Source: Gemmatimonadota bacterium
Lineage (GTDB): Bacteria; Gemmatimonadota; Gemmatimonadetes; Longimicrobiales; Gaopeijiaceae
Length of the DNA: 64,000 nt
Assembly: GCA_022826005.1 (NCBI GenBank)
Contig: JAJDVT010000100.1
Location: 1 to 64,000 of the forward strand
Reading direction: 5' to 3'
This document shows positions 1-64,000 of this stretch, in pieces; position 1 is the first letter of the stretch, and every line of letters begins with the position of its first letter. Under the pieces are notes generated by a model. That model saw nothing but the letters and a program-made list of their open reading frames with translations, was not told where the DNA came from and ran no database searches. Made by a program: the position numbers and the translations under genes.

Positions 1-97
1 GCGTTGGAGAGCCGCCCGAGAGTTCGCGCCTGACCCAAGGCGTTCGGCGGGAATCGAAAAGCGGGAATTAGGGGTAGGAGTCCCGTAAGCGCAATCG

Positions 98-712
98 TCA
101 CAGTAAGATGTGAGCCCGATAGCTTCCGCCGCAGTAGCAGAAGTCGAACTCGGGGTGCTCCACGTCCTGCACGAGGTTGTACTGGTCCCACAGGCCACGG
201 GGCAGGATAACGTCGCAGTGACGCACATAGTCGAGGTGGACCCCGTCGATGGCCGGGTTCGCGGCCAGCTCGCCGACGCGACCACTCAGATACTCGCGCA
301 CGGGTGCGCGCGAAGGGCAGACCCACCGGTAGTAGTTCACATACGGCGGCTTCTCGAGCGACGATTCGAGGTTGCGGCTGACCGTGAACCATTCGGGGTG
401 GTTCTCCTTTGCCCAGAAATCGCCGTTGCGGTTCATCGTCCAGAACCAGCGGTGGTACTCAAGGCCTTCTGCGTGCGCGGCCGCCGACACAATCTCCCGG
501 TTGCCGCCGCCGGAGAGCACTGCGTGGAAGCCGGCCTCTCGCAGCCGGGCGAACTGCTGCCGCCAGTCGTCCGCGTCGTAGTCGCGGTTGCCGCTCACCC
601 AGGACCAGAGGGTGAAGGCCGGTTCCTGTGCGGTGCCCTGGATTCGGCCGGGAAGGGCGCCCAGCGCCGTGGCCGCCCCGGCGGCCGTCCGCAGAAAATC
701 CCTGCGTTTCAT
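98..712 (-). pseudogene. Truncated Tat-exported glycoside-hydrolase-like protein (family 10 / GHL10-like)
   Basis: The 204-residue product opens with an RR-containing Tat-like signal (KRRDFLRTA, residues 2-10). It then shows a TIM-barrel-like start (FTLWSWVSG, later DGVHLDYVRHCD) like the N-terminal half of secreted family-10 glycosylhydrolase-like proteins, which normally run to 400 residues or more. The frame ends abruptly just after DFCYCGGS, where homologues continue with a Cys-containing motif and the rest of the barrel. I see no continuation in bases 1-97. The start overlaps the stop of the upstream CBM9-like gene as ATGA (709-712), implying translational coupling. The protein is probably non-functional, unless a rearrangement lies beyond the window edge. 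Confidence 0.6.
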
Positions 713-1704
713 GGTAGCGCCTGCGGGTATTGTCCACGGGCTGCCGGGCCCACTCCGTCGATGAACCGCACGATTCCCCACATCTCCGGGATGTGCATGT
801 TGATCTCGCCCTGCGGCGACCACACCCAGTTGTGCTCGGGGTGCCGATTCTCACGCGAAGGGAGCTGTGCCCTCCGGTATCCTCCCTCGACCACCTCGAC
901 CGGCCACTGCACCCGTGAGAAGTTGATCCGCCACTCGTCGCCGGCCCGCGGTCCGATCCCCGGCAGGTGCCGACCCTCCTCGACGGTCGCGTAACGGTCG
1001 GTCTCCCTGGGATCGGCGGCGGCGGCACCCCCTTCGGGTGGCTTGAACGCCGCCCAGGGAATCGCGATTTCAGCCGTCCACCCCCGGTCCTCATCGGAGG
1101 GGTCGTTCAGGGTGCCGTCGAGGGCGACCGCCGTGCGGAGACCTGCCATGTCCCACCCCACGTTGGCTCTGCCTCTGCGATTGTAGGGCCGCGGCAGAAA
1201 GAGGTCGAACTCGGTGCCCAGCGCGTTGATCTCGAGCTCGTAGTAGTCGAGCGCGTCCCCGTCGGGGTCGATGAAGACCTCGAAGTCGTGCTCGCGGTAG
1301 AGGATGGCGTCACGGTCGGCGAGGGTGGCCCACAGGTGGGGTTCCTCAAGTTGGGCGGCGATGTAAAGGCAGTCGTCGTCCCAGACGATCCTTACGCGCG
1401 TGTCCCACTCCGGCGCGGGCCAGTCCTCGCCCCGGATGTCGATGAACGGCTCCGTCCAGGGGGCGGCCTGCCACGCAGCGTCGTCCAGCGCGCCGTCGAT
1501 TGCCGGGGGGGATGCGGCCCTGGGAGCATCGTAGGATCGGGACGCGCCGGACGGCTTCGCGAGAGCGCGATCCGGCCCCTGGGCGACTGTCGAGGTCGCG
1601 CCCCCGGGAGGCACGAGGATCACCCATGCGCCAACGGCCCACAGACCGGCCGCTGCAATCAGGCGCCAGGGCGCTCTCCGGGGTTTGGGGACAAAGTCGT
1701 GCAT
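709..1704 (-). CDS. Secreted carbohydrate-binding family 9-like protein (CBM9/DOMON-like)
   Basis: A 331-residue protein with a hydrophobic N-terminal signal or anchor (about residues 14-34, LIAAAGLWAVGAWVILV). It is followed by a CBM9-like beta-sandwich with the family hallmarks: PPAIDGALDDAAWQAA, then VRIVWDDDCLYIAAQLEEP, then the block HDFEVFIDPDGDALDYYELEIN. Such domains bind sugars or sit in exported enzymes, and stand-alone copies often lie next to glycoside hydrolases, as here. The start is supported by AGGGA six bases upstream. An inverted repeat (1718-1737) lies just ahead of the start. No catalytic residues are apparent. Confidence 0.8.
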   Translation of the reverse strand: MHDFVPKPRRAPWRLIAAAGLWAVGAWVILVPPGGATSTVAQGPDRALAKPSGASRSYDAPRAASPPAIDGALDDAAWQAAPWTEPFIDIRGEDWPAPEWDTRVRIVWDDDCLYIAAQLEEPHLWATLADRDAILYREHDFEVFIDPDGDALDYYELEINALGTEFDLFLPRPYNRRGRANVGWDMAGLRTAVALDGTLNDPSDEDRGWTAEIAIPWAAFKPPEGGAAAADPRETDRYATVEEGRHLPGIGPRAGDEWRINFSRVQWPVEVVEGGYRRAQLPSRENRHPEHNWVWSPQGEINMHIPEMWGIVRFIDGVGPAARGQYPQALP

Positions 1705-1717
1705 GATGTGTCCCTAA

Positions 1718-1737
1718 CATGACGAATCACCGTCATG
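1718..1737. promoter_or_regulatory. 7-bp inverted repeat upstream of the CBM9-like gene
   Basis: CATGACG, a 6-base spacer, then CGTCATG form a perfect dyad 13 bases upstream of the minus-strand start at 1704. There is no T-tract, so an operator or 5'-leader hairpin is more likely than a terminator. Confidence 0.4.
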
Positions 1738-1823
1738 CTCACCACCGGGCAGCCGGGTCTGCCGCCCCACGGACTGCCGGCAGCCGGTCCCGCCATCGCG
1801 CCAGACTGCCGGCACCCGGGGGT

Positions 1824-4394
1824 CTACCAGCGCATGGACAGACTCACCGCCGCGAGGTGGGCAGCCCCGGATCCGGGTGCTCCAACACTCCTTCCGGCCT
1901 CGATGCTTGCCGCCAGGTCCGGACCCAGGCGCAGACGTCCTCCCAGCTGGTACCCGTAGATCCCGTGGTTCGAGGGCTCGAACGGCGTGAACGCGACGGA
2001 GTTGACCATCCCGGTCGTCGGGAAGCAAGCCGCGTCCAACTGTTCGGACAGCACGATCCTCGCATAGGGAGTCAGGAGTCCCCGGCCCTCCCAGGCTCTG
2101 ACCCCATACCCGATTTCCGTGTCGATTCGGCGGCTGCCGTAGCCGTAGCCACCCGGGTTCAGCCCCGCCGCACCCTGGGCCCAGAGTCGAGTGACGCCGC
2201 TCGCCGCGGATCCCCAGGACGGTCTGACTCCCAGCGAGAGTCCCTGACCACCGCCACCCGGGTTGATGGAGAGGGAGCCGCCAAGCCCCCACTCCTCGTA
2301 CTCTTCCTCCTGATGCAGGACCAGTCTGCGGCCGTGCACGCGAATGGCCAGGGTCCCGTTGTGCTGCTGGTAGGTCATCCCGCCGCCGAGCTCCATTCCC
2401 AACCCGCTGTCAACTTCCCCGCCGTCCTGACGCATGCCGACGCGCAATCGCGGTTGGAGCGTTCCGGCTCCCATTCCGAATCCCTTGTTCGCCTCGAGCA
2501 TCACCCGTATCCGGGTGGCGTCCGCGCTCAGTTCCCTGCGCCCCTCGACTTCGGCGGAGTTCATCCGCGCGATGAATCCATCCGCGCGCACCGCCAGTTC
2601 GAGATCCGTCGGCGCTTCGGAATGGATGAGTTCCCCCTTCACCCCCAAGCCGGCCATCTGCAACGTGATATCGCTGTCAGGATCGACCTCCCCTCCGCCC
2701 TCGATGCCCAGCTGGCCGGTGCCGTACCCCAGTACGCCCCAGGTGAAGAGGCGGTCGCTGATCGAGAACCGGGCGTACGGGAAGGCACTCGTGAGCGTGG
2801 TGGAAACATCTCCGAAGTCGTCTCTACCGGGACGCCCGAGTTCGAATCGGCCTGATCCGTTGCTGTAGGTCACCGCCAGTCCGGTCACCAGCGACCCGAA
2901 CCCGTAGTCGGCCCCGAGTGCCGCCGTCGTGACCTCGCCTTCTCCGAACCCCTCTCCATCGCCGCTGTTGAAGCGCATGATCTCGCCCCCACCCCACAGG
3001 GAATAGCCCCCGCCGCCGTCGGCTGCCCCGGGCGTTACCTGGAAGGAACTGCCGCCGAGCAGTGCACCGGTCGACATGGGGAGGAAGGCGGCCAGTCCCG
3101 CACGGCCGATGTTCCCGGAGGCACCGCCCGCGCCGACGCCTCCCGGAGCGAACCCGAAGGGAGCCGCCCTCAGGGTGCCGTACGGGTTGTCCCAGCCACT
3201 CAGGAAGCCGAAATCGACCCCCCTTCCGCCGACCGTGACATGGTCCTCCATTCGATGTGGGTGCGACACCCGGTTGCCGATCATCTCCATCGCCTGGCTC
3301 GCCACCGAGCGGCCGAACCGGTGGAGCCACTCTTCCGCGGCTGTCTCCGCCTCGGCGGTCGAGAAGTTCCGGTAGAACCCCGCGCCGATGATGAACTCCT
3401 GCCCGGCGTAGACATCGAGATTGTTGGTGAAGGATAGAGCGTAGCTCACCTTTGGCGACCCCGTGTCCTCATCGCCCTCCACCGTCGGATCGTCCCAGAA
3501 ATACTCGACGTATCCCCCTCCGGCGCGGGCCGCCGCAATGATGAGTTCGACGAACTTCGTCCCGTTGATGTCTTCGGTGTCCTCGGCGAAGCGGCCTTCG
3601 CGCCACGCGTTGGCGCCGTGGAAGATCACGTAGCCGTCGGCGGTAAACATGAAGAGATAGATGGGGCCGGACCTGAAATGGCCGCCTTCCTCACGCAGGA
3701 CGGCCTTCCATTCGTTTGCGCGCTCGAAGCCGACGAGCGCGATCAGTTCCTGAAGCCAGTCGAACGAGCCGTGCACGAACTGTCTGAGGGTCTCGCGGTC
3801 CACGACATCGGCGGCGGAGACCTCGGGGAGCGGAACATTCGGGAGAGGCGTCCCCGCGTGGCTCAGATCCTGATAATACCCGCCCACGACAACGAATTCC
3901 GTTCCCGCGACAATGGAGTGGTACTGGATGGCGTACGCGTCCTTGCACCGGGTGTCGGTCAGATCGTTGGGATCGTCCCAGCACCACTCCACGAAGTCGC
4001 CTCCCTCCCTGGCCCCGGCGGCAAGGAATTGCTGGACGATCTTCGTTCCGTTGTCGTCGATCACGTCGGCTGCGTTCTTGCCGTCGATGTTCGGATCTTC
4101 GCCGTGGATGAACACATGTCCCGTGGTGGCGAACAGGATCAGGTACATGTTCCCCACATTCCAGTCGCTCCCCTCGACCCTGAACGCCTCGAGGATCTGC
4201 GAGCCCGTCGCGATGTCCGTGATTTTCGCGAATTCGGAGGTGGCCCAGGTCACGAATCCCTTCAGCGTCTCCCTGTCCATCACTTCACCGGCGGTGACCT
4301 TGGGCACCTGGGCGTGGACCGTCCGCGGAGACGGCGCGGCGATGACGAGGAAGAGCAGAGTGGCAGTGATGGCGACGGATCTGACGAATCGCAT
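1824..4394 (-). CDS. Double Cache-domain protein with C-terminal outer-membrane beta-barrel
   Basis: An 856-residue protein with a signal peptide at about 1-27, ending VHAQ. Two Cache-like sensor domains follow (about 33-185 and 195-375). Each begins with the same phrase, MDRETLKGFV and VDRETLRQFV, and each contains a YLILFATTGHVFIHG or YLFMFTADGYVIFHG strand pair and a WDDP motif. Residues of about 400-856 are rich in short amphipathic Gly/aromatic strands and end in SLSMRW, a typical terminal beta-strand of autotransporter or OM-barrel type. The ATG at 4394 follows GAAAGAGA. A much longer upstream reading frame exists but looks non-coding. Cache domains normally bind small ligands on receptors, so joining them to an OM barrel is unusual. 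Function unknown. Confidence 0.7.
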   Translation of the reverse strand: MRFVRSVAITATLLFLVIAAPSPRTVHAQVPKVTAGEVMDRETLKGFVTWATSEFAKITDIATGSQILEAFRVEGSDWNVGNMYLILFATTGHVFIHGEDPNIDGKNAADVIDDNGTKIVQQFLAAGAREGGDFVEWCWDDPNDLTDTRCKDAYAIQYHSIVAGTEFVVVGGYYQDLSHAGTPLPNVPLPEVSAADVVDRETLRQFVHGSFDWLQELIALVGFERANEWKAVLREEGGHFRSGPIYLFMFTADGYVIFHGANAWREGRFAEDTEDINGTKFVELIIAAARAGGGYVEYFWDDPTVEGDEDTGSPKVSYALSFTNNLDVYAGQEFIIGAGFYRNFSTAEAETAAEEWLHRFGRSVASQAMEMIGNRVSHPHRMEDHVTVGGRGVDFGFLSGWDNPYGTLRAAPFGFAPGGVGAGGASGNIGRAGLAAFLPMSTGALLGGSSFQVTPGAADGGGGYSLWGGGEIMRFNSGDGEGFGEGEVTTAALGADYGFGSLVTGLAVTYSNGSGRFELGRPGRDDFGDVSTTLTSAFPYARFSISDRLFTWGVLGYGTGQLGIEGGGEVDPDSDITLQMAGLGVKGELIHSEAPTDLELAVRADGFIARMNSAEVEGRRELSADATRIRVMLEANKGFGMGAGTLQPRLRVGMRQDGGEVDSGLGMELGGGMTYQQHNGTLAIRVHGRRLVLHQEEEYEEWGLGGSLSINPGGGGQGLSLGVRPSWGSAASGVTRLWAQGAAGLNPGGYGYGSRRIDTEIGYGVRAWEGRGLLTPYARIVLSEQLDAACFPTTGMVNSVAFTPFEPSNHGIYGYQLGGRLRLGPDLAASIEAGRSVGAPGSGAAHLAAVSLSMRW

Positions 4395-4735
4395 GGCAGG
4401 TCTCTTTCCGGTGCTGGTTCGTGGATGCTCCGAGGCTGTCTGCGGCGCTCGCACTCCCGGAAGGGCGCCCGGGACCTCCATCCGCCCGCGCAGTCTTCCG
4501 GGTCGCGCCATCGGTAACCATAATCCCGCCCGAATACGATGTCTATAATGGTCATCGGGACACCTGCACGCCGATTCGGAGAAGCCCCGGCATCGGCGAG
4601 GGGACCGAGCGCCAGAGGCAGCCGAAGTCGTCCCTTCACTTGACGAAACACGGTCCCGGCTACCACCTTGCCGCTCGGGAGGAACCCGACGCTCCCTGAA
4701 CCGACCCATCCATCCCTTCCCCACGGAGAGACCTC
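4395..4735. other. Divergent intergenic region, 341 bp
   Basis: This stretch separates the minus-strand Cache-barrel gene from the plus-strand symporter and should hold both promoters. TATAAT at 4544-4549 and TTGACG at 4640-4645 are visible on the plus strand, but neither has a convincing partner hexamer at normal spacing. No small gene or RNA is evident. Confidence 0.4.
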
Positions 4736-5998
4736 ATGGAATACGCCCCGGACCGGCCATGGTACATGCGCCTTCACTGGCAGGTGTTGATCGCAATGGC
4801 CCTCGGCATCGGCGTCGGCCTCTTGCCGGGAGGGGAAGTCGTCGAGGCGTACGTCGGCTGGGTCGGCAGCCTGTTCATGCGCCTCCTGAAAATGATCATC
4901 CTGCCGCTGGTCATCACCTCAATCGTCTCGGGGGTGGCATCGGCCGGAAGCGGGCGCACCGTGGGCCGGATGTTCGGCAAGACGCTGGGCTACTACATGG
5001 CGTCGAGCCTTCTGGCCGCGCTCACCGGCCTGCTCCTGTTTAACCTGATCAACCCCGGCCGTGGATACCCGGTTACCGACACCGGAGCGCCACCCCCTGA
5101 GCTTGCGACGCCCAGCTCCATCGAAGACCTGATCAATACCATCGTTCCCGACAATTTCTTCAACGCGGCGTCGGGCGGCGAAATGCTGATGGTCATCTTC
5201 TTCTGCATCGTCTTCGGAGCGGCCGTCACGACGCTGCCGGAGAGCCCCCGCGAGAAGATCACGAGTCTGGTCGACGCGCTCTTCAAGGCGATGATGGCGC
5301 TGACGACAGGCATCATCAAGCTGCTCCCGATCGGGGTCTTCGCGCTGTTGCTCACCACGGTCACCACCACGGGTCTGGAATCCTTCCCGAACCTTGCCAA
5401 GTACGTCGCGGGTCTCGGCTCGGGCCTCGCAATCCACTTCTTCATCACACTGCCGCTCCTGCTGTACTTCTGGGCGCGCGTGTCTCCATGGAAGCACGTG
5501 ATGAACATGCGAGAGCCGCTGCTGGTCGCGTTCTCGACCAGTTCCTCGGCGGCCACCCTGCCGGTCACCATGAAGACGGTGAGGGAAAGGGTCGGGGTGT
5601 CGCGCCGCGTGTCGTCGTTCACGCTGCCCATGGGCGCCACGGTGAACATGGACGGCACGGCGGTGATGGAGTGCGTGGGCGCGCTCTTCATCGCGCAGGC
5701 GCTGGGAGCCGACATCGGGGTCGGGACGCAGATCATCGTCGTCCTTACGGCCCTGCTGGCGTCGATCGGCGCCGCGGCGGTGCCATCCGCGGGGCTGGTG
5801 GTGATCTTCATCATCCTCGGCGCCATCGGCATCGGCGACAATCCCCAGGCGATGCTGATCGTGGCCGCGATGCTCTCCATCGACCGGCCGCTCGACATGT
5901 GCCGCACCGCTGTCAACGTTTACAGCGACTCGTGTGCAGCGGCGGTGGTTGGAAAATGGGAAGGGGAAGAGGGAATCGACGAGGAGATTCGAATGTAG
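4736..5998 (+). CDS. Dicarboxylate/amino acid:cation symporter (DAACS family, acidic substrate type)
   Basis: A 420-residue inner-membrane carrier of the glutamate/aspartate:Na+ symporter fold. The family motifs are in order: a serine-rich hairpin STSSSAATLPVT (about 263), NMDGTAVME (about 302), the second hairpin with GAAAVPSAG (about 345), and the TM8 segment DMCRTAVNVYSD (about 386-397). By comparison with archaeal GltPh, the Asp, Arg, Asn and Asp of TM8 match the residues that bind the substrate amino group, the side-chain carboxylate and sodium. The Arg favours an acidic substrate such as glutamate, aspartate or a C4-dicarboxylate. ATG at 4736 follows a GGAGAGA site. It appears monocistronic. 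Confidence 0.92.
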   Translation: MEYAPDRPWYMRLHWQVLIAMALGIGVGLLPGGEVVEAYVGWVGSLFMRLLKMIILPLVITSIVSGVASAGSGRTVGRMFGKTLGYYMASSLLAALTGLLLFNLINPGRGYPVTDTGAPPPELATPSSIEDLINTIVPDNFFNAASGGEMLMVIFFCIVFGAAVTTLPESPREKITSLVDALFKAMMALTTGIIKLLPIGVFALLLTTVTTTGLESFPNLAKYVAGLGSGLAIHFFITLPLLLYFWARVSPWKHVMNMREPLLVAFSTSSSAATLPVTMKTVRERVGVSRRVSSFTLPMGATVNMDGTAVMECVGALFIAQALGADIGVGTQIIVVLTALLASIGAAAVPSAGLVVIFIILGAIGIGDNPQAMLIVAAMLSIDRPLDMCRTAVNVYSDSCAAAVVGKWEGEEGIDEEIRM

Positions 5999-6042
5999 GG
6001 GCGGTGGGGGGGTGGGGTGGAGGCTCAGCGGGTCGAAAAAAC

Positions 6043-6666
6043 TCACGTGATCCACCGCATCACGCGATTGACCACCCATCCGTCGCTCCCGGGCGTGACC
6101 AGAAGTCCCTCGCCCCCCAACTCTGCCCAGTCGCGGCCGAGCCGCTCGGAATAGAGGCTGCTCAGCCACTCGACGTGGACCTTGTAGCCCTCCTGCCCTG
6201 AAACCGGCTCAACTACGAACTGGCTCCACGGATGTAGCCACGACGAGCCCGCCGTGTCCGGCGCATGGTCTTCCGGTCCTGGCCAGGGCCTCACGGAGAA
6301 GGTCAGATGCAGTTCCGTTGGGTCCTTCAAGCGGCAGTCGCCGAGGGGGAAGGCACAATTCCCGGTGGGTACCAGCGGATCGCCCGTGGACCACCGCCAG
6401 CCGCGCGCCTCAAAGACACCGTCCAGGAATCCGCGTGTGGACTCGGACAGCGGCTCCTCTCCGTCATGGGCCACGGCAAGCTTCCCTTCGACCAGGAGGG
6501 TACTGCCACCACCCCACTTGAGCGCGGCGACATGCTCCAGCGCCGCCAGGACGGCTTCGCCTTCGGAGATGTCCGGGTTCACCACGGCGGCGGGTTCCGC
6601 GCAGCCGACCAGGTGCCCGCCCAGCAGCACGACAAAGCCTCCTTCCAGCAACCTGCGGCATCCCAC
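6043..6666 (-). CDS. Small putative lipoprotein, unknown function
   Basis: I do not recognise this 207-residue protein. I chose the GTG at 6666 because GGAGG lies eight bases upstream and it gives a short N-terminal hydrophobic stretch ending in a lipobox-like LVGC (Cys22). An earlier ATG at 6759 would add 31 residues that look non-coding. The mature part is mixed alpha/beta with several Trp residues. It includes a segment describing three 'STLLVEGKLAVAHDG'-like strands and a HPWSQFVVEPVSG stretch. It is divergent from padR, with the PadR promoter-operator between them, so it may share that control. Confidence 0.55.
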   Translation of the reverse strand: MGCRRLLEGGFVVLLGGHLVGCAEPAAVVNPDISEGEAVLAALEHVAALKWGGGSTLLVEGKLAVAHDGEEPLSESTRGFLDGVFEARGWRWSTGDPLVPTGNCAFPLGDCRLKDPTELHLTFSVRPWPGPEDHAPDTAGSSWLHPWSQFVVEPVSGQEGYKVHVEWLSSLYSERLGRDWAELGGEGLLVTPGSDGWVVNRVMRWIT

Positions 6667-6736
6667 TCTGTGATCCTCCGGTTCGTGCGGCGCTCTTCCA
6701 GGGCCCTTCGCTGAAAGATAGAACCAGGCCCTCTCC

Positions 6737-6764
6737 TTGACATACCTGCCACACTCCATATCTT
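6737..6764 (+). promoter_or_regulatory. Candidate sigma70-type promoter of padR
   Basis: TTGACA (6737-6742), a 16-base spacer, then TATCTT (6759-6764). The palindromic operator begins two bases after the -10, so a bound repressor would cover the transcription start. Confidence 0.6.
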
Positions 6765-6766
6765 GC

Positions 6767-6784
6767 TATATCAATATTGATATA
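6767..6784. promoter_or_regulatory. Perfect 18-bp palindrome, probable PadR operator
   Basis: TATATCAATATTGATATA is its own reverse complement. It lies between the -10 hexamer and the padR start codon at 6807. PadR repressors typically bind AT-rich dyads in their own promoters, so autorepression is the natural reading. Confidence 0.7.
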
Positions 6785-6806
6785 CCTGTCACCAGACCAC
6801 ACCCCC

Positions 6807-7445
6807 ATGAGCCTGAAACACATCCTCCTCGGACTTCTGCGGGAGCCGGGCACCGGGTACGACCTGAAGTCCGTCTTCGATGAGCGTATCTCGCACTTCT
6901 GGAGCGCGGAGTTCGGCCAGATCTACCCGACCCTCAACCGGCTGGAGGAGCGCGGCCTGCTCGAGAGCCGCGTCGAGCCGTCGGAAAAGGGGCCGAACCG
7001 CAGGGTCTATACGCTGACAGGGGAAGGTCGGCAGGAACTCCTGCGCTGGCTGGGCAGCGGCCCGGCGGTGGGGGCGGAGCGCTTCGGATACCTGGCCCAG
7101 CTCTACTTCATGGATGCGCTCGGCGACCTCCACGAAACCCGCGCATTCATGACCGCCCTGAAGGGCCGGCTGAACGAGTGGCTCGGCCGGCTCGAGGCGA
7201 TCGAGACCGCAGTCACGACCGCTCACGGGAATGCGCCGGAGCGGTATAGCGACGGCGGGTTCCATCAGTTCGCGACGCTGCGGATGGGGATTCTCTCGAT
7301 CGGATCGAAGGTGAAGTGGTGCGACGAAACCCTGGCCGCGATCGACCGGCGGCTGGCGCTGATGGCTGTCCCCGACACAGGCGACAAGTGCCCCATCTCG
7401 CGCGGATCGACGAGGTCAGACAAACCAGGGGAGGCCTTGTCATGA
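6807..7445 (+). CDS. PadR family transcriptional regulator
   Basis: A 212-residue regulator. The N-terminal winged helix (about 1-85) has the PadR signature: LKHILLGLLREPGTGYDLK, then FGQIYPTLNRLEERGLL, then the wing GPNRRVYTLTGEGRQEL. A C-terminal helical dimerisation domain of the Vir type follows (about 95-190). ATG at 6807 was chosen because it begins at the conserved MSLKHILLGLL. The Shine-Dalgarno sequence is weak. Its stop overlaps the next start as ATGA, so it is co-transcribed and probably coupled with the membrane protein it likely controls. The effector is unknown. Confidence 0.92.
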   Translation: MSLKHILLGLLREPGTGYDLKSVFDERISHFWSAEFGQIYPTLNRLEERGLLESRVEPSEKGPNRRVYTLTGEGRQELLRWLGSGPAVGAERFGYLAQLYFMDALGDLHETRAFMTALKGRLNEWLGRLEAIETAVTTAHGNAPERYSDGGFHQFATLRMGILSIGSKVKWCDETLAAIDRRLALMAVPDTGDKCPISRGSTRSDKPGEALS

Positions 7446-8173
7446 ACTTTTCCACCCAGCTGCTCGATGGCTTGATCATGGTCCACGTCGTGGCCGGTTT
7501 CGTGGGGCTCGGCGCGTTCTGGATACCGGTGCTTGCGCGGAAAGGTGGGCGCGCGCACGTGCGGGCGGGGCGGGTGTACGCGTACGCAGCATACGTCGTG
7601 ACCCTGTCGGCGGTGGTCGCTTCGGCCGGACGGATCTGGTCCTACGTCAATAAGGGCGTGGGATTCGCGGAGCGTCCCGATCTCTACGGCATGGCGGTCT
7701 TTCTCGGCTACCTCGGGGTGGTCACCTTCGCGAACGTCCGCCACGGGATCCGGGTCCTGGCCACTCGCAGGACTCCGGAAGCGCTCCACACCCCGTTCCA
7801 TTGGGGGCTTGGCTGGGCGTGCATTGGGTGCAGCACCCTCGTGGTCGTGCTGGCGGTGGCGGTCTGGTCCGACGCTTCGCCGATCCTGCTCGGGCTGAGT
7901 CCGGTCGGGTTCATTACCGCTTCCAACATGCTCCGAATCATGCGGAATCCGGGCTCGCCGCCGATGGGCTGGCTGTACAGCCATCTGGGGTCGATGCTCG
8001 GGGGTGGAATCGCGTTCCACACGGCTTTCGCCGTCTTCGGGGTCCAGCGCCTCATCGCCTACGAGTTGCCCAGGCCGCTCACCATCCTGCCGTGGCTTCT
8101 GCCCACGATCATCGGAGTGCCGGCGATCATCGTGTGGAGCCGCCACTACCGCCGGAAGTTCTCGCGGGGGTGA
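7442..8173 (+). CDS. DUF2306-like multi-pass membrane protein
   Basis: A 243-residue inner-membrane protein with about seven hydrophobic segments, resembling DUF2306/YozB-like proteins. The first helix carries MVHVVAGFVGLGAFW. A cytoplasmic-looking RKGGRAHVRAGRVYAYA loop follows, and His residues sit near the ends of several helices (VHVVAG, HTPFHWGLGW, SHLGSMLGGGIAFHTAF), which could bind haem or metal; that is an inference. The start overlaps the padR stop. The pairing of a PadR repressor with a single membrane protein is typical of drug- or stress-responsive loci, but no transport motif is recognisable. Confidence 0.7.
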   Translation: MNFSTQLLDGLIMVHVVAGFVGLGAFWIPVLARKGGRAHVRAGRVYAYAAYVVTLSAVVASAGRIWSYVNKGVGFAERPDLYGMAVFLGYLGVVTFANVRHGIRVLATRRTPEALHTPFHWGLGWACIGCSTLVVVLAVAVWSDASPILLGLSPVGFITASNMLRIMRNPGSPPMGWLYSHLGSMLGGGIAFHTAFAVFGVQRLIAYELPRPLTILPWLLPTIIGVPAIIVWSRHYRRKFSRG

Positions 8174-8494
8174 GGTGCAGGTCTGGCCGATGTGCACTTG
8201 ACAGACCAAACGGTCGATTGAGGATGTGCCAGAGTTCTGAATCGCGCACATCAAGCCCGATAAGGCCACTATTCGCTGTCCTTATTGGGATTTAGTGCCA
8301 CTCTCGACCCCGTGCGGATGCTTCAACTGTTTCCTTGACGCTCCGACATGTCAGACACTATCAATGACTCGGAGTCGGCGACGAAGACCGGCTCCGTAGA
8401 CCTGAATCAATCAGATGCGATAGCGGGGCCGGCATGCGGGATCGCCGCCAGTCCCGGCGGCCAACGGACCTGACGGTCCGAAAGGAGATACACC
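8174..8494 (+). other. Intergenic region, 321 bp, with candidate promoter
   Basis: TTGACG at 8335-8340, an 18-base spacer and TATCAA at 8359-8364 form a plausible promoter for the secreted protein at 8495. A TTGACA at 8198-8203 has no matching -10. No small gene is apparent. Confidence 0.4.
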
Positions 8495-8878
8495 ATGATC
8501 AACCATATACACCTGGCCATTGCGAAGCCCTTTGCCACCGCTTGCCTGATCGTCGTTGGAACGGGATTCACTGGTACTTCGACTGCTGCCGATCGAGACA
8601 CCGAGGGTCCGGCCGAGGAGGTGGCCGTTACAGTCGGGTCGGCGGGCGAGTGCCTGATGTTCATCGACTATTGGGATTGGGACATCATTTTCTTCCAGCG
8701 GTACCACATGCATGATCATGGAATTGGCTGGGGGGATCCCGCCGAGACGGAAGATCCGCGAGGGGAGTGGATACTCCGCGGCGTAGCGTTCAGGGAGCGC
8801 GATCCGCACACGCTCATGCGCGGCTACACGCGAGACCACCATACCCACCTCGATTGTCCGAAGATCGGGGCGAATTGA
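8495..8878 (+). CDS. Small secreted protein, unknown function
   Basis: A 127-residue protein not recognised as a known family. The ATG at 8495 has one of the best ribosome sites in the window (AAAGGAGAT, seven bases upstream). Residues 1-32 form a signal peptide ending TSTAADR. The mature part is acidic and rich in Trp, Tyr and His, with clusters FIDYWDWDIIFF and RYHMHDHGIGW and a C-terminal DHHTHLDCPK. Only two Cys remain after cleavage. The His-rich clusters could bind metal. The stop lies nine bases before the next gene, so the two are probably co-transcribed. Confidence 0.6.
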   Translation: MINHIHLAIAKPFATACLIVVGTGFTGTSTAADRDTEGPAEEVAVTVGSAGECLMFIDYWDWDIIFFQRYHMHDHGIGWGDPAETEDPRGEWILRGVAFRERDPHTLMRGYTRDHHTHLDCPKIGAN

Positions 8879-8887
8879 GGGTATCCC

Positions 8888-10042
8888 ATGTCCTATTGGT
8901 CTCTGCTTGCCGCAATGGTTCTGTCATCCCTTCCGGGGTTGGCCCCCGACAATGTCGGAGCCGTCGGTCTGCACCAATGCCAGCGACAACCCGCTCGTTC
9001 CTTCCCGAACGGGGGCGAGACCGGAATCAGCGACGTCAGGCCTCCTTGCCGGATCGAATTCCGTGAGACCGGAGTCAGACTGCGGGCGGTGGCCGACGGG
9101 TCGCATCCGGATCCGGGCCGGACGGTCGTCGTGGACTCCAACGGGCGCTACATCACGGCAAATGCTCCCGGGTGGGTGGGCGTCATCAGCGTATGGGATT
9201 CGAGGGGCGGATACCTTTCGTCGTTTGGAAGGGTGGGCCAGGGTCCCGGAGAGTTCACGGTGCGCGGGATGATGAACCTCTTCATCGACCGCCGGGACAA
9301 CCTGCACGTGGTGGACGGAGGCTTCATCTGGTCCGTCTTCACCCCCCGGAACGAGTTCGTGAGGAGCACGTCAGCCTATGCGATAACGGGCTTCGAGGTG
9401 GGCACGGTCATGCTCGACGACGGGAACATTCTGACCAGCGAGTCCGCGCGCGATCGGTCCCGCTACTTCCGCGTCGTGGATACGACCGGCGCAGTCCGGC
9501 GAACCTTTGCACCGGTGGAGGACGACGGGTTCGAATGGGGGTTGCGGCCATTGGCGTACGCCGGTGGCGATACGTTCTGGGCAGCTCCTCCAGTCGAAGG
9601 CGGGGACGCCTACGTCCTCGAGGAGTGGAGCGTCGACGGAGAACTGCGTCGAACCCAGCGGCGCGAAGCACCGTGGTACCGCTGGGCTGGAGACGGAGAG
9701 GTATCTCCATCGGTGAGTCAACTCCATGTCACGAACGACGGCCTGTTGTACGTACTGGTACGCCGGCCGACCGAGGAGTACCACCGGGAGTTCGAGCGAG
9801 CCAGCCGAAGGGGCGAGTTCGTTGCGAGGGAGGCGCGCGACGGTCTCACTGAGGTGCTCTTCGAGGTGATCGACACGAGGTCCGGTGAGCTATTGGCCTC
9901 GGATCTGCATCCGGCGACCGAAGCACGGCAATTCGTTCCCAGGGCACTCTTCCGGGGATCATTGACGGGATACCGGTACAGGGAAGGCGACGACGGGCTC
10001 CCCTTCGTCGAGATCGTCACGGTGGAACTGGTGCCGAGATGA
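8888..10042 (+). CDS. Secreted 6-bladed beta-propeller protein
   Basis: A 384-residue exported protein with an N-terminal signal (about 1-25). Repeated propeller blades of the NHL/6-bladed class are visible in phrases such as VVVDSNGRYITANAP, ISVWDSRGGYLSSFG and the highly typical GRVGQGPGEF at about residue 118. Later blades include FFVDTTGAVRRTF-like turns and LHVTNDGLLYVLVRR. Such proteins are abundant in Gemmatimonadota and Bacteroidota, and their ligands are mostly unknown. It is followed 34 bases later by a second exported protein of similar architecture, suggesting one transcription unit from 8495 to 11339. Confidence 0.75.
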   Translation: MSYWSLLAAMVLSSLPGLAPDNVGAVGLHQCQRQPARSFPNGGETGISDVRPPCRIEFRETGVRLRAVADGSHPDPGRTVVVDSNGRYITANAPGWVGVISVWDSRGGYLSSFGRVGQGPGEFTVRGMMNLFIDRRDNLHVVDGGFIWSVFTPRNEFVRSTSAYAITGFEVGTVMLDDGNILTSESARDRSRYFRVVDTTGAVRRTFAPVEDDGFEWGLRPLAYAGGDTFWAAPPVEGGDAYVLEEWSVDGELRRTQRREAPWYRWAGDGEVSPSVSQLHVTNDGLLYVLVRRPTEEYHREFERASRRGEFVAREARDGLTEVLFEVIDTRSGELLASDLHPATEARQFVPRALFRGSLTGYRYREGDDGLPFVEIVTVELVPR

Positions 10043-10076
10043 ACGGCGGGCGCCCGACACAAGTGGAAGGAGCAAG

Positions 10077-11339
10077 GTGAGACGGGGAGCCGCTCGGGTG
10101 GTAGCGGTGGGACAATGCGTGTTGGTCCTGTCGTCTTGCGGTTGCTCGGGCCCCGGCCCGGAGGAGGACACGGAAGCGGCGGATGTCGCGGACGGGCCTC
10201 TGGGCTGGGGCGGGCCGGTGAACGCCGCCGAGGTTCGGCGGTGGGCGCGGGAGGCTCTGGACGCGGCCCCCCGGTGGCGTGTTGCCCAGGAGGCCGACTA
10301 CTCGATGGTTCTCGATTCGGTGGACCTGAGGATTGGAGGCCACGTGATCAGGGTCCAGCGATTCGTGGCGAACGGCGCGTTCCGGCCGGACGGAAGAGTT
10401 GCTCTCCTGACTCGTACCGGCGGTTCGTCGCAGCCGGAATCTCCGCTGCTGTACCTGATTGACAGGATGAGTGGGCGGGTGACCAGGATCCCTGCCCCTT
10501 CGGGCGAGCCCGGCGAGTCGCTGGATTGGAACTCCTTCAGCATGGTCGCGGTTGAGCACGGGTTCGTTCTCGTAGGCGACAACTTTGGCCGTGCGCAGGG
10601 CAGGCGGCGCATCAGACGGACAGGACTGGATGTGTGGTTTGCCGACCGTGACGGGCGGTTCACGCGGCCTCCGTCGTACGTTGACGTGGATGGAGGGCCC
10701 CTTGGATCGTTTGCGGACGGATCATTGGTGATGTGGACCTACCCGGAGACCGCTGACACGACGATCGTCACCTGGATTGTGGCGGCACAGGCCAGGGAGG
10801 TCTCGTCCCGGGCTGCGGAGGGCCAGCAAGCTGACGTCCTCTTCAGGATCGCGAACCCCAGGGACCCCGATCGCCATGAAGTCCGCGCGTCCTGGACCTC
10901 GCACCCGGCGAACGTGACGGTCGTGGCGGGTGACACGATCTGGGTTCTGCCCACCGAGCGCCCCGAACTCGTCGCGGTGCACCGGTCGGGAGGCGTCCCG
11001 CTCATGGTTGAGTGGGATGCGGGGGACCGCTCCGTTCCGCCCGGGGCGCCACCCGACTACTGGAAGGGAGCGGAACGGTTTCCGGCGGCCGCGGAACTCC
11101 AGCTCGGGGCGGACGGTCTGCTCTACGTCGAGCGCTGGGCGGTGCTGGATCATCACGGACCGGTGCGCGGTCCGGAGTGGCTGGTCTTCTCCCAGGCCGG
11201 GGACCTGGTGGCCAGGCTCGATGTTCCACTGGGGTGGCGAGTCCTCGAATTCGGCCACGAAGAGGTGCTCGTGGTAGCGAGTGAGGACGGCGGCCCGGAC
11301 GAGGTCCGCATTCACGCAATCGAGCGCCAGCCGGGGTGA
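10077..11339 (+). CDS. Propeller-like lipoprotein, unknown function
   Basis: A 420-residue protein starting at GTG with AAGGAG upstream. The N-terminus carries a lipobox, LSSC (Cys about 21), followed by an acidic linker. The rest reads as a beta-propeller: RVALLTRTGGS, LYLIDRMSGRVTRIPAP, DVWFADRDGRF, LGADGLLYVERW and similar alternating strands with turns. It resembles the preceding 6-bladed propeller gene in overall plan but is more divergent. Attachment to a membrane is inferred from the lipobox. A GTAAnG tandem motif begins five bases after its stop codon. Confidence 0.65.
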   Translation: MRRGAARVVAVGQCVLVLSSCGCSGPGPEEDTEAADVADGPLGWGGPVNAAEVRRWAREALDAAPRWRVAQEADYSMVLDSVDLRIGGHVIRVQRFVANGAFRPDGRVALLTRTGGSSQPESPLLYLIDRMSGRVTRIPAPSGEPGESLDWNSFSMVAVEHGFVLVGDNFGRAQGRRRIRRTGLDVWFADRDGRFTRPPSYVDVDGGPLGSFADGSLVMWTYPETADTTIVTWIVAAQAREVSSRAAEGQQADVLFRIANPRDPDRHEVRASWTSHPANVTVVAGDTIWVLPTERPELVAVHRSGGVPLMVEWDAGDRSVPPGAPPDYWKGAERFPAAAELQLGADGLLYVERWAVLDHHGPVRGPEWLVFSQAGDLVARLDVPLGWRVLEFGHEEVLVVASEDGGPDEVRIHAIERQPG

Positions 11340-11343
11340 GGAT

Positions 11344-11380
11344 GTAAAGAAGACATTACGAAATGTAATGTAGACACGTC
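11344..11380. promoter_or_regulatory. Tandem GTAAnG-N4 motif, copy A
   Basis: Two 16-bp units, 11344-11359 (GTAAAGAAGACATTAC) and 11365-11380 (GTAATGTAGACACGTC), start 21 bp apart. Each unit is an imperfect dyad, GTAAnG-N4-CnnnnC. The stretch 11353-11371 can also fold as a 7-bp hairpin. It lies in the gap between two convergent genes. Confidence 0.5.
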
Positions 11381-11449
11381 ATTTTCTGCCTTTGTGCGGT
11401 GATTTCTGTTCCGGACAGACGCGAGTGGGACTCGGCGGTTAGGGGGGAG

Positions 11450-12907
11450 CTACCGCCTCGCCCCGGCCATGACGACCACGAGCGGCCGCAGGGTGTGAAG
11501 CACCCTGACAGTGTCTCCCTGCGCGGCCAGGACGTCAGGGAGGCGCCGGTAGACGTGGGGACTCTCGTCCGGCCCCCCACCCCGCAGCACCACCCCCCGC
11601 CCCTCCACCCACCGCCGCATCATCGCGCGGCTCACCTTCCCGCGCTTCACCACCTTCCCGGTGCGGCGATGCCGCTTGCCCAGCGCGGCGGTGCGGCTCA
11701 TCACCCGGCCTGCGCCGTGCACGGTGGAGTAGAGCGCGCGGGCCTGCAGCTCGGCCGTGTTCGGGTCCGCCGTCGCGGCTCCCGTCCCCTCCAGGATCAC
11801 CGCGTCGTCCCCCATCGACCCGCCGACGAAGCCCTTCTGTCCCGGGAACGCCGGTGTCGCGCCTTTGCGCACCACCACGAAGGTGCGCCCGAAGTGGTTC
11901 TCCTCCCAGGCGAAGTTGTGGTGGTTGTGCACCAGCTCGACCTCGCGCCCGCCGACGATCTCCACCGCCTTCCGCACCGCCCATTCCCGCCCCGCGTAGG
12001 CGTATCGCCCCGCCAGCTTCATCAGCGCCCAATAGTCGTGGCCGATAGGCGCGTCCAGATCCAGGATCACCTCCGCTTCGCGCACCCGCGTCCCCCACTC
12101 GGCGCCCTGCCCGATCGCCAGGAACGACGACGCCACGGTATGCCCGAACCCGCGCGAGCCGAAGTGCACGCCGACCCAGATCCGGTCACGCTCGTCGCCG
12201 AAGACGTCCACGTAGTGGTTACCGGATCCGACCGTGCCGAGCTGCTTGCGCGCCTTGTCCCGCAGCGCGGCGCGATGGCGGCGGGGCACCGCACCCCAGG
12301 CAGGGTCCTCGAAGAGCGGGTGGTCGGACGGGGCATCCGGCGACCGGTTGACCCCGCCCACGCCGAACGCGAGTTCATGCTGAATCTCGTCGGCGATGTT
12401 CTCGAGGCGCTGACGGAGCCCGCCTGCGTGGCGGCCCGCTCGGTGGGCGCCTCCGGCACGGCTGCCCGACGCGCTCGCGTCTCCCGCCCGGCGGCCGGAC
12501 CCGCTCGTGCCACCGGTCCGCCCGCTGGCGCCACCGGTCCGGCCACCGGCGCTCCCGGCCCGCCCGCTCGCACCACCCGCGCGGCGGCCCCCACCGCGCT
12601 CACGCCCGCCACGCTGTTCACCCAGATCCCCCAGCCGCAGATCCGTCCGGATCGCCGCGTTCCCGCACACGATGTCGAACCCCACCCCCGCCACGCTCAC
12701 CTGGTTGCGGTACGCCGCCACGCCCCCGATCGGCATGACGTAGCCGAGGTGGCCGTCGGCCATGAGCGCGGCGTGATCGGCCCGCTCGGCGACCCGCTCA
12801 AGCTGGGCGAGCGTCTGCTTCTCGTGTTGCCCGAAGACCTGCATGGCCTCAGTCTCCCAGAGAGAATCGCCGGGCGCGCGGCAGGCGGCCCGGATCGGAG
12901 CGTTCAA
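11450..12907 (-). CDS. rtcB: RNA ligase RtcB with a low-complexity insertion
   Basis: RtcB joins RNA 2',3'-cyclic phosphate or 3'-phosphate ends to 5'-OH ends using GTP and manganese. The catalytic landmarks are all present: FDIVCGN (metal Cys), GSGNHYVDVF, VHFGSRGFGH, HNHHNFAWEE and the guanylation His of STVHGAGRVMSR (about 415-426). Residues of about 95-160 are an Arg/Gly/Ser/Ala-rich repeat tract, absent from the usual family and placed between the metal-Cys region and the QRLENIADEI helix. I favour the TTG at 12907 because its NAPIRA opening and length match E. coli RtcB. ATG at 12844 has a better ribosome site but would remove conserved N-terminal sequence. No archease gene is adjacent. 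Confidence 0.9.
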   Translation of the reverse strand: MNAPIRAACRAPGDSLWETEAMQVFGQHEKQTLAQLERVAERADHAALMADGHLGYVMPIGGVAAYRNQVSVAGVGFDIVCGNAAIRTDLRLGDLGEQRGGRERGGGRRAGGASGRAGSAGGRTGGASGRTGGTSGSGRRAGDASASGSRAGGAHRAGRHAGGLRQRLENIADEIQHELAFGVGGVNRSPDAPSDHPLFEDPAWGAVPRRHRAALRDKARKQLGTVGSGNHYVDVFGDERDRIWVGVHFGSRGFGHTVASSFLAIGQGAEWGTRVREAEVILDLDAPIGHDYWALMKLAGRYAYAGREWAVRKAVEIVGGREVELVHNHHNFAWEENHFGRTFVVVRKGATPAFPGQKGFVGGSMGDDAVILEGTGAATADPNTAELQARALYSTVHGAGRVMSRTAALGKRHRRTGKVVKRGKVSRAMMRRWVEGRGVVLRGGGPDESPHVYRRLPDVLAAQGDTVRVLHTLRPLVVVMAGARR

Positions 12908-12931
12908 TGTACGTGCAACAGGAGGCTAACG

Positions 12932-14881
12932 ATGGAGACTCGTCGCAAAAGCGCCACCGGATCGAGCGAGACGCGGGAGCCGGGTCCGGCCGTGGGAAGC
13001 GAGGGCCGGGTGGCTGCCGGCAGGTCCGGTCGAGTGGCTGCGATGCTCCCGGCCACCGCGCTCGCAGCCCCCATGCTCGCGGTCCCCATGCTCGCCGCAG
13101 CCATACTGGCGGCCACTTCCGCCGCCACCAGGCCCGCCGCCGCCCAGACCCCCGAAGCCGGGCAATCCACCGTTCCGTCCCTCGCCGCCGTCGCCGCCTT
13201 CGAGGGCTCCAGCCTGGCCCCCGTCGTCGACCGCTTCAGTGCCGACTGGGGTGCCCTCCAGCGCAAATGGGCCGACCTGCCCTACTCGCCGGCGCGCCAG
13301 CAGCGCGTGGGCGACTTCCTCGCCGAGTGGGCCGACGCCCTCGCCGCGCTCCCCGTGGCCGCGGACGATGTCGAAGGCAGCATCGACCACACCCTCCTCA
13401 GCGCCGAGATCCGCTACCGGCAGGAACTGCTCGCGCGGGAGGGGCGCCTGCTGGACGAGGTCGCGCCGCTGCTGCCGTTCGGGGGGGAGATCGTCGAGTT
13501 GCTCGAGATCCGGCATGCGGGCGCCGAGGTCGACGGCGAGGAGATGGCCGCCGCGCTGGCGGGGCTGGCGGTGGCGGTGCGTGAGGCCGACGCCGCGCTG
13601 AGGTCGGGCGCAGCCGCCGGGGGGGCTGGCGTGGGTGGCGGGGGGCAGCCGGCCCCGACGCCGATCGCCGGTCTGCGCGCCGTGAGGGTTCTTCAGTCCT
13701 ACAGAAACGCACTCGGCAGCTGGTACCGGCACTACGCCGGCTATGACCCGCTTTTCACCTGGTGGGCGAGCCAGCCGTTCGAGGAAGCGGACGGCGCGCT
13801 CGGGCGCTACCTGTCGACGCTGCGGGTGCGCGTGGTCGGGTGGCCGGAGGGCGGCGAGGAGCCGATCGTCGGCGATCCGATCGGGGCGGACGGGATGGCC
13901 GCGGATCTGGCCCGCGAGATGATGCCGTATACGCCCGCGGAGCTGATCGCGCTTGCCAACGAGGAGTTCGCGTGGTGCGAGGAGGAGATGCTGAAGGCGT
14001 CGCGCGAACTGGGGTTCGGGGAGGACTGGAAGGCGGCGCTGGAGCACGTCAAGACGCTGCACGCGGAGCCCGGTGGGCAGCCCCGAATCGTCATGATGCT
14101 GGCCCACGAGGCCATTGACTTCATCGAGGAGCGGGGGCTGGTCACGGTGCCGCCGCTCGCGAAGGAGGTCTGGCGTCTGGAGATGATGTCGCCGGCGCGC
14201 CAGCGGGTGAGCCCGTTCTTCCTGGGCGGCGAGGTGATCCGCGTGTCCTTCCCGACCGACGAGATGACCCACGACGAGAAGCGGATGAGCATGCGCGGGA
14301 ACAACACCCACTTTTCGCGCGCGACGGTGCACCACGAGCTCATCCCGGGGCACCACCTGCAGGGCTTCATGACCGACCGCTACAATTCACATCGCGACCT
14401 CTTCGGCACGCCCTTCTGGACCGAAGGCTGGGCGCTCTACTGGGAGATGCTGCTCTGGGACCTGGGCTTCCCGACCACGCCCGAGGACCGCGTCGGGATG
14501 CTTTTCTGGCGGATGCACCGGGCCGCGCGGATCATCTTCTCGCTGAGCTTCCACCTGGAGGAGATGACGCCGGACGAAGCGATCGCCTTCCTGGTCGACC
14601 GGGTCGGGCACGAGCCCGCCAACGCCACCGCCGAGGTGCGCCGGTCCTTCAACGGCAGCTATTCGCCGCTCTACCAGGCCGCGTACATGCTCGGCGGCCT
14701 GCAGATCCGCTCACTGCACGAGGAGCTGGTGGGCGGCGGGCGGATGACCGACCGCGAGTTCCACGACACGATCCTGCAGGGCGGCAGCATGCCGATCGAG
14801 ATGGTGCGGGCGCGGCTGCTGGGCGAGGCGCCGGGGAGGGATTTCCGGGCGTTGTGGAGGTTTTATGGGGATCCGATGTGA
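12932..14881 (+). CDS. Secreted DUF885 family zinc metallopeptidase
   Basis: A 649-residue protein. ATG at 12932 follows AGGAGG by seven bases. An N-terminal hydrophobic run with several Ala-rich repeats (about 38-70) ends in a signal-type cleavage region ATRPAAAQ. The catalytic core carries HHELIPGHHLQ (about 470), a DUF885 zinc motif of HExxxGHH type, and the downstream Glu in WTEGWALYWE. Family members are predicted exported carboxypeptidase-like enzymes; the substrate is not established. A short Gly-rich loop (AAGGAGVGGGGQ) sits near residue 230. It is divergent from rtcB, with only 24 bases between the proposed starts. Confidence 0.88.
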   Translation: METRRKSATGSSETREPGPAVGSEGRVAAGRSGRVAAMLPATALAAPMLAVPMLAAAILAATSAATRPAAAQTPEAGQSTVPSLAAVAAFEGSSLAPVVDRFSADWGALQRKWADLPYSPARQQRVGDFLAEWADALAALPVAADDVEGSIDHTLLSAEIRYRQELLAREGRLLDEVAPLLPFGGEIVELLEIRHAGAEVDGEEMAAALAGLAVAVREADAALRSGAAAGGAGVGGGGQPAPTPIAGLRAVRVLQSYRNALGSWYRHYAGYDPLFTWWASQPFEEADGALGRYLSTLRVRVVGWPEGGEEPIVGDPIGADGMAADLAREMMPYTPAELIALANEEFAWCEEEMLKASRELGFGEDWKAALEHVKTLHAEPGGQPRIVMMLAHEAIDFIEERGLVTVPPLAKEVWRLEMMSPARQRVSPFFLGGEVIRVSFPTDEMTHDEKRMSMRGNNTHFSRATVHHELIPGHHLQGFMTDRYNSHRDLFGTPFWTEGWALYWEMLLWDLGFPTTPEDRVGMLFWRMHRAARIIFSLSFHLEEMTPDEAIAFLVDRVGHEPANATAEVRRSFNGSYSPLYQAAYMLGGLQIRSLHEELVGGGRMTDREFHDTILQGGSMPIEMVRARLLGEAPGRDFRALWRFYGDPM

Positions 14882-14901
14882 GGAATAGATATAGTATTCG
14901 A

Positions 14902-14922
14902 TATATTCGGAGACGGAATATA
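14902..14922. promoter_or_regulatory. AT-rich 7-bp inverted repeat
   Basis: TATATTC, a 7-base spacer, then GAATATA form a perfect dyad 20 bases after the DUF885 stop, within an AT-rich island leading into the AbrB-Doc operon. It lacks the GC stem and T-tract of a terminator. Confidence 0.4.
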
Positions 14923-14966
14923 CACCATAGGATATTGATGGTGTGTGTGAAAAACCCCCTCTTGGG

Positions 14967-14996
14967 TTGACGCAGGTGCATTGAATCGTGTAGCAT
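14967..14996 (+). promoter_or_regulatory. Candidate promoter of the AbrB-Doc operon
   Basis: TTGACG (14967-14972), an 18-base spacer, then TAGCAT (14991-14996). The -10 is embedded in the left arm of the palindrome below. Confidence 0.5.
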
Positions 14997-15006
14997 TATA
15001 ATGCTA
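14991..15006. promoter_or_regulatory. Perfect 16-bp palindrome, probable antitoxin operator
   Basis: TAGCATTATAATGCTA is self-complementary and overlaps the proposed -10 hexamer, 53 bases before the antitoxin start. Autoregulation by the AbrB-type antitoxin is inferred. Confidence 0.6.
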
Positions 15007-15058
15007 TTCTATTGGTGCAGAGAGCGCAGTCTACACGCACGTAGACGGGGGAAACCTG

Positions 15059-15286
15059 ATGGTCCGAAGTGTAAGATTGCGGCGCATGGGAGGATCCGTC
15101 GGGACGACCCTGCCGAAGGACATGGCCGAACGCCTCCGCCTGGACGCGGGCGATGAAGTGCTGGCCATCGAAACGGCAAACGGCATCCTGTTGACCCCCT
15201 ATGGTCCGGATGTGGAGGAAGCCCTGGCCGTCGCCGGCGAGGCTCAGAAGCGCTATCGCGGGGCCCTTAGAGAACTCGCGAAGTGA
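15059..15286 (+). CDS. AbrB/MazE/SpoVT-type antitoxin
   Basis: A 75-residue protein. Its N-terminal half (about 3-48) is a SpoVT/AbrB swapped-hairpin DNA-binding domain: VRLRRMGGSVGTTLPKDMAERLRL, then GDEVLAIETANGILLTPY. The C-terminal helix (about 50-75) is charged and would wrap the toxin. Its stop overlaps the toxin GTG start as GTGA, the usual coupling in toxin-antitoxin pairs. It probably represses its own promoter through the palindrome at 14991. The classic partner of Doc is Phd, so an AbrB-fold antitoxin here is a known but less common exchange. Confidence 0.88.
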   Translation: MVRSVRLRRMGGSVGTTLPKDMAERLRLDAGDEVLAIETANGILLTPYGPDVEEALAVAGEAQKRYRGALRELAK

Positions 15287-15687
15287 CGTGTCCCGAGCCG
15301 AGGTGGGTCCCCCGGCTGGTCATTGAGGCTGTTCATCTCGACCAGATCCGCGAACACGGCGGACTGATCGGCATCCGTGACGAGAACGCCCTTGAAACGA
15401 CCCTGGCGCGGCCGAGGCAGAGGTGGGCTTATGAGCCGGAGTCGGATCTGGCGCGTCTCGCCGCTGCGTACGCCTTCGGAATCGGGGCCGGGCACCCGTT
15501 CCGGGACGGCAACAAGAGGATTTCGTTTCTGGCCGCAGTTGTCTTTCTGGGACTCAACGGATTCGATTTGATCGCGCCGGAGGACGAAGTGGTTGAGCGG
15601 ATGCAGGCGTTGGCGTCAGGCAGGCTGGATGAGGAAGCGGTCGCCGATTGGCTGCGGGGTCGGATCAAGCCGCGACCAGGTGTTTGA
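15283..15687 (+). CDS. Doc-type (Fic fold) toxin
   Basis: A 134-residue death-on-curing toxin beginning at GTG. The Fic/Doc active motif HPFRDGNKR is intact (about residues 65-73), and the flanking helices are typical (AAAYAFGIGAG before, ISFLAAVVFLGLNG after). An N-terminal VHLDQIREHGGLIGIRD matches the Doc opening. Doc phosphorylates elongation factor Tu, and canonical Fic proteins AMPylate; the Lys in GNKR favours the Doc reaction. Length is normal and no disruption is visible, so the module is probably functional. Confidence 0.92.
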   Translation: MTCPEPRWVPRLVIEAVHLDQIREHGGLIGIRDENALETTLARPRQRWAYEPESDLARLAAAYAFGIGAGHPFRDGNKRISFLAAVVFLGLNGFDLIAPEDEVVERMQALASGRLDEEAVADWLRGRIKPRPGV

Positions 15688-15740
15688 CGGGGGGCCGAAG
15701 CGTAGGGACCCCGGCGTTGGTCGCGTGCCAGTCCGGTTGA

Positions 15741-16904
15741 TCAGGCGTTCCGCGCCCCCCACGCTTCGATCAGTTCCGCCTCGATCTGGAGCATGCTTTC
15801 CAGCGTCGGTGGACCCTGCCCGCCACCCGTTCCCCGCCTCCGCAGCCCGGCACGCGGCATCCCCCCCGGCCGATCCTCCTCGGTGAGCGTAGCCCACCAC
15901 TCCAGGGTGTCGCGCATGGTGTCGGCGACGGGGCGGCTGGTGTACCCGGCCGCGATGGCCCGGGAGATGTCCAGCATGTTGGCGCCGGCCGAGGGGCCGG
16001 TGCGGGGACCCCAGATCGGGAAGAAGACCCCCTGCCCGGCGAGGAACTCGGCGTCGATCCAGTGGAAGACGGCATCGCTGCCGCTCACCTCGCGGCAGAC
16101 CTCCAGCATGGTCCCCATGTTCAGCGGTTCGGTCGGACCGAGGCCGTTGAAGACGCCGCCGATTTCGTTTTCGAGCATGCGTACGATCCAGCCCCCCAGG
16201 TCGCGGGCGTCGATGAACTGGATCGGGTCCTCCGGGGTGCCGGGGGCCGCCACGTCGCCGCCCATCGACACGCGCACGGGCCAGTAGGTCAGCCGGTCGG
16301 TGGTGTCGCCGGGCCCGACGATGTAGCCGGGGCGCACGATGTTGGCGCGGTCGCCGAAGACCTCCTGCACCGCCTCTTCGCAGAGCGCCTTGAGGGGGCC
16401 GTAGGTGCGTCCGGTCACCTGTTCCACGGTGGGGTCGTCGAGCCGGCCGACTTCGTAGTCCTCGCTGATGCCGTCGGGGGTGAGGTCCTTGTAGGCGGAG
16501 ATCGAGGAGACGAAGAGGTAGCGGCCCGAATCGGCCAGGAGTTCGGCGGAATCACGGACGTGACGGGGCACGTAGCCGGAGTTGTCGATGACCGCGTCCC
16601 AGCGGCGGCCCTCCAGCGCGGCGAGGTCGCCGTCCCGGTCGCCGACGAGCTTCTCGAGCTCCGGGAAGAGGTGGGTGTTGGTGCGCCCCCGGTTGAAGAG
16701 GGTGACCGTGTGGCCGCGTGACCGGGCGTAACGCACCGTGTGGGGGCCGATGAACCCGGTGCCGCCCAGCACGAGGATGGTCATGGGGGCGGGTTGGCCG
16801 CCGCTCCCGGCGCACGCCGACGTGCCGGTGAGGCCAAGACCGAAGGCGCCGGCCGCCGCCGCGGTCGTCTTGAGAAAGTCGCGTCTGTTCTGAAGGTACG
16901 TCAT
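15741..16904 (-). CDS. Tat-exported NAD-dependent epimerase/dehydratase-like protein
   Basis: A 387-residue protein. A Tat-like signal (NRRDFLKTT) is followed by an ACAG lipobox-like site (about 31). An extended SDR fold follows: the nucleotide-binding LVLGGTGFIG (about 43-52), a FNRGRTN loop, VSSISAYKD, and the catalytic YxxxK in RTYGPLKAL (about 168). The C-terminal part resembles SDR proteins of the sugar epimerase group. Export of a NAD(P)-dependent enzyme is odd but is seen repeatedly in this lineage with Gfo/Idh/MocA proteins. It lies 44 bases downstream of the choice-of-anchor-B gene and is probably in the same operon. Confidence 0.85.
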   Translation of the reverse strand: MTYLQNRRDFLKTTAAAAGAFGLGLTGTSACAGSGGQPAPMTILVLGGTGFIGPHTVRYARSRGHTVTLFNRGRTNTHLFPELEKLVGDRDGDLAALEGRRWDAVIDNSGYVPRHVRDSAELLADSGRYLFVSSISAYKDLTPDGISEDYEVGRLDDPTVEQVTGRTYGPLKALCEEAVQEVFGDRANIVRPGYIVGPGDTTDRLTYWPVRVSMGGDVAAPGTPEDPIQFIDARDLGGWIVRMLENEIGGVFNGLGPTEPLNMGTMLEVCREVSGSDAVFHWIDAEFLAGQGVFFPIWGPRTGPSAGANMLDISRAIAAGYTSRPVADTMRDTLEWWATLTEEDRPGGMPRAGLRRRGTGGGQGPPTLESMLQIEAELIEAWGARNA

Positions 16905-16948
16905 CCGGTTCCCGCCAATGGTTCCGGTAGCTGTAACGCGCCGCCGGC

Positions 16949-19417
16949 TCAGCTGATCGGGCGCACGCGCTTCTTCAGCACGAAGAGCCCCTCCTGCATG
17001 CTGGTCACGATCACGGTGCCGCTCGGAAAGAACGGGTAGTTGCTCCAGGCGCCGCCGAACCCCGATCCCTCCTTGTACGGCGCGGTGTCGAAGTATCCGA
17101 CCTCGCGCGGGTTCTCGGGGTCGGAGATGTCGAGCACGTGCAGCCCGTAGAGGTAGTTGGCCTGGTACATCAGGTCGTCCCTGATGTAGAGGTTGTGCGC
17201 GCTGGCGGGCATGGAGCCCATGAATTCCCTGACCAGCACGGGGTCCTCGAGATCGCTGACGTCCCAGATGAGGGTGCGCGTGGTCTCCGCGTTCCCGGCG
17301 ATCACGTCCGCCTCGTCATCCTGGAAGAAGTAGCGGTGGTCCTCGGTGAGCCAGCCCTGGTGGATGTACGCCGGGTTCGGCGAGGAGGGACTCGCCACGT
17401 TGACCGGGTTGTCCTTGTCGGTCACGTCCTCGATCTGGAAGTTCCGGCCGCGCGAGTTGAAGCAGATCTCCCGCCCCTGGTACCGTTCGTCCGGGCCCCG
17501 GTAGATGACGCACTGGGTGTCATGGATGACTCGCTCCTGAACGGCGGAGCAGCCGATGAACTCGGGATTCTTCGGATCGTCGATGTTGATCATGTGAAGG
17601 CCGCCGCCGCAGGTGTCGCCGGCGCCACCGCCGCCGATCGTGTAGGCGATCCCGGTCTCCTCGTTGATCGCGATGTTGTGCGAGCTGCCGATGCGGGTGT
17701 AGTGCACGTCGGGCTCGAAGAGGACGGGCATGTCCCCCGGGGAAATGTCGCGCAGGCGGGTGAGGTCGAGGATCTGCAGGCCGTGCTCGCCCGCGCCGTC
17801 GGCCACCACGAAGGCGTGGTCCTTGTACGTCTTGATGTCGCGCCAGAGCTGTGACGGCGGGGTGCCCCACGGCTTGGGCAGGTCGCCGACCAGCACCGGA
17901 TTCGTGGGGTCGGTGATGTCGACGAAGGAGGTGCCGTCGTTGCGTCCCACCAGAGCATACTCGCGACCCGTCACCGGGTCGGTCCAGCCCCAGTTGTCGT
18001 TGGCGCGCACGCCGCGAGTGCGGCCCTCCGCCCGGAGCAGCGAAGGGGGAATGTACGCCAGCAGCTCGACTTCGCTGCAGTCGAAGGGCCCGACCTGGCC
18101 CTCCTCAGGGCAGCGGTGCTCCTCGCCGACGATCGGCGCGAGCATGTCCGGGTCCGTGACGAGCATGCCCATGTCCTGCCAGCCGGCGTCCCCGCGCTCG
18201 AAGAGGTGGACCGAGCCCGCCTGGTGGTGCATGCCGGGCGCGGTGACGGCGGCGACCGAGGCGTCCGCGACGACGAGGCCGCCGAAACGGTCGCTCTCGA
18301 CCGTCATCTCCCGGGGGAGCTGGATGCGGCGCGGCTCGGTGGACAGGGAACCGTCGGCCCGGGCCGCGTACACGAAGGCCGAGCCGAGTTCGTAGCCGCG
18401 CGTGGTGGGCGCGCCGACCCACACGTCGTCCCCGGCGAAGGCAACGGTCGTGCCGAAGCGGTCGCCCTGGCCGGCGTTTGCGAATGTGAGCGGGTCGCCG
18501 GCGGGGACGTACCGCATGAGGCCGGCGTTCCAGGTATGCGCGTAGACGGCCCCGCGTGAGCTGTTTGCGCCCGGGGCGCCCACGAGGAGGCGGTCGCCGG
18601 AGGCCGCGAGGGCCGTCCCGAAGTTGGCGTTCGATTCGCTGGCCGATTCGAGAGTGCCCGCCATCTCCCAGCCGCCGTCGACCAGGGTGTAGTGATACAC
18701 GCGGCCGGTCCGTTCCTGGCCGTCGCCGCCGCCGTTCCAGTTGGGCGCGCTGATCAGCAGGCCGTGCTGGGTGAAGGCCATCGCCGCGCCGAAGCCGTCG
18801 CCGGCCGTGCCGTCGCCGGGTTGAAGCTGGCCGGTGCGCATCCACTGCCCGTTTGCGTCGCGCTGGTAGGCGTGGACGACTCCGTGGGGCGGCTCTTCCT
18901 GCTGCGCTCCGGGCCTGCGGCGGGGGGCCGGGGCGGCGCCGGTAACTCCGACGAGCAGCCAGTCGCCATCCGCGGCCAGGCCGAGGCCGAAGTCGGTGCC
19001 GCAGTATCCGTCGTATCCGCATCCCGGCGACAGTCCGGCAATATCGTCCCCCTCCACGATCCCCGTGGCCCCCCATCTGCCGCCGGTGCGCTCGAAAACG
19101 TGAATCGGACCGCCCCGCTGGCCGATGAACAGCGTGTTGCCGGACTTGGCCAATAACGTGCCGAAGCCGTCCGCGCGCTCGGGATCGGGAGCCCGCAACA
19201 CGGCGGATTCGCGCCACTCGCCGCCGGCCTTGCGGTAGATGTAGACAGCGCCCGGGCGGAAGCTGGTCGTGGGCTCGGTGATCAGGATTTCACCGTCTTC
19301 GATGACCACGGAGTGGCCGAAAGCGCCGGACTGGGCGGTCAGCGGTGCAGTGGTGGCAGCGTAAAGGGCAAGAGCGGCCAGGGCGGTGAACATGCGGGCG
19401 AGAGGGACGCGATTCAT
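16949..19417 (-). CDS. Choice-of-anchor-B protein with N-terminal FG-GAP-like propeller
   Basis: An 822-residue secreted protein. GAAGGAGAA precedes the ATG at 19417. The signal peptide is about 1-28 (ending TAPLTAQ). Residues of about 29-480 hold FG-GAP/integrin-like repeats: GFGTLLAKSGNTLFIG, GFGAAMAFTQHGLLISAPN, NFGTALAASGDRLLVGAPG and RFGTTVAFAGDDVWVGAPT. Residues of about 490-822 match choice-of-anchor-B proteins, with LVIVD-type repeats (DGTSFVDITDPTNPVLVGD, HNIAINEETGIAYTIGG, HVLDISDPENPREVGYFDT). Family members are surface-linked in many phyla; no enzymatic role is known. It shares the LVIVD repeat class with the three lipoproteins at 38-46 kb. Confidence 0.85.
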   Translation of the reverse strand: MNRVPLARMFTALAALALYAATTAPLTAQSGAFGHSVVIEDGEILITEPTTSFRPGAVYIYRKAGGEWRESAVLRAPDPERADGFGTLLAKSGNTLFIGQRGGPIHVFERTGGRWGATGIVEGDDIAGLSPGCGYDGYCGTDFGLGLAADGDWLLVGVTGAAPAPRRRPGAQQEEPPHGVVHAYQRDANGQWMRTGQLQPGDGTAGDGFGAAMAFTQHGLLISAPNWNGGGDGQERTGRVYHYTLVDGGWEMAGTLESASESNANFGTALAASGDRLLVGAPGANSSRGAVYAHTWNAGLMRYVPAGDPLTFANAGQGDRFGTTVAFAGDDVWVGAPTTRGYELGSAFVYAARADGSLSTEPRRIQLPREMTVESDRFGGLVVADASVAAVTAPGMHHQAGSVHLFERGDAGWQDMGMLVTDPDMLAPIVGEEHRCPEEGQVGPFDCSEVELLAYIPPSLLRAEGRTRGVRANDNWGWTDPVTGREYALVGRNDGTSFVDITDPTNPVLVGDLPKPWGTPPSQLWRDIKTYKDHAFVVADGAGEHGLQILDLTRLRDISPGDMPVLFEPDVHYTRIGSSHNIAINEETGIAYTIGGGGAGDTCGGGLHMINIDDPKNPEFIGCSAVQERVIHDTQCVIYRGPDERYQGREICFNSRGRNFQIEDVTDKDNPVNVASPSSPNPAYIHQGWLTEDHRYFFQDDEADVIAGNAETTRTLIWDVSDLEDPVLVREFMGSMPASAHNLYIRDDLMYQANYLYGLHVLDISDPENPREVGYFDTAPYKEGSGFGGAWSNYPFFPSGTVIVTSMQEGLFVLKKRVRPIS

Positions 19418-19547
19418 CGGATTCTCCTTCGGTTGGCGATTGACCTCTTGTCCGAGCGTAGCGCCGCGGACGGGGTGCGCGCAACCGTGCACGGCCCTCC
19501 AATTCGAAGGGAGGTCTGACCGGGAGCCTGGAAGCCGGATGCGCCAA

Positions 19548-19574
19548 GGCCCCGAAGGAATCACCTCCGGGGCC
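19548..19574 (-). terminator. Stem-loop terminator after tRNA-Asn
   Basis: An 11-bp stem (one G-U pair), GGCCCCGGAGG with CCTTCGGGGCC and loop TGATT on the minus strand, lies 19 bases past the tRNA 3' end. Only a short TT follows, so it is a weak intrinsic terminator or a processing stem. Confidence 0.5.
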
Positions 19575-19593
19575 CGGCGTTGTGATAGCCCAG

Positions 19594-19666
19594 CTCCCGC
19601 GGCAGGACTCGAACCTGCGACCCGACGGTTAACAGCCGTCTGCTCTACCAGCTGAGCTACGCGGGA
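19594..19666 (-). tRNA. trnN: tRNA-Asn (GTT)
   Basis: A 73-nt cloverleaf: acceptor TCCCGCG with CGCGGGA, D arm GCTC/GAGC, anticodon stem GACGG/CCGTC around loop CTGTTAA (anticodon GTT), and T arm GCAGG-TTCGAGT-CCTGC. The discriminator is G, and CCA is not encoded (CTG follows). It is the only RNA gene seen in the window. Confidence 0.95.
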
Positions 19667-19839
19667 TTGCAACTGCGGCGAACGAAAATCGCACGAGGGC
19701 AGCGGCGCGTCAATGGCGAGTGTAACCCGGCTGCGGTTGATTCCCGGCGCCGTGGCTACCCATCTTCCACGCGTGTCGTACAGCGGCCTGCCCCGCCTGC
19801 ACCCTTCCCATCCATGGGGTCCCTTCCCATGACGGTTTC

Positions 19840-20275
19840 GTGCGGTTGTCGTCGGAATCTGTCGGAGTCCGCCGGCGCTTGTCCAGGACGGTGCGCGCGC
19901 GCCGAGCGGTGGCGGAGTCGGCAGAGGTCGTGATCGAGTTGTCACCGTCTCCCATTGCGCTGGAAGACCTGGTCGTGACGGCCACGATCAGCGAGCGCGC
20001 CGCAGCCGAGGCGCTCCGGCCGGTGAGCGTCATGACCGGCGATGTCTTGCAGCGCCAGATGACGGCGACCGTAGCGGGGACCCTGGCGTCAATGCCGGGG
20101 CTGGCCTCCACCGGGATGGGTCCATCGGTTGCGCAACCGGTGATCCGGGGACTGAGCGGGGACCGGGTACTGATGCTGGAGGACGGGACTGTGGTCGGGG
20201 ATGCCTCCAACCAGGGTGCGGACCACACCACCGCACTCGGTCTGGCTCTCGGCCGCGAAGTCGTCGGCCGCGGGA
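19840..20275 (+). pseudogene. TonB-dependent receptor plug-domain remnant
   Basis: The translated region shows the end of a carboxypeptidase-regulatory-like domain (EVVIELSPSPIALEDLVVTA) running into a plug domain (ISERAAAEALRPVSVM, TLASMPGLASTGMG, PVIRGLSGDRVLMLEDGT, SNQGADHTTA). It loses similarity near 20275. There is no signal peptide, no complete N-terminal domain and no beta-barrel, which would need 600 or more residues. The open frame continues to 20505, but that tail is unrelated low-information sequence. The rest of the gap to 20574 holds an 8-bp hairpin (20449-20467) and motif copy B. It lies next to tRNA-Asn, a common site of insertion and deletion. Confidence 0.75.
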
Positions 20276-20508
20276 GTCCCGTCGGGTCCGGGAGGCAGCC
20301 GCCCCAGGACACGACGGAGATCGATTGCCCGGCGGCGGCAAGGAGCGGGACGCCGGAAAGGAGCGGAGCGAGCCCCAGCAGTCCGTGGATAAACCCGCGT
20401 GAGCACCGAGAGCGGCTAAGCGCCGCGTTGGCGAGGCGCCTTGAGAGGCGAATAGCAGCGCTATTCGTCCGAAAGGCAACGAAGAGCCGAGTCTTGAGGA
20501 TGTGAGAT

Positions 20509-20545
20509 GTAAGGAGAACACGACACTTCGTAAAGCAGACACTAC
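20509..20545. promoter_or_regulatory. Tandem GTAAnG-N4 motif, copy B
   Basis: Units GTAAGGAGAACACGAC (20509-20524) and GTAAAGCAGACACTAC (20530-20545) start 21 bp apart. They align without gaps to copies A and C. The copy lies just after the receptor remnant and 29 bases before the end of the convergent GTPase gene. Confidence 0.5.
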
Positions 20546-20574
20546 AGCGCGAGTCCCCGTTGGAGGTAATGAAC

Positions 20575-21615
20575 CTACACGTTGAACCGCACGTACACGA
20601 TGTCCCCGTCGGCCACCACGTAGCCCTGCCCTTCCACCCGGAACCGCCCCGCCTCCTTCACCGCCTGCTCGGTTCCGTACTCGGCGAACACCTCATACGG
20701 GATGACCTCCGCGCGGATGAACCCGCGCTCCATGTCGCTGTGAACGCGCCCCGCGGCGGCGCGCGCCACCGTGCCCCGCCGAATCGGCCACGCCCGCACC
20801 TCTTCCGGGTTCGCGGTAAAGAACGAGATCAGGTCCATCAGCTCGTAGGTGGCACGGATGAAGCGATCCAGCGTCGGCTCGGCCAGCCCCATCTCCTCCA
20901 GGAAATCGACCTGGTCACCGGGGTCGAGGGTCGCGATCTCCGCCTCGACCTGGGCCGATAGCACCATTGCGGCGCCCCCCATCTCGCAAACCTCGGCTGC
21001 CAGCTCCGGGTCGACCGGTTCGCCTCCGCGATCCTCGTCCACATTCACCGCGACGAGCAGCGGAAGGTCGGTGAGGAGCCCGTAGCCCTTCAGGAACGCC
21101 CGGTGCAGCTGATCGGGGGACAGCAGCCGCAGCGCCTTTCCGTCCTCCAGCGTCGCGACGGCCGTCTCGAATGCACCAAGCTCTTGCACATGTGCACGTT
21201 CCTTGCGCAACCGGTCCAGCCGACGCTCCACCACGCCGAGATCCGCGAGCACACACTCGGCGTGAAATGCCCCCAGATCGGCCAGCGGATCCGGAGACCC
21301 TTCCATGGCCGGGTTCAGGAAATCGCGCAGCACCAGGCAGATCGCCTCCCGATCCCGGAACTGATGCAGCGTGCCGGGCGAGAGCACCTGCCGGGAGGCG
21401 CCATGCTCTCCGGGGACGTCGCGCAGGTTGATCGTCGCGTGCGTGGTCCGTTTGGGCGAATAGATGCGCGAAAGGGAATCAACGCGGGGATCGGGCACCC
21501 GCACCGTGCCAACGCGCACCTCGCCACCGTACCCGACCGGCACGTCGAGGCCGGTCATGGCGTTGAAGAGGGTGGTCTTGCCGGAACCGCCGAAGCCCGC
21601 GAGGACGAACCTCAT
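20575..21615 (-). CDS. YchF/OLA1-like GTPase (DUF933/TGS domain)
   Basis: A 346-residue P-loop protein. The G1 motif is GFGGSGKTT (about 8-16), G3 is DVPGEHG (about 67), and the base-recognition motif is NVDE rather than NKxD, as in YchF-type proteins that can prefer ATP. A helical coiled insertion (about 120-170) precedes the C-terminal DUF933/TGS-like module with FFTANPEEVRAW, ARAAAGRVHSDMERGFIRAEV and a final VADGDIVYVRFNV. YchF proteins bind ribosomes and affect stress responses. The P-loop sequence differs from the GLPNVGKST of typical YchF, so this is a divergent subgroup. Confidence 0.85.
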   Translation of the reverse strand: MRFVLAGFGGSGKTTLFNAMTGLDVPVGYGGEVRVGTVRVPDPRVDSLSRIYSPKRTTHATINLRDVPGEHGASRQVLSPGTLHQFRDREAICLVLRDFLNPAMEGSPDPLADLGAFHAECVLADLGVVERRLDRLRKERAHVQELGAFETAVATLEDGKALRLLSPDQLHRAFLKGYGLLTDLPLLVAVNVDEDRGGEPVDPELAAEVCEMGGAAMVLSAQVEAEIATLDPGDQVDFLEEMGLAEPTLDRFIRATYELMDLISFFTANPEEVRAWPIRRGTVARAAAGRVHSDMERGFIRAEVIPYEVFAEYGTEQAVKEAGRFRVEGQGYVVADGDIVYVRFNV

Positions 21616-21816
21616 CGGCGGGCCGACCCTCCGTGCACCGTCATCTTGGGCGAGATCGCCAGGCTGCCCCGGCTGGCGGCCAGAGCCCGCGAAGCGCTAA
21701 CCTCCTGGCTGAATGAAGACATGGAGTAACGTTGCACCGGCGCTGCACCCCGCGGCAATACTCCCCGGTCCAATCCGCCGGCGAGCCTCGAAAACGGCGG
21801 GCCAAGGGTCCTGCAA

Positions 21817-23247
21817 ATGACTAGAGAAGTGGAGAACAAAGCCCACCGCGTCGACCACGCCCGCACCCCCGGCGACCCGGGCGCTCCCGGCTCCCGCCAC
21901 CACCTCTCCCGGCGCGGCTTCCTGGCCACGAGCGCCACGGGACTGGCGGGCGCGTCTCTCGCGGCCTGCAGCGGCGCGCCTGACGGCGCCCCGGAAGGTG
22001 GCGCAACCGGTGACCCGGCCACCCCGGCAACCACCCCCGGCGACCCCACCCCGCCCATCCCCACCCCCGCCCCCACGGCCCCCCTCCCACCCCCCGCCCG
22101 CCCCACCGCCCCCGACCACGCGGCGTGGGCCGACGTGCGCAACCACTTCATCCTGGAGCCCGGCACCACCTACATGAACAACGCGAGCCTGGGGATGCCC
22201 CCGGCCTCGGTGGCCGCTGCGGTGGCGGCCGGCTACGAGGCCCTGTCCCGGGAACCGATCCGCGCCAAACACGTCCTGGGCGATGCGATAGCGACCCGGG
22301 TCGTCCCCCGATTGGCCGCCTTCCTGGGCGCCGGTCCCGGCGAGATCGTCCTCACGCGCAACGCCACCGAAGCCCTGCACGCCGCCGCGATCGGGACGCG
22401 GCTCGATCCCGGCGACGAGGTGCTGATCACGAGCCAGGAACACCCCGCGGGGCGGCGGCCCTGGGAGTACCGGGCGACGCGGCACGGCGTCAAGGTCAAC
22501 ACCGTCTTCATCCCGAGCCCCTTCGCGAGCGGGGCGCAAGTCGTCGACCTCATCGAGGCGGCGCTCACCCCTGCGACGCGCGCCCTCGCCTTCTGCCATG
22601 TGACCCGCGGCGGCCACCTCTATCCCGTCGCGCGGCTTTGCGCCCTGGCGCGGGAGCGCGGGATCGTGAGCCACGTGGACGGCGCGCAGGCGGTCGGCAT
22701 GTTCCCGGTCGACCTGCACGCGCTCGGCTGCGACACCTACTCGGCGAGCCTGCACAAGTGGCTGCTGGGCCCGATGGGTACGGGGGTCTTCTACTTGCGC
22801 GAGGGGGCGCGGGACCGGGTGGACTCCGCCTTCGCGCACGACGCCACGCCGGAAGCGCCCAACTACGGCCCGCCGGGGACGGCGGCACTGCCGCTCCGTG
22901 CGGGGCTGGGCGCCTCGCTCGACTTCGCGGAAGCGCTCGGGATCGACAACGTCGGCGCGAGGACGCGGTTCCTGTCGGACTACCTCAAGGAGCGGCTTGC
23001 GGGCGTCCGGGGCATGACCCCGCTGAGCGGCCCGGACCACGCCACCTCCTGCCCCGGCTCCACGATCTTCGAGCTGGAAGGCGTCGACGCGGTCGAGGCG
23101 GTAGCCGCCCTGGCCGAACGCGCGAAGATCCACATCGACGAACACCAGCGTGACGGCCACAACGCCATTCGCATTTCGACCCACGTCTACAACGCGGTCG
23201 CCGAGGTCGACCGGGTGGTGGAGGAACTGGACGGACTGCGCCCTTAG
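21817..23247 (+). CDS. Exported class V aminotransferase (isopenicillin N epimerase-like)
   Basis: A 476-residue PLP enzyme of fold type I. The N-terminus holds a Tat motif (SRRGFLATS, about 31-39) with a lipobox-like LAAC, then a Pro/Thr-rich linker (about 55-95) before the catalytic domain. Visible elements are MNNASLGMPP, the SQEHPAG phosphate-cup region, SHVDGAQAVG with the PLP-ring Asp, and the Schiff-base Lys in SLHKWLLGP (about 315). Homologues include isopenicillin N epimerase, cysteine desulfurases and related racemases; the exact reaction cannot be assigned. A secreted PLP enzyme is unusual and could act on periplasmic amino acids. Confidence 0.85.
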   Translation: MTREVENKAHRVDHARTPGDPGAPGSRHHLSRRGFLATSATGLAGASLAACSGAPDGAPEGGATGDPATPATTPGDPTPPIPTPAPTAPLPPPARPTAPDHAAWADVRNHFILEPGTTYMNNASLGMPPASVAAAVAAGYEALSREPIRAKHVLGDAIATRVVPRLAAFLGAGPGEIVLTRNATEALHAAAIGTRLDPGDEVLITSQEHPAGRRPWEYRATRHGVKVNTVFIPSPFASGAQVVDLIEAALTPATRALAFCHVTRGGHLYPVARLCALARERGIVSHVDGAQAVGMFPVDLHALGCDTYSASLHKWLLGPMGTGVFYLREGARDRVDSAFAHDATPEAPNYGPPGTAALPLRAGLGASLDFAEALGIDNVGARTRFLSDYLKERLAGVRGMTPLSGPDHATSCPGSTIFELEGVDAVEAVAALAERAKIHIDEHQRDGHNAIRISTHVYNAVAEVDRVVEELDGLRP

Positions 23248-23282
23248 CTTGCTTGGCCGGAGCGTGCTTTGGCGTCCCGAAC

Positions 23283-23319
23283 GTAAAGGAAACATGACTT
23301 CATGTAATGTTTACAGTAC
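23283..23319. promoter_or_regulatory. Tandem GTAAnG-N4 motif, copy C
   Basis: Units GTAAAGGAAACATGAC (23283-23298) and GTAATGTTTACAGTAC (23304-23319) start 21 bp apart. They end 55 bases before the acetamidase/formamidase start, a natural operator position. Confidence 0.6.
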
Positions 23320-23374
23320 AACAGTTCGCTGGCATCCAGCGAATCGCCCATCAAGCCAAGGAGAGACAGGCGCA

Positions 23375-24412
23375 ATGTCACCCAATCGCAGATTCAATAC
23401 CATCCTGCTCCCGATCGCCGGCCTGGCCCTCTCTGCCACCGCTTGCCGGATCGAACCGATGCCGGACACGACCGGCGCGCCCCCGCCGCCCATGGCCGAA
23501 TACACGCTCGGTGCCGAGAACACCCACGCGCGCTGGAGCGCCGCCATCCCGCCGGTGCTGACCGTCCCCTCCGGGGCCGTGGTGGAAGTCCTCACCAAGG
23601 AGGCATCCGACGGGCAGATTACCCCTGCGACCCTCGAGGCCGACCTCGCGAACGTCGACTTCGGTCTCATCCATCCATTGACGGGCCCGATCGCCGTTGA
23701 AGGCGCCAGCCCCGGCGACATCCTCGCGGTGACCATCCACGAAGTCGAGGTCACCGGCTGGGGATGGGCTACAATCCTGCCCGGCTTCGGCTTCCTCGCC
23801 GACGAGTTCACCGAGCCGTGGATCCGCGGCTTCGAGATGGAGGCCGGCGCAACCGAAGTCGCCTTCAACGACGACATCACGATCCCGCTCGATCCCTTCC
23901 CCGGCGTAATGGGCGTCGCGCCCGCCACCGATTCCATGCTCGTCACGATTCCCCCGCGCGAGAACGGCGGCAACATGGACAACCGCTACCTCGGTCCCGG
24001 CACGACCGTGTACTTCCCGGTGCAGGTCGAGGGCGCCAACTTCTCGATCGGGGACGCGCACGCTGTCCAGGGGGACGGCGAAGTGTCCGGTACCGCCATC
24101 GAAGCGCCCGTGCGGATCGTCTTCACCGTCGAGGTGATGGACAATCCGCGCGGCATGACCGAGCCCCAGTACGAGACCGACGACTACTACGCGGTCACCG
24201 GCTTCGGCACGACGATCGACGAAGCGGCCCGCAAGGCGACCCGCTACATGATCGACCACCTGGTCGCGGAGCACGGCCTGTCGCGCAACGAGGCCTACGT
24301 GCTGTGCTCGCTCGCGGGCGATCTGAAGATCTCGGAGACGGTGGACGTACCGCACATGTTGGTCAGCATGCACATGTCGAAGGGGATCTTCCGAGGGAGC
24401 CAGCGACCATGA
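23375..24412 (+). CDS. Exported acetamidase/formamidase family protein
   Basis: A 345-residue protein with AAGGAGAG upstream of the ATG. The N-terminus has a signal ending in an ATAC lipobox-like site (about Cys24). The body matches the acetamidase/formamidase family: NTHARWSAAIPPVLTVPSG at the start, HPLTGPIAVEGASPGDILAV, a PPRENGGNMDNRYLGPGTTVYFPV block (about 190-215), and IGDAHAVQGDGEVSGTAIE with the conserved DxHxxQGDGE metal/active-site signature. It would release ammonia from short amides. The first gene of a tight four-gene set (23375-25244). Confidence 0.9.
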   Translation: MSPNRRFNTILLPIAGLALSATACRIEPMPDTTGAPPPPMAEYTLGAENTHARWSAAIPPVLTVPSGAVVEVLTKEASDGQITPATLEADLANVDFGLIHPLTGPIAVEGASPGDILAVTIHEVEVTGWGWATILPGFGFLADEFTEPWIRGFEMEAGATEVAFNDDITIPLDPFPGVMGVAPATDSMLVTIPPRENGGNMDNRYLGPGTTVYFPVQVEGANFSIGDAHAVQGDGEVSGTAIEAPVRIVFTVEVMDNPRGMTEPQYETDDYYAVTGFGTTIDEAARKATRYMIDHLVAEHGLSRNEAYVLCSLAGDLKISETVDVPHMLVSMHMSKGIFRGSQRP

Positions 24413-24630
24413 GGAAAACCCAGTTCCTCGGCCTCGTCCTCTGGAGGGCCGGGATCCTCATCGCAGGCGGCTATCTCCTCTTCCTGACGCTACGCGTGAT
24501 CCTGCGCATTGCCGACCCCATGCTCGAAGTCGGCGTCGCTCTTGTTCTCGCCGGCGGCTTCTTCGTCCTGGCTTCCGTCGTCCGGGAACAGATCGAAGAC
24601 GCCCGTATCGCAAGGAGCTACGAAGAATGA
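24409..24630 (+). CDS. Small two-helix membrane protein
   Basis: A 73-residue protein with two hydrophobic helices (about 10-31 and 38-60) and a charged C-terminus EQIEDARIARSYEE. ATGA overlaps link it to the formamidase gene upstream and to another tiny membrane protein downstream. I do not recognise the family. The 'RVILRIADPMLEVGVALVLAG' stretch between the helices suggests a phage-shock-like or DUF-type small membrane subunit. Function unknown. Confidence 0.65.
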   Translation: MRKTQFLGLVLWRAGILIAGGYLLFLTLRVILRIADPMLEVGVALVLAGGFFVLASVVREQIEDARIARSYEE

Positions 24631-24884
24631 CCCGCCTGCTGCGCATCACAGGCTTCCTGCTCATCGGCGCAGGTGCCGTGGTCCTGCTTACCTGGGCGAT
24701 TCGGCCGCTTCGCGCTGTCTGGCCGTGGCTCATCGGACTGCCCCTTGCCATCCAGATCGGGATGGGAGTGGCCGCGCTGGGTCTGGTCGTAGTCATGGGG
24801 TCGCTGATCGCGGAGAGAATCGAGGATCGGGAGGCGGACCGAAGGCTCCTGGAGGATCGCCCCAAGTCCCCTCGTTCGGAGTAG
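24627..24884 (+). CDS. Small two-helix membrane protein, paralogue-like
   Basis: An 85-residue protein with two membrane helices (about 5-27 and 37-61) and a charged tail with ERIEDREADRRLLE. The plan repeats that of the preceding 73-residue protein: two helices, then E-(Q/R)-I-E-D. They may be distant duplicates that form a complex. It starts inside the previous stop codon (ATGA) and lies 45 bases before the YbjQ gene. Confidence 0.65.
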   Translation: MTRLLRITGFLLIGAGAVVLLTWAIRPLRAVWPWLIGLPLAIQIGMGVAALGLVVVMGSLIAERIEDREADRRLLEDRPKSPRSE

Positions 24885-24929
24885 TCGCAGTCCCGGAAAC
24901 CAATCACATACAGCCCAAGGAGTGGAAGA

Positions 24930-25244
24930 ATGATCGTTGTCAACACCGAGACCGTCCCGGGTCACCGGATCGTGGAATCGCTCGGCGTCGTTCGCGGAAG
25001 CACCATCCGCGCGAAGCACATCGGCACGGACATCATGGCCAGCCTGCGCAACCTCGTCGGTGGGGAGGTGAAGGAGTACACCGACATGCTGATCGAGACG
25101 AGGAACGAGAGCCTCCACCGGATGAAGCAGGAGGCGGAAGCGCTCGGGGCCGACGCGGTGGTGAATCTGCGCTTCACCACGTCCCAGGTCATGGCCGGGG
25201 CCGCCGAACTGCTGGCGTACGGGACCGCGGTGAGGCTTGCGTAG
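24930..25244 (+). CDS. YbjQ family protein (UPF0145/DUF74)
   Basis: A 104-residue cytoplasmic protein that spans the whole YbjQ family: the opening VPGHRIVESLGVVRGSTIRAK, the helix EVKEYTDMLIETRNESLHRM, and the closing LGADAVVNLRFTTSQV. It is often described as a heavy-metal-binding domain and forms pentamers in solved members; its role is unresolved. AAGGAG precedes the ATG. YbjQ genes commonly sit beside small membrane proteins, as here. Confidence 0.92.
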   Translation: MIVVNTETVPGHRIVESLGVVRGSTIRAKHIGTDIMASLRNLVGGEVKEYTDMLIETRNESLHRMKQEAEALGADAVVNLRFTTSQVMAGAAELLAYGTAVRLA

Positions 25245-25274
25245 CCCGGAAGTGCGGCACAAGTCTCGACCGTA

Positions 25275-25931
25275 ATGCCCGGATTCCATCGGCACATCCG
25301 AGACGCCATTCGCATCAACACACAACGCCGGCCGATATACGGTGCCATGGCTGGCGGACCGGCACGGAGAGCGTCGGACCTGCTGATCCGCACGGAGTAT
25401 CTCTGCCTGCCCTTTGCTCTGGTTTTCGATCGCCGCGCCAGGAAATTCAACGAGGCGGGGATCCCTGTTGTCCTGGACGATTTCGTGTCCATGGAAGGGA
25501 TTCGTGACCCTCATGATCCGCCCACGTACACGAATCGTGCAGGGCGGGATGAATTCGCGGATCTGGGTGCGCGGCTGAACGATTACAAGCGAAGCCTTGC
25601 AGGCCGCGCCAAGGCCCTGGATTTCGACCAGGCTGCCGGCGATACCGCACAGATGCTAACGGCCGTGGCGGAACGGGAGACCCGGTGCGAAGCTCATTTC
25701 GCGATGGTGCGGCACCTGCTGGAGTCCATCGGCCTTGCCGCCGTGAATGCAATTCGCTTCGCAGAGCTGAGCTCGGGCGAGACGCGGTCGCTGTCCCGCG
25801 ACCTGCTGCTGTTCGAGGCCAGAGGAATGCGGACCGCGGTGACTTTGGACCGGCGTGCGCAGGAGGTGCACGCCCTGGGCGTCGGAATCATCGTCAACGA
25901 TCTTCCCGCGATCCCGTTTCCGGCGGCTTAG
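25275..25931 (+). CDS. Hypothetical soluble protein
   Basis: I do not recognise this 218-residue protein. It has no signal peptide or membrane segment. It is Arg-rich at the N-terminus and mainly helical, with a central LARLNDYKRSLAGRAKALDF-like helix pair and a conserved-looking ETRCEAHFAMVRHLLESIG segment. The final quarter forms an alpha/beta unit (RTAVTLDRRAQEVHALGVGIIVNDLP). ATG at 25275 lies 30 bases after the YbjQ stop and lacks a clear ribosome site; Met25 is an alternative start. It may be the last gene of the formamidase operon. Confidence 0.5.
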   Translation: MPGFHRHIRDAIRINTQRRPIYGAMAGGPARRASDLLIRTEYLCLPFALVFDRRARKFNEAGIPVVLDDFVSMEGIRDPHDPPTYTNRAGRDEFADLGARLNDYKRSLAGRAKALDFDQAAGDTAQMLTAVAERETRCEAHFAMVRHLLESIGLAAVNAIRFAELSSGETRSLSRDLLLFEARGMRTAVTLDRRAQEVHALGVGIIVNDLPAIPFPAA

Positions 25932-25969
25932 GCCGCTTGCGGGCACGCGCTTGGCCGCGGCAAGCCCCG

Positions 25970-28900
25970 TCAGTTCAACCCGCCTCGCGAACGCCGCCTT
26001 TCCAGCCGGCCCGCCGCGATCTCCACCAAACGCCGCAACTCGGCGATCGGCTCCTCGTGGTCGTCGACCTGGAGGCGCAACACGACATCGTTGTTGAGCC
26101 AGACGCCCCCGCCTTCCTGGACGATGAGCATCGCCGCCGATTGCATGCCGCGCCTGTCGCCGCCCGCCGCCTGTCCCGCTTCGAGCGCGGCCTGCAGCCG
26201 CAGCGAGAGGTGTCCCTCGGTCGACTCGAACGCCTCGACCATGCCGTCGACCACCGCCGGGCCGGCCAGGATGTTGCCCTGGGCCGAGCAGTACTCGCCG
26301 ATGCGGTGGCCCGCCCAGTCGCTGGCGCGGGGGCCGGTGTGGGTCGCTACCTCGCCGCGGGCGTTCATGATCGAGAACTGGCGGCCTTCCCTGGTCCAGC
26401 GCTCCGGGTCCGGATCGGGGTCGCGGGCGAGGATCTCCCGCACTGCGTCCTCGGGGGAGTACCCCTCGCGCAGCAGCGCCAGCGCCTGCGGGCCGTAGCT
26501 GACATCGACGATGGCCTGCGTGGCCACCACGCCGACCCCGGCCTCGCCCCAGATGACCCCGTTGCCCACGGAGAACACGCGTGACTGCACGGCGATCCCC
26601 ACTTCACCCGTTTCGGGGTCGTAGCCGACGATCGAGAAGGTTCCTGCCGGCGGCCAGCGGGATGCATCCTGCGTCGGTGGCAGCGTGTCCGCCACCAGGG
26701 TGTCTGCAGGTGCCGGTTGCGCTCCTGCCGAATCCGTCGGCTCCCCGTCCTCGGGCGCCGCACCGTCGTCGCCCCCGAGGCTTACCTGACTCCGAATGAT
26801 TGCCCTGTCCGAGAGCGTACGGGTGTTGGGAGCCAGTTCGGGCGGGCGGGTAAAGTAGTGGGCACCGACGAGTTCGCCGGGCCGGAGGTGGTGCTCCACC
26901 AGGGTGAAGCTCAGCCGGGGGTCGCCGGGAGGACGGATGAAGTCGAGGATGAGGCCGCCCTCCGGGGGCGCGCCCCAGTGCGCCAGCCGGTCGGGCGACC
27001 CGTTGCCCGCCGGAAGCAGCAGGCCGTTGACCGCCGCGAGGCGCGGACCGTCTTCCGGGATCGTGAAGGACATCCGCTCGGCGACGATCGCCGATGTCAC
27101 CGAAACGCGCAGCACGTCGCCCGGCAGGTTCTCGTCCTCGACGACCGTGACGGTGGGAGGCGGGATATCGGCCGGGTCGGCGGACGCGAAGGTGTACCGC
27201 AGGCGTTCACCGATGAAGGGGGCCGGTGGATCGGCGTCGGGGGCCGCGAAGGGGCCGGCGGCCGCGGTGGCCCACGCGACGCCCGGGTCGGAGGCGTCCC
27301 GGTTGCGGTCGGTTCCCCACCAGGCGGTGCCGGTTTCGTGGTCCAGCATGTAGACGAGGGTTGAGGGCGCGGGCCGCTCGGAGGAGGGGGTGGCGGTGGA
27401 CATCCCCACCGCGAGGAAGGCGCCGGCCGCGAGCAGCCCCGCGACGGGAGCCCACCATCCGTTCGGCTCGCGTGCCGCGTCGAGGGCGGGCAGCAGCATA
27501 AGGAGGGCCAGACCCAGCAGCAGCGCCAACCCCTCGCTCAATTCGAGTCCCATCGCCAGCCACACCCCTTCGGTCAGGGGTGTGAGCACGACAACCACGG
27601 GAACTGCGGCCAATGCCACAACAATCCATCGCACCAGCCCCATTCGCTGTCCGTGTGCCAACCCGCACACCGCCAGCGCCCCCACGCACCCCGCCAGCGC
27701 CGGCCACTGGAGGTTCATCGCGGCAAACGGGAACATGAGCGTCGCCGCCGCGGCCAGCCCAACCGGCACCAGCAGCGCGCCCACGGCCAGTTCGGCCAGC
27801 GAGAACCACCGCCTCAGCACACCCGCGATTGCCGTGGCCAGCGCGAACGCCGCGCACAGGATCGCGAGCAGATACCATCCCTCCGAGTGGAAGCTGCCCG
27901 CGTGCAGCGCTCCAAGTTCGGGGTGGGCACCCTCTCGCCAGTTGTACAACGCGTCGGCAACGAGGAAGACCAGGCCCAGGTAGACGGCCGACGCCCCCAC
28001 CCCGACGAGCACGCCTACGACCCGCGCGCCCCCCTTTCTCCCCACAACGAACGCAAGCAGCCAGGCCGCCACGGCCGCGCCGCCCAGGACCCGGATCCAC
28101 AGCGGCCCATAGGTCACCAGTCCCACGAACGGAACCGAGATGTAGCTGACGTCCGGCGCGTTGACGTTCGACAGATCCGCGTTGCCGAAGTATTCCAGCA
28201 TGGCCAGGGCATGCTCGCCGTGGTGCTGGAGCGTGCCTTCCGAGAGGTTGCCGGGCGAATCGTAGTATTGGTGGTAGACGTGCGCTTTGCCCACGGCCGC
28301 GAAGTTCAGTCCCTGCTTGCTGGCCTCCTTGAAGGGGGTGAAGTCGGTATCGTTGGGCATGCGCCGGTAGATCTCATGGCTGACCGAGTTCGCGGCGGGG
28401 TAGGGGTCGGCGCGCCGCAGCGCGTCGATGACCCAGCCGTTGTTGGCCCCGGTCTCGAACATCATCGAAGGGCCGCCGCCGCCCCGCATCTCGATCGATA
28501 TCAGCACCGCCACGTCGGCGAACCAGGGATGCTCGTCCACAAAGGCGCGGGCGCCCAGCAGGCCGACCTCCTCGGCGTCCGTGATGAGCACGATGAGGTC
28601 GTTGCGGAGGGGCGCCCGTGCGCCCAGGGCGCGCACCGTCTCCAGGATGGCAACCACACCGGAGCCGTCGTCGGCCGCGCCGAGCGAGATCTCGCGGCTG
28701 TCGTAGTGGGCGGTGACGAGGACGGCCGGGCCGCCGGGCTCCGTCCCGGGGATCCGCGCCAGGATGTTGCGAACGGTCGCTACGGTCATGGCGCCGCCGT
28801 ACCCCGTGTCGAAGGAGGTGGCGGTCTGGACGGTGGGGGCGTGGCCTAGGGCGGCGAGCCGGTCGATGAGGTAGTCGCGGGCGCGGGCGTGATTGGGAGA

Positions 28901-29446
28901 ACCGGGGGGCCGCGCTTCGGACGCGATCCGCGCGAGGTGGGACATGGCCCGCGCCGAGGAGAACACCGAATCGGGGGCGGTGGCCGGGACCGGAGCGGGG
29001 ATGGTCCGGTACGAGCTCGAGAGCCAGGCCGTGACGAGGAGGAGGAGCAGGGTAGCCGGGCCGCGCAGGCCGCCCCAGGGGACGGGAGTGGCGGGCTGCG
29101 CAGCGGCGGCCGCGGCACCGCGCACCGCTGCGGCATCCGCGGCCGCCCGCTTCCGGGCTTCACGCTTCTCGGCGCGCTTCGCTTTCCGGCCCGGCTTCCG
29201 TTTCGGGCGCTCGGACCCGCGCTTCGGCGCCGCCGCTCCCGCCCCTGCGTCACCCCCGCCCGCCGGCCCACCGCCGGCCACAGAGGGCGCCCTGCCCACC
29301 GGACCCTCCGTCGCCCCAGCCGCCCCACCCTTCTCCTTCCGCGCGGCCGCCTCCTCGGCGATCTCCCGCTCCAGCCCCTCGATTTCGTCCTCGGTGATAC
29401 CCAGGTCCTCGAACGACGGAATCTTCGGCAGCTTGTCATCGCCCAT
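25970..29446 (-). CDS. M28 family aminopeptidase-membrane protein fused to a DUF1028 domain
   Basis: An 1158-residue fusion. Residues 1-120 are a cytoplasmic-looking, Lys/Arg/Ala-rich tail that opens MGDDKLPKIPSFEDLGI. One membrane helix follows (about 125-143), then an M28 zinc peptidase (about 155-430) with VTAHYDSRE, AADDGSGV, DAEEVGLLG, an EMRGGGG segment and the final ligand in HVYHQYYDSPGN. About eight membrane helices (about 440-700) give an ERMP1-like plan. An extracytoplasmic region precedes a complete DUF1028 domain (about 937-1158: FSIVGYDPETGEVGIAVQS, GEAGVGVVATQA). The last gene of the DUF1028-PhoX-M28 operon, nine bases after PhoX. Confidence 0.88.
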   Translation of the reverse strand: MGDDKLPKIPSFEDLGITEDEIEGLEREIAEEAAARKEKGGAAGATEGPVGRAPSVAGGGPAGGGDAGAGAAAPKRGSERPKRKPGRKAKRAEKREARKRAAADAAAVRGAAAAAAQPATPVPWGGLRGPATLLLLLVTAWLSSSYRTIPAPVPATAPDSVFSSARAMSHLARIASEARPPGSPNHARARDYLIDRLAALGHAPTVQTATSFDTGYGGAMTVATVRNILARIPGTEPGGPAVLVTAHYDSREISLGAADDGSGVVAILETVRALGARAPLRNDLIVLITDAEEVGLLGARAFVDEHPWFADVAVLISIEMRGGGGPSMMFETGANNGWVIDALRRADPYPAANSVSHEIYRRMPNDTDFTPFKEASKQGLNFAAVGKAHVYHQYYDSPGNLSEGTLQHHGEHALAMLEYFGNADLSNVNAPDVSYISVPFVGLVTYGPLWIRVLGGAAVAAWLLAFVVGRKGGARVVGVLVGVGASAVYLGLVFLVADALYNWREGAHPELGALHAGSFHSEGWYLLAILCAAFALATAIAGVLRRWFSLAELAVGALLVPVGLAAAATLMFPFAAMNLQWPALAGCVGALAVCGLAHGQRMGLVRWIVVALAAVPVVVVLTPLTEGVWLAMGLELSEGLALLLGLALLMLLPALDAAREPNGWWAPVAGLLAAGAFLAVGMSTATPSSERPAPSTLVYMLDHETGTAWWGTDRNRDASDPGVAWATAAAGPFAAPDADPPAPFIGERLRYTFASADPADIPPPTVTVVEDENLPGDVLRVSVTSAIVAERMSFTIPEDGPRLAAVNGLLLPAGNGSPDRLAHWGAPPEGGLILDFIRPPGDPRLSFTLVEHHLRPGELVGAHYFTRPPELAPNTRTLSDRAIIRSQVSLGGDDGAAPEDGEPTDSAGAQPAPADTLVADTLPPTQDASRWPPAGTFSIVGYDPETGEVGIAVQSRVFSVGNGVIWGEAGVGVVATQAIVDVSYGPQALALLREGYSPEDAVREILARDPDPDPERWTREGRQFSIMNARGEVATHTGPRASDWAGHRIGEYCSAQGNILAGPAVVDGMVEAFESTEGHLSLRLQAALEAGQAAGGDRRGMQSAAMLIVQEGGGVWLNNDVVLRLQVDDHEEPIAELRRLVEIAAGRLERRRSRGGLN

Positions 29447-29455
29447 TGCGAGCTC

Positions 29456-30889
29456 CTAGATCGGTCCCTCTTCCCATGGTCCCCACAGCGCGTAGGTCGC
29501 ACTGGGCACCTCACCCCCGGCTTCGCGGGACCCCTGCACATTGAAGAATAGCACGCGCCCGTCCGGGCTGAAGCACGAGCCCGCGAATTCACCGGGACCG
29601 TCCTCACCCTCTACCAGCGGCGCCCTCACTAGGTTCACGATCCGTCCCGCGCGGTCGAGCCCTCGCACATACTGCTCCCCCGACCCGTCCTCGCACATCA
29701 CCAGGCCGCCCCTCGGGCTCAGGCAGATGTTGTCCGGAGCATCGAGCACTTCGCTCGACGGAGACTCGAAGACGAGCCGCAGCTCGCCCCTCTCGTCGGA
29801 CACGGGCCGGTAGTGGAAGACCTGTCCGGCCAACGCATTGCCCCCGTTGGTCGACACGACGTAGATCCCGTCGTCGCCGTAAAAGGCGCCCTCCAGCCGT
29901 GCGAAACGCGCCCCACCCTCGCGCAGACCCTGTTGAAAGACGGCCAGTTGATTGTCCCCGGTCTCCGGTGGATCGGGGTCGTCGATGTCCACCCAGTGCA
30001 CCTGGTGCACCAGCTCCGGAGACTGGCCGCGGGCGGTCAGATAGCCGGGATGCCCGGTCACCGCCATCATCTGAAGCCGTCCGCCTGCCGCGAGGACGCC
30101 CGGCTGGTTGGGGATGAAGCGATAGAGGCCCGCCCCCGGGAGCCGGCCCGGCACGTACCAGGTGTCCTCCGTCTCGTAGACGATTCCGGTGTCGGGATCG
30201 ACAGCGACGGCCTCGTGGATGAACCGTCCCATGGCTTGCAGCGGCACCGGGTCCACCGGGCCGGTTGCGTCCGCGGGCACCTCGAAGATGTATCCGTGCG
30301 GCTGGTCGAATCCCGACTCCACCCCCGACGTGATCTCCTCGCAGGAGAGCCAGCTGTCCCAGGGCGTCGGCCCGCCGGCGCAGTTGACGCGGGTGCCCGC
30401 CAGCGACACGAATTCGTCGATCAGCTCAACAGTGAGGTCCACGCCAGAGCCCGACACGCGCACCTCGAGCGACGTCGTCCCGCCGCTCCCCCTGGCATCG
30501 TAGGCCGGCTGGCCGATCGGGCGCGCCTCGTCCGCTTCGTCGATCATCTCGTGGTTGCGAATCAGGCGAACGTTGCCGTTAGGGAGGGGGAACGAGGCCA
30601 TCCCGTCGAAGGCGTTGGGGACGGTCAGGCCCGGGCGCACAGTGGATGGCACGCCGCCGGAGCTGAGCCGCACGCAGCGGAAATCCTCCGGAATCTCGAT
30701 CTCGGGGCAGTCGGCGCCGGGCACAAGCTCGCCGTAGGGCTTGATGAGGAGATCCCGCGGGTGGGTCTCGGGCCGGCCCTGGCTGGAGGGCACACTCCAG
30801 GCGCTCAGTCCGGCGAGGGACGGCGTGAGGATGGCTCCGCCGCCGGCGGTCGCGAACTGTCTGAGGAAGGCACGACGAGCTATGGACAT
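29456..30889 (-). CDS. PhoX-like phosphatase (DUF839), Tat-exported
   Basis: A 477-residue protein. The N-terminus ARRAFLRQFATAGGGA is a Tat signal. The PhoX-type propeller follows, with the characteristic NGNVRLIRNHEM, GGTTSLEVR, NCAGGPTPWDSWLSCEE (about 165-182) and EAVAVDPDTGIVYETED (about 225). Later strands include DAPDNICLSPRGGLVMCED and GEFAGSCFSPDGRVLFFNVQ. PhoX enzymes are calcium/iron-dependent alkaline phosphatases; DUF839 members also include proteins of unknown activity. It sits between two DUF1028-containing genes with gaps of 5 and 9 bases, so co-transcription is near certain. Confidence 0.88.
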   Translation of the reverse strand: MSIARRAFLRQFATAGGGAILTPSLAGLSAWSVPSSQGRPETHPRDLLIKPYGELVPGADCPEIEIPEDFRCVRLSSGGVPSTVRPGLTVPNAFDGMASFPLPNGNVRLIRNHEMIDEADEARPIGQPAYDARGSGGTTSLEVRVSGSGVDLTVELIDEFVSLAGTRVNCAGGPTPWDSWLSCEEITSGVESGFDQPHGYIFEVPADATGPVDPVPLQAMGRFIHEAVAVDPDTGIVYETEDTWYVPGRLPGAGLYRFIPNQPGVLAAGGRLQMMAVTGHPGYLTARGQSPELVHQVHWVDIDDPDPPETGDNQLAVFQQGLREGGARFARLEGAFYGDDGIYVVSTNGGNALAGQVFHYRPVSDERGELRLVFESPSSEVLDAPDNICLSPRGGLVMCEDGSGEQYVRGLDRAGRIVNLVRAPLVEGEDGPGEFAGSCFSPDGRVLFFNVQGSREAGGEVPSATYALWGPWEEGPI

Positions 30890-30894
30890 TCGGC

Positions 30895-31758
30895 TCACAG
30901 TCTCCGGGTTTGGGTTTCCTGGCGCGCCCCCGCTTTCCAGCGATCGTAGCGCATCCTGAGGGTGATCACCGGGTTGGCATTCTCGTCCGGCCGAATGTTC
31001 TCGTCGGTAACGTCGATGAACAGCGAGTACTCGCCGTCGTTGAAGGACTCGCCCTCCGGATCGTCGGCGTTCGCCACCAGCAGGTACGCTACATGGGAGG
31101 TCTTCCCGTCGCACGGCGCGTCGGGAATCGGCTCCGATTCGCAGGTGCAGCGCCGGTCACCCCCCTCCGCGTCGGCCGCCTCCATCGCCGCCATGACCCG
31201 GTCGGCCATTGTCCCGCCCTCGGCCTTGAAGGCCTCGACCGCGAGGTGCACCACGTCGTCGGACGCCAGGAGGTTGCCCTGCACCGATAAGTAGATTCCG
31301 TCGGCGGGAATGCTGTCCGCCACCGCCAGCGAAGCTGCCCCGTTGCCGCCCCCCGAATGCCCCGCGCAGCGACCCTGCATGTCCACGATCCCGAATTGGC
31401 GCCCGTCGAAGCGGGGATCCTCCGAGAGCATCTCGATGATGCGGTCGGGCGGCGTCCCGTTCTTGAGCTCGGCGTAGATGAGCCTCTGGTTCGCACGCGT
31501 TCCGTCCACCCGGGCCTGCGCGGCGGCGACTCCCACGCCGGGTACCACGATGGCCTGGATGTCCATGAGGCCCTTCGCGGGGAAACCTGCAAAACGCCCC
31601 TGCGCCACGCATGTCGCGGACGCGATGATGACCTGTCCCGTCCGCGTGTCGATCGCGATCACCGACCAGGTTGCCGACAGGCCCAAGGGGGAGATGACGA
31701 GCAGCAGCACAGGGACCAGCAGTCGGCGGGCTTGCCGACCGAAGGCGAAACGGGTCAT
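30895..31758 (-). CDS. Secreted DUF1028 protein
   Basis: A 287-residue protein with a signal peptide (about 1-29, ending PLGLSA). The DUF1028 core begins TWSVIAIDTRTGQVIIASATCV, where the residue after the signal corresponds to the predicted N-terminal nucleophile region of this Ntn-hydrolase-like family. QGRFAGFPAKGLMDIQAIVVPGVGVAA and VQGNLLASDDVV follow. A C-terminal extension (about 220-287) has four Cys and a DVTDENIRPDENANP strand set. It heads the operon with PhoX and the M28-DUF1028 fusion, so one operon carries two DUF1028 domains. It is divergent from the oxidoreductase gene, with 46 bases between starts. Confidence 0.88.
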   Translation of the reverse strand: MTRFAFGRQARRLLVPVLLLVISPLGLSATWSVIAIDTRTGQVIIASATCVAQGRFAGFPAKGLMDIQAIVVPGVGVAAAQARVDGTRANQRLIYAELKNGTPPDRIIEMLSEDPRFDGRQFGIVDMQGRCAGHSGGGNGAASLAVADSIPADGIYLSVQGNLLASDDVVHLAVEAFKAEGGTMADRVMAAMEAADAEGGDRRCTCESEPIPDAPCDGKTSHVAYLLVANADDPEGESFNDGEYSLFIDVTDENIRPDENANPVITLRMRYDRWKAGARQETQTRRL

Positions 31759-31804
31759 GATAGGCTCCAGTGTTTGAGTTCCTGGCAACTTATGGAGAGT
31801 CACA

Positions 31805-33292
31805 GTGTCTGACCAACTGAACCGCAGAGAATTCGTGGGCCGCACGTCGACACTCGCGGCCGGCGCAATGATCGTTCCGCGCCATGTGCTGGGCGGGCCG
31901 GGATACAAGGCGCCCTCGGACATTCTCAACCTGGCGATCATCGGGGTCGGGGGGCAGGGGACCGAGAACGCGCAGGAGTTCGGCGACGAGCACATCGCGG
32001 CGATCTGTGACGTGGACTTCGGCATCGTCTACCGCCGGGTCAAGGAACGGCTGGTCGACAACCGGGGGAACCCGCGCGAGAAGGGCCACCGGTGGCAGGA
32101 ACAGTTCCTTCAGACCCGCAAGTACACGGACTACCGCGAGCTGCTCGACCAGGAGGACGACCTCGACGCGGTCCTGGTCGCCACGCCCGATCATCTCCAC
32201 GCCCCGATCGCGAAGGCGGCCATGCTGGCGGGGAAGCACGTCTACGTGGAAAAGCCGCTGGCCTTCACCCCCCACGAGTGCCGCGTGCTGGCCGACGTGG
32301 CCGAGAGCACCGGCGTGGTGACCCAGATGGGGAACCAGGGCCATTCCGGCGATGGCGCGCCCTTGATCAACGAGTGGATACAGGCCGGGGTGATCGGCGA
32401 CGTCACGGAAGTCCACATCTGGACCAACCGACCGATCTGGCCACAGGGGATCCAGCGCCCCGGACCCTGGACTGAAGGACTCAACCCCGGGTGGTACCAG
32501 CAGTGGCACCAGGGCGCGATCCTGTCGCTCGCGGCGGATCTGATGGACACGGGGATCGACAAGCCGGTCGGGATGGACTGGGACCTGTACCTCGGTCCGA
32601 CCACGAAGGAGATCCCCTACCATCCCGTCTACCACCCCTTCAACTGGCGCGGCTGGGTCGATTTCGGGGTGAGCGCGCTGGGAGACATGGGCGCCCACCT
32701 CGTTGACCATCCCTACTGGGCCCTCGGGCTGACCTACCCCACCACCATCGAGGCCACCTCGACCCCCTGGGGCGGCCCGTCGCAGGATCCGGCCTCCTAC
32801 CCGCTGGCCATGCGCGCGCACTACGAGTTCCCGGCCCGGCCCGGCATGCCCGCCGTCGACCTGCACTGGTACGATGGCGGCCTGATGCCGCCGCGCCCGC
32901 CGACCCTCCCCGACGAGGTCCGGCTCAATCGCACGGGCGGCGTCATGTTCCTGGGCGACCGGGGGATCCTCATGCACGACACGTACGGCGGCAACCCGCG
33001 GCTCTTCCCCGAGTCGCTCACCGCGGCGGCCGAGGCTGTGCCCCGGAGCTACCCGCGCGTCGACGGGACCCACCAGGCAAACTGGGTGCAGGCTTGCAAG
33101 GAGGGCGGGCAGGCGTCGTGCCCCTTCGACTACGCGTCGCGCCTTACCGAAGTCATGCTTCTCGGGGTCGTTGCGCTGCGCACCGGCCAGGGGCGGAGGA
33201 TCCGCTACGACGCTGAAAACATGCGCGTCACCAACGTCGAGGAGGCGAACTCCTTCCTGACACGGGAGTACCGGCCGGGCTGGGAGGTGTGA
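31805..33292 (+). CDS. Tat-exported Gfo/Idh/MocA family oxidoreductase
   Basis: A 495-residue protein starting at GTG after TGGAGAG. The Tat motif is NRREFVGRT (about 6-14). The Rossmann domain shows [14 protein letters not shown] (about 43), then [17 protein letters not shown] and the catalytic-site motif VYVEKPLAF (about 145-153). The C-terminal dimerisation domain carries [17 protein letters not shown], consistent with a His in the active site. Such exported members act on sugars or inositols, but the substrate is not predictable. It appears monocistronic. Confidence 0.9.
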
Positions 33293-33339
33293 TCCCGGCG
33301 GGCCGGTGTGCTTCCTCCCTCGGGGCCGACGTGTCGAGA

Positions 33340-33359
33340 ATTTTCCCGATCGGGAGAAT
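33340..33359. promoter_or_regulatory. CCCGATCGGG dyad, copy 1
   Basis: An inverted repeat centred at 33349/33350 with the core CCCGATCGGG flanked by T-rich left and A-rich right arms; one flanking pair is mismatched. TTGACC follows at 33361 and TATAAT at 33388, but the spacer of 21 is too long for a normal promoter. Confidence 0.5.
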
Positions 33360-33419
33360 CTTGACCGAATTCCGCAGCAATGTGGCATATAATCTGCTCA
33401 ACTGCGTTCCCGCTGCAAT

Positions 33420-33441
33420 AGTTTTCCCGATCGGGAAAACT
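33420..33441. promoter_or_regulatory. CCCGATCGGG dyad, copy 2 (perfect 22-bp palindrome)
   Basis: A fully self-complementary 22-mer with core CCCGATCGGG and flanks AGTTTT / AAAACT, centred 81 bp from copy 1. The flanks have T before and A after the stem, the reverse of an intrinsic terminator, so a protein-binding site is more likely. Confidence 0.6.
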
Positions 33442-33508
33442 TCCGGTACGCCTTCGAATAAGTGCAGCCAGGGCCCGCCGGAAGCAGACCGGCAACGGAC
33501 GCGGTGGC

Positions 33509-34636
33509 CTACGGCACCGTTTCGCCGAGCACCTCCAGGAACTCGTCGATCTCGTTGGGCGTGTTGTAGAAATGCGGGCTGGCGCGTACCACGCCCGGGC
33601 GGTTGTCCACGATGATGCTGCGCTGCGCGAGGTGGGCGACGGCGGGCGCGGGATCGCGGTGACGTATCGTGATCACGGCCGAGCGGGCTGACGGGACGTC
33701 GCTGACGCGTGGCGAAAATCCGGCCGCCCGGCACCCGTCAACCAGCCGGTCCGTCAGCATCACGTTGCGCGTCCGGATCGCTTCCATCCCGACCTCGTCG
33801 ACTATTTCCTGGCCGCCGAGCGCTGTGTGGACGGTGGCGAGCGCGGGGGTGCCCAGCTCGAAGCGGCGGGCGTCGGTGTGATAGCGGAATTCCCCGGGGT
33901 TGAAGTCGAACTGGTCCTGGCTGGCAAACCAGCTGGTGAGGGTGGGTTCCAGGGTGGGGATCAACGCGTCGCGAACGTAGAGGTAGGCGAGGCCCGGGCC
34001 GCCGCATAGCCATTTGAGCGGGCCGGCCGTGTAGAAGTCGACGCCGGTAGTGGGGAGGTCGACGGGGATCTGGCCCGCCCCCTGGTAGCCGTCGATGAGA
34101 CTGTACGCACCGGCCTGCCGCGCGATGCCGGCGATGGCCGCCAGGTCCTGGATGGCGCCGGTCGTGAAGAAGACGTGACTTGTGGCGATCGCCAGGGTGC
34201 GGTCGTCCACCGTGCCGGCAAACTGCTGCGGGTCGATGTGTACGCCGTCCGGGCTCCGCAGCACCACCATCTCGGCGTCCGGGTGGACCTTCCACTGGTA
34301 TAGCAGGGTGGGGAAGTCCAGTTCGGTCGTGACGATGCGGTTGCGCTTCGTCCAGTCGAGGCTCGAGGAGATGGCGGCCAGACAGGCGGAGGTGGAAGGC
34401 ATCAGCGCGACCGTTCCCGCAGGGGCCGCGAAGAGCGTCTCGACGCGTCCGCGCAGCTCGCCGAGCAGCCCCCACCAGTGGTCGTACCATGCTGATGCGC
34501 CATAGTCGTTCCAGTTGGCGACAAAAATACGCAATCGCTCCTCTGCGCGGTCGGAGAGCGCACCGAGGGAACACGAGTTGAGGTAGTTGCGGCGCTGCAG
34601 GATGGGGAAGGCGCTGCGGATGCGGTCGATGTTCAT
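33509..34636 (-). CDS. Class V aminotransferase family protein
   Basis: A 375-residue PLP enzyme of fold type I with no signal peptide. It opens MNIDRIRSAFPILQRRNYLN, the usual start of this group, which is why I chose ATG at 34636 over the more upstream starts at 34681 and 34720. Visible motifs are YLNSCSLGA, VTTELDFPT, SLIDGYQGAG with the PLP Asp, and the Schiff-base Lys in AGPLKWLCGG (about 200-209). It is related to kynureninase- and cysteine-desulfurase-like proteins; the substrate is unknown. It is divergent from queG with 134 bases between starts. Confidence 0.85.
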   Translation of the reverse strand: MNIDRIRSAFPILQRRNYLNSCSLGALSDRAEERLRIFVANWNDYGASAWYDHWWGLLGELRGRVETLFAAPAGTVALMPSTSACLAAISSSLDWTKRNRIVTTELDFPTLLYQWKVHPDAEMVVLRSPDGVHIDPQQFAGTVDDRTLAIATSHVFFTTGAIQDLAAIAGIARQAGAYSLIDGYQGAGQIPVDLPTTGVDFYTAGPLKWLCGGPGLAYLYVRDALIPTLEPTLTSWFASQDQFDFNPGEFRYHTDARRFELGTPALATVHTALGGQEIVDEVGMEAIRTRNVMLTDRLVDGCRAAGFSPRVSDVPSARSAVITIRHRDPAPAVAHLAQRSIIVDNRPGVVRASPHFYNTPNEIDEFLEVLGETVP

Positions 34637-34770
34637 GGGGACGGTTCGTCGCGAGTGGAGTCTTCTCGGGGCGATGGTCATATTGCTGTACAACGCTCGT
34701 CTGTCAATCTGTGCCGTCACGATGGGCGAACCGTCGGGCAGGCGGCGAGCATCGTGCAGGCAGGGTACCC

Positions 34771-35865
34771 ATGGTCCACATCAAGTCGCTGGACGGCGAA
34801 CGCGCCATCGCGGCTGCCCGCGCGCTCGGCTTCGAGATGGCCGGGGTGGTGACGCGTCGCGACAGCGCTCATCTGCCGCACTTCCGCAAGTGGCTTCAAT
34901 CCGGCCTGCACGGCACGATGGCCTACCTGGAACGCCCGGACGCCGTGCGGCGGCGCGGAAGCCTCGACCTCACGCTGCCGGCATTCCGAAGCGCTCTTGT
35001 CGTCGCCCACTCCTACGCCGGCCCCCACCCCGCCACTCCGCCCGGCGACCCGTCCCGCGCAATCATCGCCCGCTACGCGCGCGGCCGCGATTACCACCAC
35101 GTGATCGCCGAGCGACTGGAGGAGCTCGGGTGCGGCCTCGAACGCGCGGCGGGGCGCGCCGTCGAGCGCCGCGCCTACGTCGACACGGGTCCCATCCTCG
35201 AACGGGAGCTGGCCGCGCTCGCGGGCCTGGGCTGGTTCGGCAAGAACACCATGCTGATCCACCCGCGGCGCGGGTCGTATTTCTTCATCGGCGTCCTCCT
35301 TACCGACCTGCCGTTCGCACCCTCCGCCCCATTTCGCGAAGACCATTGCGGCACGTGCCGACGCTGCCTCGACGCCTGCCCCACCGGGGCTCTCCTCGGG
35401 CGCGACGACTCCGGCGCTCCCGTGATGGATGCGACGCGCTGCATCTCCTACCTCACCATCGAGCTGAAGGGCGCCATCCCGGAGGAACTGCGGCCCGCCA
35501 TCGGCAACCGCGTGTTCGGCTGCGACATCTGCCAGGAGGTCTGCCCCTGGAACGAGAAGTTCGCGGCTCCGACTGCCGAACCCGCCTATGCCCCCCACCC
35601 CGACCTCGACGGCCCTACGCTGATCGGCCTGGCCGCGCGGCTCCTCGAGATGTCCGGCAAGGCGTTCATACGGGAATTCGCCGACTCGCCCGTCTCGCGG
35701 GCACGGCGCAACGGCCTGTTGCGCAACGTCTGCGTGGCCCTCGGCAACTGGGGTGCCCGGGAGGCGGTCCCGGTGCTGGAGCGGGCGGCGCGCGATCAGT
35801 CCGCCCTGGTACGGGAACACGCCGATTGGGCGCTGGGGCGGATCCGGGGAACGCGGTCTACCTGA
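34771..35865 (+). CDS. queG: Epoxyqueuosine reductase QueG
   Basis: A 364-residue cytoplasmic enzyme that reduces epoxyqueuosine to queuosine in tRNA, using cobalamin and two 4Fe-4S clusters. The family order is complete: YARGRDYHHVIAERLEEL (about 108), the VDTGPILERELAALAGLGWFGKN block (about 140-160), and ferredoxin-like Cys sets CGTCRRCLDACPTGAL (about 198) and CDICQEVCPWN (about 253). A C-terminal HEAT-like repeat follows. ATG at 34771 gives the normal N-terminus. The last 10 codons overlap, in another frame, the residual VapC fragment, so the C-terminus may have been altered by that insertion. No other queuosine gene is in the window. Confidence 0.95.
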   Translation: MVHIKSLDGERAIAAARALGFEMAGVVTRRDSAHLPHFRKWLQSGLHGTMAYLERPDAVRRRGSLDLTLPAFRSALVVAHSYAGPHPATPPGDPSRAIIARYARGRDYHHVIAERLEELGCGLERAAGRAVERRAYVDTGPILERELAALAGLGWFGKNTMLIHPRRGSYFFIGVLLTDLPFAPSAPFREDHCGTCRRCLDACPTGALLGRDDSGAPVMDATRCISYLTIELKGAIPEELRPAIGNRVFGCDICQEVCPWNEKFAAPTAEPAYAPHPDLDGPTLIGLAARLLEMSGKAFIREFADSPVSRARRNGLLRNVCVALGNWGAREAVPVLERAARDQSALVREHADWALGRIRGTRST

Positions 35866-36140
35866 GCGCGGTGTCGGCCTGGGGAATCGCGATCAAGCAT
35901 CGGCTCGTCCGGTTGCCGCCGCCCCTCTCACCACGCCAATATGTGAGCAGCCGACGTGAGTGGCTCGGACTCGAGCCCCTTCCCTTCGATGAATCCGCAG
36001 CGGCGCTGGACACCCGCCTGTCGCCGCTCCACGCCGATCCCTTCGACCGCGGCCTGGTATCGCAGGCAATCCTGAACGGAATGACCATCGTAACCCCGGA
36101 CGAAGCGATCGCCTGCTACCCGGCACCGATCCCATGGTAA
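35838..36140 (+). pseudogene. VapC (PIN-domain) toxin C-terminal remnant
   Basis: One frame encodes about 100 residues matching the C-terminal two thirds of a PIN toxin: ADPGNAVYLSAVSAWGIAIKHR, LGLEPLPFDESAAALD, HADPFDRGLVSQAI and NGMTIVTPDEAI. The first 40 or so residues, with the start codon and first catalytic Asp, are missing. The Glu normally in the SAWEIAIK motif is Gly here, so catalysis would fail even if translated. The 5' end overlaps the queG 3' end in another frame by 28 bases, and the stop overlaps the start of the D-aminoacylase gene. No antitoxin is adjacent. Confidence 0.8.
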
Positions 36141-37858
36141 GAATAGCCCCCCTCCTCGGCCTCCTCGCCCTGCTCCCCGCCCCCGCCACCGCCCAGCAGT
36201 TCGACCTCCTCATCCGGGGCGGGATGGTGCTGGACGGCACGGGGAGCGCCGCCTTCAACGCCGACATCGGCATCGTCGGGGACGAGATAGTCGCGATCGG
36301 TAGGCTCCCCGGCGCCGCCGCTACCCGCGTGATCGACGCTGCCGGCAAGTACGTCGTGCCCGGCTTCATCGACATGCATTCTCACGCGGACCGCATCTTC
36401 GCGTCGGACAACATCGAGGGGCGGCGCGCGCACAACCTGGTGATGCAGGGGATCACCACCTCGGTCTTCGGTCCCGACGGGCGCAATCCCACATGGCCGA
36501 TGTCCGCCGAGATGGAGCTGTACCGCACGCCCGGGGTCGCCACCAACGTGGTGCCGATGGTGGGGCACGGGACCGTGCGCGGGATTGTCATGGGCGACGA
36601 CTACGAGCGTCCGGCGACGGAGGCGGAGATCGCCGAGATGGCCGCGCTCGTGCGCAGCGCGATGGAGGACGGGGCGTGGGGGATGGGCGCCGGTCCCGAG
36701 TACCGCCCGGGCCGGTTCAGCACCACCGCGGAACTGATCGCGCTGGCCCGCGAAGTGGCGCCGTACGACGGCTTCTACTATTCGCACCAGCGCAGCCAGT
36801 CGCCGTTGCCGCTCTGGCAGCTCCCCTCGATGGTGGACGCCCAGCCGCTCACCGGCACCGAGGGCATGCGCGAGACGATCGAGATCGGGAGGGCGGCGGG
36901 GATCCGGGTGGTCGGCACGCACATCAAGGCCAAGGGGACCGACACCTGGGGCCACTCGACCACCGACATCCTCATGATCGAGGCCGCCCGGCGCGAGGGG
37001 GTGGACGTCTACCTCGACCAGTACCCGTACGAGACCTTCGGCGGCGGCCCCGTCGACGTGATCCCCGACTGGGCCTACGCGCCGCCGGGGACCGACCGCT
37101 CCGGCGGCACCGACTCGCCGCTCTGGCGCGACGAAGAGCTGATGAGCCGCCCGCTGGACAACCTGCGCGCCAACCTCTCCGATCCCGTCCTGGCGGCCGA
37201 ACTGGAGCGCGACACCGAGTACCTCCTCAGGCTGCAGGGCGGGGCGGACCGGCACATCGTCGTCGCGGCCCCCGACTTCCCGGAGACGGTTGGCCGGAAC
37301 CTGGCCGAGATCGCGGAGGAGGCCGGCCGCACCCCCTTTGAGCAACTCGTGTACTTCGCGCTGGAGTCGGCCCGACTTCCGCCCGCGGGTATCCGCTTTC
37401 GCCCGGTCGCGGGCCACCGCTTCGACGTCGAGAACTACATGCGGCAGGAGTACACGGCGACCTCGACCGACGGCTTCGTTTCACTGCAGACGCGGCCGGG
37501 CCAGCACCCGCGCTCCTACGGCGCCTTCGTGCGCAAGATCTCTCACTACGTGAAGGAGCGGGAGGTGATCACCCTTCCCTTCGCGGTGCGGTCCTCCACG
37601 GGGCTCCCCGCGCAGATCATCGGGCTGCGCGACCGGGGCGTTCTGCGCGAGGGCTACAAGGCCGATCTGGTCGTCTTCGACTACGACGAACTATCCGCGC
37701 CCGCGACGATCATGGAACCTGACCTGTATCCGACCGGTATAGAACACGTGATCGTCAACGGCCAGTTCACCGTGGACGACGGCCGGCTCACCGGCACTCT
37801 GCCCGGGGTGGTCCTGGACCGGCGGGAGAGAGACGCCAAGGCCAAAGGAGTAAGCTAA
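36134..37858 (+). CDS. Secreted D-aminoacylase-type amidohydrolase (N-acyl-D-amino-acid deacylase family)
   Basis: A 574-residue protein with a signal peptide (about 1-20, PAPATAQQ). The amidohydrolase fold begins FDLLIRGGMVLDGTG and carries the metal motif GFIDMHSHAD (about 82-91). GITTSVFGPDG, VVGTHIKAKG (about 257, carrying the metal-binding His and carbamyl-Lys-type positions) and the family-specific RPGQHPRSYGAFVR (about 455) follow. The C-terminal strand set ends with LVVFDYDELSAPAT. It would hydrolyse N-acylated D-amino acids or related peptides. The start codon overlaps the stop of the VapC remnant, and its stop overlaps the next start (TAATG). Confidence 0.9.
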   Translation: MVRIAPLLGLLALLPAPATAQQFDLLIRGGMVLDGTGSAAFNADIGIVGDEIVAIGRLPGAAATRVIDAAGKYVVPGFIDMHSHADRIFASDNIEGRRAHNLVMQGITTSVFGPDGRNPTWPMSAEMELYRTPGVATNVVPMVGHGTVRGIVMGDDYERPATEAEIAEMAALVRSAMEDGAWGMGAGPEYRPGRFSTTAELIALAREVAPYDGFYYSHQRSQSPLPLWQLPSMVDAQPLTGTEGMRETIEIGRAAGIRVVGTHIKAKGTDTWGHSTTDILMIEAARREGVDVYLDQYPYETFGGGPVDVIPDWAYAPPGTDRSGGTDSPLWRDEELMSRPLDNLRANLSDPVLAAELERDTEYLLRLQGGADRHIVVAAPDFPETVGRNLAEIAEEAGRTPFEQLVYFALESARLPPAGIRFRPVAGHRFDVENYMRQEYTATSTDGFVSLQTRPGQHPRSYGAFVRKISHYVKEREVITLPFAVRSSTGLPAQIIGLRDRGVLREGYKADLVVFDYDELSAPATIMEPDLYPTGIEHVIVNGQFTVDDGRLTGTLPGVVLDRRERDAKAKGVS

Positions 37859-38595
37859 TGATGATCCGGAACGTGAAGAAACAGCTTGGTGGGTTGCTGG
37901 CCGCGGCCGTGCTGGTCGCGGCGCTGCTATGGACGCCCGTGATAGGCACTGCGCAGTCAGGGACCAACCGCATCGCCGGCGAAGGGTTCCTCTGGGGGCA
38001 GTTGGCGGTTCCGCTGGGCGAGTTCCACGACAACGTGGGGCTCGGCGGCGGCGGTGGCCTCGGAGGGCTCCTGTATCTGGGCGACCAGCGCTACGCGGCC
38101 CTTCGCGCCGAAGGCAGCTTCGTCATCTACGGCTCCGAGACCGTGAGACGTCCGCTGAGCCCGACGGTCCCGTTCGTGGACGTGGACGTCGAGACCACCA
38201 ACTCGATCCTGGCGGCGGGCGTCGGACCGCAGGTCTTCCTCGCCAACGGACCGATCAGGCCCTACATCTACGGCACCGTGGGGCTGTCCTATTTCGTCAC
38301 CCAGACGTCCGTAAAGGGTGACCATGACGACGAGCCCATCGCCAGCACGACAAACTTCGACGACCTCAACCTGTCGCTGAGCGGCGGCGGCGGGTTCTCT
38401 GTGAGGGTCCATGAGGGCGACGTGTCGGTCAATCTCGACCTGTCTGCCGTCTACAACCACAACGGACTGGCGGAATACCTTGCCGAAGGCGGACTGCGGG
38501 AGCTTCGCGGCGGCCGCTGGGTGGCGGACCCCATCGCGAGCAACGCCAACCTCATCACCTACCGAGTAGGGATTACGATCGGTCCCGGCTGGTGA
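37858..38595 (+). CDS. Small outer-membrane beta-barrel protein
   Basis: A 245-residue protein with a signal peptide (about 1-32, ending GTAQS). Repeated amphipathic strands follow, with Gly/aromatic spacing: GEGFLWGQLAVPLGEF, GLGGLLYLGDQRYAALRAEGSFVIYG, GPIRPYIYGTVGLSYFV and SVNLDLSAVYN. They end in a beta-strand, TYRVGITIGPGW, whose last residue is aromatic, as in OM barrels. It resembles the OmpA/OprF-like barrel group. Its ATG overlaps the hydrolase stop, so the two genes are coupled. Its stop is 13 bases from the end of the convergent LVIVD gene. Confidence 0.7.
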   Translation: MMIRNVKKQLGGLLAAAVLVAALLWTPVIGTAQSGTNRIAGEGFLWGQLAVPLGEFHDNVGLGGGGGLGGLLYLGDQRYAALRAEGSFVIYGSETVRRPLSPTVPFVDVDVETTNSILAAGVGPQVFLANGPIRPYIYGTVGLSYFVTQTSVKGDHDDEPIASTTNFDDLNLSLSGGGGFSVRVHEGDVSVNLDLSAVYNHNGLAEYLAEGGLRELRGGRWVADPIASNANLITYRVGITIGPGW

Positions 38596-38608
38596 TGGCG
38601 GCGGCCGC

Positions 38609-40621
38609 CTACCCCTCCGCGGCCAGGCGTTGCACCGCGTCGACGAGCTTGCCGACCTTGTCCGGGTCGGCCGCGCCGTCCTGCTGGTCCGCGAGTGAGG
38701 TCGCGAGTTCGGTCAGCATGTCGGTCCGCTCGGCGCCCATCGCCTCCTCCGCGGAATCCAGATCACCTCTCGCAGACGCGATCCGCCGGGAGGACAGCCC
38801 GCCCCAGCGCTCCAGCTGGTCCAGGTAGGCGCGCGCCAGCGCGAAGGTCGCCGGCCATTCGAAGATCGGCTGACCCTGGGAGTTGAGCTCGCTGAGCACC
38901 ACCGAGTTGGCGGCATCGATCTCGTTCTGGGTCAGAGCCTCGCTCGGCACCAGCTCGAAGATGTCGAGCCCCCGTGCGATCTCGGAGTTCACGATCACGC
39001 CGTTGTACCAGTAGACCGACCAGCTGCCCGCACTCTGCATCCGCTCCGGGTTGAGCGGGCCGCGGTCGTGGTAGGCGATCTCGACCGGGTTGGTCGGATC
39101 GGTCCAGTCGATGAGCGAAATGCCGCCCTGGTACCAGCCCTGGATCATGATGTCGCGGCCCGGGATCGGGATGAGGGAGCCGTTGTGGGCGACGCAGTTC
39201 TCCAGGTTGGTCTGCGCCGCGGGCATCTTGTAGTAGCTCTGGAAGACCATTTCGCCGTCTTCGATGGTGAAGATGGCGTTGGCGCCCCACTCCATGGGGT
39301 CGTCGAAGCGGCACTTCGGCGCGCCGCCTCCGCCCCACTCGTCCGTAAACATGACCTTGCTGCCGTCGTTGCTGAAGGTGGCGGAGTGCCAGTACGAGAA
39401 GTTGGAGTCGGCAACCGCCGCGAGCCGGAAGGGGTTGGCCGGGTCGGTAATGTCGAGGAGCAGTCCGTAGCCGCCGCAGGCGCCGCCCGCAAGGCCGATC
39501 GCGGGATAGACGGTGATGTCGTGGCACTGGGTCGGCCCGGGCCGCGGCTCGGGTGGGCCCTCGTCCTCTTCCTCCTCTGCCGCAGCCATCTCGTCGGCGT
39601 CCGCCTGCGCCTGTTCTTCAAGCTGCGCGCGCAGCGCCGCGCTGTCGGCAGCGGTCGGATCTCCTTCGCCGCCCCGCGCCTCCACGATGCTGTCCAGCAT
39701 GAGTGCGGCCAGGCGGTCGGGCATGACCCGGTCCTGGCCACGGCGCGTCATGATGAAGGCCCCCGCCGCGCGCGCCTCCTCGATTTCGCGGTAGTCCGCG
39801 GGCGAGAGGCCGTGCCGCGGCGGAGCGACCAGGTCCTGGAAGATCCGCGGCGAGGTCACGATCGCGGCGGCCGTTGGATCGTCCAGCGGAACCCGGATCA
39901 CCTCGATGCGGAACAGCGCCGAGTTCGGATCCTCCTCGGGCGACAGGCCGGAACACCCGGCGAGCTCCTCGGGCGGCCGCACCGACGACGATCCGGAGAC
40001 GTAGATGTAGACGTTCTCGTCGTCGCCGGGGTGCTTCAGCACGGTGTGGGTGTGCGAACCCCGGCAGGTCTGCACGTTCGCGACGTACTCCGGATTGGAA
40101 ATGTCGGAGATGTCGAAGATGCGAATGCCGCGCAGGCGCTCGTGGCTGATCGCCTCCGGCACGCCCTGGTCGCCGCAGTCGAGCCGTCCTCCACGCCCCT
40201 CACCCGACACGAAGAGGAGGTCGCCGTACACGGAAACGTCGCTCTGCGAAGCCGGGCAGACGTAGGTGATCACCGAGGTCGGGTTCGCCGGATCGGAGAC
40301 GTCCCACACCTGGATGCCGTCGTAGTTGCCCTGGATGGCGTAGTTGCCGGTGAAGGCGAGGTCGGAGTTGGTGCTTCCGACGAACGGCTCCTCCGGCGGC
40401 GTGGTCGACAGCATGCGCATGTTCCAGATCGCCTCGCCCGCGTCGAACATGCCGGCCTCGAGGCCGACGCGCGGGTCGGGGGTGGGCGGGTTGAGCTGGA
40501 GGCCGCCGGGCCGCGATTCGCAGCCGTGCAGAGCGGCCACCAGCAGGGCCGCGAAGGAAAGGAGGGCGGGGAGGCGCGTCGCCGTGCGACGGTGGCCGCT
40601 GGGGAGGTCGGTCGGTCTCAT
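38609..40621 (-). CDS. LVIVD-repeat lipoprotein, paralogue C
   Basis: A 670-residue exported lipoprotein (lipobox LHGC, Cys34). A propeller of LVIVD repeats follows: YAIQGNYDGIQVWDVSDPANPTSV, SDVSVYGDLLFVSGEGRG, GIRIFDISDISNPEYVANVQTC, HTVLKHPGDDENVYIYVSG, LLLDITDPANPFRLAAVADS, SLIDWTDPTNPVEIAYHDRG and YWYNGVIVNSEIARGLDIFEL. An acidic, Glu-rich insertion lies at about 330-360 (QADADEMAAAEEEEDEG), and the C-terminal 100 residues are helical. RBS AGGAAGAG is seven bases upstream. It sits 18 bases after the DUF305 gene. The ligand is unknown. Confidence 0.85.
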   Translation of the reverse strand: MRPTDLPSGHRRTATRLPALLSFAALLVAALHGCESRPGGLQLNPPTPDPRVGLEAGMFDAGEAIWNMRMLSTTPPEEPFVGSTNSDLAFTGNYAIQGNYDGIQVWDVSDPANPTSVITYVCPASQSDVSVYGDLLFVSGEGRGGRLDCGDQGVPEAISHERLRGIRIFDISDISNPEYVANVQTCRGSHTHTVLKHPGDDENVYIYVSGSSSVRPPEELAGCSGLSPEEDPNSALFRIEVIRVPLDDPTAAAIVTSPRIFQDLVAPPRHGLSPADYREIEEARAAGAFIMTRRGQDRVMPDRLAALMLDSIVEARGGEGDPTAADSAALRAQLEEQAQADADEMAAAEEEEDEGPPEPRPGPTQCHDITVYPAIGLAGGACGGYGLLLDITDPANPFRLAAVADSNFSYWHSATFSNDGSKVMFTDEWGGGGAPKCRFDDPMEWGANAIFTIEDGEMVFQSYYKMPAAQTNLENCVAHNGSLIPIPGRDIMIQGWYQGGISLIDWTDPTNPVEIAYHDRGPLNPERMQSAGSWSVYWYNGVIVNSEIARGLDIFELVPSEALTQNEIDAANSVVLSELNSQGQPIFEWPATFALARAYLDQLERWGGLSSRRIASARGDLDSAEEAMGAERTDMLTELATSLADQQDGAADPDKVGKLVDAVQRLAAEG

Positions 40622-40639
40622 GGTACTCTTCCTGACTGG

Positions 40640-41368
40640 TTACTGATTCGCTCCACCGAGCGCCTCCAGCATCTGCTCCATCCGGTCGATCTCGGAGCCC
40701 TGATCGGCCTGAATGTCGGAGGCGAGCTTGAATATGAAGTCGTCCTGGGCGGCGCCGTCCGTGGCGAACAGCTCGAGCACCATGGTTACCGCCCCCTTGT
40801 GGTGCTTGATCATATACCGCAGGAACACGCGGTCGTAGTCGCCGCCGCGTGCCTGCCGCAGTTCCTCCATCTCTTCGTCGGTCAGCATGCCCGGCATGTG
40901 CATCGCGTGCGCGGGACCGTGAATCGTCAGGTGGCCCGCCTCGACGTGGATCTCGGGCACTTCGAGTTCACGGTCGCGCAGCCAGATCTGCATGATGTTG
41001 ATTTCGTCGCGCTGCGCGTTGATGATCCGGGCGCAGAGGGTCTGGATGGTTTCGCTGGCGCCGTTGTCCGGCGCGATCCCGCACATGGCCAGCGCCTGTG
41101 CATGGTGGTTGATCATCCCGGTCATGAAGTGGACATCGGCCTCGTGGTAGTACATGAGGGCGCTGTCCGCACGGGCCCGGTAGATGGCCTCCAGGCGCGC
41201 GGCGGTGGCCGCGTCCGGCCGGGTGACGCCGGGGCCGGGTTCGGTGGAGGGGGTCTCGGCGGCGTCGGGCTCGGCGGGAGGCGCGGGCGTGCCGCCCGAT
41301 CCGCCGGGGCAGGCCTGGATCGCGGCGACAAGAATCGTGGTGAAAAGCGTCCGGCTGATCATGGGCAT
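40640..41368 (-). CDS. DUF305 domain lipoprotein-like protein
   Basis: A 242-residue protein. The N-terminus has a signal with a QAC site (about Cys20), then a Pro/Ala/Glu-rich linker to about residue 55. The DUF305 ferritin-like helical domain carries the two family signatures, HFMTGMINHHAQALAMC (about 80-96) and FLRYMIKHHKGAVTM (about 187-201). Each supplies a His-His pair that in this family is proposed to bind metal. Several Met-rich spots (HAMHMPGMLT) suggest copper, which is an inference. It lies between LVIVD paralogues B and C in the same direction. Confidence 0.88.
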   Translation of the reverse strand: MPMISRTLFTTILVAAIQACPGGSGGTPAPPAEPDAAETPSTEPGPGVTRPDAATAARLEAIYRARADSALMYYHEADVHFMTGMINHHAQALAMCGIAPDNGASETIQTLCARIINAQRDEINIMQIWLRDRELEVPEIHVEAGHLTIHGPAHAMHMPGMLTDEEMEELRQARGGDYDRVFLRYMIKHHKGAVTMVLELFATDGAAQDDFIFKLASDIQADQGSEIDRMEQMLEALGGANQ

Positions 41369-41525
41369 ATCGAGGCTGGGCCGTGGGGCCTTGCTCGCCC
41401 CCCGGGCGAGTCAAGCGGATTGGTGAATCATACGGTGGCCCGGTGGTCGCACGCCAGCCCCCCGGCGGCACAGCGCGGCCGGAGGGCTGGCACTTCGTGG
41501 GCCGGCTGCCGACTGATCGCTGGCG

Positions 41526-43589
41526 CTATCCTCCATCCGCCAGCCGCCGGACCGCGTCGGCGAGCTTCGCGACCTTGTCCGGGTCGGCCGCGTCTGCCGT
41601 CTGCGCGGCGAGAGTGGCTGCGAGTGCGTTCAGGGTGGCCCGGCGCCCGGCGACCGAAGCGCGTTCCGCCGTGCGCAGTGCGCTTCGGGCGGAACTGACC
41701 TGACCTGCCGGCATGCCGTGCCAGCGCTCCAGCTGGTCCAGGTATGCCCGCGCCAGCGCGAAGGTCGCCGCCCACTCGAAGATCGGCTGGCCCTGGGAAT
41801 TCAGGTGCGTCAGCTGAACCGAGTTCGCTGCGTCGATCTCGTTCTGCGTCAGCGCGCTGCTAGGCACGAGCTCGAAGATGTCCAGTCCACGCTGAATCTC
41901 CGAGTTCACGATCACACCGTTGTACCAGTAGACGGACCAGCTGCCGGCCATGGACGGCTGGTCGGCCATGAACGGACCGCGGTCGTGGTAGCCGATCTCG
42001 ACGGGGTTCTGCGGGTCCGTCCAGTCGATCAGCGAGATGCCGCCCTGGTACCACCCCTGGATCATGATGTCGCGTCCCGGCACCGGGATGAGCGAGCCGT
42101 TGTGGGCGACGCAGTTCTCGAAGTCCGTCTGCGCCGCGGGCATCTTGAAGTAGCTCTGGAAGACCATCTCCCCGTCCTCGACCGTGAAGATGGCGTTGGC
42201 GCCCCACTCCATCGGGTCGTCGGCGCGGCACTTCGGTCCCATGCCGCCGCCCCACTCGTCGGTGAACATGATCTTGCTGCCGTCGTTGCTGAACGTGGCC
42301 GAGTGCCAGTACGCGAAATTGGAATCGGCCACGGCAGCGAGTCGGCGCGGATTGGCGGGATCGGTGATGTCGAGGAGCAAGCCGTAGCCCTCGCACGCAC
42401 CGCCGGCCAGCCCGATCGCGGGATAGACGGTGATGTCGTGGCACTGGTTCGGGCCGGGTGCGGGGCCATCGCCGCCGCCCGGAGAGATACCGGCCATCAT
42501 CTCCGCGACCATTTCGTCGAAATAGTCGCGCAGGGCGGTGCTGTCGGCCGCGTTTGGCGGACCCTCCCCTCCACGCGCGTCGACGATGCTGTCCAACATC
42601 GGCGTGGTGAACTGGGGAGGAAGCACCTGGACCTGTCCCATGATCTCGATGACGAACTGCCCCTGGGCGCGGGCTTCCTCGACCGCCTTCAGGTCGGCCG
42701 GGGAAGCACCGTGTTGCGGCGGCGCGACCAGGTCCTCGAAGATCCGCGGTGAACTCACGATTGCCGCCGACGCGGGATCGGCTAGAGGCACGCGGATCAC
42801 TTCGATACGGAACAGGGCCGTATTGGGGTCTTCCTGGGGGGAAAGTGCCGAGCAGCCGGGGAGTTCCTCCGCAGGCCGCACGGGAGCCGACCCTGAGACA
42901 TAGATGTAGACGTTCTCGTCGTCGCCGGGGTGCTTCAGCACCGTGTGGGTGTGCGATCCCCGGCAGGTTTGCACGTTCCCGACATACTGCGGAGCCGTGA
43001 TGTCCGAGATGTCGAAGATGCGAATGCCCCGGATCCGCTCGTGACTGACAGCCCCCTGGACCCCCTCGGTGCCGCAATCGAGCCGGGCGCTGTTGTCCTC
43101 GCCGGAGACGAAGAGGAGGTGCTCGTACACCGACACGTCGCTCTGGGAGGCCGGGCAGACGTAGCTCACCACGGAGACCGGATTGGCCGGGTCGGAGATG
43201 TCCCACACCTGGATCCCGTTGAAGTTGCCCTGGATGGCGTAATCCCCGGTAAACGCGAGGTCGGAGTTGATCCCCCCGACGAATGCGTCCGGGGGCGGCG
43301 TCGTGGACAGCATGCGCAGGTTCCAGATCGCTTCGCCCGCGTCGAACATTCCGGGCGCCAGGCCGACGCGGGGATCCGGGGTGGGCGGGTTCACCTGCAG
43401 GCCGGGCGGGTAGAGGTACCCGATATCGATGACGCCAGGCTGCTGGGGGCCCGTGTTCAGCCCGGGTACGCTCACCGAAGCCTGCGTCGCGCAGCCGGGG
43501 ATCGAGAGCAGCAGAGCCCCGAACGCGAGTAGGCCCGCGAGGCGAATTCGATTTGGTGAATAGTCAGCCACGTTGCGTGTCGGCGTCAT
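41526..43589 (-). CDS. LVIVD-repeat lipoprotein, paralogue B
   Basis: A 687-residue protein with the same architecture as paralogue C: signal with SIPGC (Cys33), a GLQVNPPTPDPRVGLAPGMFD lead-in, then LVIVD repeats (GIQVWDISDPANPVSVVSYV, GIRIFDISDITAPQYVGNVQ, LLLDITDPANPRRLAAVADS, SLIDWTDPQNPVEIGYHDRG). A short acidic/Met-rich insertion at about 345-375 (FDEMVAEMMAGISPGGGDG) replaces the Glu-rich one of C. The C-terminal domain is helical with a repeated ADAADPDKVAKLADAV motif. It lies 51 bases after A and 157 bases before DUF305. Confidence 0.85.
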   Translation of the reverse strand: MTPTRNVADYSPNRIRLAGLLAFGALLLSIPGCATQASVSVPGLNTGPQQPGVIDIGYLYPPGLQVNPPTPDPRVGLAPGMFDAGEAIWNLRMLSTTPPPDAFVGGINSDLAFTGDYAIQGNFNGIQVWDISDPANPVSVVSYVCPASQSDVSVYEHLLFVSGEDNSARLDCGTEGVQGAVSHERIRGIRIFDISDITAPQYVGNVQTCRGSHTHTVLKHPGDDENVYIYVSGSAPVRPAEELPGCSALSPQEDPNTALFRIEVIRVPLADPASAAIVSSPRIFEDLVAPPQHGASPADLKAVEEARAQGQFVIEIMGQVQVLPPQFTTPMLDSIVDARGGEGPPNAADSTALRDYFDEMVAEMMAGISPGGGDGPAPGPNQCHDITVYPAIGLAGGACEGYGLLLDITDPANPRRLAAVADSNFAYWHSATFSNDGSKIMFTDEWGGGMGPKCRADDPMEWGANAIFTVEDGEMVFQSYFKMPAAQTDFENCVAHNGSLIPVPGRDIMIQGWYQGGISLIDWTDPQNPVEIGYHDRGPFMADQPSMAGSWSVYWYNGVIVNSEIQRGLDIFELVPSSALTQNEIDAANSVQLTHLNSQGQPIFEWAATFALARAYLDQLERWHGMPAGQVSSARSALRTAERASVAGRRATLNALAATLAAQTADAADPDKVAKLADAVRRLADGG

Positions 43590-43640
43590 GTTGTCTGTTC
43601 CTTGTCAGTGTTCGTTTTGATAGTATCACTCGACCGGTGT

Positions 43641-45725
43641 TCACCCGGCCAGACGCTCCACGGCGTCGGCAAGTTTCTCGACCTTGTCCGGGTCCCCCGC
43701 TCCGGCCGCCTGCTCGCGGAGCGACGCCGCCAGCGCCTGCAACCCATCGCGCCGCGCCGCTCCGGAAGCACGCTCGGCGTCGGCCAGCCCACTGCGCGCC
43801 GCCTCGACGTCCTCCGCCGGCAGGCCGTGCCAGCGCTCGATCTGGTCAAGATAGGCCCGCGCCAGCGCGAAGGTCGCAGGCCACTCGAAGATGGGCTGCC
43901 CCTGTGAATTCAGCTCGGTCAGCCGCACCGAATTGGCCGCGTCGATTTCGTTCCGGGTCAGGGCCTCGTTGGGGACGAGTTCGAAGATGTCGAGCCCGCG
44001 GGCGATCTCGGAGTTCACGATCACCCCGTTGTACCAGTAGACGGACCAGCTGCCGCCGGGCTCCATGCGCTCGGCGTTGAGCGGACCGCGGTCGTGGTAT
44101 CCGATTTCGACGGGATTGGCCGGGTCGGTCCAGTCGATCAGCGAGATGCCGCCCTGGTACCACCCCTGAATCATGATGTCGCGCCCGGGCACCGGGATCA
44201 GCGAGCCGTTGTGTGCGACGCAGTTCTCCTGGTCCGTCTGGGCCGCCGGAAGCTTGTAGTAGCTCCGGAAGACCATCTCTCCGTCGTCGATCGTGAAGAC
44301 GGCGTTGGCGCCCCACTCCACGGGGTCGTCAACGCGGCACTTCGGCGCCAGCCCGCCGCCCCACTCGTCGGTGAACATGATCTTGCTGCCGTCGTTGCTG
44401 AAGGTGGCCGAATGCCAGATGGAGAAGTTGGAGTCCGCCACCGCCTGCAGGCGGACGGGATTGATGGGGTCCGTGATGTCCAGGAGCAGGCCGTAGCCCA
44501 GGCACGCGCCGCCGGCGAGGCCGATTGCCGGGTACACGGTGATGTCGTGGCACTGGTTCGGGCCGGGGCGCGGCTCGTCGCCGGCGGCAGGGCGGCGGCC
44601 GCCCATGGGCATCATCATGGCGGGCATCGATGCCCGCGTAGCCTCGTCCAGGGCCTCGCTCAGCGCGGCGCTGTCGGCTGTGGTGTGCGGGCCGTCACCC
44701 CCCCGCGCGGCAACGATGCTGTCCAGCTTCTCGGCCGCCTCCGCCGCGGGCAGAACGCTCAGCCGGTCCTCGACCTCCACCACGAAGTCACCCCGCTCCC
44801 GTGCCTCGGCGGCGCGCGCCCTCCGCTCCTCCGCGCGGGCCAGCCGTCTCTCTTCCATCCTGGCCTCCGCTTCCTCCCTCGCCCGGATATCGCCCGGCGC
44901 GGGACCGTGCCTCGGCGGCGCGACCAGATCCTGGAAGATCCTGGGCGAACTCACCACCGCGGCCGCCTCCGGATTGTCCAGCGGCACGCGGATCACCTCG
45001 ATGCGGAAGAGCGCCGAATTGGGATCCTCTTCCGGAGAGAACGCCGAACACCCGGGAAGTTCCTCGGAAGGCCGCACCGTCGACGAGCCCGACACGTAGA
45101 TGTAGACGTTCTCGTCGTCGCCCGGGTGCTCCAGCACGGTGTGCGTGTGCGAGCCGCGGCAGGTCTGCACGTTTGCCACGTACTGCGGATCGGCGATATC
45201 GGAGATGTCGAAGATGCGGATCCCGCGGAGCCGCTCGTGGCTGACCGCCTCTCGCACCCCTTCGTCGCCGCAGTCCAGCCGGGCGCTGTTGTCCTCACCG
45301 GAAACGAATAGGAGGTTGCCGTACACCGACACGTCGCTCTGCGAAGCCGGGCAGTAGTAGGTGACGACCGGCACCGGGCCGGCGGGATCGGAGATGTCCC
45401 ACACCTGCACCCCGTTGAAGTTCCCCTGGATCGCATAGTTGCCGGTGAAGGCCAGATCCGAGTTGAAGCTTCCCAGGAATTCCTCCGGCGGGGGCGTCGT
45501 CGACAGCAGCTCCAGGTTCCAGCTCGCCTCTCCCGCGTCGAACATCCCGGCGGCGAGGCCGACCCGGGGATCGGGGGTGGGGGGATTGACCTGGAGGCCG
45601 GGCGGGTTCGCGTAGGAGGGGCCCGAGCAGCTGGCGGCGGCGAGGAAGGTGATGGAGAAGGTGAGCACCGCGGTGAGTTGCGCCGGAGCGGCGCGGGACG
45701 GCTTCGCGTTGGCGATCGGTCTCAT
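43641..45725 (-). CDS. LVIVD-repeat lipoprotein, paralogue A
   Basis: A 694-residue lipoprotein (lipobox LAAASC, Cys33); ATG at 45725 was preferred over one 22 codons upstream because it matches the start of paralogue C. The repeats are near-identical to B and C. A distinguishing insertion at about 305-350 is a charged Arg/Glu/Ala coiled stretch (EEAEARMEERRLARAEERRA), then an AAEAAEKLDSIV helix. The C-terminal helical domain ends with PDKVEKLADAVERL, shared by all three. It is the first gene of the A-B-DUF305-C array and is divergent from the MFS gene, with a 245-base gap. Confidence 0.85.
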   Translation of the reverse strand: MRPIANAKPSRAAPAQLTAVLTFSITFLAAASCSGPSYANPPGLQVNPPTPDPRVGLAAGMFDAGEASWNLELLSTTPPPEEFLGSFNSDLAFTGNYAIQGNFNGVQVWDISDPAGPVPVVTYYCPASQSDVSVYGNLLFVSGEDNSARLDCGDEGVREAVSHERLRGIRIFDISDIADPQYVANVQTCRGSHTHTVLEHPGDDENVYIYVSGSSTVRPSEELPGCSAFSPEEDPNSALFRIEVIRVPLDNPEAAAVVSSPRIFQDLVAPPRHGPAPGDIRAREEAEARMEERRLARAEERRARAAEARERGDFVVEVEDRLSVLPAAEAAEKLDSIVAARGGDGPHTTADSAALSEALDEATRASMPAMMMPMGGRRPAAGDEPRPGPNQCHDITVYPAIGLAGGACLGYGLLLDITDPINPVRLQAVADSNFSIWHSATFSNDGSKIMFTDEWGGGLAPKCRVDDPVEWGANAVFTIDDGEMVFRSYYKLPAAQTDQENCVAHNGSLIPVPGRDIMIQGWYQGGISLIDWTDPANPVEIGYHDRGPLNAERMEPGGSWSVYWYNGVIVNSEIARGLDIFELVPNEALTRNEIDAANSVRLTELNSQGQPIFEWPATFALARAYLDQIERWHGLPAEDVEAARSGLADAERASGAARRDGLQALAASLREQAAGAGDPDKVEKLADAVERLAG

Positions 45726-45848
45726 CGTTACAGTCCTGACGTGAGGTGGATCCGCACACTGATGGTTCGAGCCGGTGCGCGGGGTCTTCAATCTGGCACG
45801 GGGCTTCGGAATCGGGAATCGGAGCCCGACTATACTAGAGCCCGGAGG

Positions 45849-45890
45849 GGCGACTTTCCAGAATTCATAGGCGGCTTTCCTGAATCGCAG
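45849..45890. promoter_or_regulatory. Tandem 21-bp direct repeat with TTCnnGAA boxes
   Basis: Two 21-bp units (45849-45869 and 45870-45890) share the core GGCGRCTTTCCWGAAT. Each contains a TTCnnGAA dyad, centres 21 bp apart. TATACT at 45831-45836 lies just upstream, but no good -35 is visible. The repeat lies in the divergent gap between LVIVD-A and the MFS gene. Confidence 0.5.
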
Positions 45891-45970
45891 GCCGGATGGG
45901 GCTCAGCTCAGCTGAACGCCGGGCGGCTGTGGAACCGCCGAGCGGTGCGGCTTAATCCAGACGGGGCGAG

Positions 45971-47221
45971 ATGAGATCAGGCGGATCGACAAGGACGACT
46001 TCGATCAATACTGCCGACGGTTCATCGGCGGGGGCGAGCCCGGCCGGGCCCGCTGCCCCGACCACCTCCGCCACCCGCATCGCGATCATGGTGGCCCTCG
46101 CGCACGGCATCAACGATGCCTATGCCTCATTCGTCCCCCCGCTGCTCCCGCGCATCATGGACAGTCTCGGGCTGACGATCGCCGCTGCGGCCGCTCTCAG
46201 CTCGGCGTTCGCGATCGCCACCGCGCTGCCCCAGCCCTTCTTCGGGTACTTCGCCGACCGCTTCGGGCGGAGGGCATTCGCGGTGGGGGGCGTGGTGACC
46301 GGTGCGGTCTTCGTCTCGCTGATCGGGTTCGCGCCTTCCTTCTGGATCCTCTTCTTCATGCTGGTTCTGGGGGGCCTGGGGGGCGCAGCCTTCCACCCGC
46401 CGGGAGCTTCGTATGCGGTGCGCGTTGGCGCCGGTAGGGGTGGGGGAAAGCGCTATTCCGTGTTCTCGTTCGGAGGTGCGCTGGGATACGCCGCGGGACC
46501 CCTCGTCGCCGTGGGCCTGGTCGCGTGGGGCGGGATGCAGCAGCTCTGGGTGGCGATGATCCCGGCGATCCTGCTCGCGCCCCTCTTCTTCCGGGGCCTG
46601 CCCAGCGGGCGCGGCGAGACCCGGGGCGCCCCGCCCGCCCCGCCGCCGTCCACGGTTCTGCGCCGTCTTGCCGGACCGCTCGGCATCATCTTCGGCGTGA
46701 GCTCGGCCATGGCCTTCGTGCAGCGCGTCTTCCTCACCATGGAGCCGATCATCGTGGCCGAGGCAGGCGGTTCCGAGGCGCTGGGAGCAGCGGCCCTTTC
46801 GCTCTACCTGGGCGCGCAGGCGTTCGGCACCCTGGCGGGCGGAGTGCTCGCCGACCGCATGGACCGCCGTCAGTTGCTCTTCGGCCTGTGCGTGCTCGCA
46901 CTGCCCGTCCACCTGCTGGCGATCTGGCTGGGACCCTGGGCCGCGCCCGGGCTGATCGCGACCGCTGCGGCCGGCTTCCTCGGCATGGCGACGCTGCCTC
47001 CGATCGTCGTGATGGCTCAGGAGATGCTCCCGCGGGCCCCCGGGGCGAGCTCCGGGATCGTGATGGGGCTGGCGTGGACGGTGGGGGCGGTCGGAGTGAT
47101 GGGGACCGGCGCGCTGGCGGACTTCACCGGACCGCAAACGGCCGCGCTGGTGTCGATGCCCGCCGCGGGTCTCGCCGCGCTGTTGGCTTTGCACCCGGCG
47201 CTGAAGTACGATATGAGTTGA
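45971..47221 (+). CDS. Major facilitator superfamily transporter (FSR-like)
   Basis: A 416-residue carrier with about 12 membrane helices. The N-terminus is a Ser/Thr/Ala-rich tail (1-34). The MFS motif between helices 2 and 3 is FGYFADRFGRRAFAVGG (about 89-104). HGINDAYASFVPPLLP in helix 1 and a FHPPGASYAV stretch in helix 4 resemble the fosmidomycin-resistance-like (FSR) group. A second GGVLADRMDRRQLLFG loop marks the second half (about 285-300). The export substrate is unknown. ATG at 45971 lacks a good ribosome site. It appears monocistronic. Confidence 0.85.
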   Translation: MRSGGSTRTTSINTADGSSAGASPAGPAAPTTSATRIAIMVALAHGINDAYASFVPPLLPRIMDSLGLTIAAAAALSSAFAIATALPQPFFGYFADRFGRRAFAVGGVVTGAVFVSLIGFAPSFWILFFMLVLGGLGGAAFHPPGASYAVRVGAGRGGGKRYSVFSFGGALGYAAGPLVAVGLVAWGGMQQLWVAMIPAILLAPLFFRGLPSGRGETRGAPPAPPPSTVLRRLAGPLGIIFGVSSAMAFVQRVFLTMEPIIVAEAGGSEALGAAALSLYLGAQAFGTLAGGVLADRMDRRQLLFGLCVLALPVHLLAIWLGPWAAPGLIATAAAGFLGMATLPPIVVMAQEMLPRAPGASSGIVMGLAWTVGAVGVMGTGALADFTGPQTAALVSMPAAGLAALLALHPALKYDMS

Positions 47222-47350
47222 CCCGGGATTCTGGCGCGCTGTCGGGGGCGCGATTCTGTCCCCTGCCTGGGGGCGAAACCCCGTGCCCCGACGGGTGCGC
47301 CACGGCCCACGAGTACAGTCGACAAGCGAATGAAGACGGAGGCCAGGACG

Positions 47351-48757
47351 ATGAGCACCAGCCCCAGGGATCCGGCAGGCTCCCGCGGACTCGACCGGAG
47401 GGACTTCCTCAAGGCCGGGGCCCTCGGCGTCGCGGCTACCACCCTGCACGGATGCGGCGACCCCGGCGCGGCCCCTGCCGTCGCGGCTGCCCCACGTGTG
47501 CCACGCAGCGTCGGCTCCCCACCGCAGGACCCCTTCGCCGCCCCGCCCATCGAACGGGTGCGGGTCGGGTTCGTGGGCGTCGGGTTGCAGGGCACGGCGC
47601 ACGTCCGCAACCTCGTGCGCATCGACGGCTGCGTGATCACCGCGGTCTGCGACATCCGCGAACCGCACGCCATCCGCGCCGCGGACATCATCGAGGAGGC
47701 CGGCCACCCCCGCCCTACCCTCTACACCGCCGGCGAGACCGACTTCGAGCGACTCTGCGCCGAGGAGGACCTCGACCTCGTCTACACGGCCACCCCCTGG
47801 CGCTGGCATGTCCCCGTCTGCGTCGCGGCCATGGAGAACGGGAAGCACGCGGCCACTGAGATCCCCGCCGCCTACACGCTGGAGGGCTGCTGGCAGCTCG
47901 TCGAGACCGCCGAGCGAACCGGCCGCCACTGCTCCATGATGGAGAACGTCAACTACGGCCGCGCCGAGCTTCTGTGCCTGAACCTGGTGCGGCAGGGACT
48001 CCTGGGCGAGATCCTGCACGCCGAGTGCGGCTACCTCCACGACCTCCGCGGCATCAAGTTCGAGGACGGGAACGAGGGGCTCTGGCGCCGCAACCACTCC
48101 TGGACCCGCAACGGCAACCTCTACCCCATGCACGGCCTCGGCCCCGTCTCCAACTGCATGGACATCAACCGCGGCGACCGGTTCGCCCACCTGGTCTCGA
48201 TGAGCAGCCCCTCGCGCGGCCTTCAGGAGTACGCCATCGCCAACTACCCCGAGGGACACCCCAAGCGCGCCGAGACCTTCGCGCTCGGCGACGTGAACGG
48301 CAGCCTCATCCAGACCGCCCTCGGCAAGACCATCTACGTGGTGCACGACACCAACCTCCCCCGCCCGTACGACCGCATCAACAAGGTCCAGGGCACGCGC
48401 GGGATCTTCCAGGGCTACCCCGAACGCGTCTACATCGAGGGGCGCAGCCCGGGACACCGGTGGGAGGAGACCGCGGCCTACTACGAGGAGTTCCAGCACC
48501 CGTTGTGGGAAGCGCTGGACGAGGAGGCGATTGGTGCCGGGCACGGAGGCATGGACTTCATGGAGGACTACCGCCTCATCAAGTGCCTCCGCGAAGGGCT
48601 CCCGCTCGACATGAACGTCTACGACGCGGCAGCGCTCAGCGCGGTGTGCGAGCTGTCCGAGATCAGCGTGGCCAACGGCAGCGCGCCTGTGGAGTTCCCG
48701 GACTTTACGCGCGGGAAGTGGAGGGACTGGGCGCCCTGGCCGATCGTGGGGGCGTAG
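47351..48757 (+). CDS. GH109-like Gfo/Idh/MocA family protein
   Basis: A 468-residue exported protein. ATG at 47351 has GGAGG eight bases upstream and is preferred to 47330. A Tat signal (LDRRDFLKAGALGV) is followed by HGCG. The Rossmann fold begins VRVGFVGVGLQGTAHV. The body closely follows glycoside hydrolase family 109: WHVPVCVAAMENGKHAATEIPAAYTLEGCWQLV, CSMMENVNYGRAEL, GNLYPMHGLGPV (about 263) and NRGDRFAHLVSMSS. GH109 enzymes cleave alpha-N-acetylgalactosaminides with a tightly bound NAD. It is thus a possible glycosidase, not a plain dehydrogenase. Confidence 0.85.
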   Translation: MSTSPRDPAGSRGLDRRDFLKAGALGVAATTLHGCGDPGAAPAVAAAPRVPRSVGSPPQDPFAAPPIERVRVGFVGVGLQGTAHVRNLVRIDGCVITAVCDIREPHAIRAADIIEEAGHPRPTLYTAGETDFERLCAEEDLDLVYTATPWRWHVPVCVAAMENGKHAATEIPAAYTLEGCWQLVETAERTGRHCSMMENVNYGRAELLCLNLVRQGLLGEILHAECGYLHDLRGIKFEDGNEGLWRRNHSWTRNGNLYPMHGLGPVSNCMDINRGDRFAHLVSMSSPSRGLQEYAIANYPEGHPKRAETFALGDVNGSLIQTALGKTIYVVHDTNLPRPYDRINKVQGTRGIFQGYPERVYIEGRSPGHRWEETAAYYEEFQHPLWEALDEEAIGAGHGGMDFMEDYRLIKCLREGLPLDMNVYDAAALSAVCELSEISVANGSAPVEFPDFTRGKWRDWAPWPIVGA

Positions 48758-49171
48758 TTACAGGTCCCGGGGCCAGATCTCGGGGTTGCCGTTCAGCGTG
48801 ACCGCCCCGAAATCACGCAAGTCAAGCGTTGCGATCGCCCGGGCCTCCAGCCGTTCCGCCACTGCCATTACGACTCCGTCGACCAGGCCGAGTGACAGAT
48901 TGCGGTAGGTGTGGTGTAGCTCCAAAGCCCGCTGCAGGTCGGATCGGCCTCCCCATTCGATGGTGTAGAGCTCTTCGGCAAGGTCGACGCGGAAGGCCTC
49001 GGCGACTGCTGGACCGACCCTTCCGGGAACCATGTGGTCCAGTTCGGGCAGAATGGCCCATGGCAAGACCCATTCGTCGCGACAGGATCGAAACGCCCCC
49101 AGCAACACTCTGTGTGCAGCGCTTTCCGTATCGAGAAGCGCCAGCATGGCACCCGTATCCGCTACGATCAC
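48758..49171 (-). CDS. PIN-domain toxin (VapC-like)
   Basis: A 137-residue ribonuclease-fold toxin. The PIN acidic residues are in place: Asp5 in VADTGAML, a Glu in ILPELDHM (about 43), and Asp residues in SLGLVDGVVMAVAE (about 99) and IATLDLRDFGAV (about 116). The GTG start at 49171 overlaps the antitoxin TAG stop by one base. It would cleave structured RNA such as tRNA, as known for VapC. The gene ends against the convergent GH109-like gene. Unlike the VapC remnant at 35838, this copy is intact. Confidence 0.88.
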   Translation of the reverse strand: MIVADTGAMLALLDTESAAHRVLLGAFRSCRDEWVLPWAILPELDHMVPGRVGPAVAEAFRVDLAEELYTIEWGGRSDLQRALELHHTYRNLSLGLVDGVVMAVAERLEARAIATLDLRDFGAVTLNGNPEIWPRDL

Positions 49172-49485
49172 TAGACCCCGCCTGCCGGTTTTCGGTCGGC
49201 ACGGATCTGTGCCGGGGTCGACGAGCCGGCCGTCCGGTAGTAGTCCTCAAGTCCTTCTTCTCCGAAACCGTCCATGTAGTCTTCGTAACGTTCGGCGAAA
49301 TGTGGATCGCCGCTGTTCCCCATCCCGATGGACCTCGGCCACGGACGCTCCGTTTCCCGCGCCGTGTACTCGGCCACCGCCTCCCGGACCAGCTCGGCCG
49401 CCGAACGCCCCCGGTCAGCTGCGAGGGACTTCAGCTTGCGATAATCCGCCGCGTTCAGATACACCGTGGTCTTGGTCGTCTTCAT
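49171..49485 (-). CDS. Ribbon-helix-helix antitoxin (VapB-like)
   Basis: A 104-residue protein. Its N-terminal 45 residues form a ribbon-helix-helix DNA-binding domain: KTTKTTVYLNAADYRKLKSL, RGRSAAELVREAVAEYT. The C-terminal half is acidic and aromatic (PHFAERYEDYMDGFGEEG) and would wrap the PIN toxin. ATG at 49485 is chosen by the domain start; longer starts add unrelated sequence. The first half-site of the ATATGGT operator lies five bases upstream of the start codon, so autoregulation is likely. Confidence 0.85.
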   Translation of the reverse strand: MKTTKTTVYLNAADYRKLKSLAADRGRSAAELVREAVAEYTARETERPWPRSIGMGNSGDPHFAERYEDYMDGFGEEGLEDYYRTAGSSTPAQIRADRKPAGGV

Positions 49486-49829
49486 GGGATATATGGTATA
49501 TGGTAACCATATAGATGTCAAGAAGCGGATCCGGTGGGACGGCCGACGGGGGAGCAGGCCACTGGCAGTCGGACAACGGCCGGGACGCCGTTGCATCCCG
49601 TCGGTCGCATCGGGTATCGTCCAACTCCCCAGGTGACCGCCGAAACCGGATCCGGGAGGCGCCGGAAGAGTGCGAGGAAGGCAACCGCGGCCCGCGCCGA
49701 TGAATCACAGAATGGGAAACCGACGTAACTTCAGGATTGGGATCGGCGTCGACCGGCCGACTGTTGGCCGGCCTTCCCGCGACCGACCTTGCAAGAGACA
49801 GCACCGCCGCCGATAGAACGGAGACAAGC
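49486..49829. other. Divergent intergenic region, 344 bp
   Basis: Separates the VapBC pair from the GLPGLI module. The VapB operator lies at the left end. The right two thirds hold no clear promoter pair, no small gene and no RNA that I can support. Confidence 0.4.
49491..49513. promoter_or_regulatory. Three ATATGGT half-sites: probable RHH antitoxin operator
   Basis: ATATGGT occurs directly repeated at 49491-49497 and 49498-49504, then inverted as ACCATAT at 49506-49512. The last pair makes a 17-bp inverted repeat (49497-49513). Ribbon-helix-helix proteins bind such short tandem half-sites cooperatively. Confidence 0.7.
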
Positions 49830-50783
49830 ATGTTCCGCCGAATCGATCCGGGCGAATCCCGCATCCTTCCGAACTCCCGTGCACACGAGCCCGGCCTTGC
49901 CCCGGCCGCTTCGTCCGGCCCTGCAACGGCCGCCCTGCCCGGCCTCGCGCTGGCCGCCCTCGCCCTCGCCGCCGTCGCGGCGCCGGCCACCCTCGCCGCG
50001 CAGGAGGGCATCATCACCTACACCCACTCGGTGAAACTCGAATTCGAGCTTCCCCCCGAGTTGGCGCAGATGCGGGCCCAGATGAAAGCGCAGATGCCGA
50101 AGGCGACGACGAGCACGCGCGTCATGCACTTCAGCCCTTCCGGCTCACTGATGATCCCGGCCGAGGATATGCCCGGGGAGGGACGGGCCGGGAACATGGC
50201 AATCTCGGTCAAGGGGTTGGCCGGCGGTGTGGTCAAGGAGGTTCCGGCCGCATTCATGTCGGACATGGTCGTCTCGATGAACGTGTTCGGGGGCTCCGCC
50301 CGGGGCCTGAATGCCGCGCAGAACGTCTACGAGGACTACGAAGCGGGAACCCTGGTCGAGACCCACGAGTTCCTCGGCCGCACCTTCCGGGTCGCCGCGG
50401 AACGGCCCTCGTACAACTGGCAGCTGACCACAGAACAGGCGATGCACCTCGGCTACCCTGTGATGAAGGCCACGACGGAGCACGACAGCACCACCGTGGA
50501 GGCATGGTTCACCCCGCAGATCCCGGTCCAGGGCGGGCCGGCCTCCTACGGGGGACTCCCGGGGATGATCCTCGTCCTTTCCATCAACGACGGGCACACC
50601 CAGTACCAGGCGACGGAGGTGGTGCTGGAGGCACTTGACGAAGACCTGATTCGCCCGCCCGACAAGGGCCAGGAGGTCACGCGGGAGGAATTCGACAGGA
50701 TCGTTGCCGACAAGCTGGACGAGATCAGCAAGACGCGAGGCCGCGGGATCCGCATTATCGGCAACGGGGAGATGGAGCCATGA
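49830..50783 (+). CDS. GLPGLI family protein, copy 1
   Basis: A 317-residue exported protein. The N-terminus is a long signal (about 1-58, ending TLAAQE). The mature core begins EGIITYTHSVKLEF and ends with the family hallmark GPASYGGLPGMIL (about 230-242), the sequence for which GLPGLI proteins are named. A helical C-terminus follows (VTREEFDRIVADKLDEI). The family's role is unknown; in Bacteroidota it travels with outer-membrane beta-barrels, as here. The ATG follows ACGGAGAC. Its stop overlaps the barrel gene start (ATGA). Confidence 0.85.
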   Translation: MFRRIDPGESRILPNSRAHEPGLAPAASSGPATAALPGLALAALALAAVAAPATLAAQEGIITYTHSVKLEFELPPELAQMRAQMKAQMPKATTSTRVMHFSPSGSLMIPAEDMPGEGRAGNMAISVKGLAGGVVKEVPAAFMSDMVVSMNVFGGSARGLNAAQNVYEDYEAGTLVETHEFLGRTFRVAAERPSYNWQLTTEQAMHLGYPVMKATTEHDSTTVEAWFTPQIPVQGGPASYGGLPGMILVLSINDGHTQYQATEVVLEALDEDLIRPPDKGQEVTREEFDRIVADKLDEISKTRGRGIRIIGNGEMEP

Positions 50784-53620
50784 CCGGTTGGAGGGGTTTG
50801 GCGCTGGGGTCGGCGATGACCCTCCTGGCGGCGGTTCCGGGCGCACAGGCCCAGGAGCGGGCCGGGCAGGCGGCGCCAGAGTTCGAGGTGACGGGCACGG
50901 TCGTGGACACGGCCGGCGTGGGACTGGCGAACGCCATGGTGGTGGCGCTGTCGCGCGAGGATTCGGTGCTCGTGAAATACTCCATGACCAACCGCGACGG
51001 ACACTTCAGCATCCCGAGGCTGGCGGGTGGGGAGTACATCCTGCAGGTCACCCAGTTGGGCTACCGGGCCGTGCGCCGCGATTTCGACGTCACCGACGCG
51101 GACTTCGACGCGGGCCGGGTGGTCATGGAGGTGATGGCGGTCGAGGTGGAGGACCTGGTGGTGAGCATCGAGCACGTCCCCTTCATCAACCGCCGGGACA
51201 CGCTCAGCTACAATCCGGCCGCGTTCCAGACGCCGCCGAACGCCACGGTCGAGGACCTGCTGCGCCGGCTGCCCGGGATCGAGGTCGCGGCCGACGGCTC
51301 GATCAAGGCCCAGGGCGAGGACGTGCAGAACGTCCTGGTCGACGGCAGGGAGTTCTTCGGCCGGGATCCGACCATCGCGACGCGCAATCTCCCGGCTGCC
51401 GCCATCCGGCAGGTCGATGTCTACGACAAGCAATCGGACATGGCGGAGTTCACCGGCATCCCCGACGGGGAAGACGAGCGTACCGTCGACCTCAGGCTGA
51501 AGGAGGAGGCCAGGGTCGGATACTTCGGACGGGCGAGCGGGGGGTTCGGCAGCGACATCAACAATCGGGGGCGGCTCGGAGGCACGGCCGCGAACGACGC
51601 GCGCTACGATGGCGCGCTGAACCTGAATCGTTTTTCCCCCACGGGGCAGTACGCGGTGATCCTGAACGCGAACAACGTGGGCAATGCCGGATTCTCGTCG
51701 GCCGGCATCGGCGAAATGGTCATCGGCGATCTCATGATGTTCGGCGGCGGCGTGGATATGCTGTCCGGGATGCTGGGCGGGGGTGGCGGCGGCTTCAGCG
51801 AATCCATGAGCGGCGGGGTCAACGCCAGCCATGAGTTCGGCAACAACAACTGGCTGCGGTCGAGTTACTTCTACAATGAGCTGGACAACGTCCGGAACAG
51901 CACGGTGCAGCAGCAGGCCCTCTTCGGATCGGATGTCGCCTCCGTGCTCGACCAGTCCTCCAGCAGCGAATCGAACAGCGGGGGCCACCGTCTGAACCTG
52001 AACGGACAGCTCGCCCTTTCCCCGGGGCACCAGCTCCGGGTCAGGGTCAATGCGAACCTGCGATCCTCGCTGACGTCGCAGTTCACCACCCAGGAGACGC
52101 ACAACGCCGCCGGCGGCATGCTGAATTCGGCAGTCACCGACCACTTCACCGACGGAGACGACCTGGGCGGCGATGCGCAGCTTACCTGGCGCAAGCGGCT
52201 GGACGAGTCCGGCCGTTCGCTGGTGGCCGAGTTCCGCACCGGGATCTCGGACTACGACTACGGCGGGGAACTCTCCTCGCGGGTGAGCGGTCTCCGTCGC
52301 GGGCCCGGAGAGTCCGGCCGCGTGGAGGAGACGCTCCAGGAACAGAACCGGGTTGGAAGGACGTGGGACAACAGTGCGCGCCTGTCGCTGACCCAGCCCC
52401 TGGGTGAAGGCCACTCCCTGGAGGTGTTCGGCCAGAGAAACTCGACGAGCGAAGACCGGGACAATCCGGTGTACGACATCGTCGACGATGCGCGCGTGTT
52501 CAACCGGGCGCGCAGCACGGGTTTCGAGCGCGCCTACACCTACTACCGCGCCGGGGCCCGCTTCAGCCGAATCGGCGAAGGCTACTGGATCTCGACCGGA
52601 CTGAGGGTGCAGCGCTCCAACCTCGACGGGGTGATCAGCGACCGTGACCAGAGGATCGAAAACGGCTACACCCACCTGCTCGCGAACGTGGACCTGAAGA
52701 CGGAGGTCAAGGAAGGCCACAACCTCAGCGTCGGGTACAGCACCTCCAGCCGGGAACCGTCGCTGACCCAGCTGCAGCCCTTCGTGAACAACACCGACCC
52801 GCTGAACATCTACACGGGCAACCCGGATCTGGAACCGGAATACACCCACAGCCTGAAGGCCGACTACCGGTTCTTCGACCAGTTCAGCTTTGTGAATTTT
52901 TTCACATTCGGCGGCTTCACCTACACCGACAACACGATCGCCCAGTCCCGGTCCTACGACGAGCGCGGGGTGCAGACCCGCTTCCCGATCAACACCGACG
53001 GGTCCTGGTCGGCCAGCGTGGGGGCCAATTTCGGCACGCCGGTCCGCAGGCTCGGGGTGGACGTGGATCTGGAGTACAGGGTCGCCTATACCGAGGGCAC
53101 CGAGCTGGTGAACCTCGTCGCGAACGACAACCGGTCCACGACCAACACGGTCCAGCTCAGCCTGAACAACCGGGTCAGGGACCGGTTCGACGTGCGCGCG
53201 GGAGCCAGCTTCAGCTTCAACGACGCCCGCTACTCGCTGAACCAGGAACTCAACCGGACGTACGTGAACAGCCGTTACTTCGCGAACGGCACGCTCTACG
53301 CGCCCGGTGCCTGGACGATCCGGTCTACTTTCAGCTACCAGGTTTTCGACCGGGACCTCTACGGCTCCTCGCAGTCCCGCTTCGGCCAGCCGGAGAACAT
53401 CGCGCGCTGGGACGCCTCGGTGATGCGGCGGCTGCTCGACAACCGAGTCGAGATCGAACTGCGCGCCAACGATCTCCTCAACCAGAATCAGGGTGTCACC
53501 ATCTCCAACCGCCCCAACTTCATCCAGGAATCGCGGACCGAGTCGCTGGGCCAGTTGTTCATGTTGCGGGCATCCTACAGGCTGGGGGGACGGGGGTTCA
53601 TCGGGGGGTTTATCGGCTGA
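50780..53620 (+). CDS. TonB-dependent receptor-like outer-membrane barrel, copy 1
   Basis: A 946-residue protein. A signal peptide (about 1-24) is followed by a carboxypeptidase-regulatory-like domain (about 35-115: VTGTVVDTAGVGLANAMVVALS). The plug-like domain (about 130-235) has NATVEDLLRRLPGIEV, NVLVDGREFFGRD and RQVDVYDKQSD. The remainder is a large beta-barrel of the OMP_b-brl_3 type, with repeated FF, NY and TY strands; it ends SYRLGGRGFIGGF. A Gly-rich loop (LGGGGGGFSESM, about 330) is notable. It would mediate TonB-type uptake of an unknown ligand. Confidence 0.88.
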   Translation: MTGWRGLALGSAMTLLAAVPGAQAQERAGQAAPEFEVTGTVVDTAGVGLANAMVVALSREDSVLVKYSMTNRDGHFSIPRLAGGEYILQVTQLGYRAVRRDFDVTDADFDAGRVVMEVMAVEVEDLVVSIEHVPFINRRDTLSYNPAAFQTPPNATVEDLLRRLPGIEVAADGSIKAQGEDVQNVLVDGREFFGRDPTIATRNLPAAAIRQVDVYDKQSDMAEFTGIPDGEDERTVDLRLKEEARVGYFGRASGGFGSDINNRGRLGGTAANDARYDGALNLNRFSPTGQYAVILNANNVGNAGFSSAGIGEMVIGDLMMFGGGVDMLSGMLGGGGGGFSESMSGGVNASHEFGNNNWLRSSYFYNELDNVRNSTVQQQALFGSDVASVLDQSSSSESNSGGHRLNLNGQLALSPGHQLRVRVNANLRSSLTSQFTTQETHNAAGGMLNSAVTDHFTDGDDLGGDAQLTWRKRLDESGRSLVAEFRTGISDYDYGGELSSRVSGLRRGPGESGRVEETLQEQNRVGRTWDNSARLSLTQPLGEGHSLEVFGQRNSTSEDRDNPVYDIVDDARVFNRARSTGFERAYTYYRAGARFSRIGEGYWISTGLRVQRSNLDGVISDRDQRIENGYTHLLANVDLKTEVKEGHNLSVGYSTSSREPSLTQLQPFVNNTDPLNIYTGNPDLEPEYTHSLKADYRFFDQFSFVNFFTFGGFTYTDNTIAQSRSYDERGVQTRFPINTDGSWSASVGANFGTPVRRLGVDVDLEYRVAYTEGTELVNLVANDNRSTTNTVQLSLNNRVRDRFDVRAGASFSFNDARYSLNQELNRTYVNSRYFANGTLYAPGAWTIRSTFSYQVFDRDLYGSSQSRFGQPENIARWDASVMRRLLDNRVEIELRANDLLNQNQGVTISNRPNFIQESRTESLGQLFMLRASYRLGGRGFIGGFIG

Positions 53621-53811
53621 AGCCCGGTCGGCCGGGGGCTTCACCGGCTGCAGTGGGATAGCGAGTCCGTCGCCTGCGTTTCCGCTCGCCTAACGCTCAG
53701 GGCACTTGAGGTGTCCTAGATAACGTGGGCGCACCAGCGGGCCGGTGAACGAGGCCGGCACTCGGTGGGTCCTGACGACTGAGGCACTCAAGGAGGGAGA
53801 GACGCGGAGAC

Positions 53812-54741
53812 ATGCCACTGATTCGCCCGTCCCGGTCGGCAGCCACGCGGGGTCGCGCTCGCGCAGGCGGCAAGCCCGATCGCGGGACCGCTGCCCTTTC
53901 CGCCGCCGTCGGTTTCGCGCTCCTCCTGACTCCCGCGGCCGTGACCGCGCAGGAGGGCACCATCACCTACACGCACGTTGTGAAGCGTGAAATGCCGGCA
54001 GGCGGCGGTGGCCAACGGGGGGGTCCTCCGGGCTTCCGCGGCGGGCAGCAGTTCGCTCCACCCCCCCGCACCGCCACGGTGGCGGTCCACTTCAGCCCTT
54101 CGCATTGGCTGATGGTTCCACCGCAGCGCGGTCCGGGCCGGGGCGAAGGAGGGGGCCAGCGAGTCCGCGCAGGAGGCGATGCCGACCGTCCGCGTGGGGA
54201 CGGTGGTGGCGGCGGCTTCGGGCGCTGGGGCAGGGGCGGGTTCGGTTGGGGTGCCACCGGGTCCGATCCGTATGCCGCGACCGAACTGAGGGCGGCGTTC
54301 GTGGACCCCGAGGCGGGCACCATGGTCGAGGCGCGCAGGTTCCTGGGCCGCACCTTTCGGGTGACCCGGGAAAGGCCCTCGCTGGAGTGGCAGCTGACCT
54401 CCGAACAGGCCGAGCACCTGGGATACATGGTGATCAAGGCCACCGCCCGGCAGGACAGCGCAACGACGATCGAGGCGTGGTTCACGCCGCAGATCCCGGT
54501 CTTCGGTGGCCCCGCCTCCTACGGCGGACTTCCCGGGATGATCCTGGTGCTGTCCGTGAACGACGGACAGATCCAGTACCAGGCCACCGAGGTGTTGCTG
54601 GGCGAACTGGAGGAAGGACTGATTACCCCGCCCGACGAAGGCGACGAGATCTCGCAGGAGGAGTTCGAGCGAATCGTCAAGGAGCGGCTGGAAGAGATGG
54701 CAAGGATGAGACGGCCCCCTGGTGGGGACGGAAGGCGATAA
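53812..54741 (+). CDS. GLPGLI family protein, copy 2
   Basis: A 309-residue paralogue of copy 1 with the same signal-to-core start (EGTITYTHVVKRE) and the same GPASYGGLPGMIL hallmark. It differs by two Gly/Arg-rich insertions, about 60-80 (GGGGQRGGPPGFRGG) and about 103-150 (GEGGGQRVRAGGD to GGFGWGATG). These make it low-complexity where copy 1 has a Met/Lys-rich stretch. A GGAGAC site precedes the ATG. Thirteen bases separate it from the second barrel gene. Confidence 0.85.
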   Translation: MPLIRPSRSAATRGRARAGGKPDRGTAALSAAVGFALLLTPAAVTAQEGTITYTHVVKREMPAGGGGQRGGPPGFRGGQQFAPPPRTATVAVHFSPSHWLMVPPQRGPGRGEGGGQRVRAGGDADRPRGDGGGGGFGRWGRGGFGWGATGSDPYAATELRAAFVDPEAGTMVEARRFLGRTFRVTRERPSLEWQLTSEQAEHLGYMVIKATARQDSATTIEAWFTPQIPVFGGPASYGGLPGMILVLSVNDGQIQYQATEVLLGELEEGLITPPDEGDEISQEEFERIVKERLEEMARMRRPPGGDGRR

Positions 54742-54754
54742 GGGAGCACAGACA

Positions 54755-57607
54755 GTGAATACATGGAACCCGAATTCGGGCGGTCGGCCGGCGAAGCGGG
54801 TGGGCGCATGGATGCCGGTCCTCGCGACCTTGGGCTGCGCGGCGGCCTTGCTGGCGTTCGCCCCGCCCGCGCAGGCGCAACAACAGTACGAGGTGAAGGG
54901 CGCGGTCACGGATTCGTCCGGCACGGCGCTGCCGAACGCCATGGTGGTCGCCCTGGCCCGGGAAGACTCGGTGCTCGTCAAGTTCTCCCTCACGAACGGG
55001 GACGGGAACTTCACGATCACCAGGCTGCCGGCCGGCGAGTACATCCTGCAGGTCACGCTGATCGGCTACGAAACCATCCGCCGCGACTTCGACGTCACCG
55101 ACGGCGATATCGACGCCGGCAAGGTCGCGATGGAGGTGCTGGCGGTCGAAGTCGACCCGCTGGTCGTGAGCATCGAGCACGTGCCGTTCATCAACAATCG
55201 CGACACGCTCAGCTACAACGCGGCCGCCTTCGAGACGCCGCCGAACGCCACGGTGGAAGACCTGCTCAAGCGTCTTCCGGGGATCGAGGTCGACGACGAC
55301 GGCTCGATCACGGCGCAGGGCGAGGCGGTGCAGAATGTCCTGGTGGACGGCAGGGAGTTCTTCGGCGGCGACGGCACGATCGCGACGCGCAACCTCCCGG
55401 CCGACGCGATCCGGCAGGTCGATGTCTATGACAAGGAGTCGGACATGGCCGAGTTCACGGGCATCGCCGACGGCAACGAGGAGCGTACTTTGGACCTCAA
55501 GCTCCGCGAGGAAGCCAAGGTGGGGTACTTCGGCAGGACCAACGGAGCCCTGGGCAGCGACGTGAACACCCAGCCCCGGATTGGGGGAACGGCTGCGGAC
55601 GATGCACGCTACGACGGCTTCCTCAACCTGAACCGCTTTTCGCCTTCGGGGCAGTACGCGCTGATCCTGAACGCGAACAACGTCAACCAGCGCAGAGGCG
55701 GCAGGGGCGGCGGCGGTGGCGGCGGCGGTTTCACGGAGACCATGAGCGTGGCCGTCAATGCCAGCAACGACTTCACCGACGACGATTGGCTGCGTTCCTC
55801 CTACACCTTCAATGAATCGGACAACGAGCGGAACAGCACGGTTCAGCAGCAGACGCTGTTCGGCTCCGATCTCTCGTCACTCGTCGACCGGCTGAGCGGC
55901 TCGGAGTCCAACAACCGGAATCACAGGGTCAACCTGAACGGGCAGATCCAGCTCGCGGAGGGCAACCAGCTGCGCCTGCGGGTCAACGGCAATCTCACGA
56001 CTTCGGGCAGCTCAAGCTTCAGCAATCAGGAGACGCACAACACCTCGGGTGGCCTTCTGAACTCGGCGAAGACGGACCAACTGGTGGACAGCGACGACCT
56101 GGGCGGCGACGCCCAGTTGACCTGGCGCAAGCGGCTGGGCACCTCCGGCCGTGCGCTCGTAGCCGAATTCCAGAGCCGGATCTCGGACTCCGACCAGCTC
56201 ACGGAACTCTCCTCGGAACTGGTTGGAGTCAGCCGTGGAGGGGGGCGCGGGGGAGATGGGGGATCCGGTGGGTCGATGGAACCGGAATACACTCTGGAGG
56301 AACAGCTCCGTGACAGCCGCAGCTGGAACAACAGCGCCCGGTTCTCGCTGACCCAGCCTCTGGGCCAGGGTCAGATCCTGGAGGTCTTCGGCCGGGCGAA
56401 CGCGACGGGCGAAGACAGGGACAATCCGGTCTACGACATCGTGGACGGCTCCCGCGTGCTCAACGCGCCCCGGAGCAACGGATTCGAGCGTGCCTACACC
56501 TACTACAACGCCGGCACGCGCTTCAACCGCAACAACGAGCGCTACCGGTTCGTGAGCGGCCTGGAGGTCCGGCGTTCGAACCTGGACGGGCTCATCCAGA
56601 ACCGGGACGAGCGGATCGCGAACAGCTACACCCACGTTCTGCCGAACATGAACTTCCGGATCGAGGTCAAGGAGAACCACAACGTCAACTTCCGGTACAA
56701 CACCTCGACCCGGGAACCGTCGCTCACCCAGCTGCAGCCGTTCGTGAACAACACCAACCCGCTGAACATCTATACCGGGAACCCCGACCTGGTGCCCGAG
56801 TATACGCACCGGCTCAACGGGGAGTACAGGTTCTTCGACCAGTTCAGCTTCCGGAACTTCTTCACCTTCTTCAACTACACCTACACCCACAACACGATCG
56901 CGCAGTCGCGCCTGTACGACGACCGGGGGGTCCAGACCCGTTCGCCGATCAACACGGCGGCGTCGTGGTCGGGGAACGTCGGTGCCAACTACGGCACGCC
57001 GATCCGGCGCCTCGGCGTGGATGTGGACCTCGAGTACCGCCTCAGCTATTCGGAGGGGACCGAACTGATCAACCTGGTCGCGAACGACAACCAGTCGATC
57101 CGCAACACGGTGGAGTTCAACATCGAGAACCGGAACAGGGAGCGGGTCGATGTGGAGGTCGGGGCCACCTTCAACTTCAACAACGCCCGCTATTCGCTCA
57201 ACGAGGAACTCAACCGCGACTATGTCAACAGCACCTACCGCCTGGAAGCGAACATCTATCCGACCAGCGCGTGGGTGATCGAGACGGACCTGAGGTACCA
57301 GGTCTACGACGACAACCTCTACGGCTCGACCCCGAACCAGTTCGGCGACGTGGAGAATGTGGCGCGCTGGAACGCGTCGATCATGCGCCGGATGCTTGAC
57401 AACCGGGTCGAGATCGAGTTCCGCGCCCGCGATCTCCTGAATCAGAACCGGGGGATCAGCATCAGCAACAACTCCAACTTCATCCAGGAGTCGCGCACGG
57501 ATTCGCTCGGCCGGTACTTCATGCTGCAGATCAACTACCGGCTGGGGACGCAGTTCACGCGCGGCGGGCGCGGGGGCGACTGGGGAGGCCGGGGACGCGG
57601 GAGGTAG
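54755..57607 (+). CDS. TonB-dependent receptor-like outer-membrane barrel, copy 2
   Basis: A 950-residue paralogue of the barrel at 50780, similar across its full length. I chose the GTG at 54755 because GGGAG lies nine bases upstream. Signal about 1-38; regulatory-like domain about 43-125 (VKGAVTDSSGTALPNAMVVALA); plug about 140-245 (NVLVDGREFFGGDG). The barrel includes paired FVNNTNPLNIYTGNPDL and TYTHNTIAQSR strands. Gly-rich insertions occur at about 310 (RRGGRGGGGGGGGF) and at the C-terminus (RGGRGGDWGGRGRGR), where most barrels end in an aromatic. The gene is followed by a strong terminator. Confidence 0.88.
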   Translation: MNTWNPNSGGRPAKRVGAWMPVLATLGCAAALLAFAPPAQAQQQYEVKGAVTDSSGTALPNAMVVALAREDSVLVKFSLTNGDGNFTITRLPAGEYILQVTLIGYETIRRDFDVTDGDIDAGKVAMEVLAVEVDPLVVSIEHVPFINNRDTLSYNAAAFETPPNATVEDLLKRLPGIEVDDDGSITAQGEAVQNVLVDGREFFGGDGTIATRNLPADAIRQVDVYDKESDMAEFTGIADGNEERTLDLKLREEAKVGYFGRTNGALGSDVNTQPRIGGTAADDARYDGFLNLNRFSPSGQYALILNANNVNQRRGGRGGGGGGGGFTETMSVAVNASNDFTDDDWLRSSYTFNESDNERNSTVQQQTLFGSDLSSLVDRLSGSESNNRNHRVNLNGQIQLAEGNQLRLRVNGNLTTSGSSSFSNQETHNTSGGLLNSAKTDQLVDSDDLGGDAQLTWRKRLGTSGRALVAEFQSRISDSDQLTELSSELVGVSRGGGRGGDGGSGGSMEPEYTLEEQLRDSRSWNNSARFSLTQPLGQGQILEVFGRANATGEDRDNPVYDIVDGSRVLNAPRSNGFERAYTYYNAGTRFNRNNERYRFVSGLEVRRSNLDGLIQNRDERIANSYTHVLPNMNFRIEVKENHNVNFRYNTSTREPSLTQLQPFVNNTNPLNIYTGNPDLVPEYTHRLNGEYRFFDQFSFRNFFTFFNYTYTHNTIAQSRLYDDRGVQTRSPINTAASWSGNVGANYGTPIRRLGVDVDLEYRLSYSEGTELINLVANDNQSIRNTVEFNIENRNRERVDVEVGATFNFNNARYSLNEELNRDYVNSTYRLEANIYPTSAWVIETDLRYQVYDDNLYGSTPNQFGDVENVARWNASIMRRMLDNRVEIEFRARDLLNQNRGISISNNSNFIQESRTDSLGRYFMLQINYRLGTQFTRGGRGGDWGGRGRGR

Positions 57608-57637
57608 AAGCCAGGTAGCGGCCGCGGGGTAGACCAA

Positions 57638-57669
57638 GGGGGCGTCCCGGTTGGGGCGCCCCCTTTTTT
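57638..57669 (+). terminator. Rho-independent terminator of the GLPGLI-barrel module
   Basis: An 11-bp GC stem (57638-57648 with 57653-57663; one T-G pair), loop GGTT, followed by six T residues (57664-57669). It lies 30 bases after the second barrel stop and is the clearest terminator in the window. Confidence 0.9.
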
Positions 57670-57789
57670 CGTCGGTGAAGGCGTTATCGTTCGGGGATAG
57701 GCGGGTGATTCGGGAGCCGCGGACTGGGCGCGCAGACCCGCCAGGGTATGACCTTACCCTCAGTCATGGGATTGAGACGCATGATGCAT

Positions 57790-57826
57790 GTAATGCATAC
57801 TGTACATAGTGTAATGCGCAGTTGTC
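57790..57826. promoter_or_regulatory. Tandem GTAAnG-N4 motif, copy D
   Basis: Units GTAATGCATACTGTAC (57790-57805) and GTAATGCGCAGTTGTC (57811-57826) start 21 bp apart. The second is degenerate and contains the proposed ATG (57814). TTGAGA (57772-57777) with CATACT (57796-57801) could be a promoter overlapped by the motif. Confidence 0.45.
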
Positions 57827-59484
57827 ATGTCCTGGCCCGCTTTGCGGGTGTTGTGGCCCTGGCCGGCGCGGCCGCGTGCAGCGACCCTCGCGCCCCGGTC
57901 TGGACGGACGGGGACTTCGAGGACTGGGAGGACATCGCACCCGTCGCGGTGGACCCGATGGGTGACGCCGGGCGGGGATCGCCGGTCGATCTCCGGTCAG
58001 TGGCCGTGCAGGATGATGCGCGCTTTTTGCACATCCTGATCAACCTGGGCGCCACGGTTACCGTGCAGGGGATGCGCGGCTCGGTGGAGGTCGTGCTCGA
58101 CGCCGATGGCGATCCCGCCACGGGGGGGCCGTACGGTGGGGTGGAGGGCGCCGATCTGGCCATTGTGCTGTCCCGGGAAGTTGCCGCGGGCAGCGATGTG
58201 CACGGGGCCGGCGTGGGGGTTCGGCGCATTGGCCCCCATGGCCCCGGCGAGGTGGAGGGGTCGGGGGTTGTGGGGTTGCTGGTGTCTCCCACGCATTCGT
58301 CGGACCGGTTCGAATTGCGGGTGGAGCGGGGGGCGGGTGTGGGGATGGGGAGCGGGGTGGCTGGGCGGTTGCGGTACACGCGTGGCGGCGACGTGGTGGA
58401 CGAAACGCCGGTCTTCACGCATGCGCTGGTCACCGAGCCGGGTGGTGATCCACCCCTTCGCGGTGCCGATGACGTGGCCAGGGCGCCGGGCACGCACCGG
58501 GTGGTGGTCTGGAACGTGTCGTCGCGGAGCTTCCAGGCGAATCGGCGCGCCTTTCAGCGCGTGCTCGCGGGCCTCGCGGCCGATGTGCTCCTGATCGACG
58601 AGGTCCACGCCGATGTGACGATGGAGGAGCTGGTGCTGTTTGGGGAGGGGATGCGTGTGGGCGCGGTGGTGCAGGGTGCGCGTGGGGGCCGGGGCGTGGG
58701 GGAAGGGGGACTCGGGGCCGCGGCGCCGGGAGACCAACGCCCGGCCGTGGCGCCGGAAGCGTGGACGTGGTGGCTGGCCTCGGGTGGAGGCCGCCAGCGC
58801 ACCGTGGTGGGTGCGCGGGGACTCGAGGTGCGGGGGGCGGGTGGTTTGGCCAGGATCGACCACGCGCCGGGCGCGCTGGAGGGGTGGGTGGGGGAGGCGG
58901 GCGACGATCCCGAGTCGCCCGGGATGGCTCCGCCAGCGGAACTGGCGATGGCGGAAGAGGAAGGCGGGCTCTCGGCGACCGGCGCCTGGGTGACGCTGGA
59001 CGGGCGCGATGTGCTGTTCGTGCCCGTCGACCTTCAGAGCGCCGGGTACGACGGATCCCCTCGCGACCGGCTGCGGGAACTCCAGGCCCGGACCCTCAAC
59101 CGTGCGGTTGCGGCAGCACTGGCCGAGCGACCCGGCACCGGCCTTGTCATCGGTGGCGACCTCAACCTGGTGGGATCCGCCCGCCCGCTGGACGAGTTGC
59201 GAAGCGGCCTGGGAATCGCCGGGGACGACCTGGCGGTTGCCCGCCTGGAACGTCTGCGGGACCGTTCCCTGTCAACCTGGCGCAGAACCTGGGGCGATGA
59301 CCCGTTCTCGCCCGGCAGGCTGGACTTCGTCCTCTACCGGGGAGCGGTGCTCCGGGCGCAGCGGGCGTTCGTCTTCGACGCGGCGGACATGACTGCCGAC
59401 GCCCTGCGCGAACTGGGGATCCGGGGCTCGGACACCGATCACTCCGATCACCTGCCGCTGGTGGTGGACTTTCGGTTGCGGTGA
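57814..59484 (+). CDS. Endonuclease/exonuclease/phosphatase-fold lipoprotein
   Basis: A 556-residue lipoprotein. I chose ATG at 57814 because it gives a clean lipoprotein signal (Arg-rich start, LAGAAAC, Cys22); an ATG at 57748 would put 22 odd residues in front. Residues of about 35-190 form a CBM9/DOMON-like sandwich (WTDGDFEDWEDI, VEVVLDADGDPATGG). Residues of about 230-556 hold the EEP fold: HRVVVWNVSS, VLLIDEVHAD, IGGDLNLVGS (about 450) and the final SDHLPLVVDF His pair. Acts as a secreted nuclease- or phosphodiesterase-like protein; the usual NxxE-type Glu is replaced by a DE pair, so activity is uncertain. Confidence 0.7.
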   Translation: MRSCHVLARFAGVVALAGAAACSDPRAPVWTDGDFEDWEDIAPVAVDPMGDAGRGSPVDLRSVAVQDDARFLHILINLGATVTVQGMRGSVEVVLDADGDPATGGPYGGVEGADLAIVLSREVAAGSDVHGAGVGVRRIGPHGPGEVEGSGVVGLLVSPTHSSDRFELRVERGAGVGMGSGVAGRLRYTRGGDVVDETPVFTHALVTEPGGDPPLRGADDVARAPGTHRVVVWNVSSRSFQANRRAFQRVLAGLAADVLLIDEVHADVTMEELVLFGEGMRVGAVVQGARGGRGVGEGGLGAAAPGDQRPAVAPEAWTWWLASGGGRQRTVVGARGLEVRGAGGLARIDHAPGALEGWVGEAGDDPESPGMAPPAELAMAEEEGGLSATGAWVTLDGRDVLFVPVDLQSAGYDGSPRDRLRELQARTLNRAVAAALAERPGTGLVIGGDLNLVGSARPLDELRSGLGIAGDDLAVARLERLRDRSLSTWRRTWGDDPFSPGRLDFVLYRGAVLRAQRAFVFDAADMTADALRELGIRGSDTDHSDHLPLVVDFRLR

Positions 59485-59519
59485 AGTGTGGACGCCAAGT
59501 CGGGAATGGGTCGGGCTCC

Positions 59520-60740
59520 CTATTCACACTCCCCCGGCACGACCAATTCGTATTGCGCGATGAACGGCACGTCCATTTCGGTGCGGCCGACGGCCCAGAC
59601 CCGGTCGCCGAGGGCGTCCCTGAAGGCTATGCCGGCCGGGGCATGCACACGGAACTCGGGTTCGCCGTCCGGGCCGAGAACAAGCCAGAGGGCTTCGTAA
59701 CCCTCCGGTGTGACCGCATCGCGCAGCCACACGCGTTCGTCATGCGTCAGGAAGAAGGATGAAACCGGCTCGAAGTAGTCGTAGAGGAGGAGGCCATCCG
59801 TTACGGCGGTTCGCAGGCCGGCCGGGGCGCCTCCGCCAAGTTGCCGGGCCATTGCCACCCCCCGCTCGGCAGCTTCCATGCCTTCTGCGATGAAGTCATT
59901 GCGCGCTTCACGAGATACACTTCGCAAGCGGGCTTCGATCGTGGTTTCGCGCGCCGAGCGGCCGTCCAGACCATAGCGGCGCAAAATGACCTCGTCCGGC
60001 TGGTTCGGTTCCCAATCGACCGTAACGACTCCTTCACCATTCGGGTGGATCCGGTAGAGCGGGGGCGTGACGAAGGGTTCATGGCCGAACGTGCCGACGC
60101 CCTTGATGTGCATGCGGGTGAAGTTGTACTTGAAGGCCAGTGTGTCACGCGCTGCCTCCGGACGAATGCCCACCAGCATCGGCAGCTCGACTCGCTTGAA
60201 TTCCGGCCGGGCTCCGGTCTCCGGATCCACGTCCCCGATGGGCGGAACGTAGAACCCGTAACCTCGGGCGAGCGGAAGCGACGTCCTCCACAGCGAGGGC
60301 GCGGAGCTTGGCGGGCCCCGGTCGGTCTCGGTCCGGATGTGCGCGCCGGCAGAGTCGAAGTAGGATATGTGGAGCAGCGTCAAGTGCTGCAACCACACCG
60401 TGTCGGCCACGAAGCCGAAGCTGCCGAGGAGGGTAAACTCGCCGGGTCCCTCGCCCTCGCCGCCGATGTATCGCACGAAACTGCCATCCGGTTCGAGCAC
60501 GGTGACCTGCGGATCCTGGCCCTTCAGGAAGAGTCTGCCGGAGCGATCGAGCTTGATCGAGGGAGTGCGCGAGAAGGCGAGCCACTCCGGCACATCGAGT
60601 GCGTCACCGAGGCGGAGAACTTCGCACGCCTCCCTGAGTTCGGCTTCGACGATGAGTTGAGCAGTCGCGCGGGTGGGCGGGAGAGTAGTGGTGGTCGCGG
60701 CGATTGCCGTGATGGCCAGCGAGCGAATGAACGACCCCAT
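59520..60740 (-). CDS. Secreted 6-bladed beta-propeller protein
   Basis: A 406-residue exported protein. ATG at 60740 has GGAAGG ten bases upstream and a signal peptide (about 1-29, ending RATAQ). Propeller blades are visible: PSIKLDRSGRLFLKGQDP, VTVLEPDGSFVRYIGGEGEGPGEF (about 85-95, the signature turn), LYRIHPNGEGVVTVDW and LVLGPDGEPEFRVHAP. It belongs to the same class as the gene at 8888. A mid-protein helical segment (about 265-290) interrupts the blades. The ligand is unknown. Confidence 0.75.
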   Translation of the reverse strand: MGSFIRSLAITAIAATTTTLPPTRATAQLIVEAELREACEVLRLGDALDVPEWLAFSRTPSIKLDRSGRLFLKGQDPQVTVLEPDGSFVRYIGGEGEGPGEFTLLGSFGFVADTVWLQHLTLLHISYFDSAGAHIRTETDRGPPSSAPSLWRTSLPLARGYGFYVPPIGDVDPETGARPEFKRVELPMLVGIRPEAARDTLAFKYNFTRMHIKGVGTFGHEPFVTPPLYRIHPNGEGVVTVDWEPNQPDEVILRRYGLDGRSARETTIEARLRSVSREARNDFIAEGMEAAERGVAMARQLGGGAPAGLRTAVTDGLLLYDYFEPVSSFFLTHDERVWLRDAVTPEGYEALWLVLGPDGEPEFRVHAPAGIAFRDALGDRVWAVGRTEMDVPFIAQYELVVPGECE

Positions 60741-60843
60741 CGTCAATCTGCCTTCCGTGGTGCAGGCCGGTGCGGGCCCGGAGTTGTGGCTGTCGGCGAC
60801 CGTCGGTGTGACGCTCGCCCCTCGGTAGATTGATTCAGTGAGG

Positions 60844-62025
60844 TCAGTATAGCAGATGGCGCTTCACCGTTGTGGCAAAGCCCTCCAGTTCGGCTTCCAC
60901 CCCTGACAGGACTTCATCGGTGGTCTCGCCGCATTGTACACCCTCCCGCAACCCGGCGTTCCCCCACAGGATGTCGATGGGGGGCAGGGTCTCCTCGTAC
61001 TCGTAGGGGGGTTGGCGCCAGGCGAAGTCTTGCGGGGCGAGTGCGCGGGCCGCGACCAGGATCTCGACGGCGGTGCGGACCGGCTCGAATGTGCCCGGGT
61101 CGGTGACGTGCAGCTGGGCACCGCCGCAGAGCGTGCCCGCGTGCTTCTGGAAGGTCGTCTCAAAGTGGCAGGGGCGGAATGTGACGCCGGGGAGGCGGGC
61201 GTCGGCGAGCCGGGCCGCGAGGGCGGCGGGGTCGAGCCAGGGGGCGCCGAAGAGCTCGAAGGGACGGGTGGTGCCGCGCCCTTCCGAGAGGTTGGTGCCT
61301 TCCAGGAGGACCATGCCCGGATAGACCAGGCAGGATTCGGGTGTGGGCAGGTTCGGGCTGGGCATTACCCAGGGCAGCCCGGTGTCGGTCCAGGACATGT
61401 GGCGCTCCCAGCCGTCGGCGCGGATGACGTCGAGGTCGCAGCCGATGCCGCGCTCCCGCTGCAGCCAGCGGGCCACTTCGCCGCAGGTGAGGCCGTGTCG
61501 GAGGGGAAGGGGGTGGAGGCCCACGAAGGACTCGTAGCCTTCCCGGAGCACGGGTCCCTCGCGCTTCAGGCCGCCGATGGGGTTGGGGCGGTCCAGGACG
61601 ACGAAGCGGACGCCCGCCTCGGCGCACGCCTCCATGGCCAGGGCCATCGTCCACACGAAGGTGTAGACGCGTACCCCCACGTCCTGCAGGTCGAAGAGGA
61701 GCGTGTCGAGGCCGTCGAGTATTTCGGGGGTCGGCTTGCGGACTTCGCCGTAGAGGGAGTGGACGGGCAGGCCGGTGACCGGGTCGGTGTAGGGGTACGA
61801 CTCGATCATGTTGTCCTGCTTCTCGCCGCGGGCGCCGTGCTGGGGGCCGAAGAGGGCGCGGAGGTCGTAGCCGGCCTGCAGGATGGCGTCCACGTCATGG
61901 GTCAGATCTGAAGTGACCGAAGCGGGGTGGGCAATGAGGCCCAGCGGTCGATTGCGCAGCCCCGCCGCATCTGCCCCGGTCTCCGCGACGAGCCGGTCGA
62001 GACCGGGGCAGACAGAGCCGGTCAC
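60844..62025 (-). CDS. NamZ-like exo-beta-N-acetylmuramidase (DUF1343)
   Basis: A 393-residue protein of the DUF1343 family, several members of which are exo-beta-N-acetylmuramidases (NamZ) that release MurNAc from peptidoglycan fragments. Conserved blocks: PLGLIAHPASV (about 33), LRALFGPQHGARGEKQDN (about 58-75), YPYTDPVTGLPVHSLYG, DTLLFDLQDVGVRVYTF (about 107-123), FVVLDRPNPIGG and EGTNLSEGRGTTRPFELFGAPWLD (about 258-280). No signal peptide is seen from GTG 62025, chosen because GAGGA is nine bases upstream; a longer start could carry one. It fits the D-amino acid and amide scavenging genes nearby. Confidence 0.85.
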   Translation of the reverse strand: MTGSVCPGLDRLVAETGADAAGLRNRPLGLIAHPASVTSDLTHDVDAILQAGYDLRALFGPQHGARGEKQDNMIESYPYTDPVTGLPVHSLYGEVRKPTPEILDGLDTLLFDLQDVGVRVYTFVWTMALAMEACAEAGVRFVVLDRPNPIGGLKREGPVLREGYESFVGLHPLPLRHGLTCGEVARWLQRERGIGCDLDVIRADGWERHMSWTDTGLPWVMPSPNLPTPESCLVYPGMVLLEGTNLSEGRGTTRPFELFGAPWLDPAALAARLADARLPGVTFRPCHFETTFQKHAGTLCGGAQLHVTDPGTFEPVRTAVEILVAARALAPQDFAWRQPPYEYEETLPPIDILWGNAGLREGVQCGETTDEVLSGVEAELEGFATTVKRHLLY

Positions 62026-62149
62026 GGCCCGCACTCCTCGGCAACGAGGACGAGAACGCTGGGGAATACAGTCGGCCGGGCTTGCAGCGGCAGGATCGCG
62101 CGGTGTCGCGAAGCCGTGCACGCCGGGCCGCCTGCTTGCGCGGCCTCCG

Positions 62150-63034
62150 TCATCCGTCCCCGGGAAACACCCTGGATACCGTCCCTGCAAGGGCCGCGGC
62201 GATCCCCTGGCATTGCTTCTTCTCTACTCCATAGCATGAAAGCCACACACCAGCCTTCCAACGGTCGCCCGACCCCTCCATCTCCACATGGATGACGCCG
62301 TCGTTGAGCGAAGATACCACGCCCGCGAAGGCCCACGGCCGGTCGCACAGCACCGCAGTCCCTTCGAGCGACACCCCGCCGTCGAGGGGCAGGCGGAAGG
62401 CGTCACCCTCTGCGAGGGAGGCCGGGTGTCCACCGGATGCAGCGACGTCCAGCCCCGCTTCGCCGAAAACCCGGTCCCACACCTCTTCGCGCGAACCCGT
62501 CACCCAGGGCCGCTCGCTGATCATCGTGCGCCGCGTGCCGGGATGCCGCTCCAGGTAGTGCCGCAGGTTCCAGAGGAAGAAACGCCAGCCGTTGTGCATC
62601 ATGTGGAAGGTGTCGTCCCAGGCGGGCTCGGCGGAGAGCCCCGAGTTGACGAGGTCGAGCCGGGTGGTGCCGCCGAGGTCTGTGAGACGGTAGTCGAGTG
62701 CCATGACCGCGGCCCCGTGCGCCGCGTCCTCCGGGAGCCGGTCGACCAGCCGCAGGTGCCGGCAGGGGTCCCACGCGGTGATCCAGCTCGTCCACTCCGC
62801 ACCCCCGCCCCAGGATACGGTCAGGTGGCCGCCCTGGCCCGGCCGGGCGGATGCGACGGGTGCGAACCAGTTGGCGACCTGCTCGCCTTCGGTGATCGCA
62901 TGCCACACAGCTTCCACCGGCACGGCGACCACGACGGAAGCGACGATGTCGCGAGTGGTGCGCGGGGACTCCGTTGCCGGGGACGAATCCGCTGCTGCGG
63001 GCGGCTCGGTAGTCCCCGCCGCGTCTTCCGTCAC
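62150..63034 (-). CDS. SRPBCC/AHSA1-like domain protein
   Basis: A 294-residue soluble protein starting at GTG. After an acidic N-terminal tail (1-28), an AHSA1-type START-like domain runs to about residue 165 (ASVVVAVPVEAVWHAITEGEQVANWF, HLRLVDRL, and TRLDLVNSGL followed by the HMMHNGWRFFLWNLRHYL helix). A second, shorter copy-like region follows (about 170-285) with ASLAEGDAFRL and WAFAGVVSSLNDGVIHVEMEG. AHSA1 proteins bind hydrophobic ligands or Hsp90-like partners; the specific role is unknown. The GTG overlaps the stop of the DUF4175-like gene (GTGA). Confidence 0.8.
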   Translation of the reverse strand: MTEDAAGTTEPPAAADSSPATESPRTTRDIVASVVVAVPVEAVWHAITEGEQVANWFAPVASARPGQGGHLTVSWGGGAEWTSWITAWDPCRHLRLVDRLPEDAAHGAAVMALDYRLTDLGGTTRLDLVNSGLSAEPAWDDTFHMMHNGWRFFLWNLRHYLERHPGTRRTMISERPWVTGSREEVWDRVFGEAGLDVAASGGHPASLAEGDAFRLPLDGGVSLEGTAVLCDRPWAFAGVVSSLNDGVIHVEMEGSGDRWKAGVWLSCYGVEKKQCQGIAAALAGTVSRVFPGDG

Positions 63035-64000
63035 CGACCGTCCCTTCCGGTCCGCGACAGCACGCGGTAGTACTCTTCCACGAGGAGCCGGTACTCCTCC
63101 GGAATATCACCGGACCGGAACAGAAGGATGTCCTGCTCTTCTTCCAGAGCGTACTCGCGCCGGAGACGGTACTCGAGCTGCTTCGCCCCCTCAACCAGCT
63201 GGCTCTGGAGCCGCAGGACCTCTTCGGGATCGGCGTACGTGCCTTCCTGATCGAGCGCACGCATGGCGTCGAGCATCGTCTGCAGCTCGCGCGGGTCGGC
63301 GCCGCTCTGCTCGATCAGCGTCGCCAGGTTCCGCAGTTCGCCGGTCCTCTCGCGGACCTCGCGGCGCATCTGGCGAATCGCTTCCGGATCAAGGTTCCAG
63401 GGTCCGCCGAAGCGCCAGTAGCCGTCGCGGTAGCTACCGCCGAGGTAGCCTCCCCGGTAGTCGCCACCGCCCACCCGATTGTCGCCGCCCTGCTGGCTAC
63501 CGCCCTGCTGACCCTGTTGCCCCTGTTGGCCCTGTTGCCCCTGTTGCCCCTGTTGGCCCTGTTGCCCTTGCTGACCCTGTTGCCCCTGCTGACCCTGTTG
63601 CCCTTGCTGACCCTGTTGCCCTTGTTGGCCCTGTTGCCCTTGCTGACCCTGTTGCCCCTGCTGACCCTGTTGCCCCTGTTGGCCCTGTTGCCCCTGCTGA
63701 CCCTGTTGCCCTTGCTGGCCCTGCTGGCCCTGTTGCTGCTCCCCGGGGTTCTGCGCCCCCTCCATCAGGCGGCGCTGCATCGACTCCAGGCTGCGGACCA
63801 TGTCCTGCGTTGCCTCGAGCGCTTCGGTGCGAACATCACGGTCGGCGCCGTCCCGCATCGCCTCCTCCGCCTCGTCGAGCCGGTTCCCGAGTGAGCGGAG
63901 AGCCTGCGCGATCTGGTCCTCGAACCCCTTCGCGTATTCCTCGTAGTCGCGGCGGCCCACCAGGCCGCGGGACCACTGGAGCAGCGGGCTGAGCTGGGTG
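63031..64000 (-). CDS. DUF4175-like protein, C-terminal part (runs off the window)
   Basis: The frame is open to the edge, so the start is outside the window; at least 322 residues are encoded here. The GTG at 63960 is probably internal, since the upstream codons ([11 protein letters not shown]) fit the family. The visible part has helices with [18 protein letters not shown] and [15 protein letters not shown], a long (QQG)n tract, a Tyr/Gly-rich bridge ([16 protein letters not shown]) and a C-terminal helix bundle ([22 protein letters not shown]). Similar C-termini occur in the large membrane DUF4175 proteins. Its function is unknown. Confidence 0.65.
63505..63741. repeat. 9-bp coding microsatellite, (Gln-Gln-Gly) repeat
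   Basis: About 25 tandem 9-base units, synonymous variants of CAACAGGGG on the minus strand, encode (QQG)n. The units vary at third positions, which suggests selection for the protein tract as well as slippage. Copy number is likely to vary between strains. It lies inside the DUF4175-like gene. Confidence 0.9.

Follow-up and report, generated by a model that had tools for sequence, protein, structure and literature searches.

Tandem dyads in the window

The window, a stretch of 64,000 nucleotides of Gemmatimonadota DNA, contains four loci, A to D, at which two palindromic dyads follow one another with a step of 21 bp. The dyad pair GTAAnGnnnACAnnAC-N5-GTAAnGnnnACAnnAC occurs at sites A, B and C, against an expected number of 0. 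Measured against the pattern GTAANGNNNACANNAC-N5-GTAANGNNNACANNAC, site A has 1 mismatch and sites B and C have 0, and 100 dinucleotide shuffles of the window yield 0 matches, which confirms the tandem arrangement that a sequence-only reading of this DNA had described. At the 21-bp step, A to D are the highest-scoring loci in the window; scores at other steps are lower.

Site A (11344..11380, forward strand; GTAAAGAAGACATTAC-GAAAT-GTAATGTAGACACGTC) lies in a convergent gap and starts 5 bases past a stop codon. An orthologue is present in the related genome G022 (2 mismatches) and a decayed copy in G020 (3 mismatches), while synteny alignment reveals that the segment holding the site (11330..11447) is missing in G008, where two convergent genes almost abut. 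Site B (20509..20545, forward strand; GTAAGGAGAACACGAC-ACTTC-GTAAAGCAGACACTAC) lies in a region of ~850 bp (19722..20573) that adjoins tRNA-Asn, is absent in G022 and G005, and holds a gene remnant and a 3′-truncated copy of a miniature inverted-repeat (MITE-like) element. This copy (20378..20547, forward strand; positions 1–170 of 247, with 94% identity to the consensus) is the 247-bp form ending right after the dyad. The earlier placement of both A and B in convergent gaps just after stop codons holds for A and fails for B, where the preceding forward-strand reading frame is a remnant and the intact neighbours both lie on the reverse strand. This remnant, a truncated frame next to the MITE copy, is TonB-plug-like by eye. 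The tRNA-Asn gene is found at 19593–19666.

Site C (23283..23319, forward strand; GTAAAGGAAACATGAC-TTCAT-GTAATGTTTACAGTAC) ends 55 bases ahead of the start of an acetamidase/formamidase-family gene, as had been noted. G008 has this site; G022 and G005 lack it, and synteny delimits the segment absent from both to ~95 bp (23248..23342). Site D (57790..57826, forward strand) is degenerate and is indeed the weaker fourth copy it was taken for: it carries 4 mismatches, yet scores 23.1 with the position weight matrix described below, which finds no match in reversed control DNA even when the threshold is lowered to 4. The region around D is unalignable in G022. Since A and C have been gained or lost among close relatives, selection on single sites is not strong. 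The window holds no obvious regulator gene, in line with the first reading, and its stretch 38600–45600 contains several tandem paralogous genes, visible as cross-matching blocks in the synteny BLAST.

Architecture of the site

The site logo comprises a 37-bp core with an A/T preference at both edges. Each 21-bp unit is an inverted dyad of the G-N14-C type, and the palindromes of a pair lie exactly two helical turns apart, on one face of the DNA; a few arrays (L041, L043 and L103) have three units. Across the genus the invariant frame is GTnA-N8-TnAC-N5-GTnA-N8-TnAC, within which the half-sites drift between species. The most frequent half-sites are GTAATGT and GTCATGT, and alternative forms are present in genus members that seem poor in sites (GTATACT in G012, GTCAACT in G021).

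The variable bases at positions i and i+21 co-vary in agreement, and positions 14 and 24, which would pair in a hairpin, are anti-complementary (z −4.8). Because the first agree and hairpin pairing is contradicted, the two dyads are related as a direct repeat. A hairpin, terminator or REP/BIME-like element acting as RNA would likewise be palindromic, intergenic and dispersed, and would sometimes overlap stop codons as these sites do. Such an element is very improbable here, given the direct-repeat covariation, a logo without a T-run, and Rfam matches in the window that are to tRNA alone, with none to the dyad motif. The BIME/REP sequences of enterobacteria occur in more than 100 intergenic copies, are restricted to particular taxa and contain sites for IHF and gyrase (PMC2817692). 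The dyad resembles them in being numerous, intergenic and taxon-restricted. It differs from REP sequences, which form tagged hairpins and are linked to RAYT transposases, in that its core repeats directly and gives no indication of pairing as a hairpin. The GTAG tag is absent from the site logo, and hairpin covariation is not found.

The operators of LytTR regulators consist of direct repeats of 9 bp that recur every 21 bp, and they have no inner dyad. A two-site LytTR-like regulator had been proposed for the motif, and a co-varying direct period of 21 bp is present here; each unit is, however, itself an inverted G-N14-C dyad, which makes a regulator of this kind less likely.

Copy number and taxonomic range

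The window belongs to genome G000 (4.85 Mb in 143 contigs). A scan of this genome with a 20-position pattern, allowing up to 3 mismatches, gives 103 forward and 95 reverse matches, compared with 0 and 1 for the control, in which the pattern is read backwards. A weight matrix (PWM) based on 178 unique sites picks out 29 in a contiguous 450 kb of G000 and 0 in the reversed sequence; by extrapolation, a genome holds ~300 sites. The pattern is present in 21 of 59 relatives. All 21 belong to one genus, and the other genera examined lack it. This genus belongs to the marine BD2-11 Gemmatimonadota, and the named records with matches are BD2-11-clade Gemmatimonadetes metagenome-assembled genomes, with a few isolated matches elsewhere. 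When only the invariant frame is searched for, 22 of the 23 genus members have 13–176 copies, while controls have ~0 and other genera 0–3. The proposed scan of the genome and its relatives is therefore strongly positive, and the idea of a repeated site of protein-binding type, with two dyads on one DNA face and many copies, is upheld. The motif is absent from the viral contigs searched.

Two sites occupy orthologous positions across several genomes of a sister genus. In sister genus g12 (L295–L297, site at 5001), a conserved dyad lies ~100 bp before a gene for an XRE-HTH/PBP-like regulator, which is followed in three species by genes for a molybdate-type ABC transporter. This XRE-PBP regulator was considered as the binder and rejected, as the genus DNA searched contains no homologue. 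Further apparent sister-genus copies, in L298 (G066) and L301 (G067), may reflect bin contamination or transfer and were left out of account, since the FmdA protein of G067 falls inside the G015 clade; the contigs concerned are binned in the sister genus and their genes are very close to those of the motif-bearing genus.

Position relative to genes

Genomic position was assessed in 1.16 Mb of G000, G021 and G022 DNA, chosen irrespective of sites. Intergenic DNA makes up 18% of this sample and holds 46 of the 48 sites (p about 5e-32). The number of sites per gap is 0.088 for tandem, 0.062 for convergent and 0.072 for divergent gaps, and these frequencies show that promoter-containing gaps are not favoured; many sites are located at stop codons or between convergent genes. 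An apparent shortage in divergent gaps in 450 kb (p 0.015) disappears in the 1.16-Mb sample (p 0.41). Nor are the sites evenly spaced: the gaps between them in G021, a single contig, have a coefficient of variation of 1.00, as for random placement. Canonical intrinsic terminators (a GC hairpin followed by a T-run) are found in ~2% of the tandem and convergent gaps of the same three genomes.

The sequence-only reading had taken the sites for operators through which one regulator controls a regulon, and had anticipated enrichment upstream of genes. Intergenic enrichment is seen, and promoter gaps are not preferred within it. The operator model draws on the tandem sites on one DNA face, on the closeness of C and D to gene starts and on the finding that certain genes have a site ahead of them in more than one species. 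A precedent is the TyrR box, TGTAAA-N6-TTTACA, in which the G-N14-C pair is invariant and adjacent boxes are bound cooperatively (PMC4374768); each dyad here has the same geometry, TGTMAW-N6-WTKACA with a G-N14-C pair. Unlike the dyad network, TyrR governs few promoters. The 99 genes downstream of sites represent 146 Pfam families without a functional theme, no regulator or transcription-factor gene recurs beside the sites among the neighbouring genes searched, and a sigma-54 −24/−12 promoter lies within 350 bp of 1 of 93 sites. With one site inside a coding region, ~300 randomly spaced sites per genome, unrelated flanking genes and about a third of the sites carried by a mobile element, promoter operators of one regulator are an improbable explanation.

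TyrR itself has a Fis-type HTH. The TyrR-type HTH (PF18024) was rejected as the candidate binder: it has no match in G003 or in the site-rich G021, and elsewhere its matches are weak in most of the genus and equally common in genera without sites.

A MITE-like element carries part of the sites

About one-third of 130 sampled sites have ~250 bp of flanking sequence in common and in register. This shared sequence constitutes a MITE-like element whose inverted ends are GCAGTCCGTGGATAAACC and TTTTGTCCACGGGCTGC, and full-length copies are flanked by unrelated DNA. Two size classes exist, 247 bp (M247) and 172 bp (M172), both too short to encode a transposase. The dyad, part of an internal block of M247 that is missing from the short form, is present in 41 of 42 M247 copies, compared with 1 of 16 M172 copies. 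The 3′ half of the element has at least 40 copies in G000, and copies of the MITE occur in all genus members. A target-site duplication may exist; it would be weak, 2 bp long and TA-like (agreement 0.529, compared with 0.435 ± 0.031 expected). No autonomous transposase with the ends of the MITE was found in the part of the genomic DNA searched, and the literature yielded no earlier description of a MITE in Gemmatimonadota.

The main rival to a host function is a purely selfish one, in which the dyad is an internal site for transposition or copy control of this MITE and its kin, and the scattered sites are debris. Its near-constant presence in M247 fits this idea, as do MITE homology that frequently begins or ends at the motif edges and the finding that the segments holding A to D are each absent or unalignable in some relative. 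Against it, M172 is multicopy and has intact ends without the dyad; the dyad is therefore unnecessary for movement. The unique flanks of sites in G021, where almost nothing is common beyond the motif, also speak against debris, as does a site within a gene that is retained in several species despite turnover of the adjacent sequence. A purely selfish function is unlikely, if slightly less so than operators.

Constraint on the motif

Among 42 long MITEs, selected by their end repeats alone, the majority base reaches 0.91 at the GTnA positions of the dyad, about the value of the end repeats, compared with 0.61–0.67 in the surroundings of the dyad and 0.64 at the N positions of the motif. Conservation beyond the MITE is seen in orthologous convergent and tandem gaps (L001/L119/L068 and L010/L046/L098), where the site is kept and the flanks have diverged. 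The site within a gene lies in the part of a nucleotidyltransferase gene (L257–L276) that encodes a variable loop; G013, G002 and G015 retain it, G000 and G008 have a degenerate version, and in other species GC-rich filler takes its place. Part of this evidence for retention is biased because the loci were picked for having sites, and some sites that seem to lie outside MITEs may derive from other families of small elements. In the length-variable loop the motif is translated (for example as SNADITLCNANMT), a coding stretch that has apparently been shaped by the DNA site.

A genus member without sites

G009 is the only exception among the 23 genus members, with 0 frame-bearing sites in its genome. 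It has kept the MITE, and the full-length copies recovered from it are all M172 without the dyad (11 of 11). In a tree of the protein encoded by the gene next to site C, G009 falls inside the genus as sister to G013/G002/G015. Joint loss of the sites, both within the MITE and elsewhere, would be expected if a trans-acting factor had disappeared; from one genome placed by one gene tree, such a disappearance is an inference.

A proposed dispersed protein-binding site

The dyad pair is best explained as the dispersed site of one putative DNA-binding protein, X, sequence-specific, cooperative and restricted to the genus; the sites would be seeded in part by the MITE, kept in part by selection, distinct from promoter operators and chromosome-wide in their role. 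We give this reading a probability of roughly 0.65. Protein binding, a single binder and the effect of binding are what we infer from the distribution and conservation of the sites. An invariant frame with drifting half-sites in 22 of 23 genus members is the pattern expected for a co-evolving binder.

Under the preferred reading, X would bind as two side-by-side dimers to four GTMA half-sites, arranged as two G-N14-C dyads 21 bp apart. M247 would place and move part of the ~300 randomly scattered intergenic sites; at many sites, selection acting solely on the motif would afterwards preserve it as its surroundings diverge. X may then act chromosome-wide, by organising or insulating DNA or by bounding transcription. 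A fuller version, which we put at slightly under even odds, is a chromosome-wide network of protein and sites in which the site is a removable module renewed by the MITE and selected outside promoters, G009 having lost all sites and site-bearing MITEs while keeping the MITE itself.

Few bacterial cases are known in which mobile elements spread the binding sites of a chromosomal host protein, and telling function from hitch-hiking is difficult. The genus offers a natural experiment in this respect, with 22 congeneric genomes, a modular site in the same MITE, drifting half-sites and one species in which all sites are lost. Should the binder be identified, it is likely to prove a new factor, from a rarely cultured phylum, that organises the chromosome or acts as a boundary.

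Comparison with known systems

Dispersed palindromes of similar size act on the chromosome and not on promoters in several systems, including parS/ParB, Noc, SlmA and MatP-matS. The dyad differs from these in sequence and in a distribution that is not uneven, as judged from one single-contig genome (G021).

In the Correia elements (CREE) of Neisseria, an internal IHF site can be present in the longest form but in no other (PMC2649163). The likeness to the MITE is one of design only: both are genus-wide, have discrete size classes with a long form that holds an internal site and a short form that does not, and vary in presence or absence between strains. The ends, motif and sizes differ (247/172 bp, compared with 153–157/104–108 bp for CREE). 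Unlike the CREE site, the dyad is also plentiful outside its MITE, and in one species, G009, both the dyad-bearing MITEs and the outside sites have been lost.
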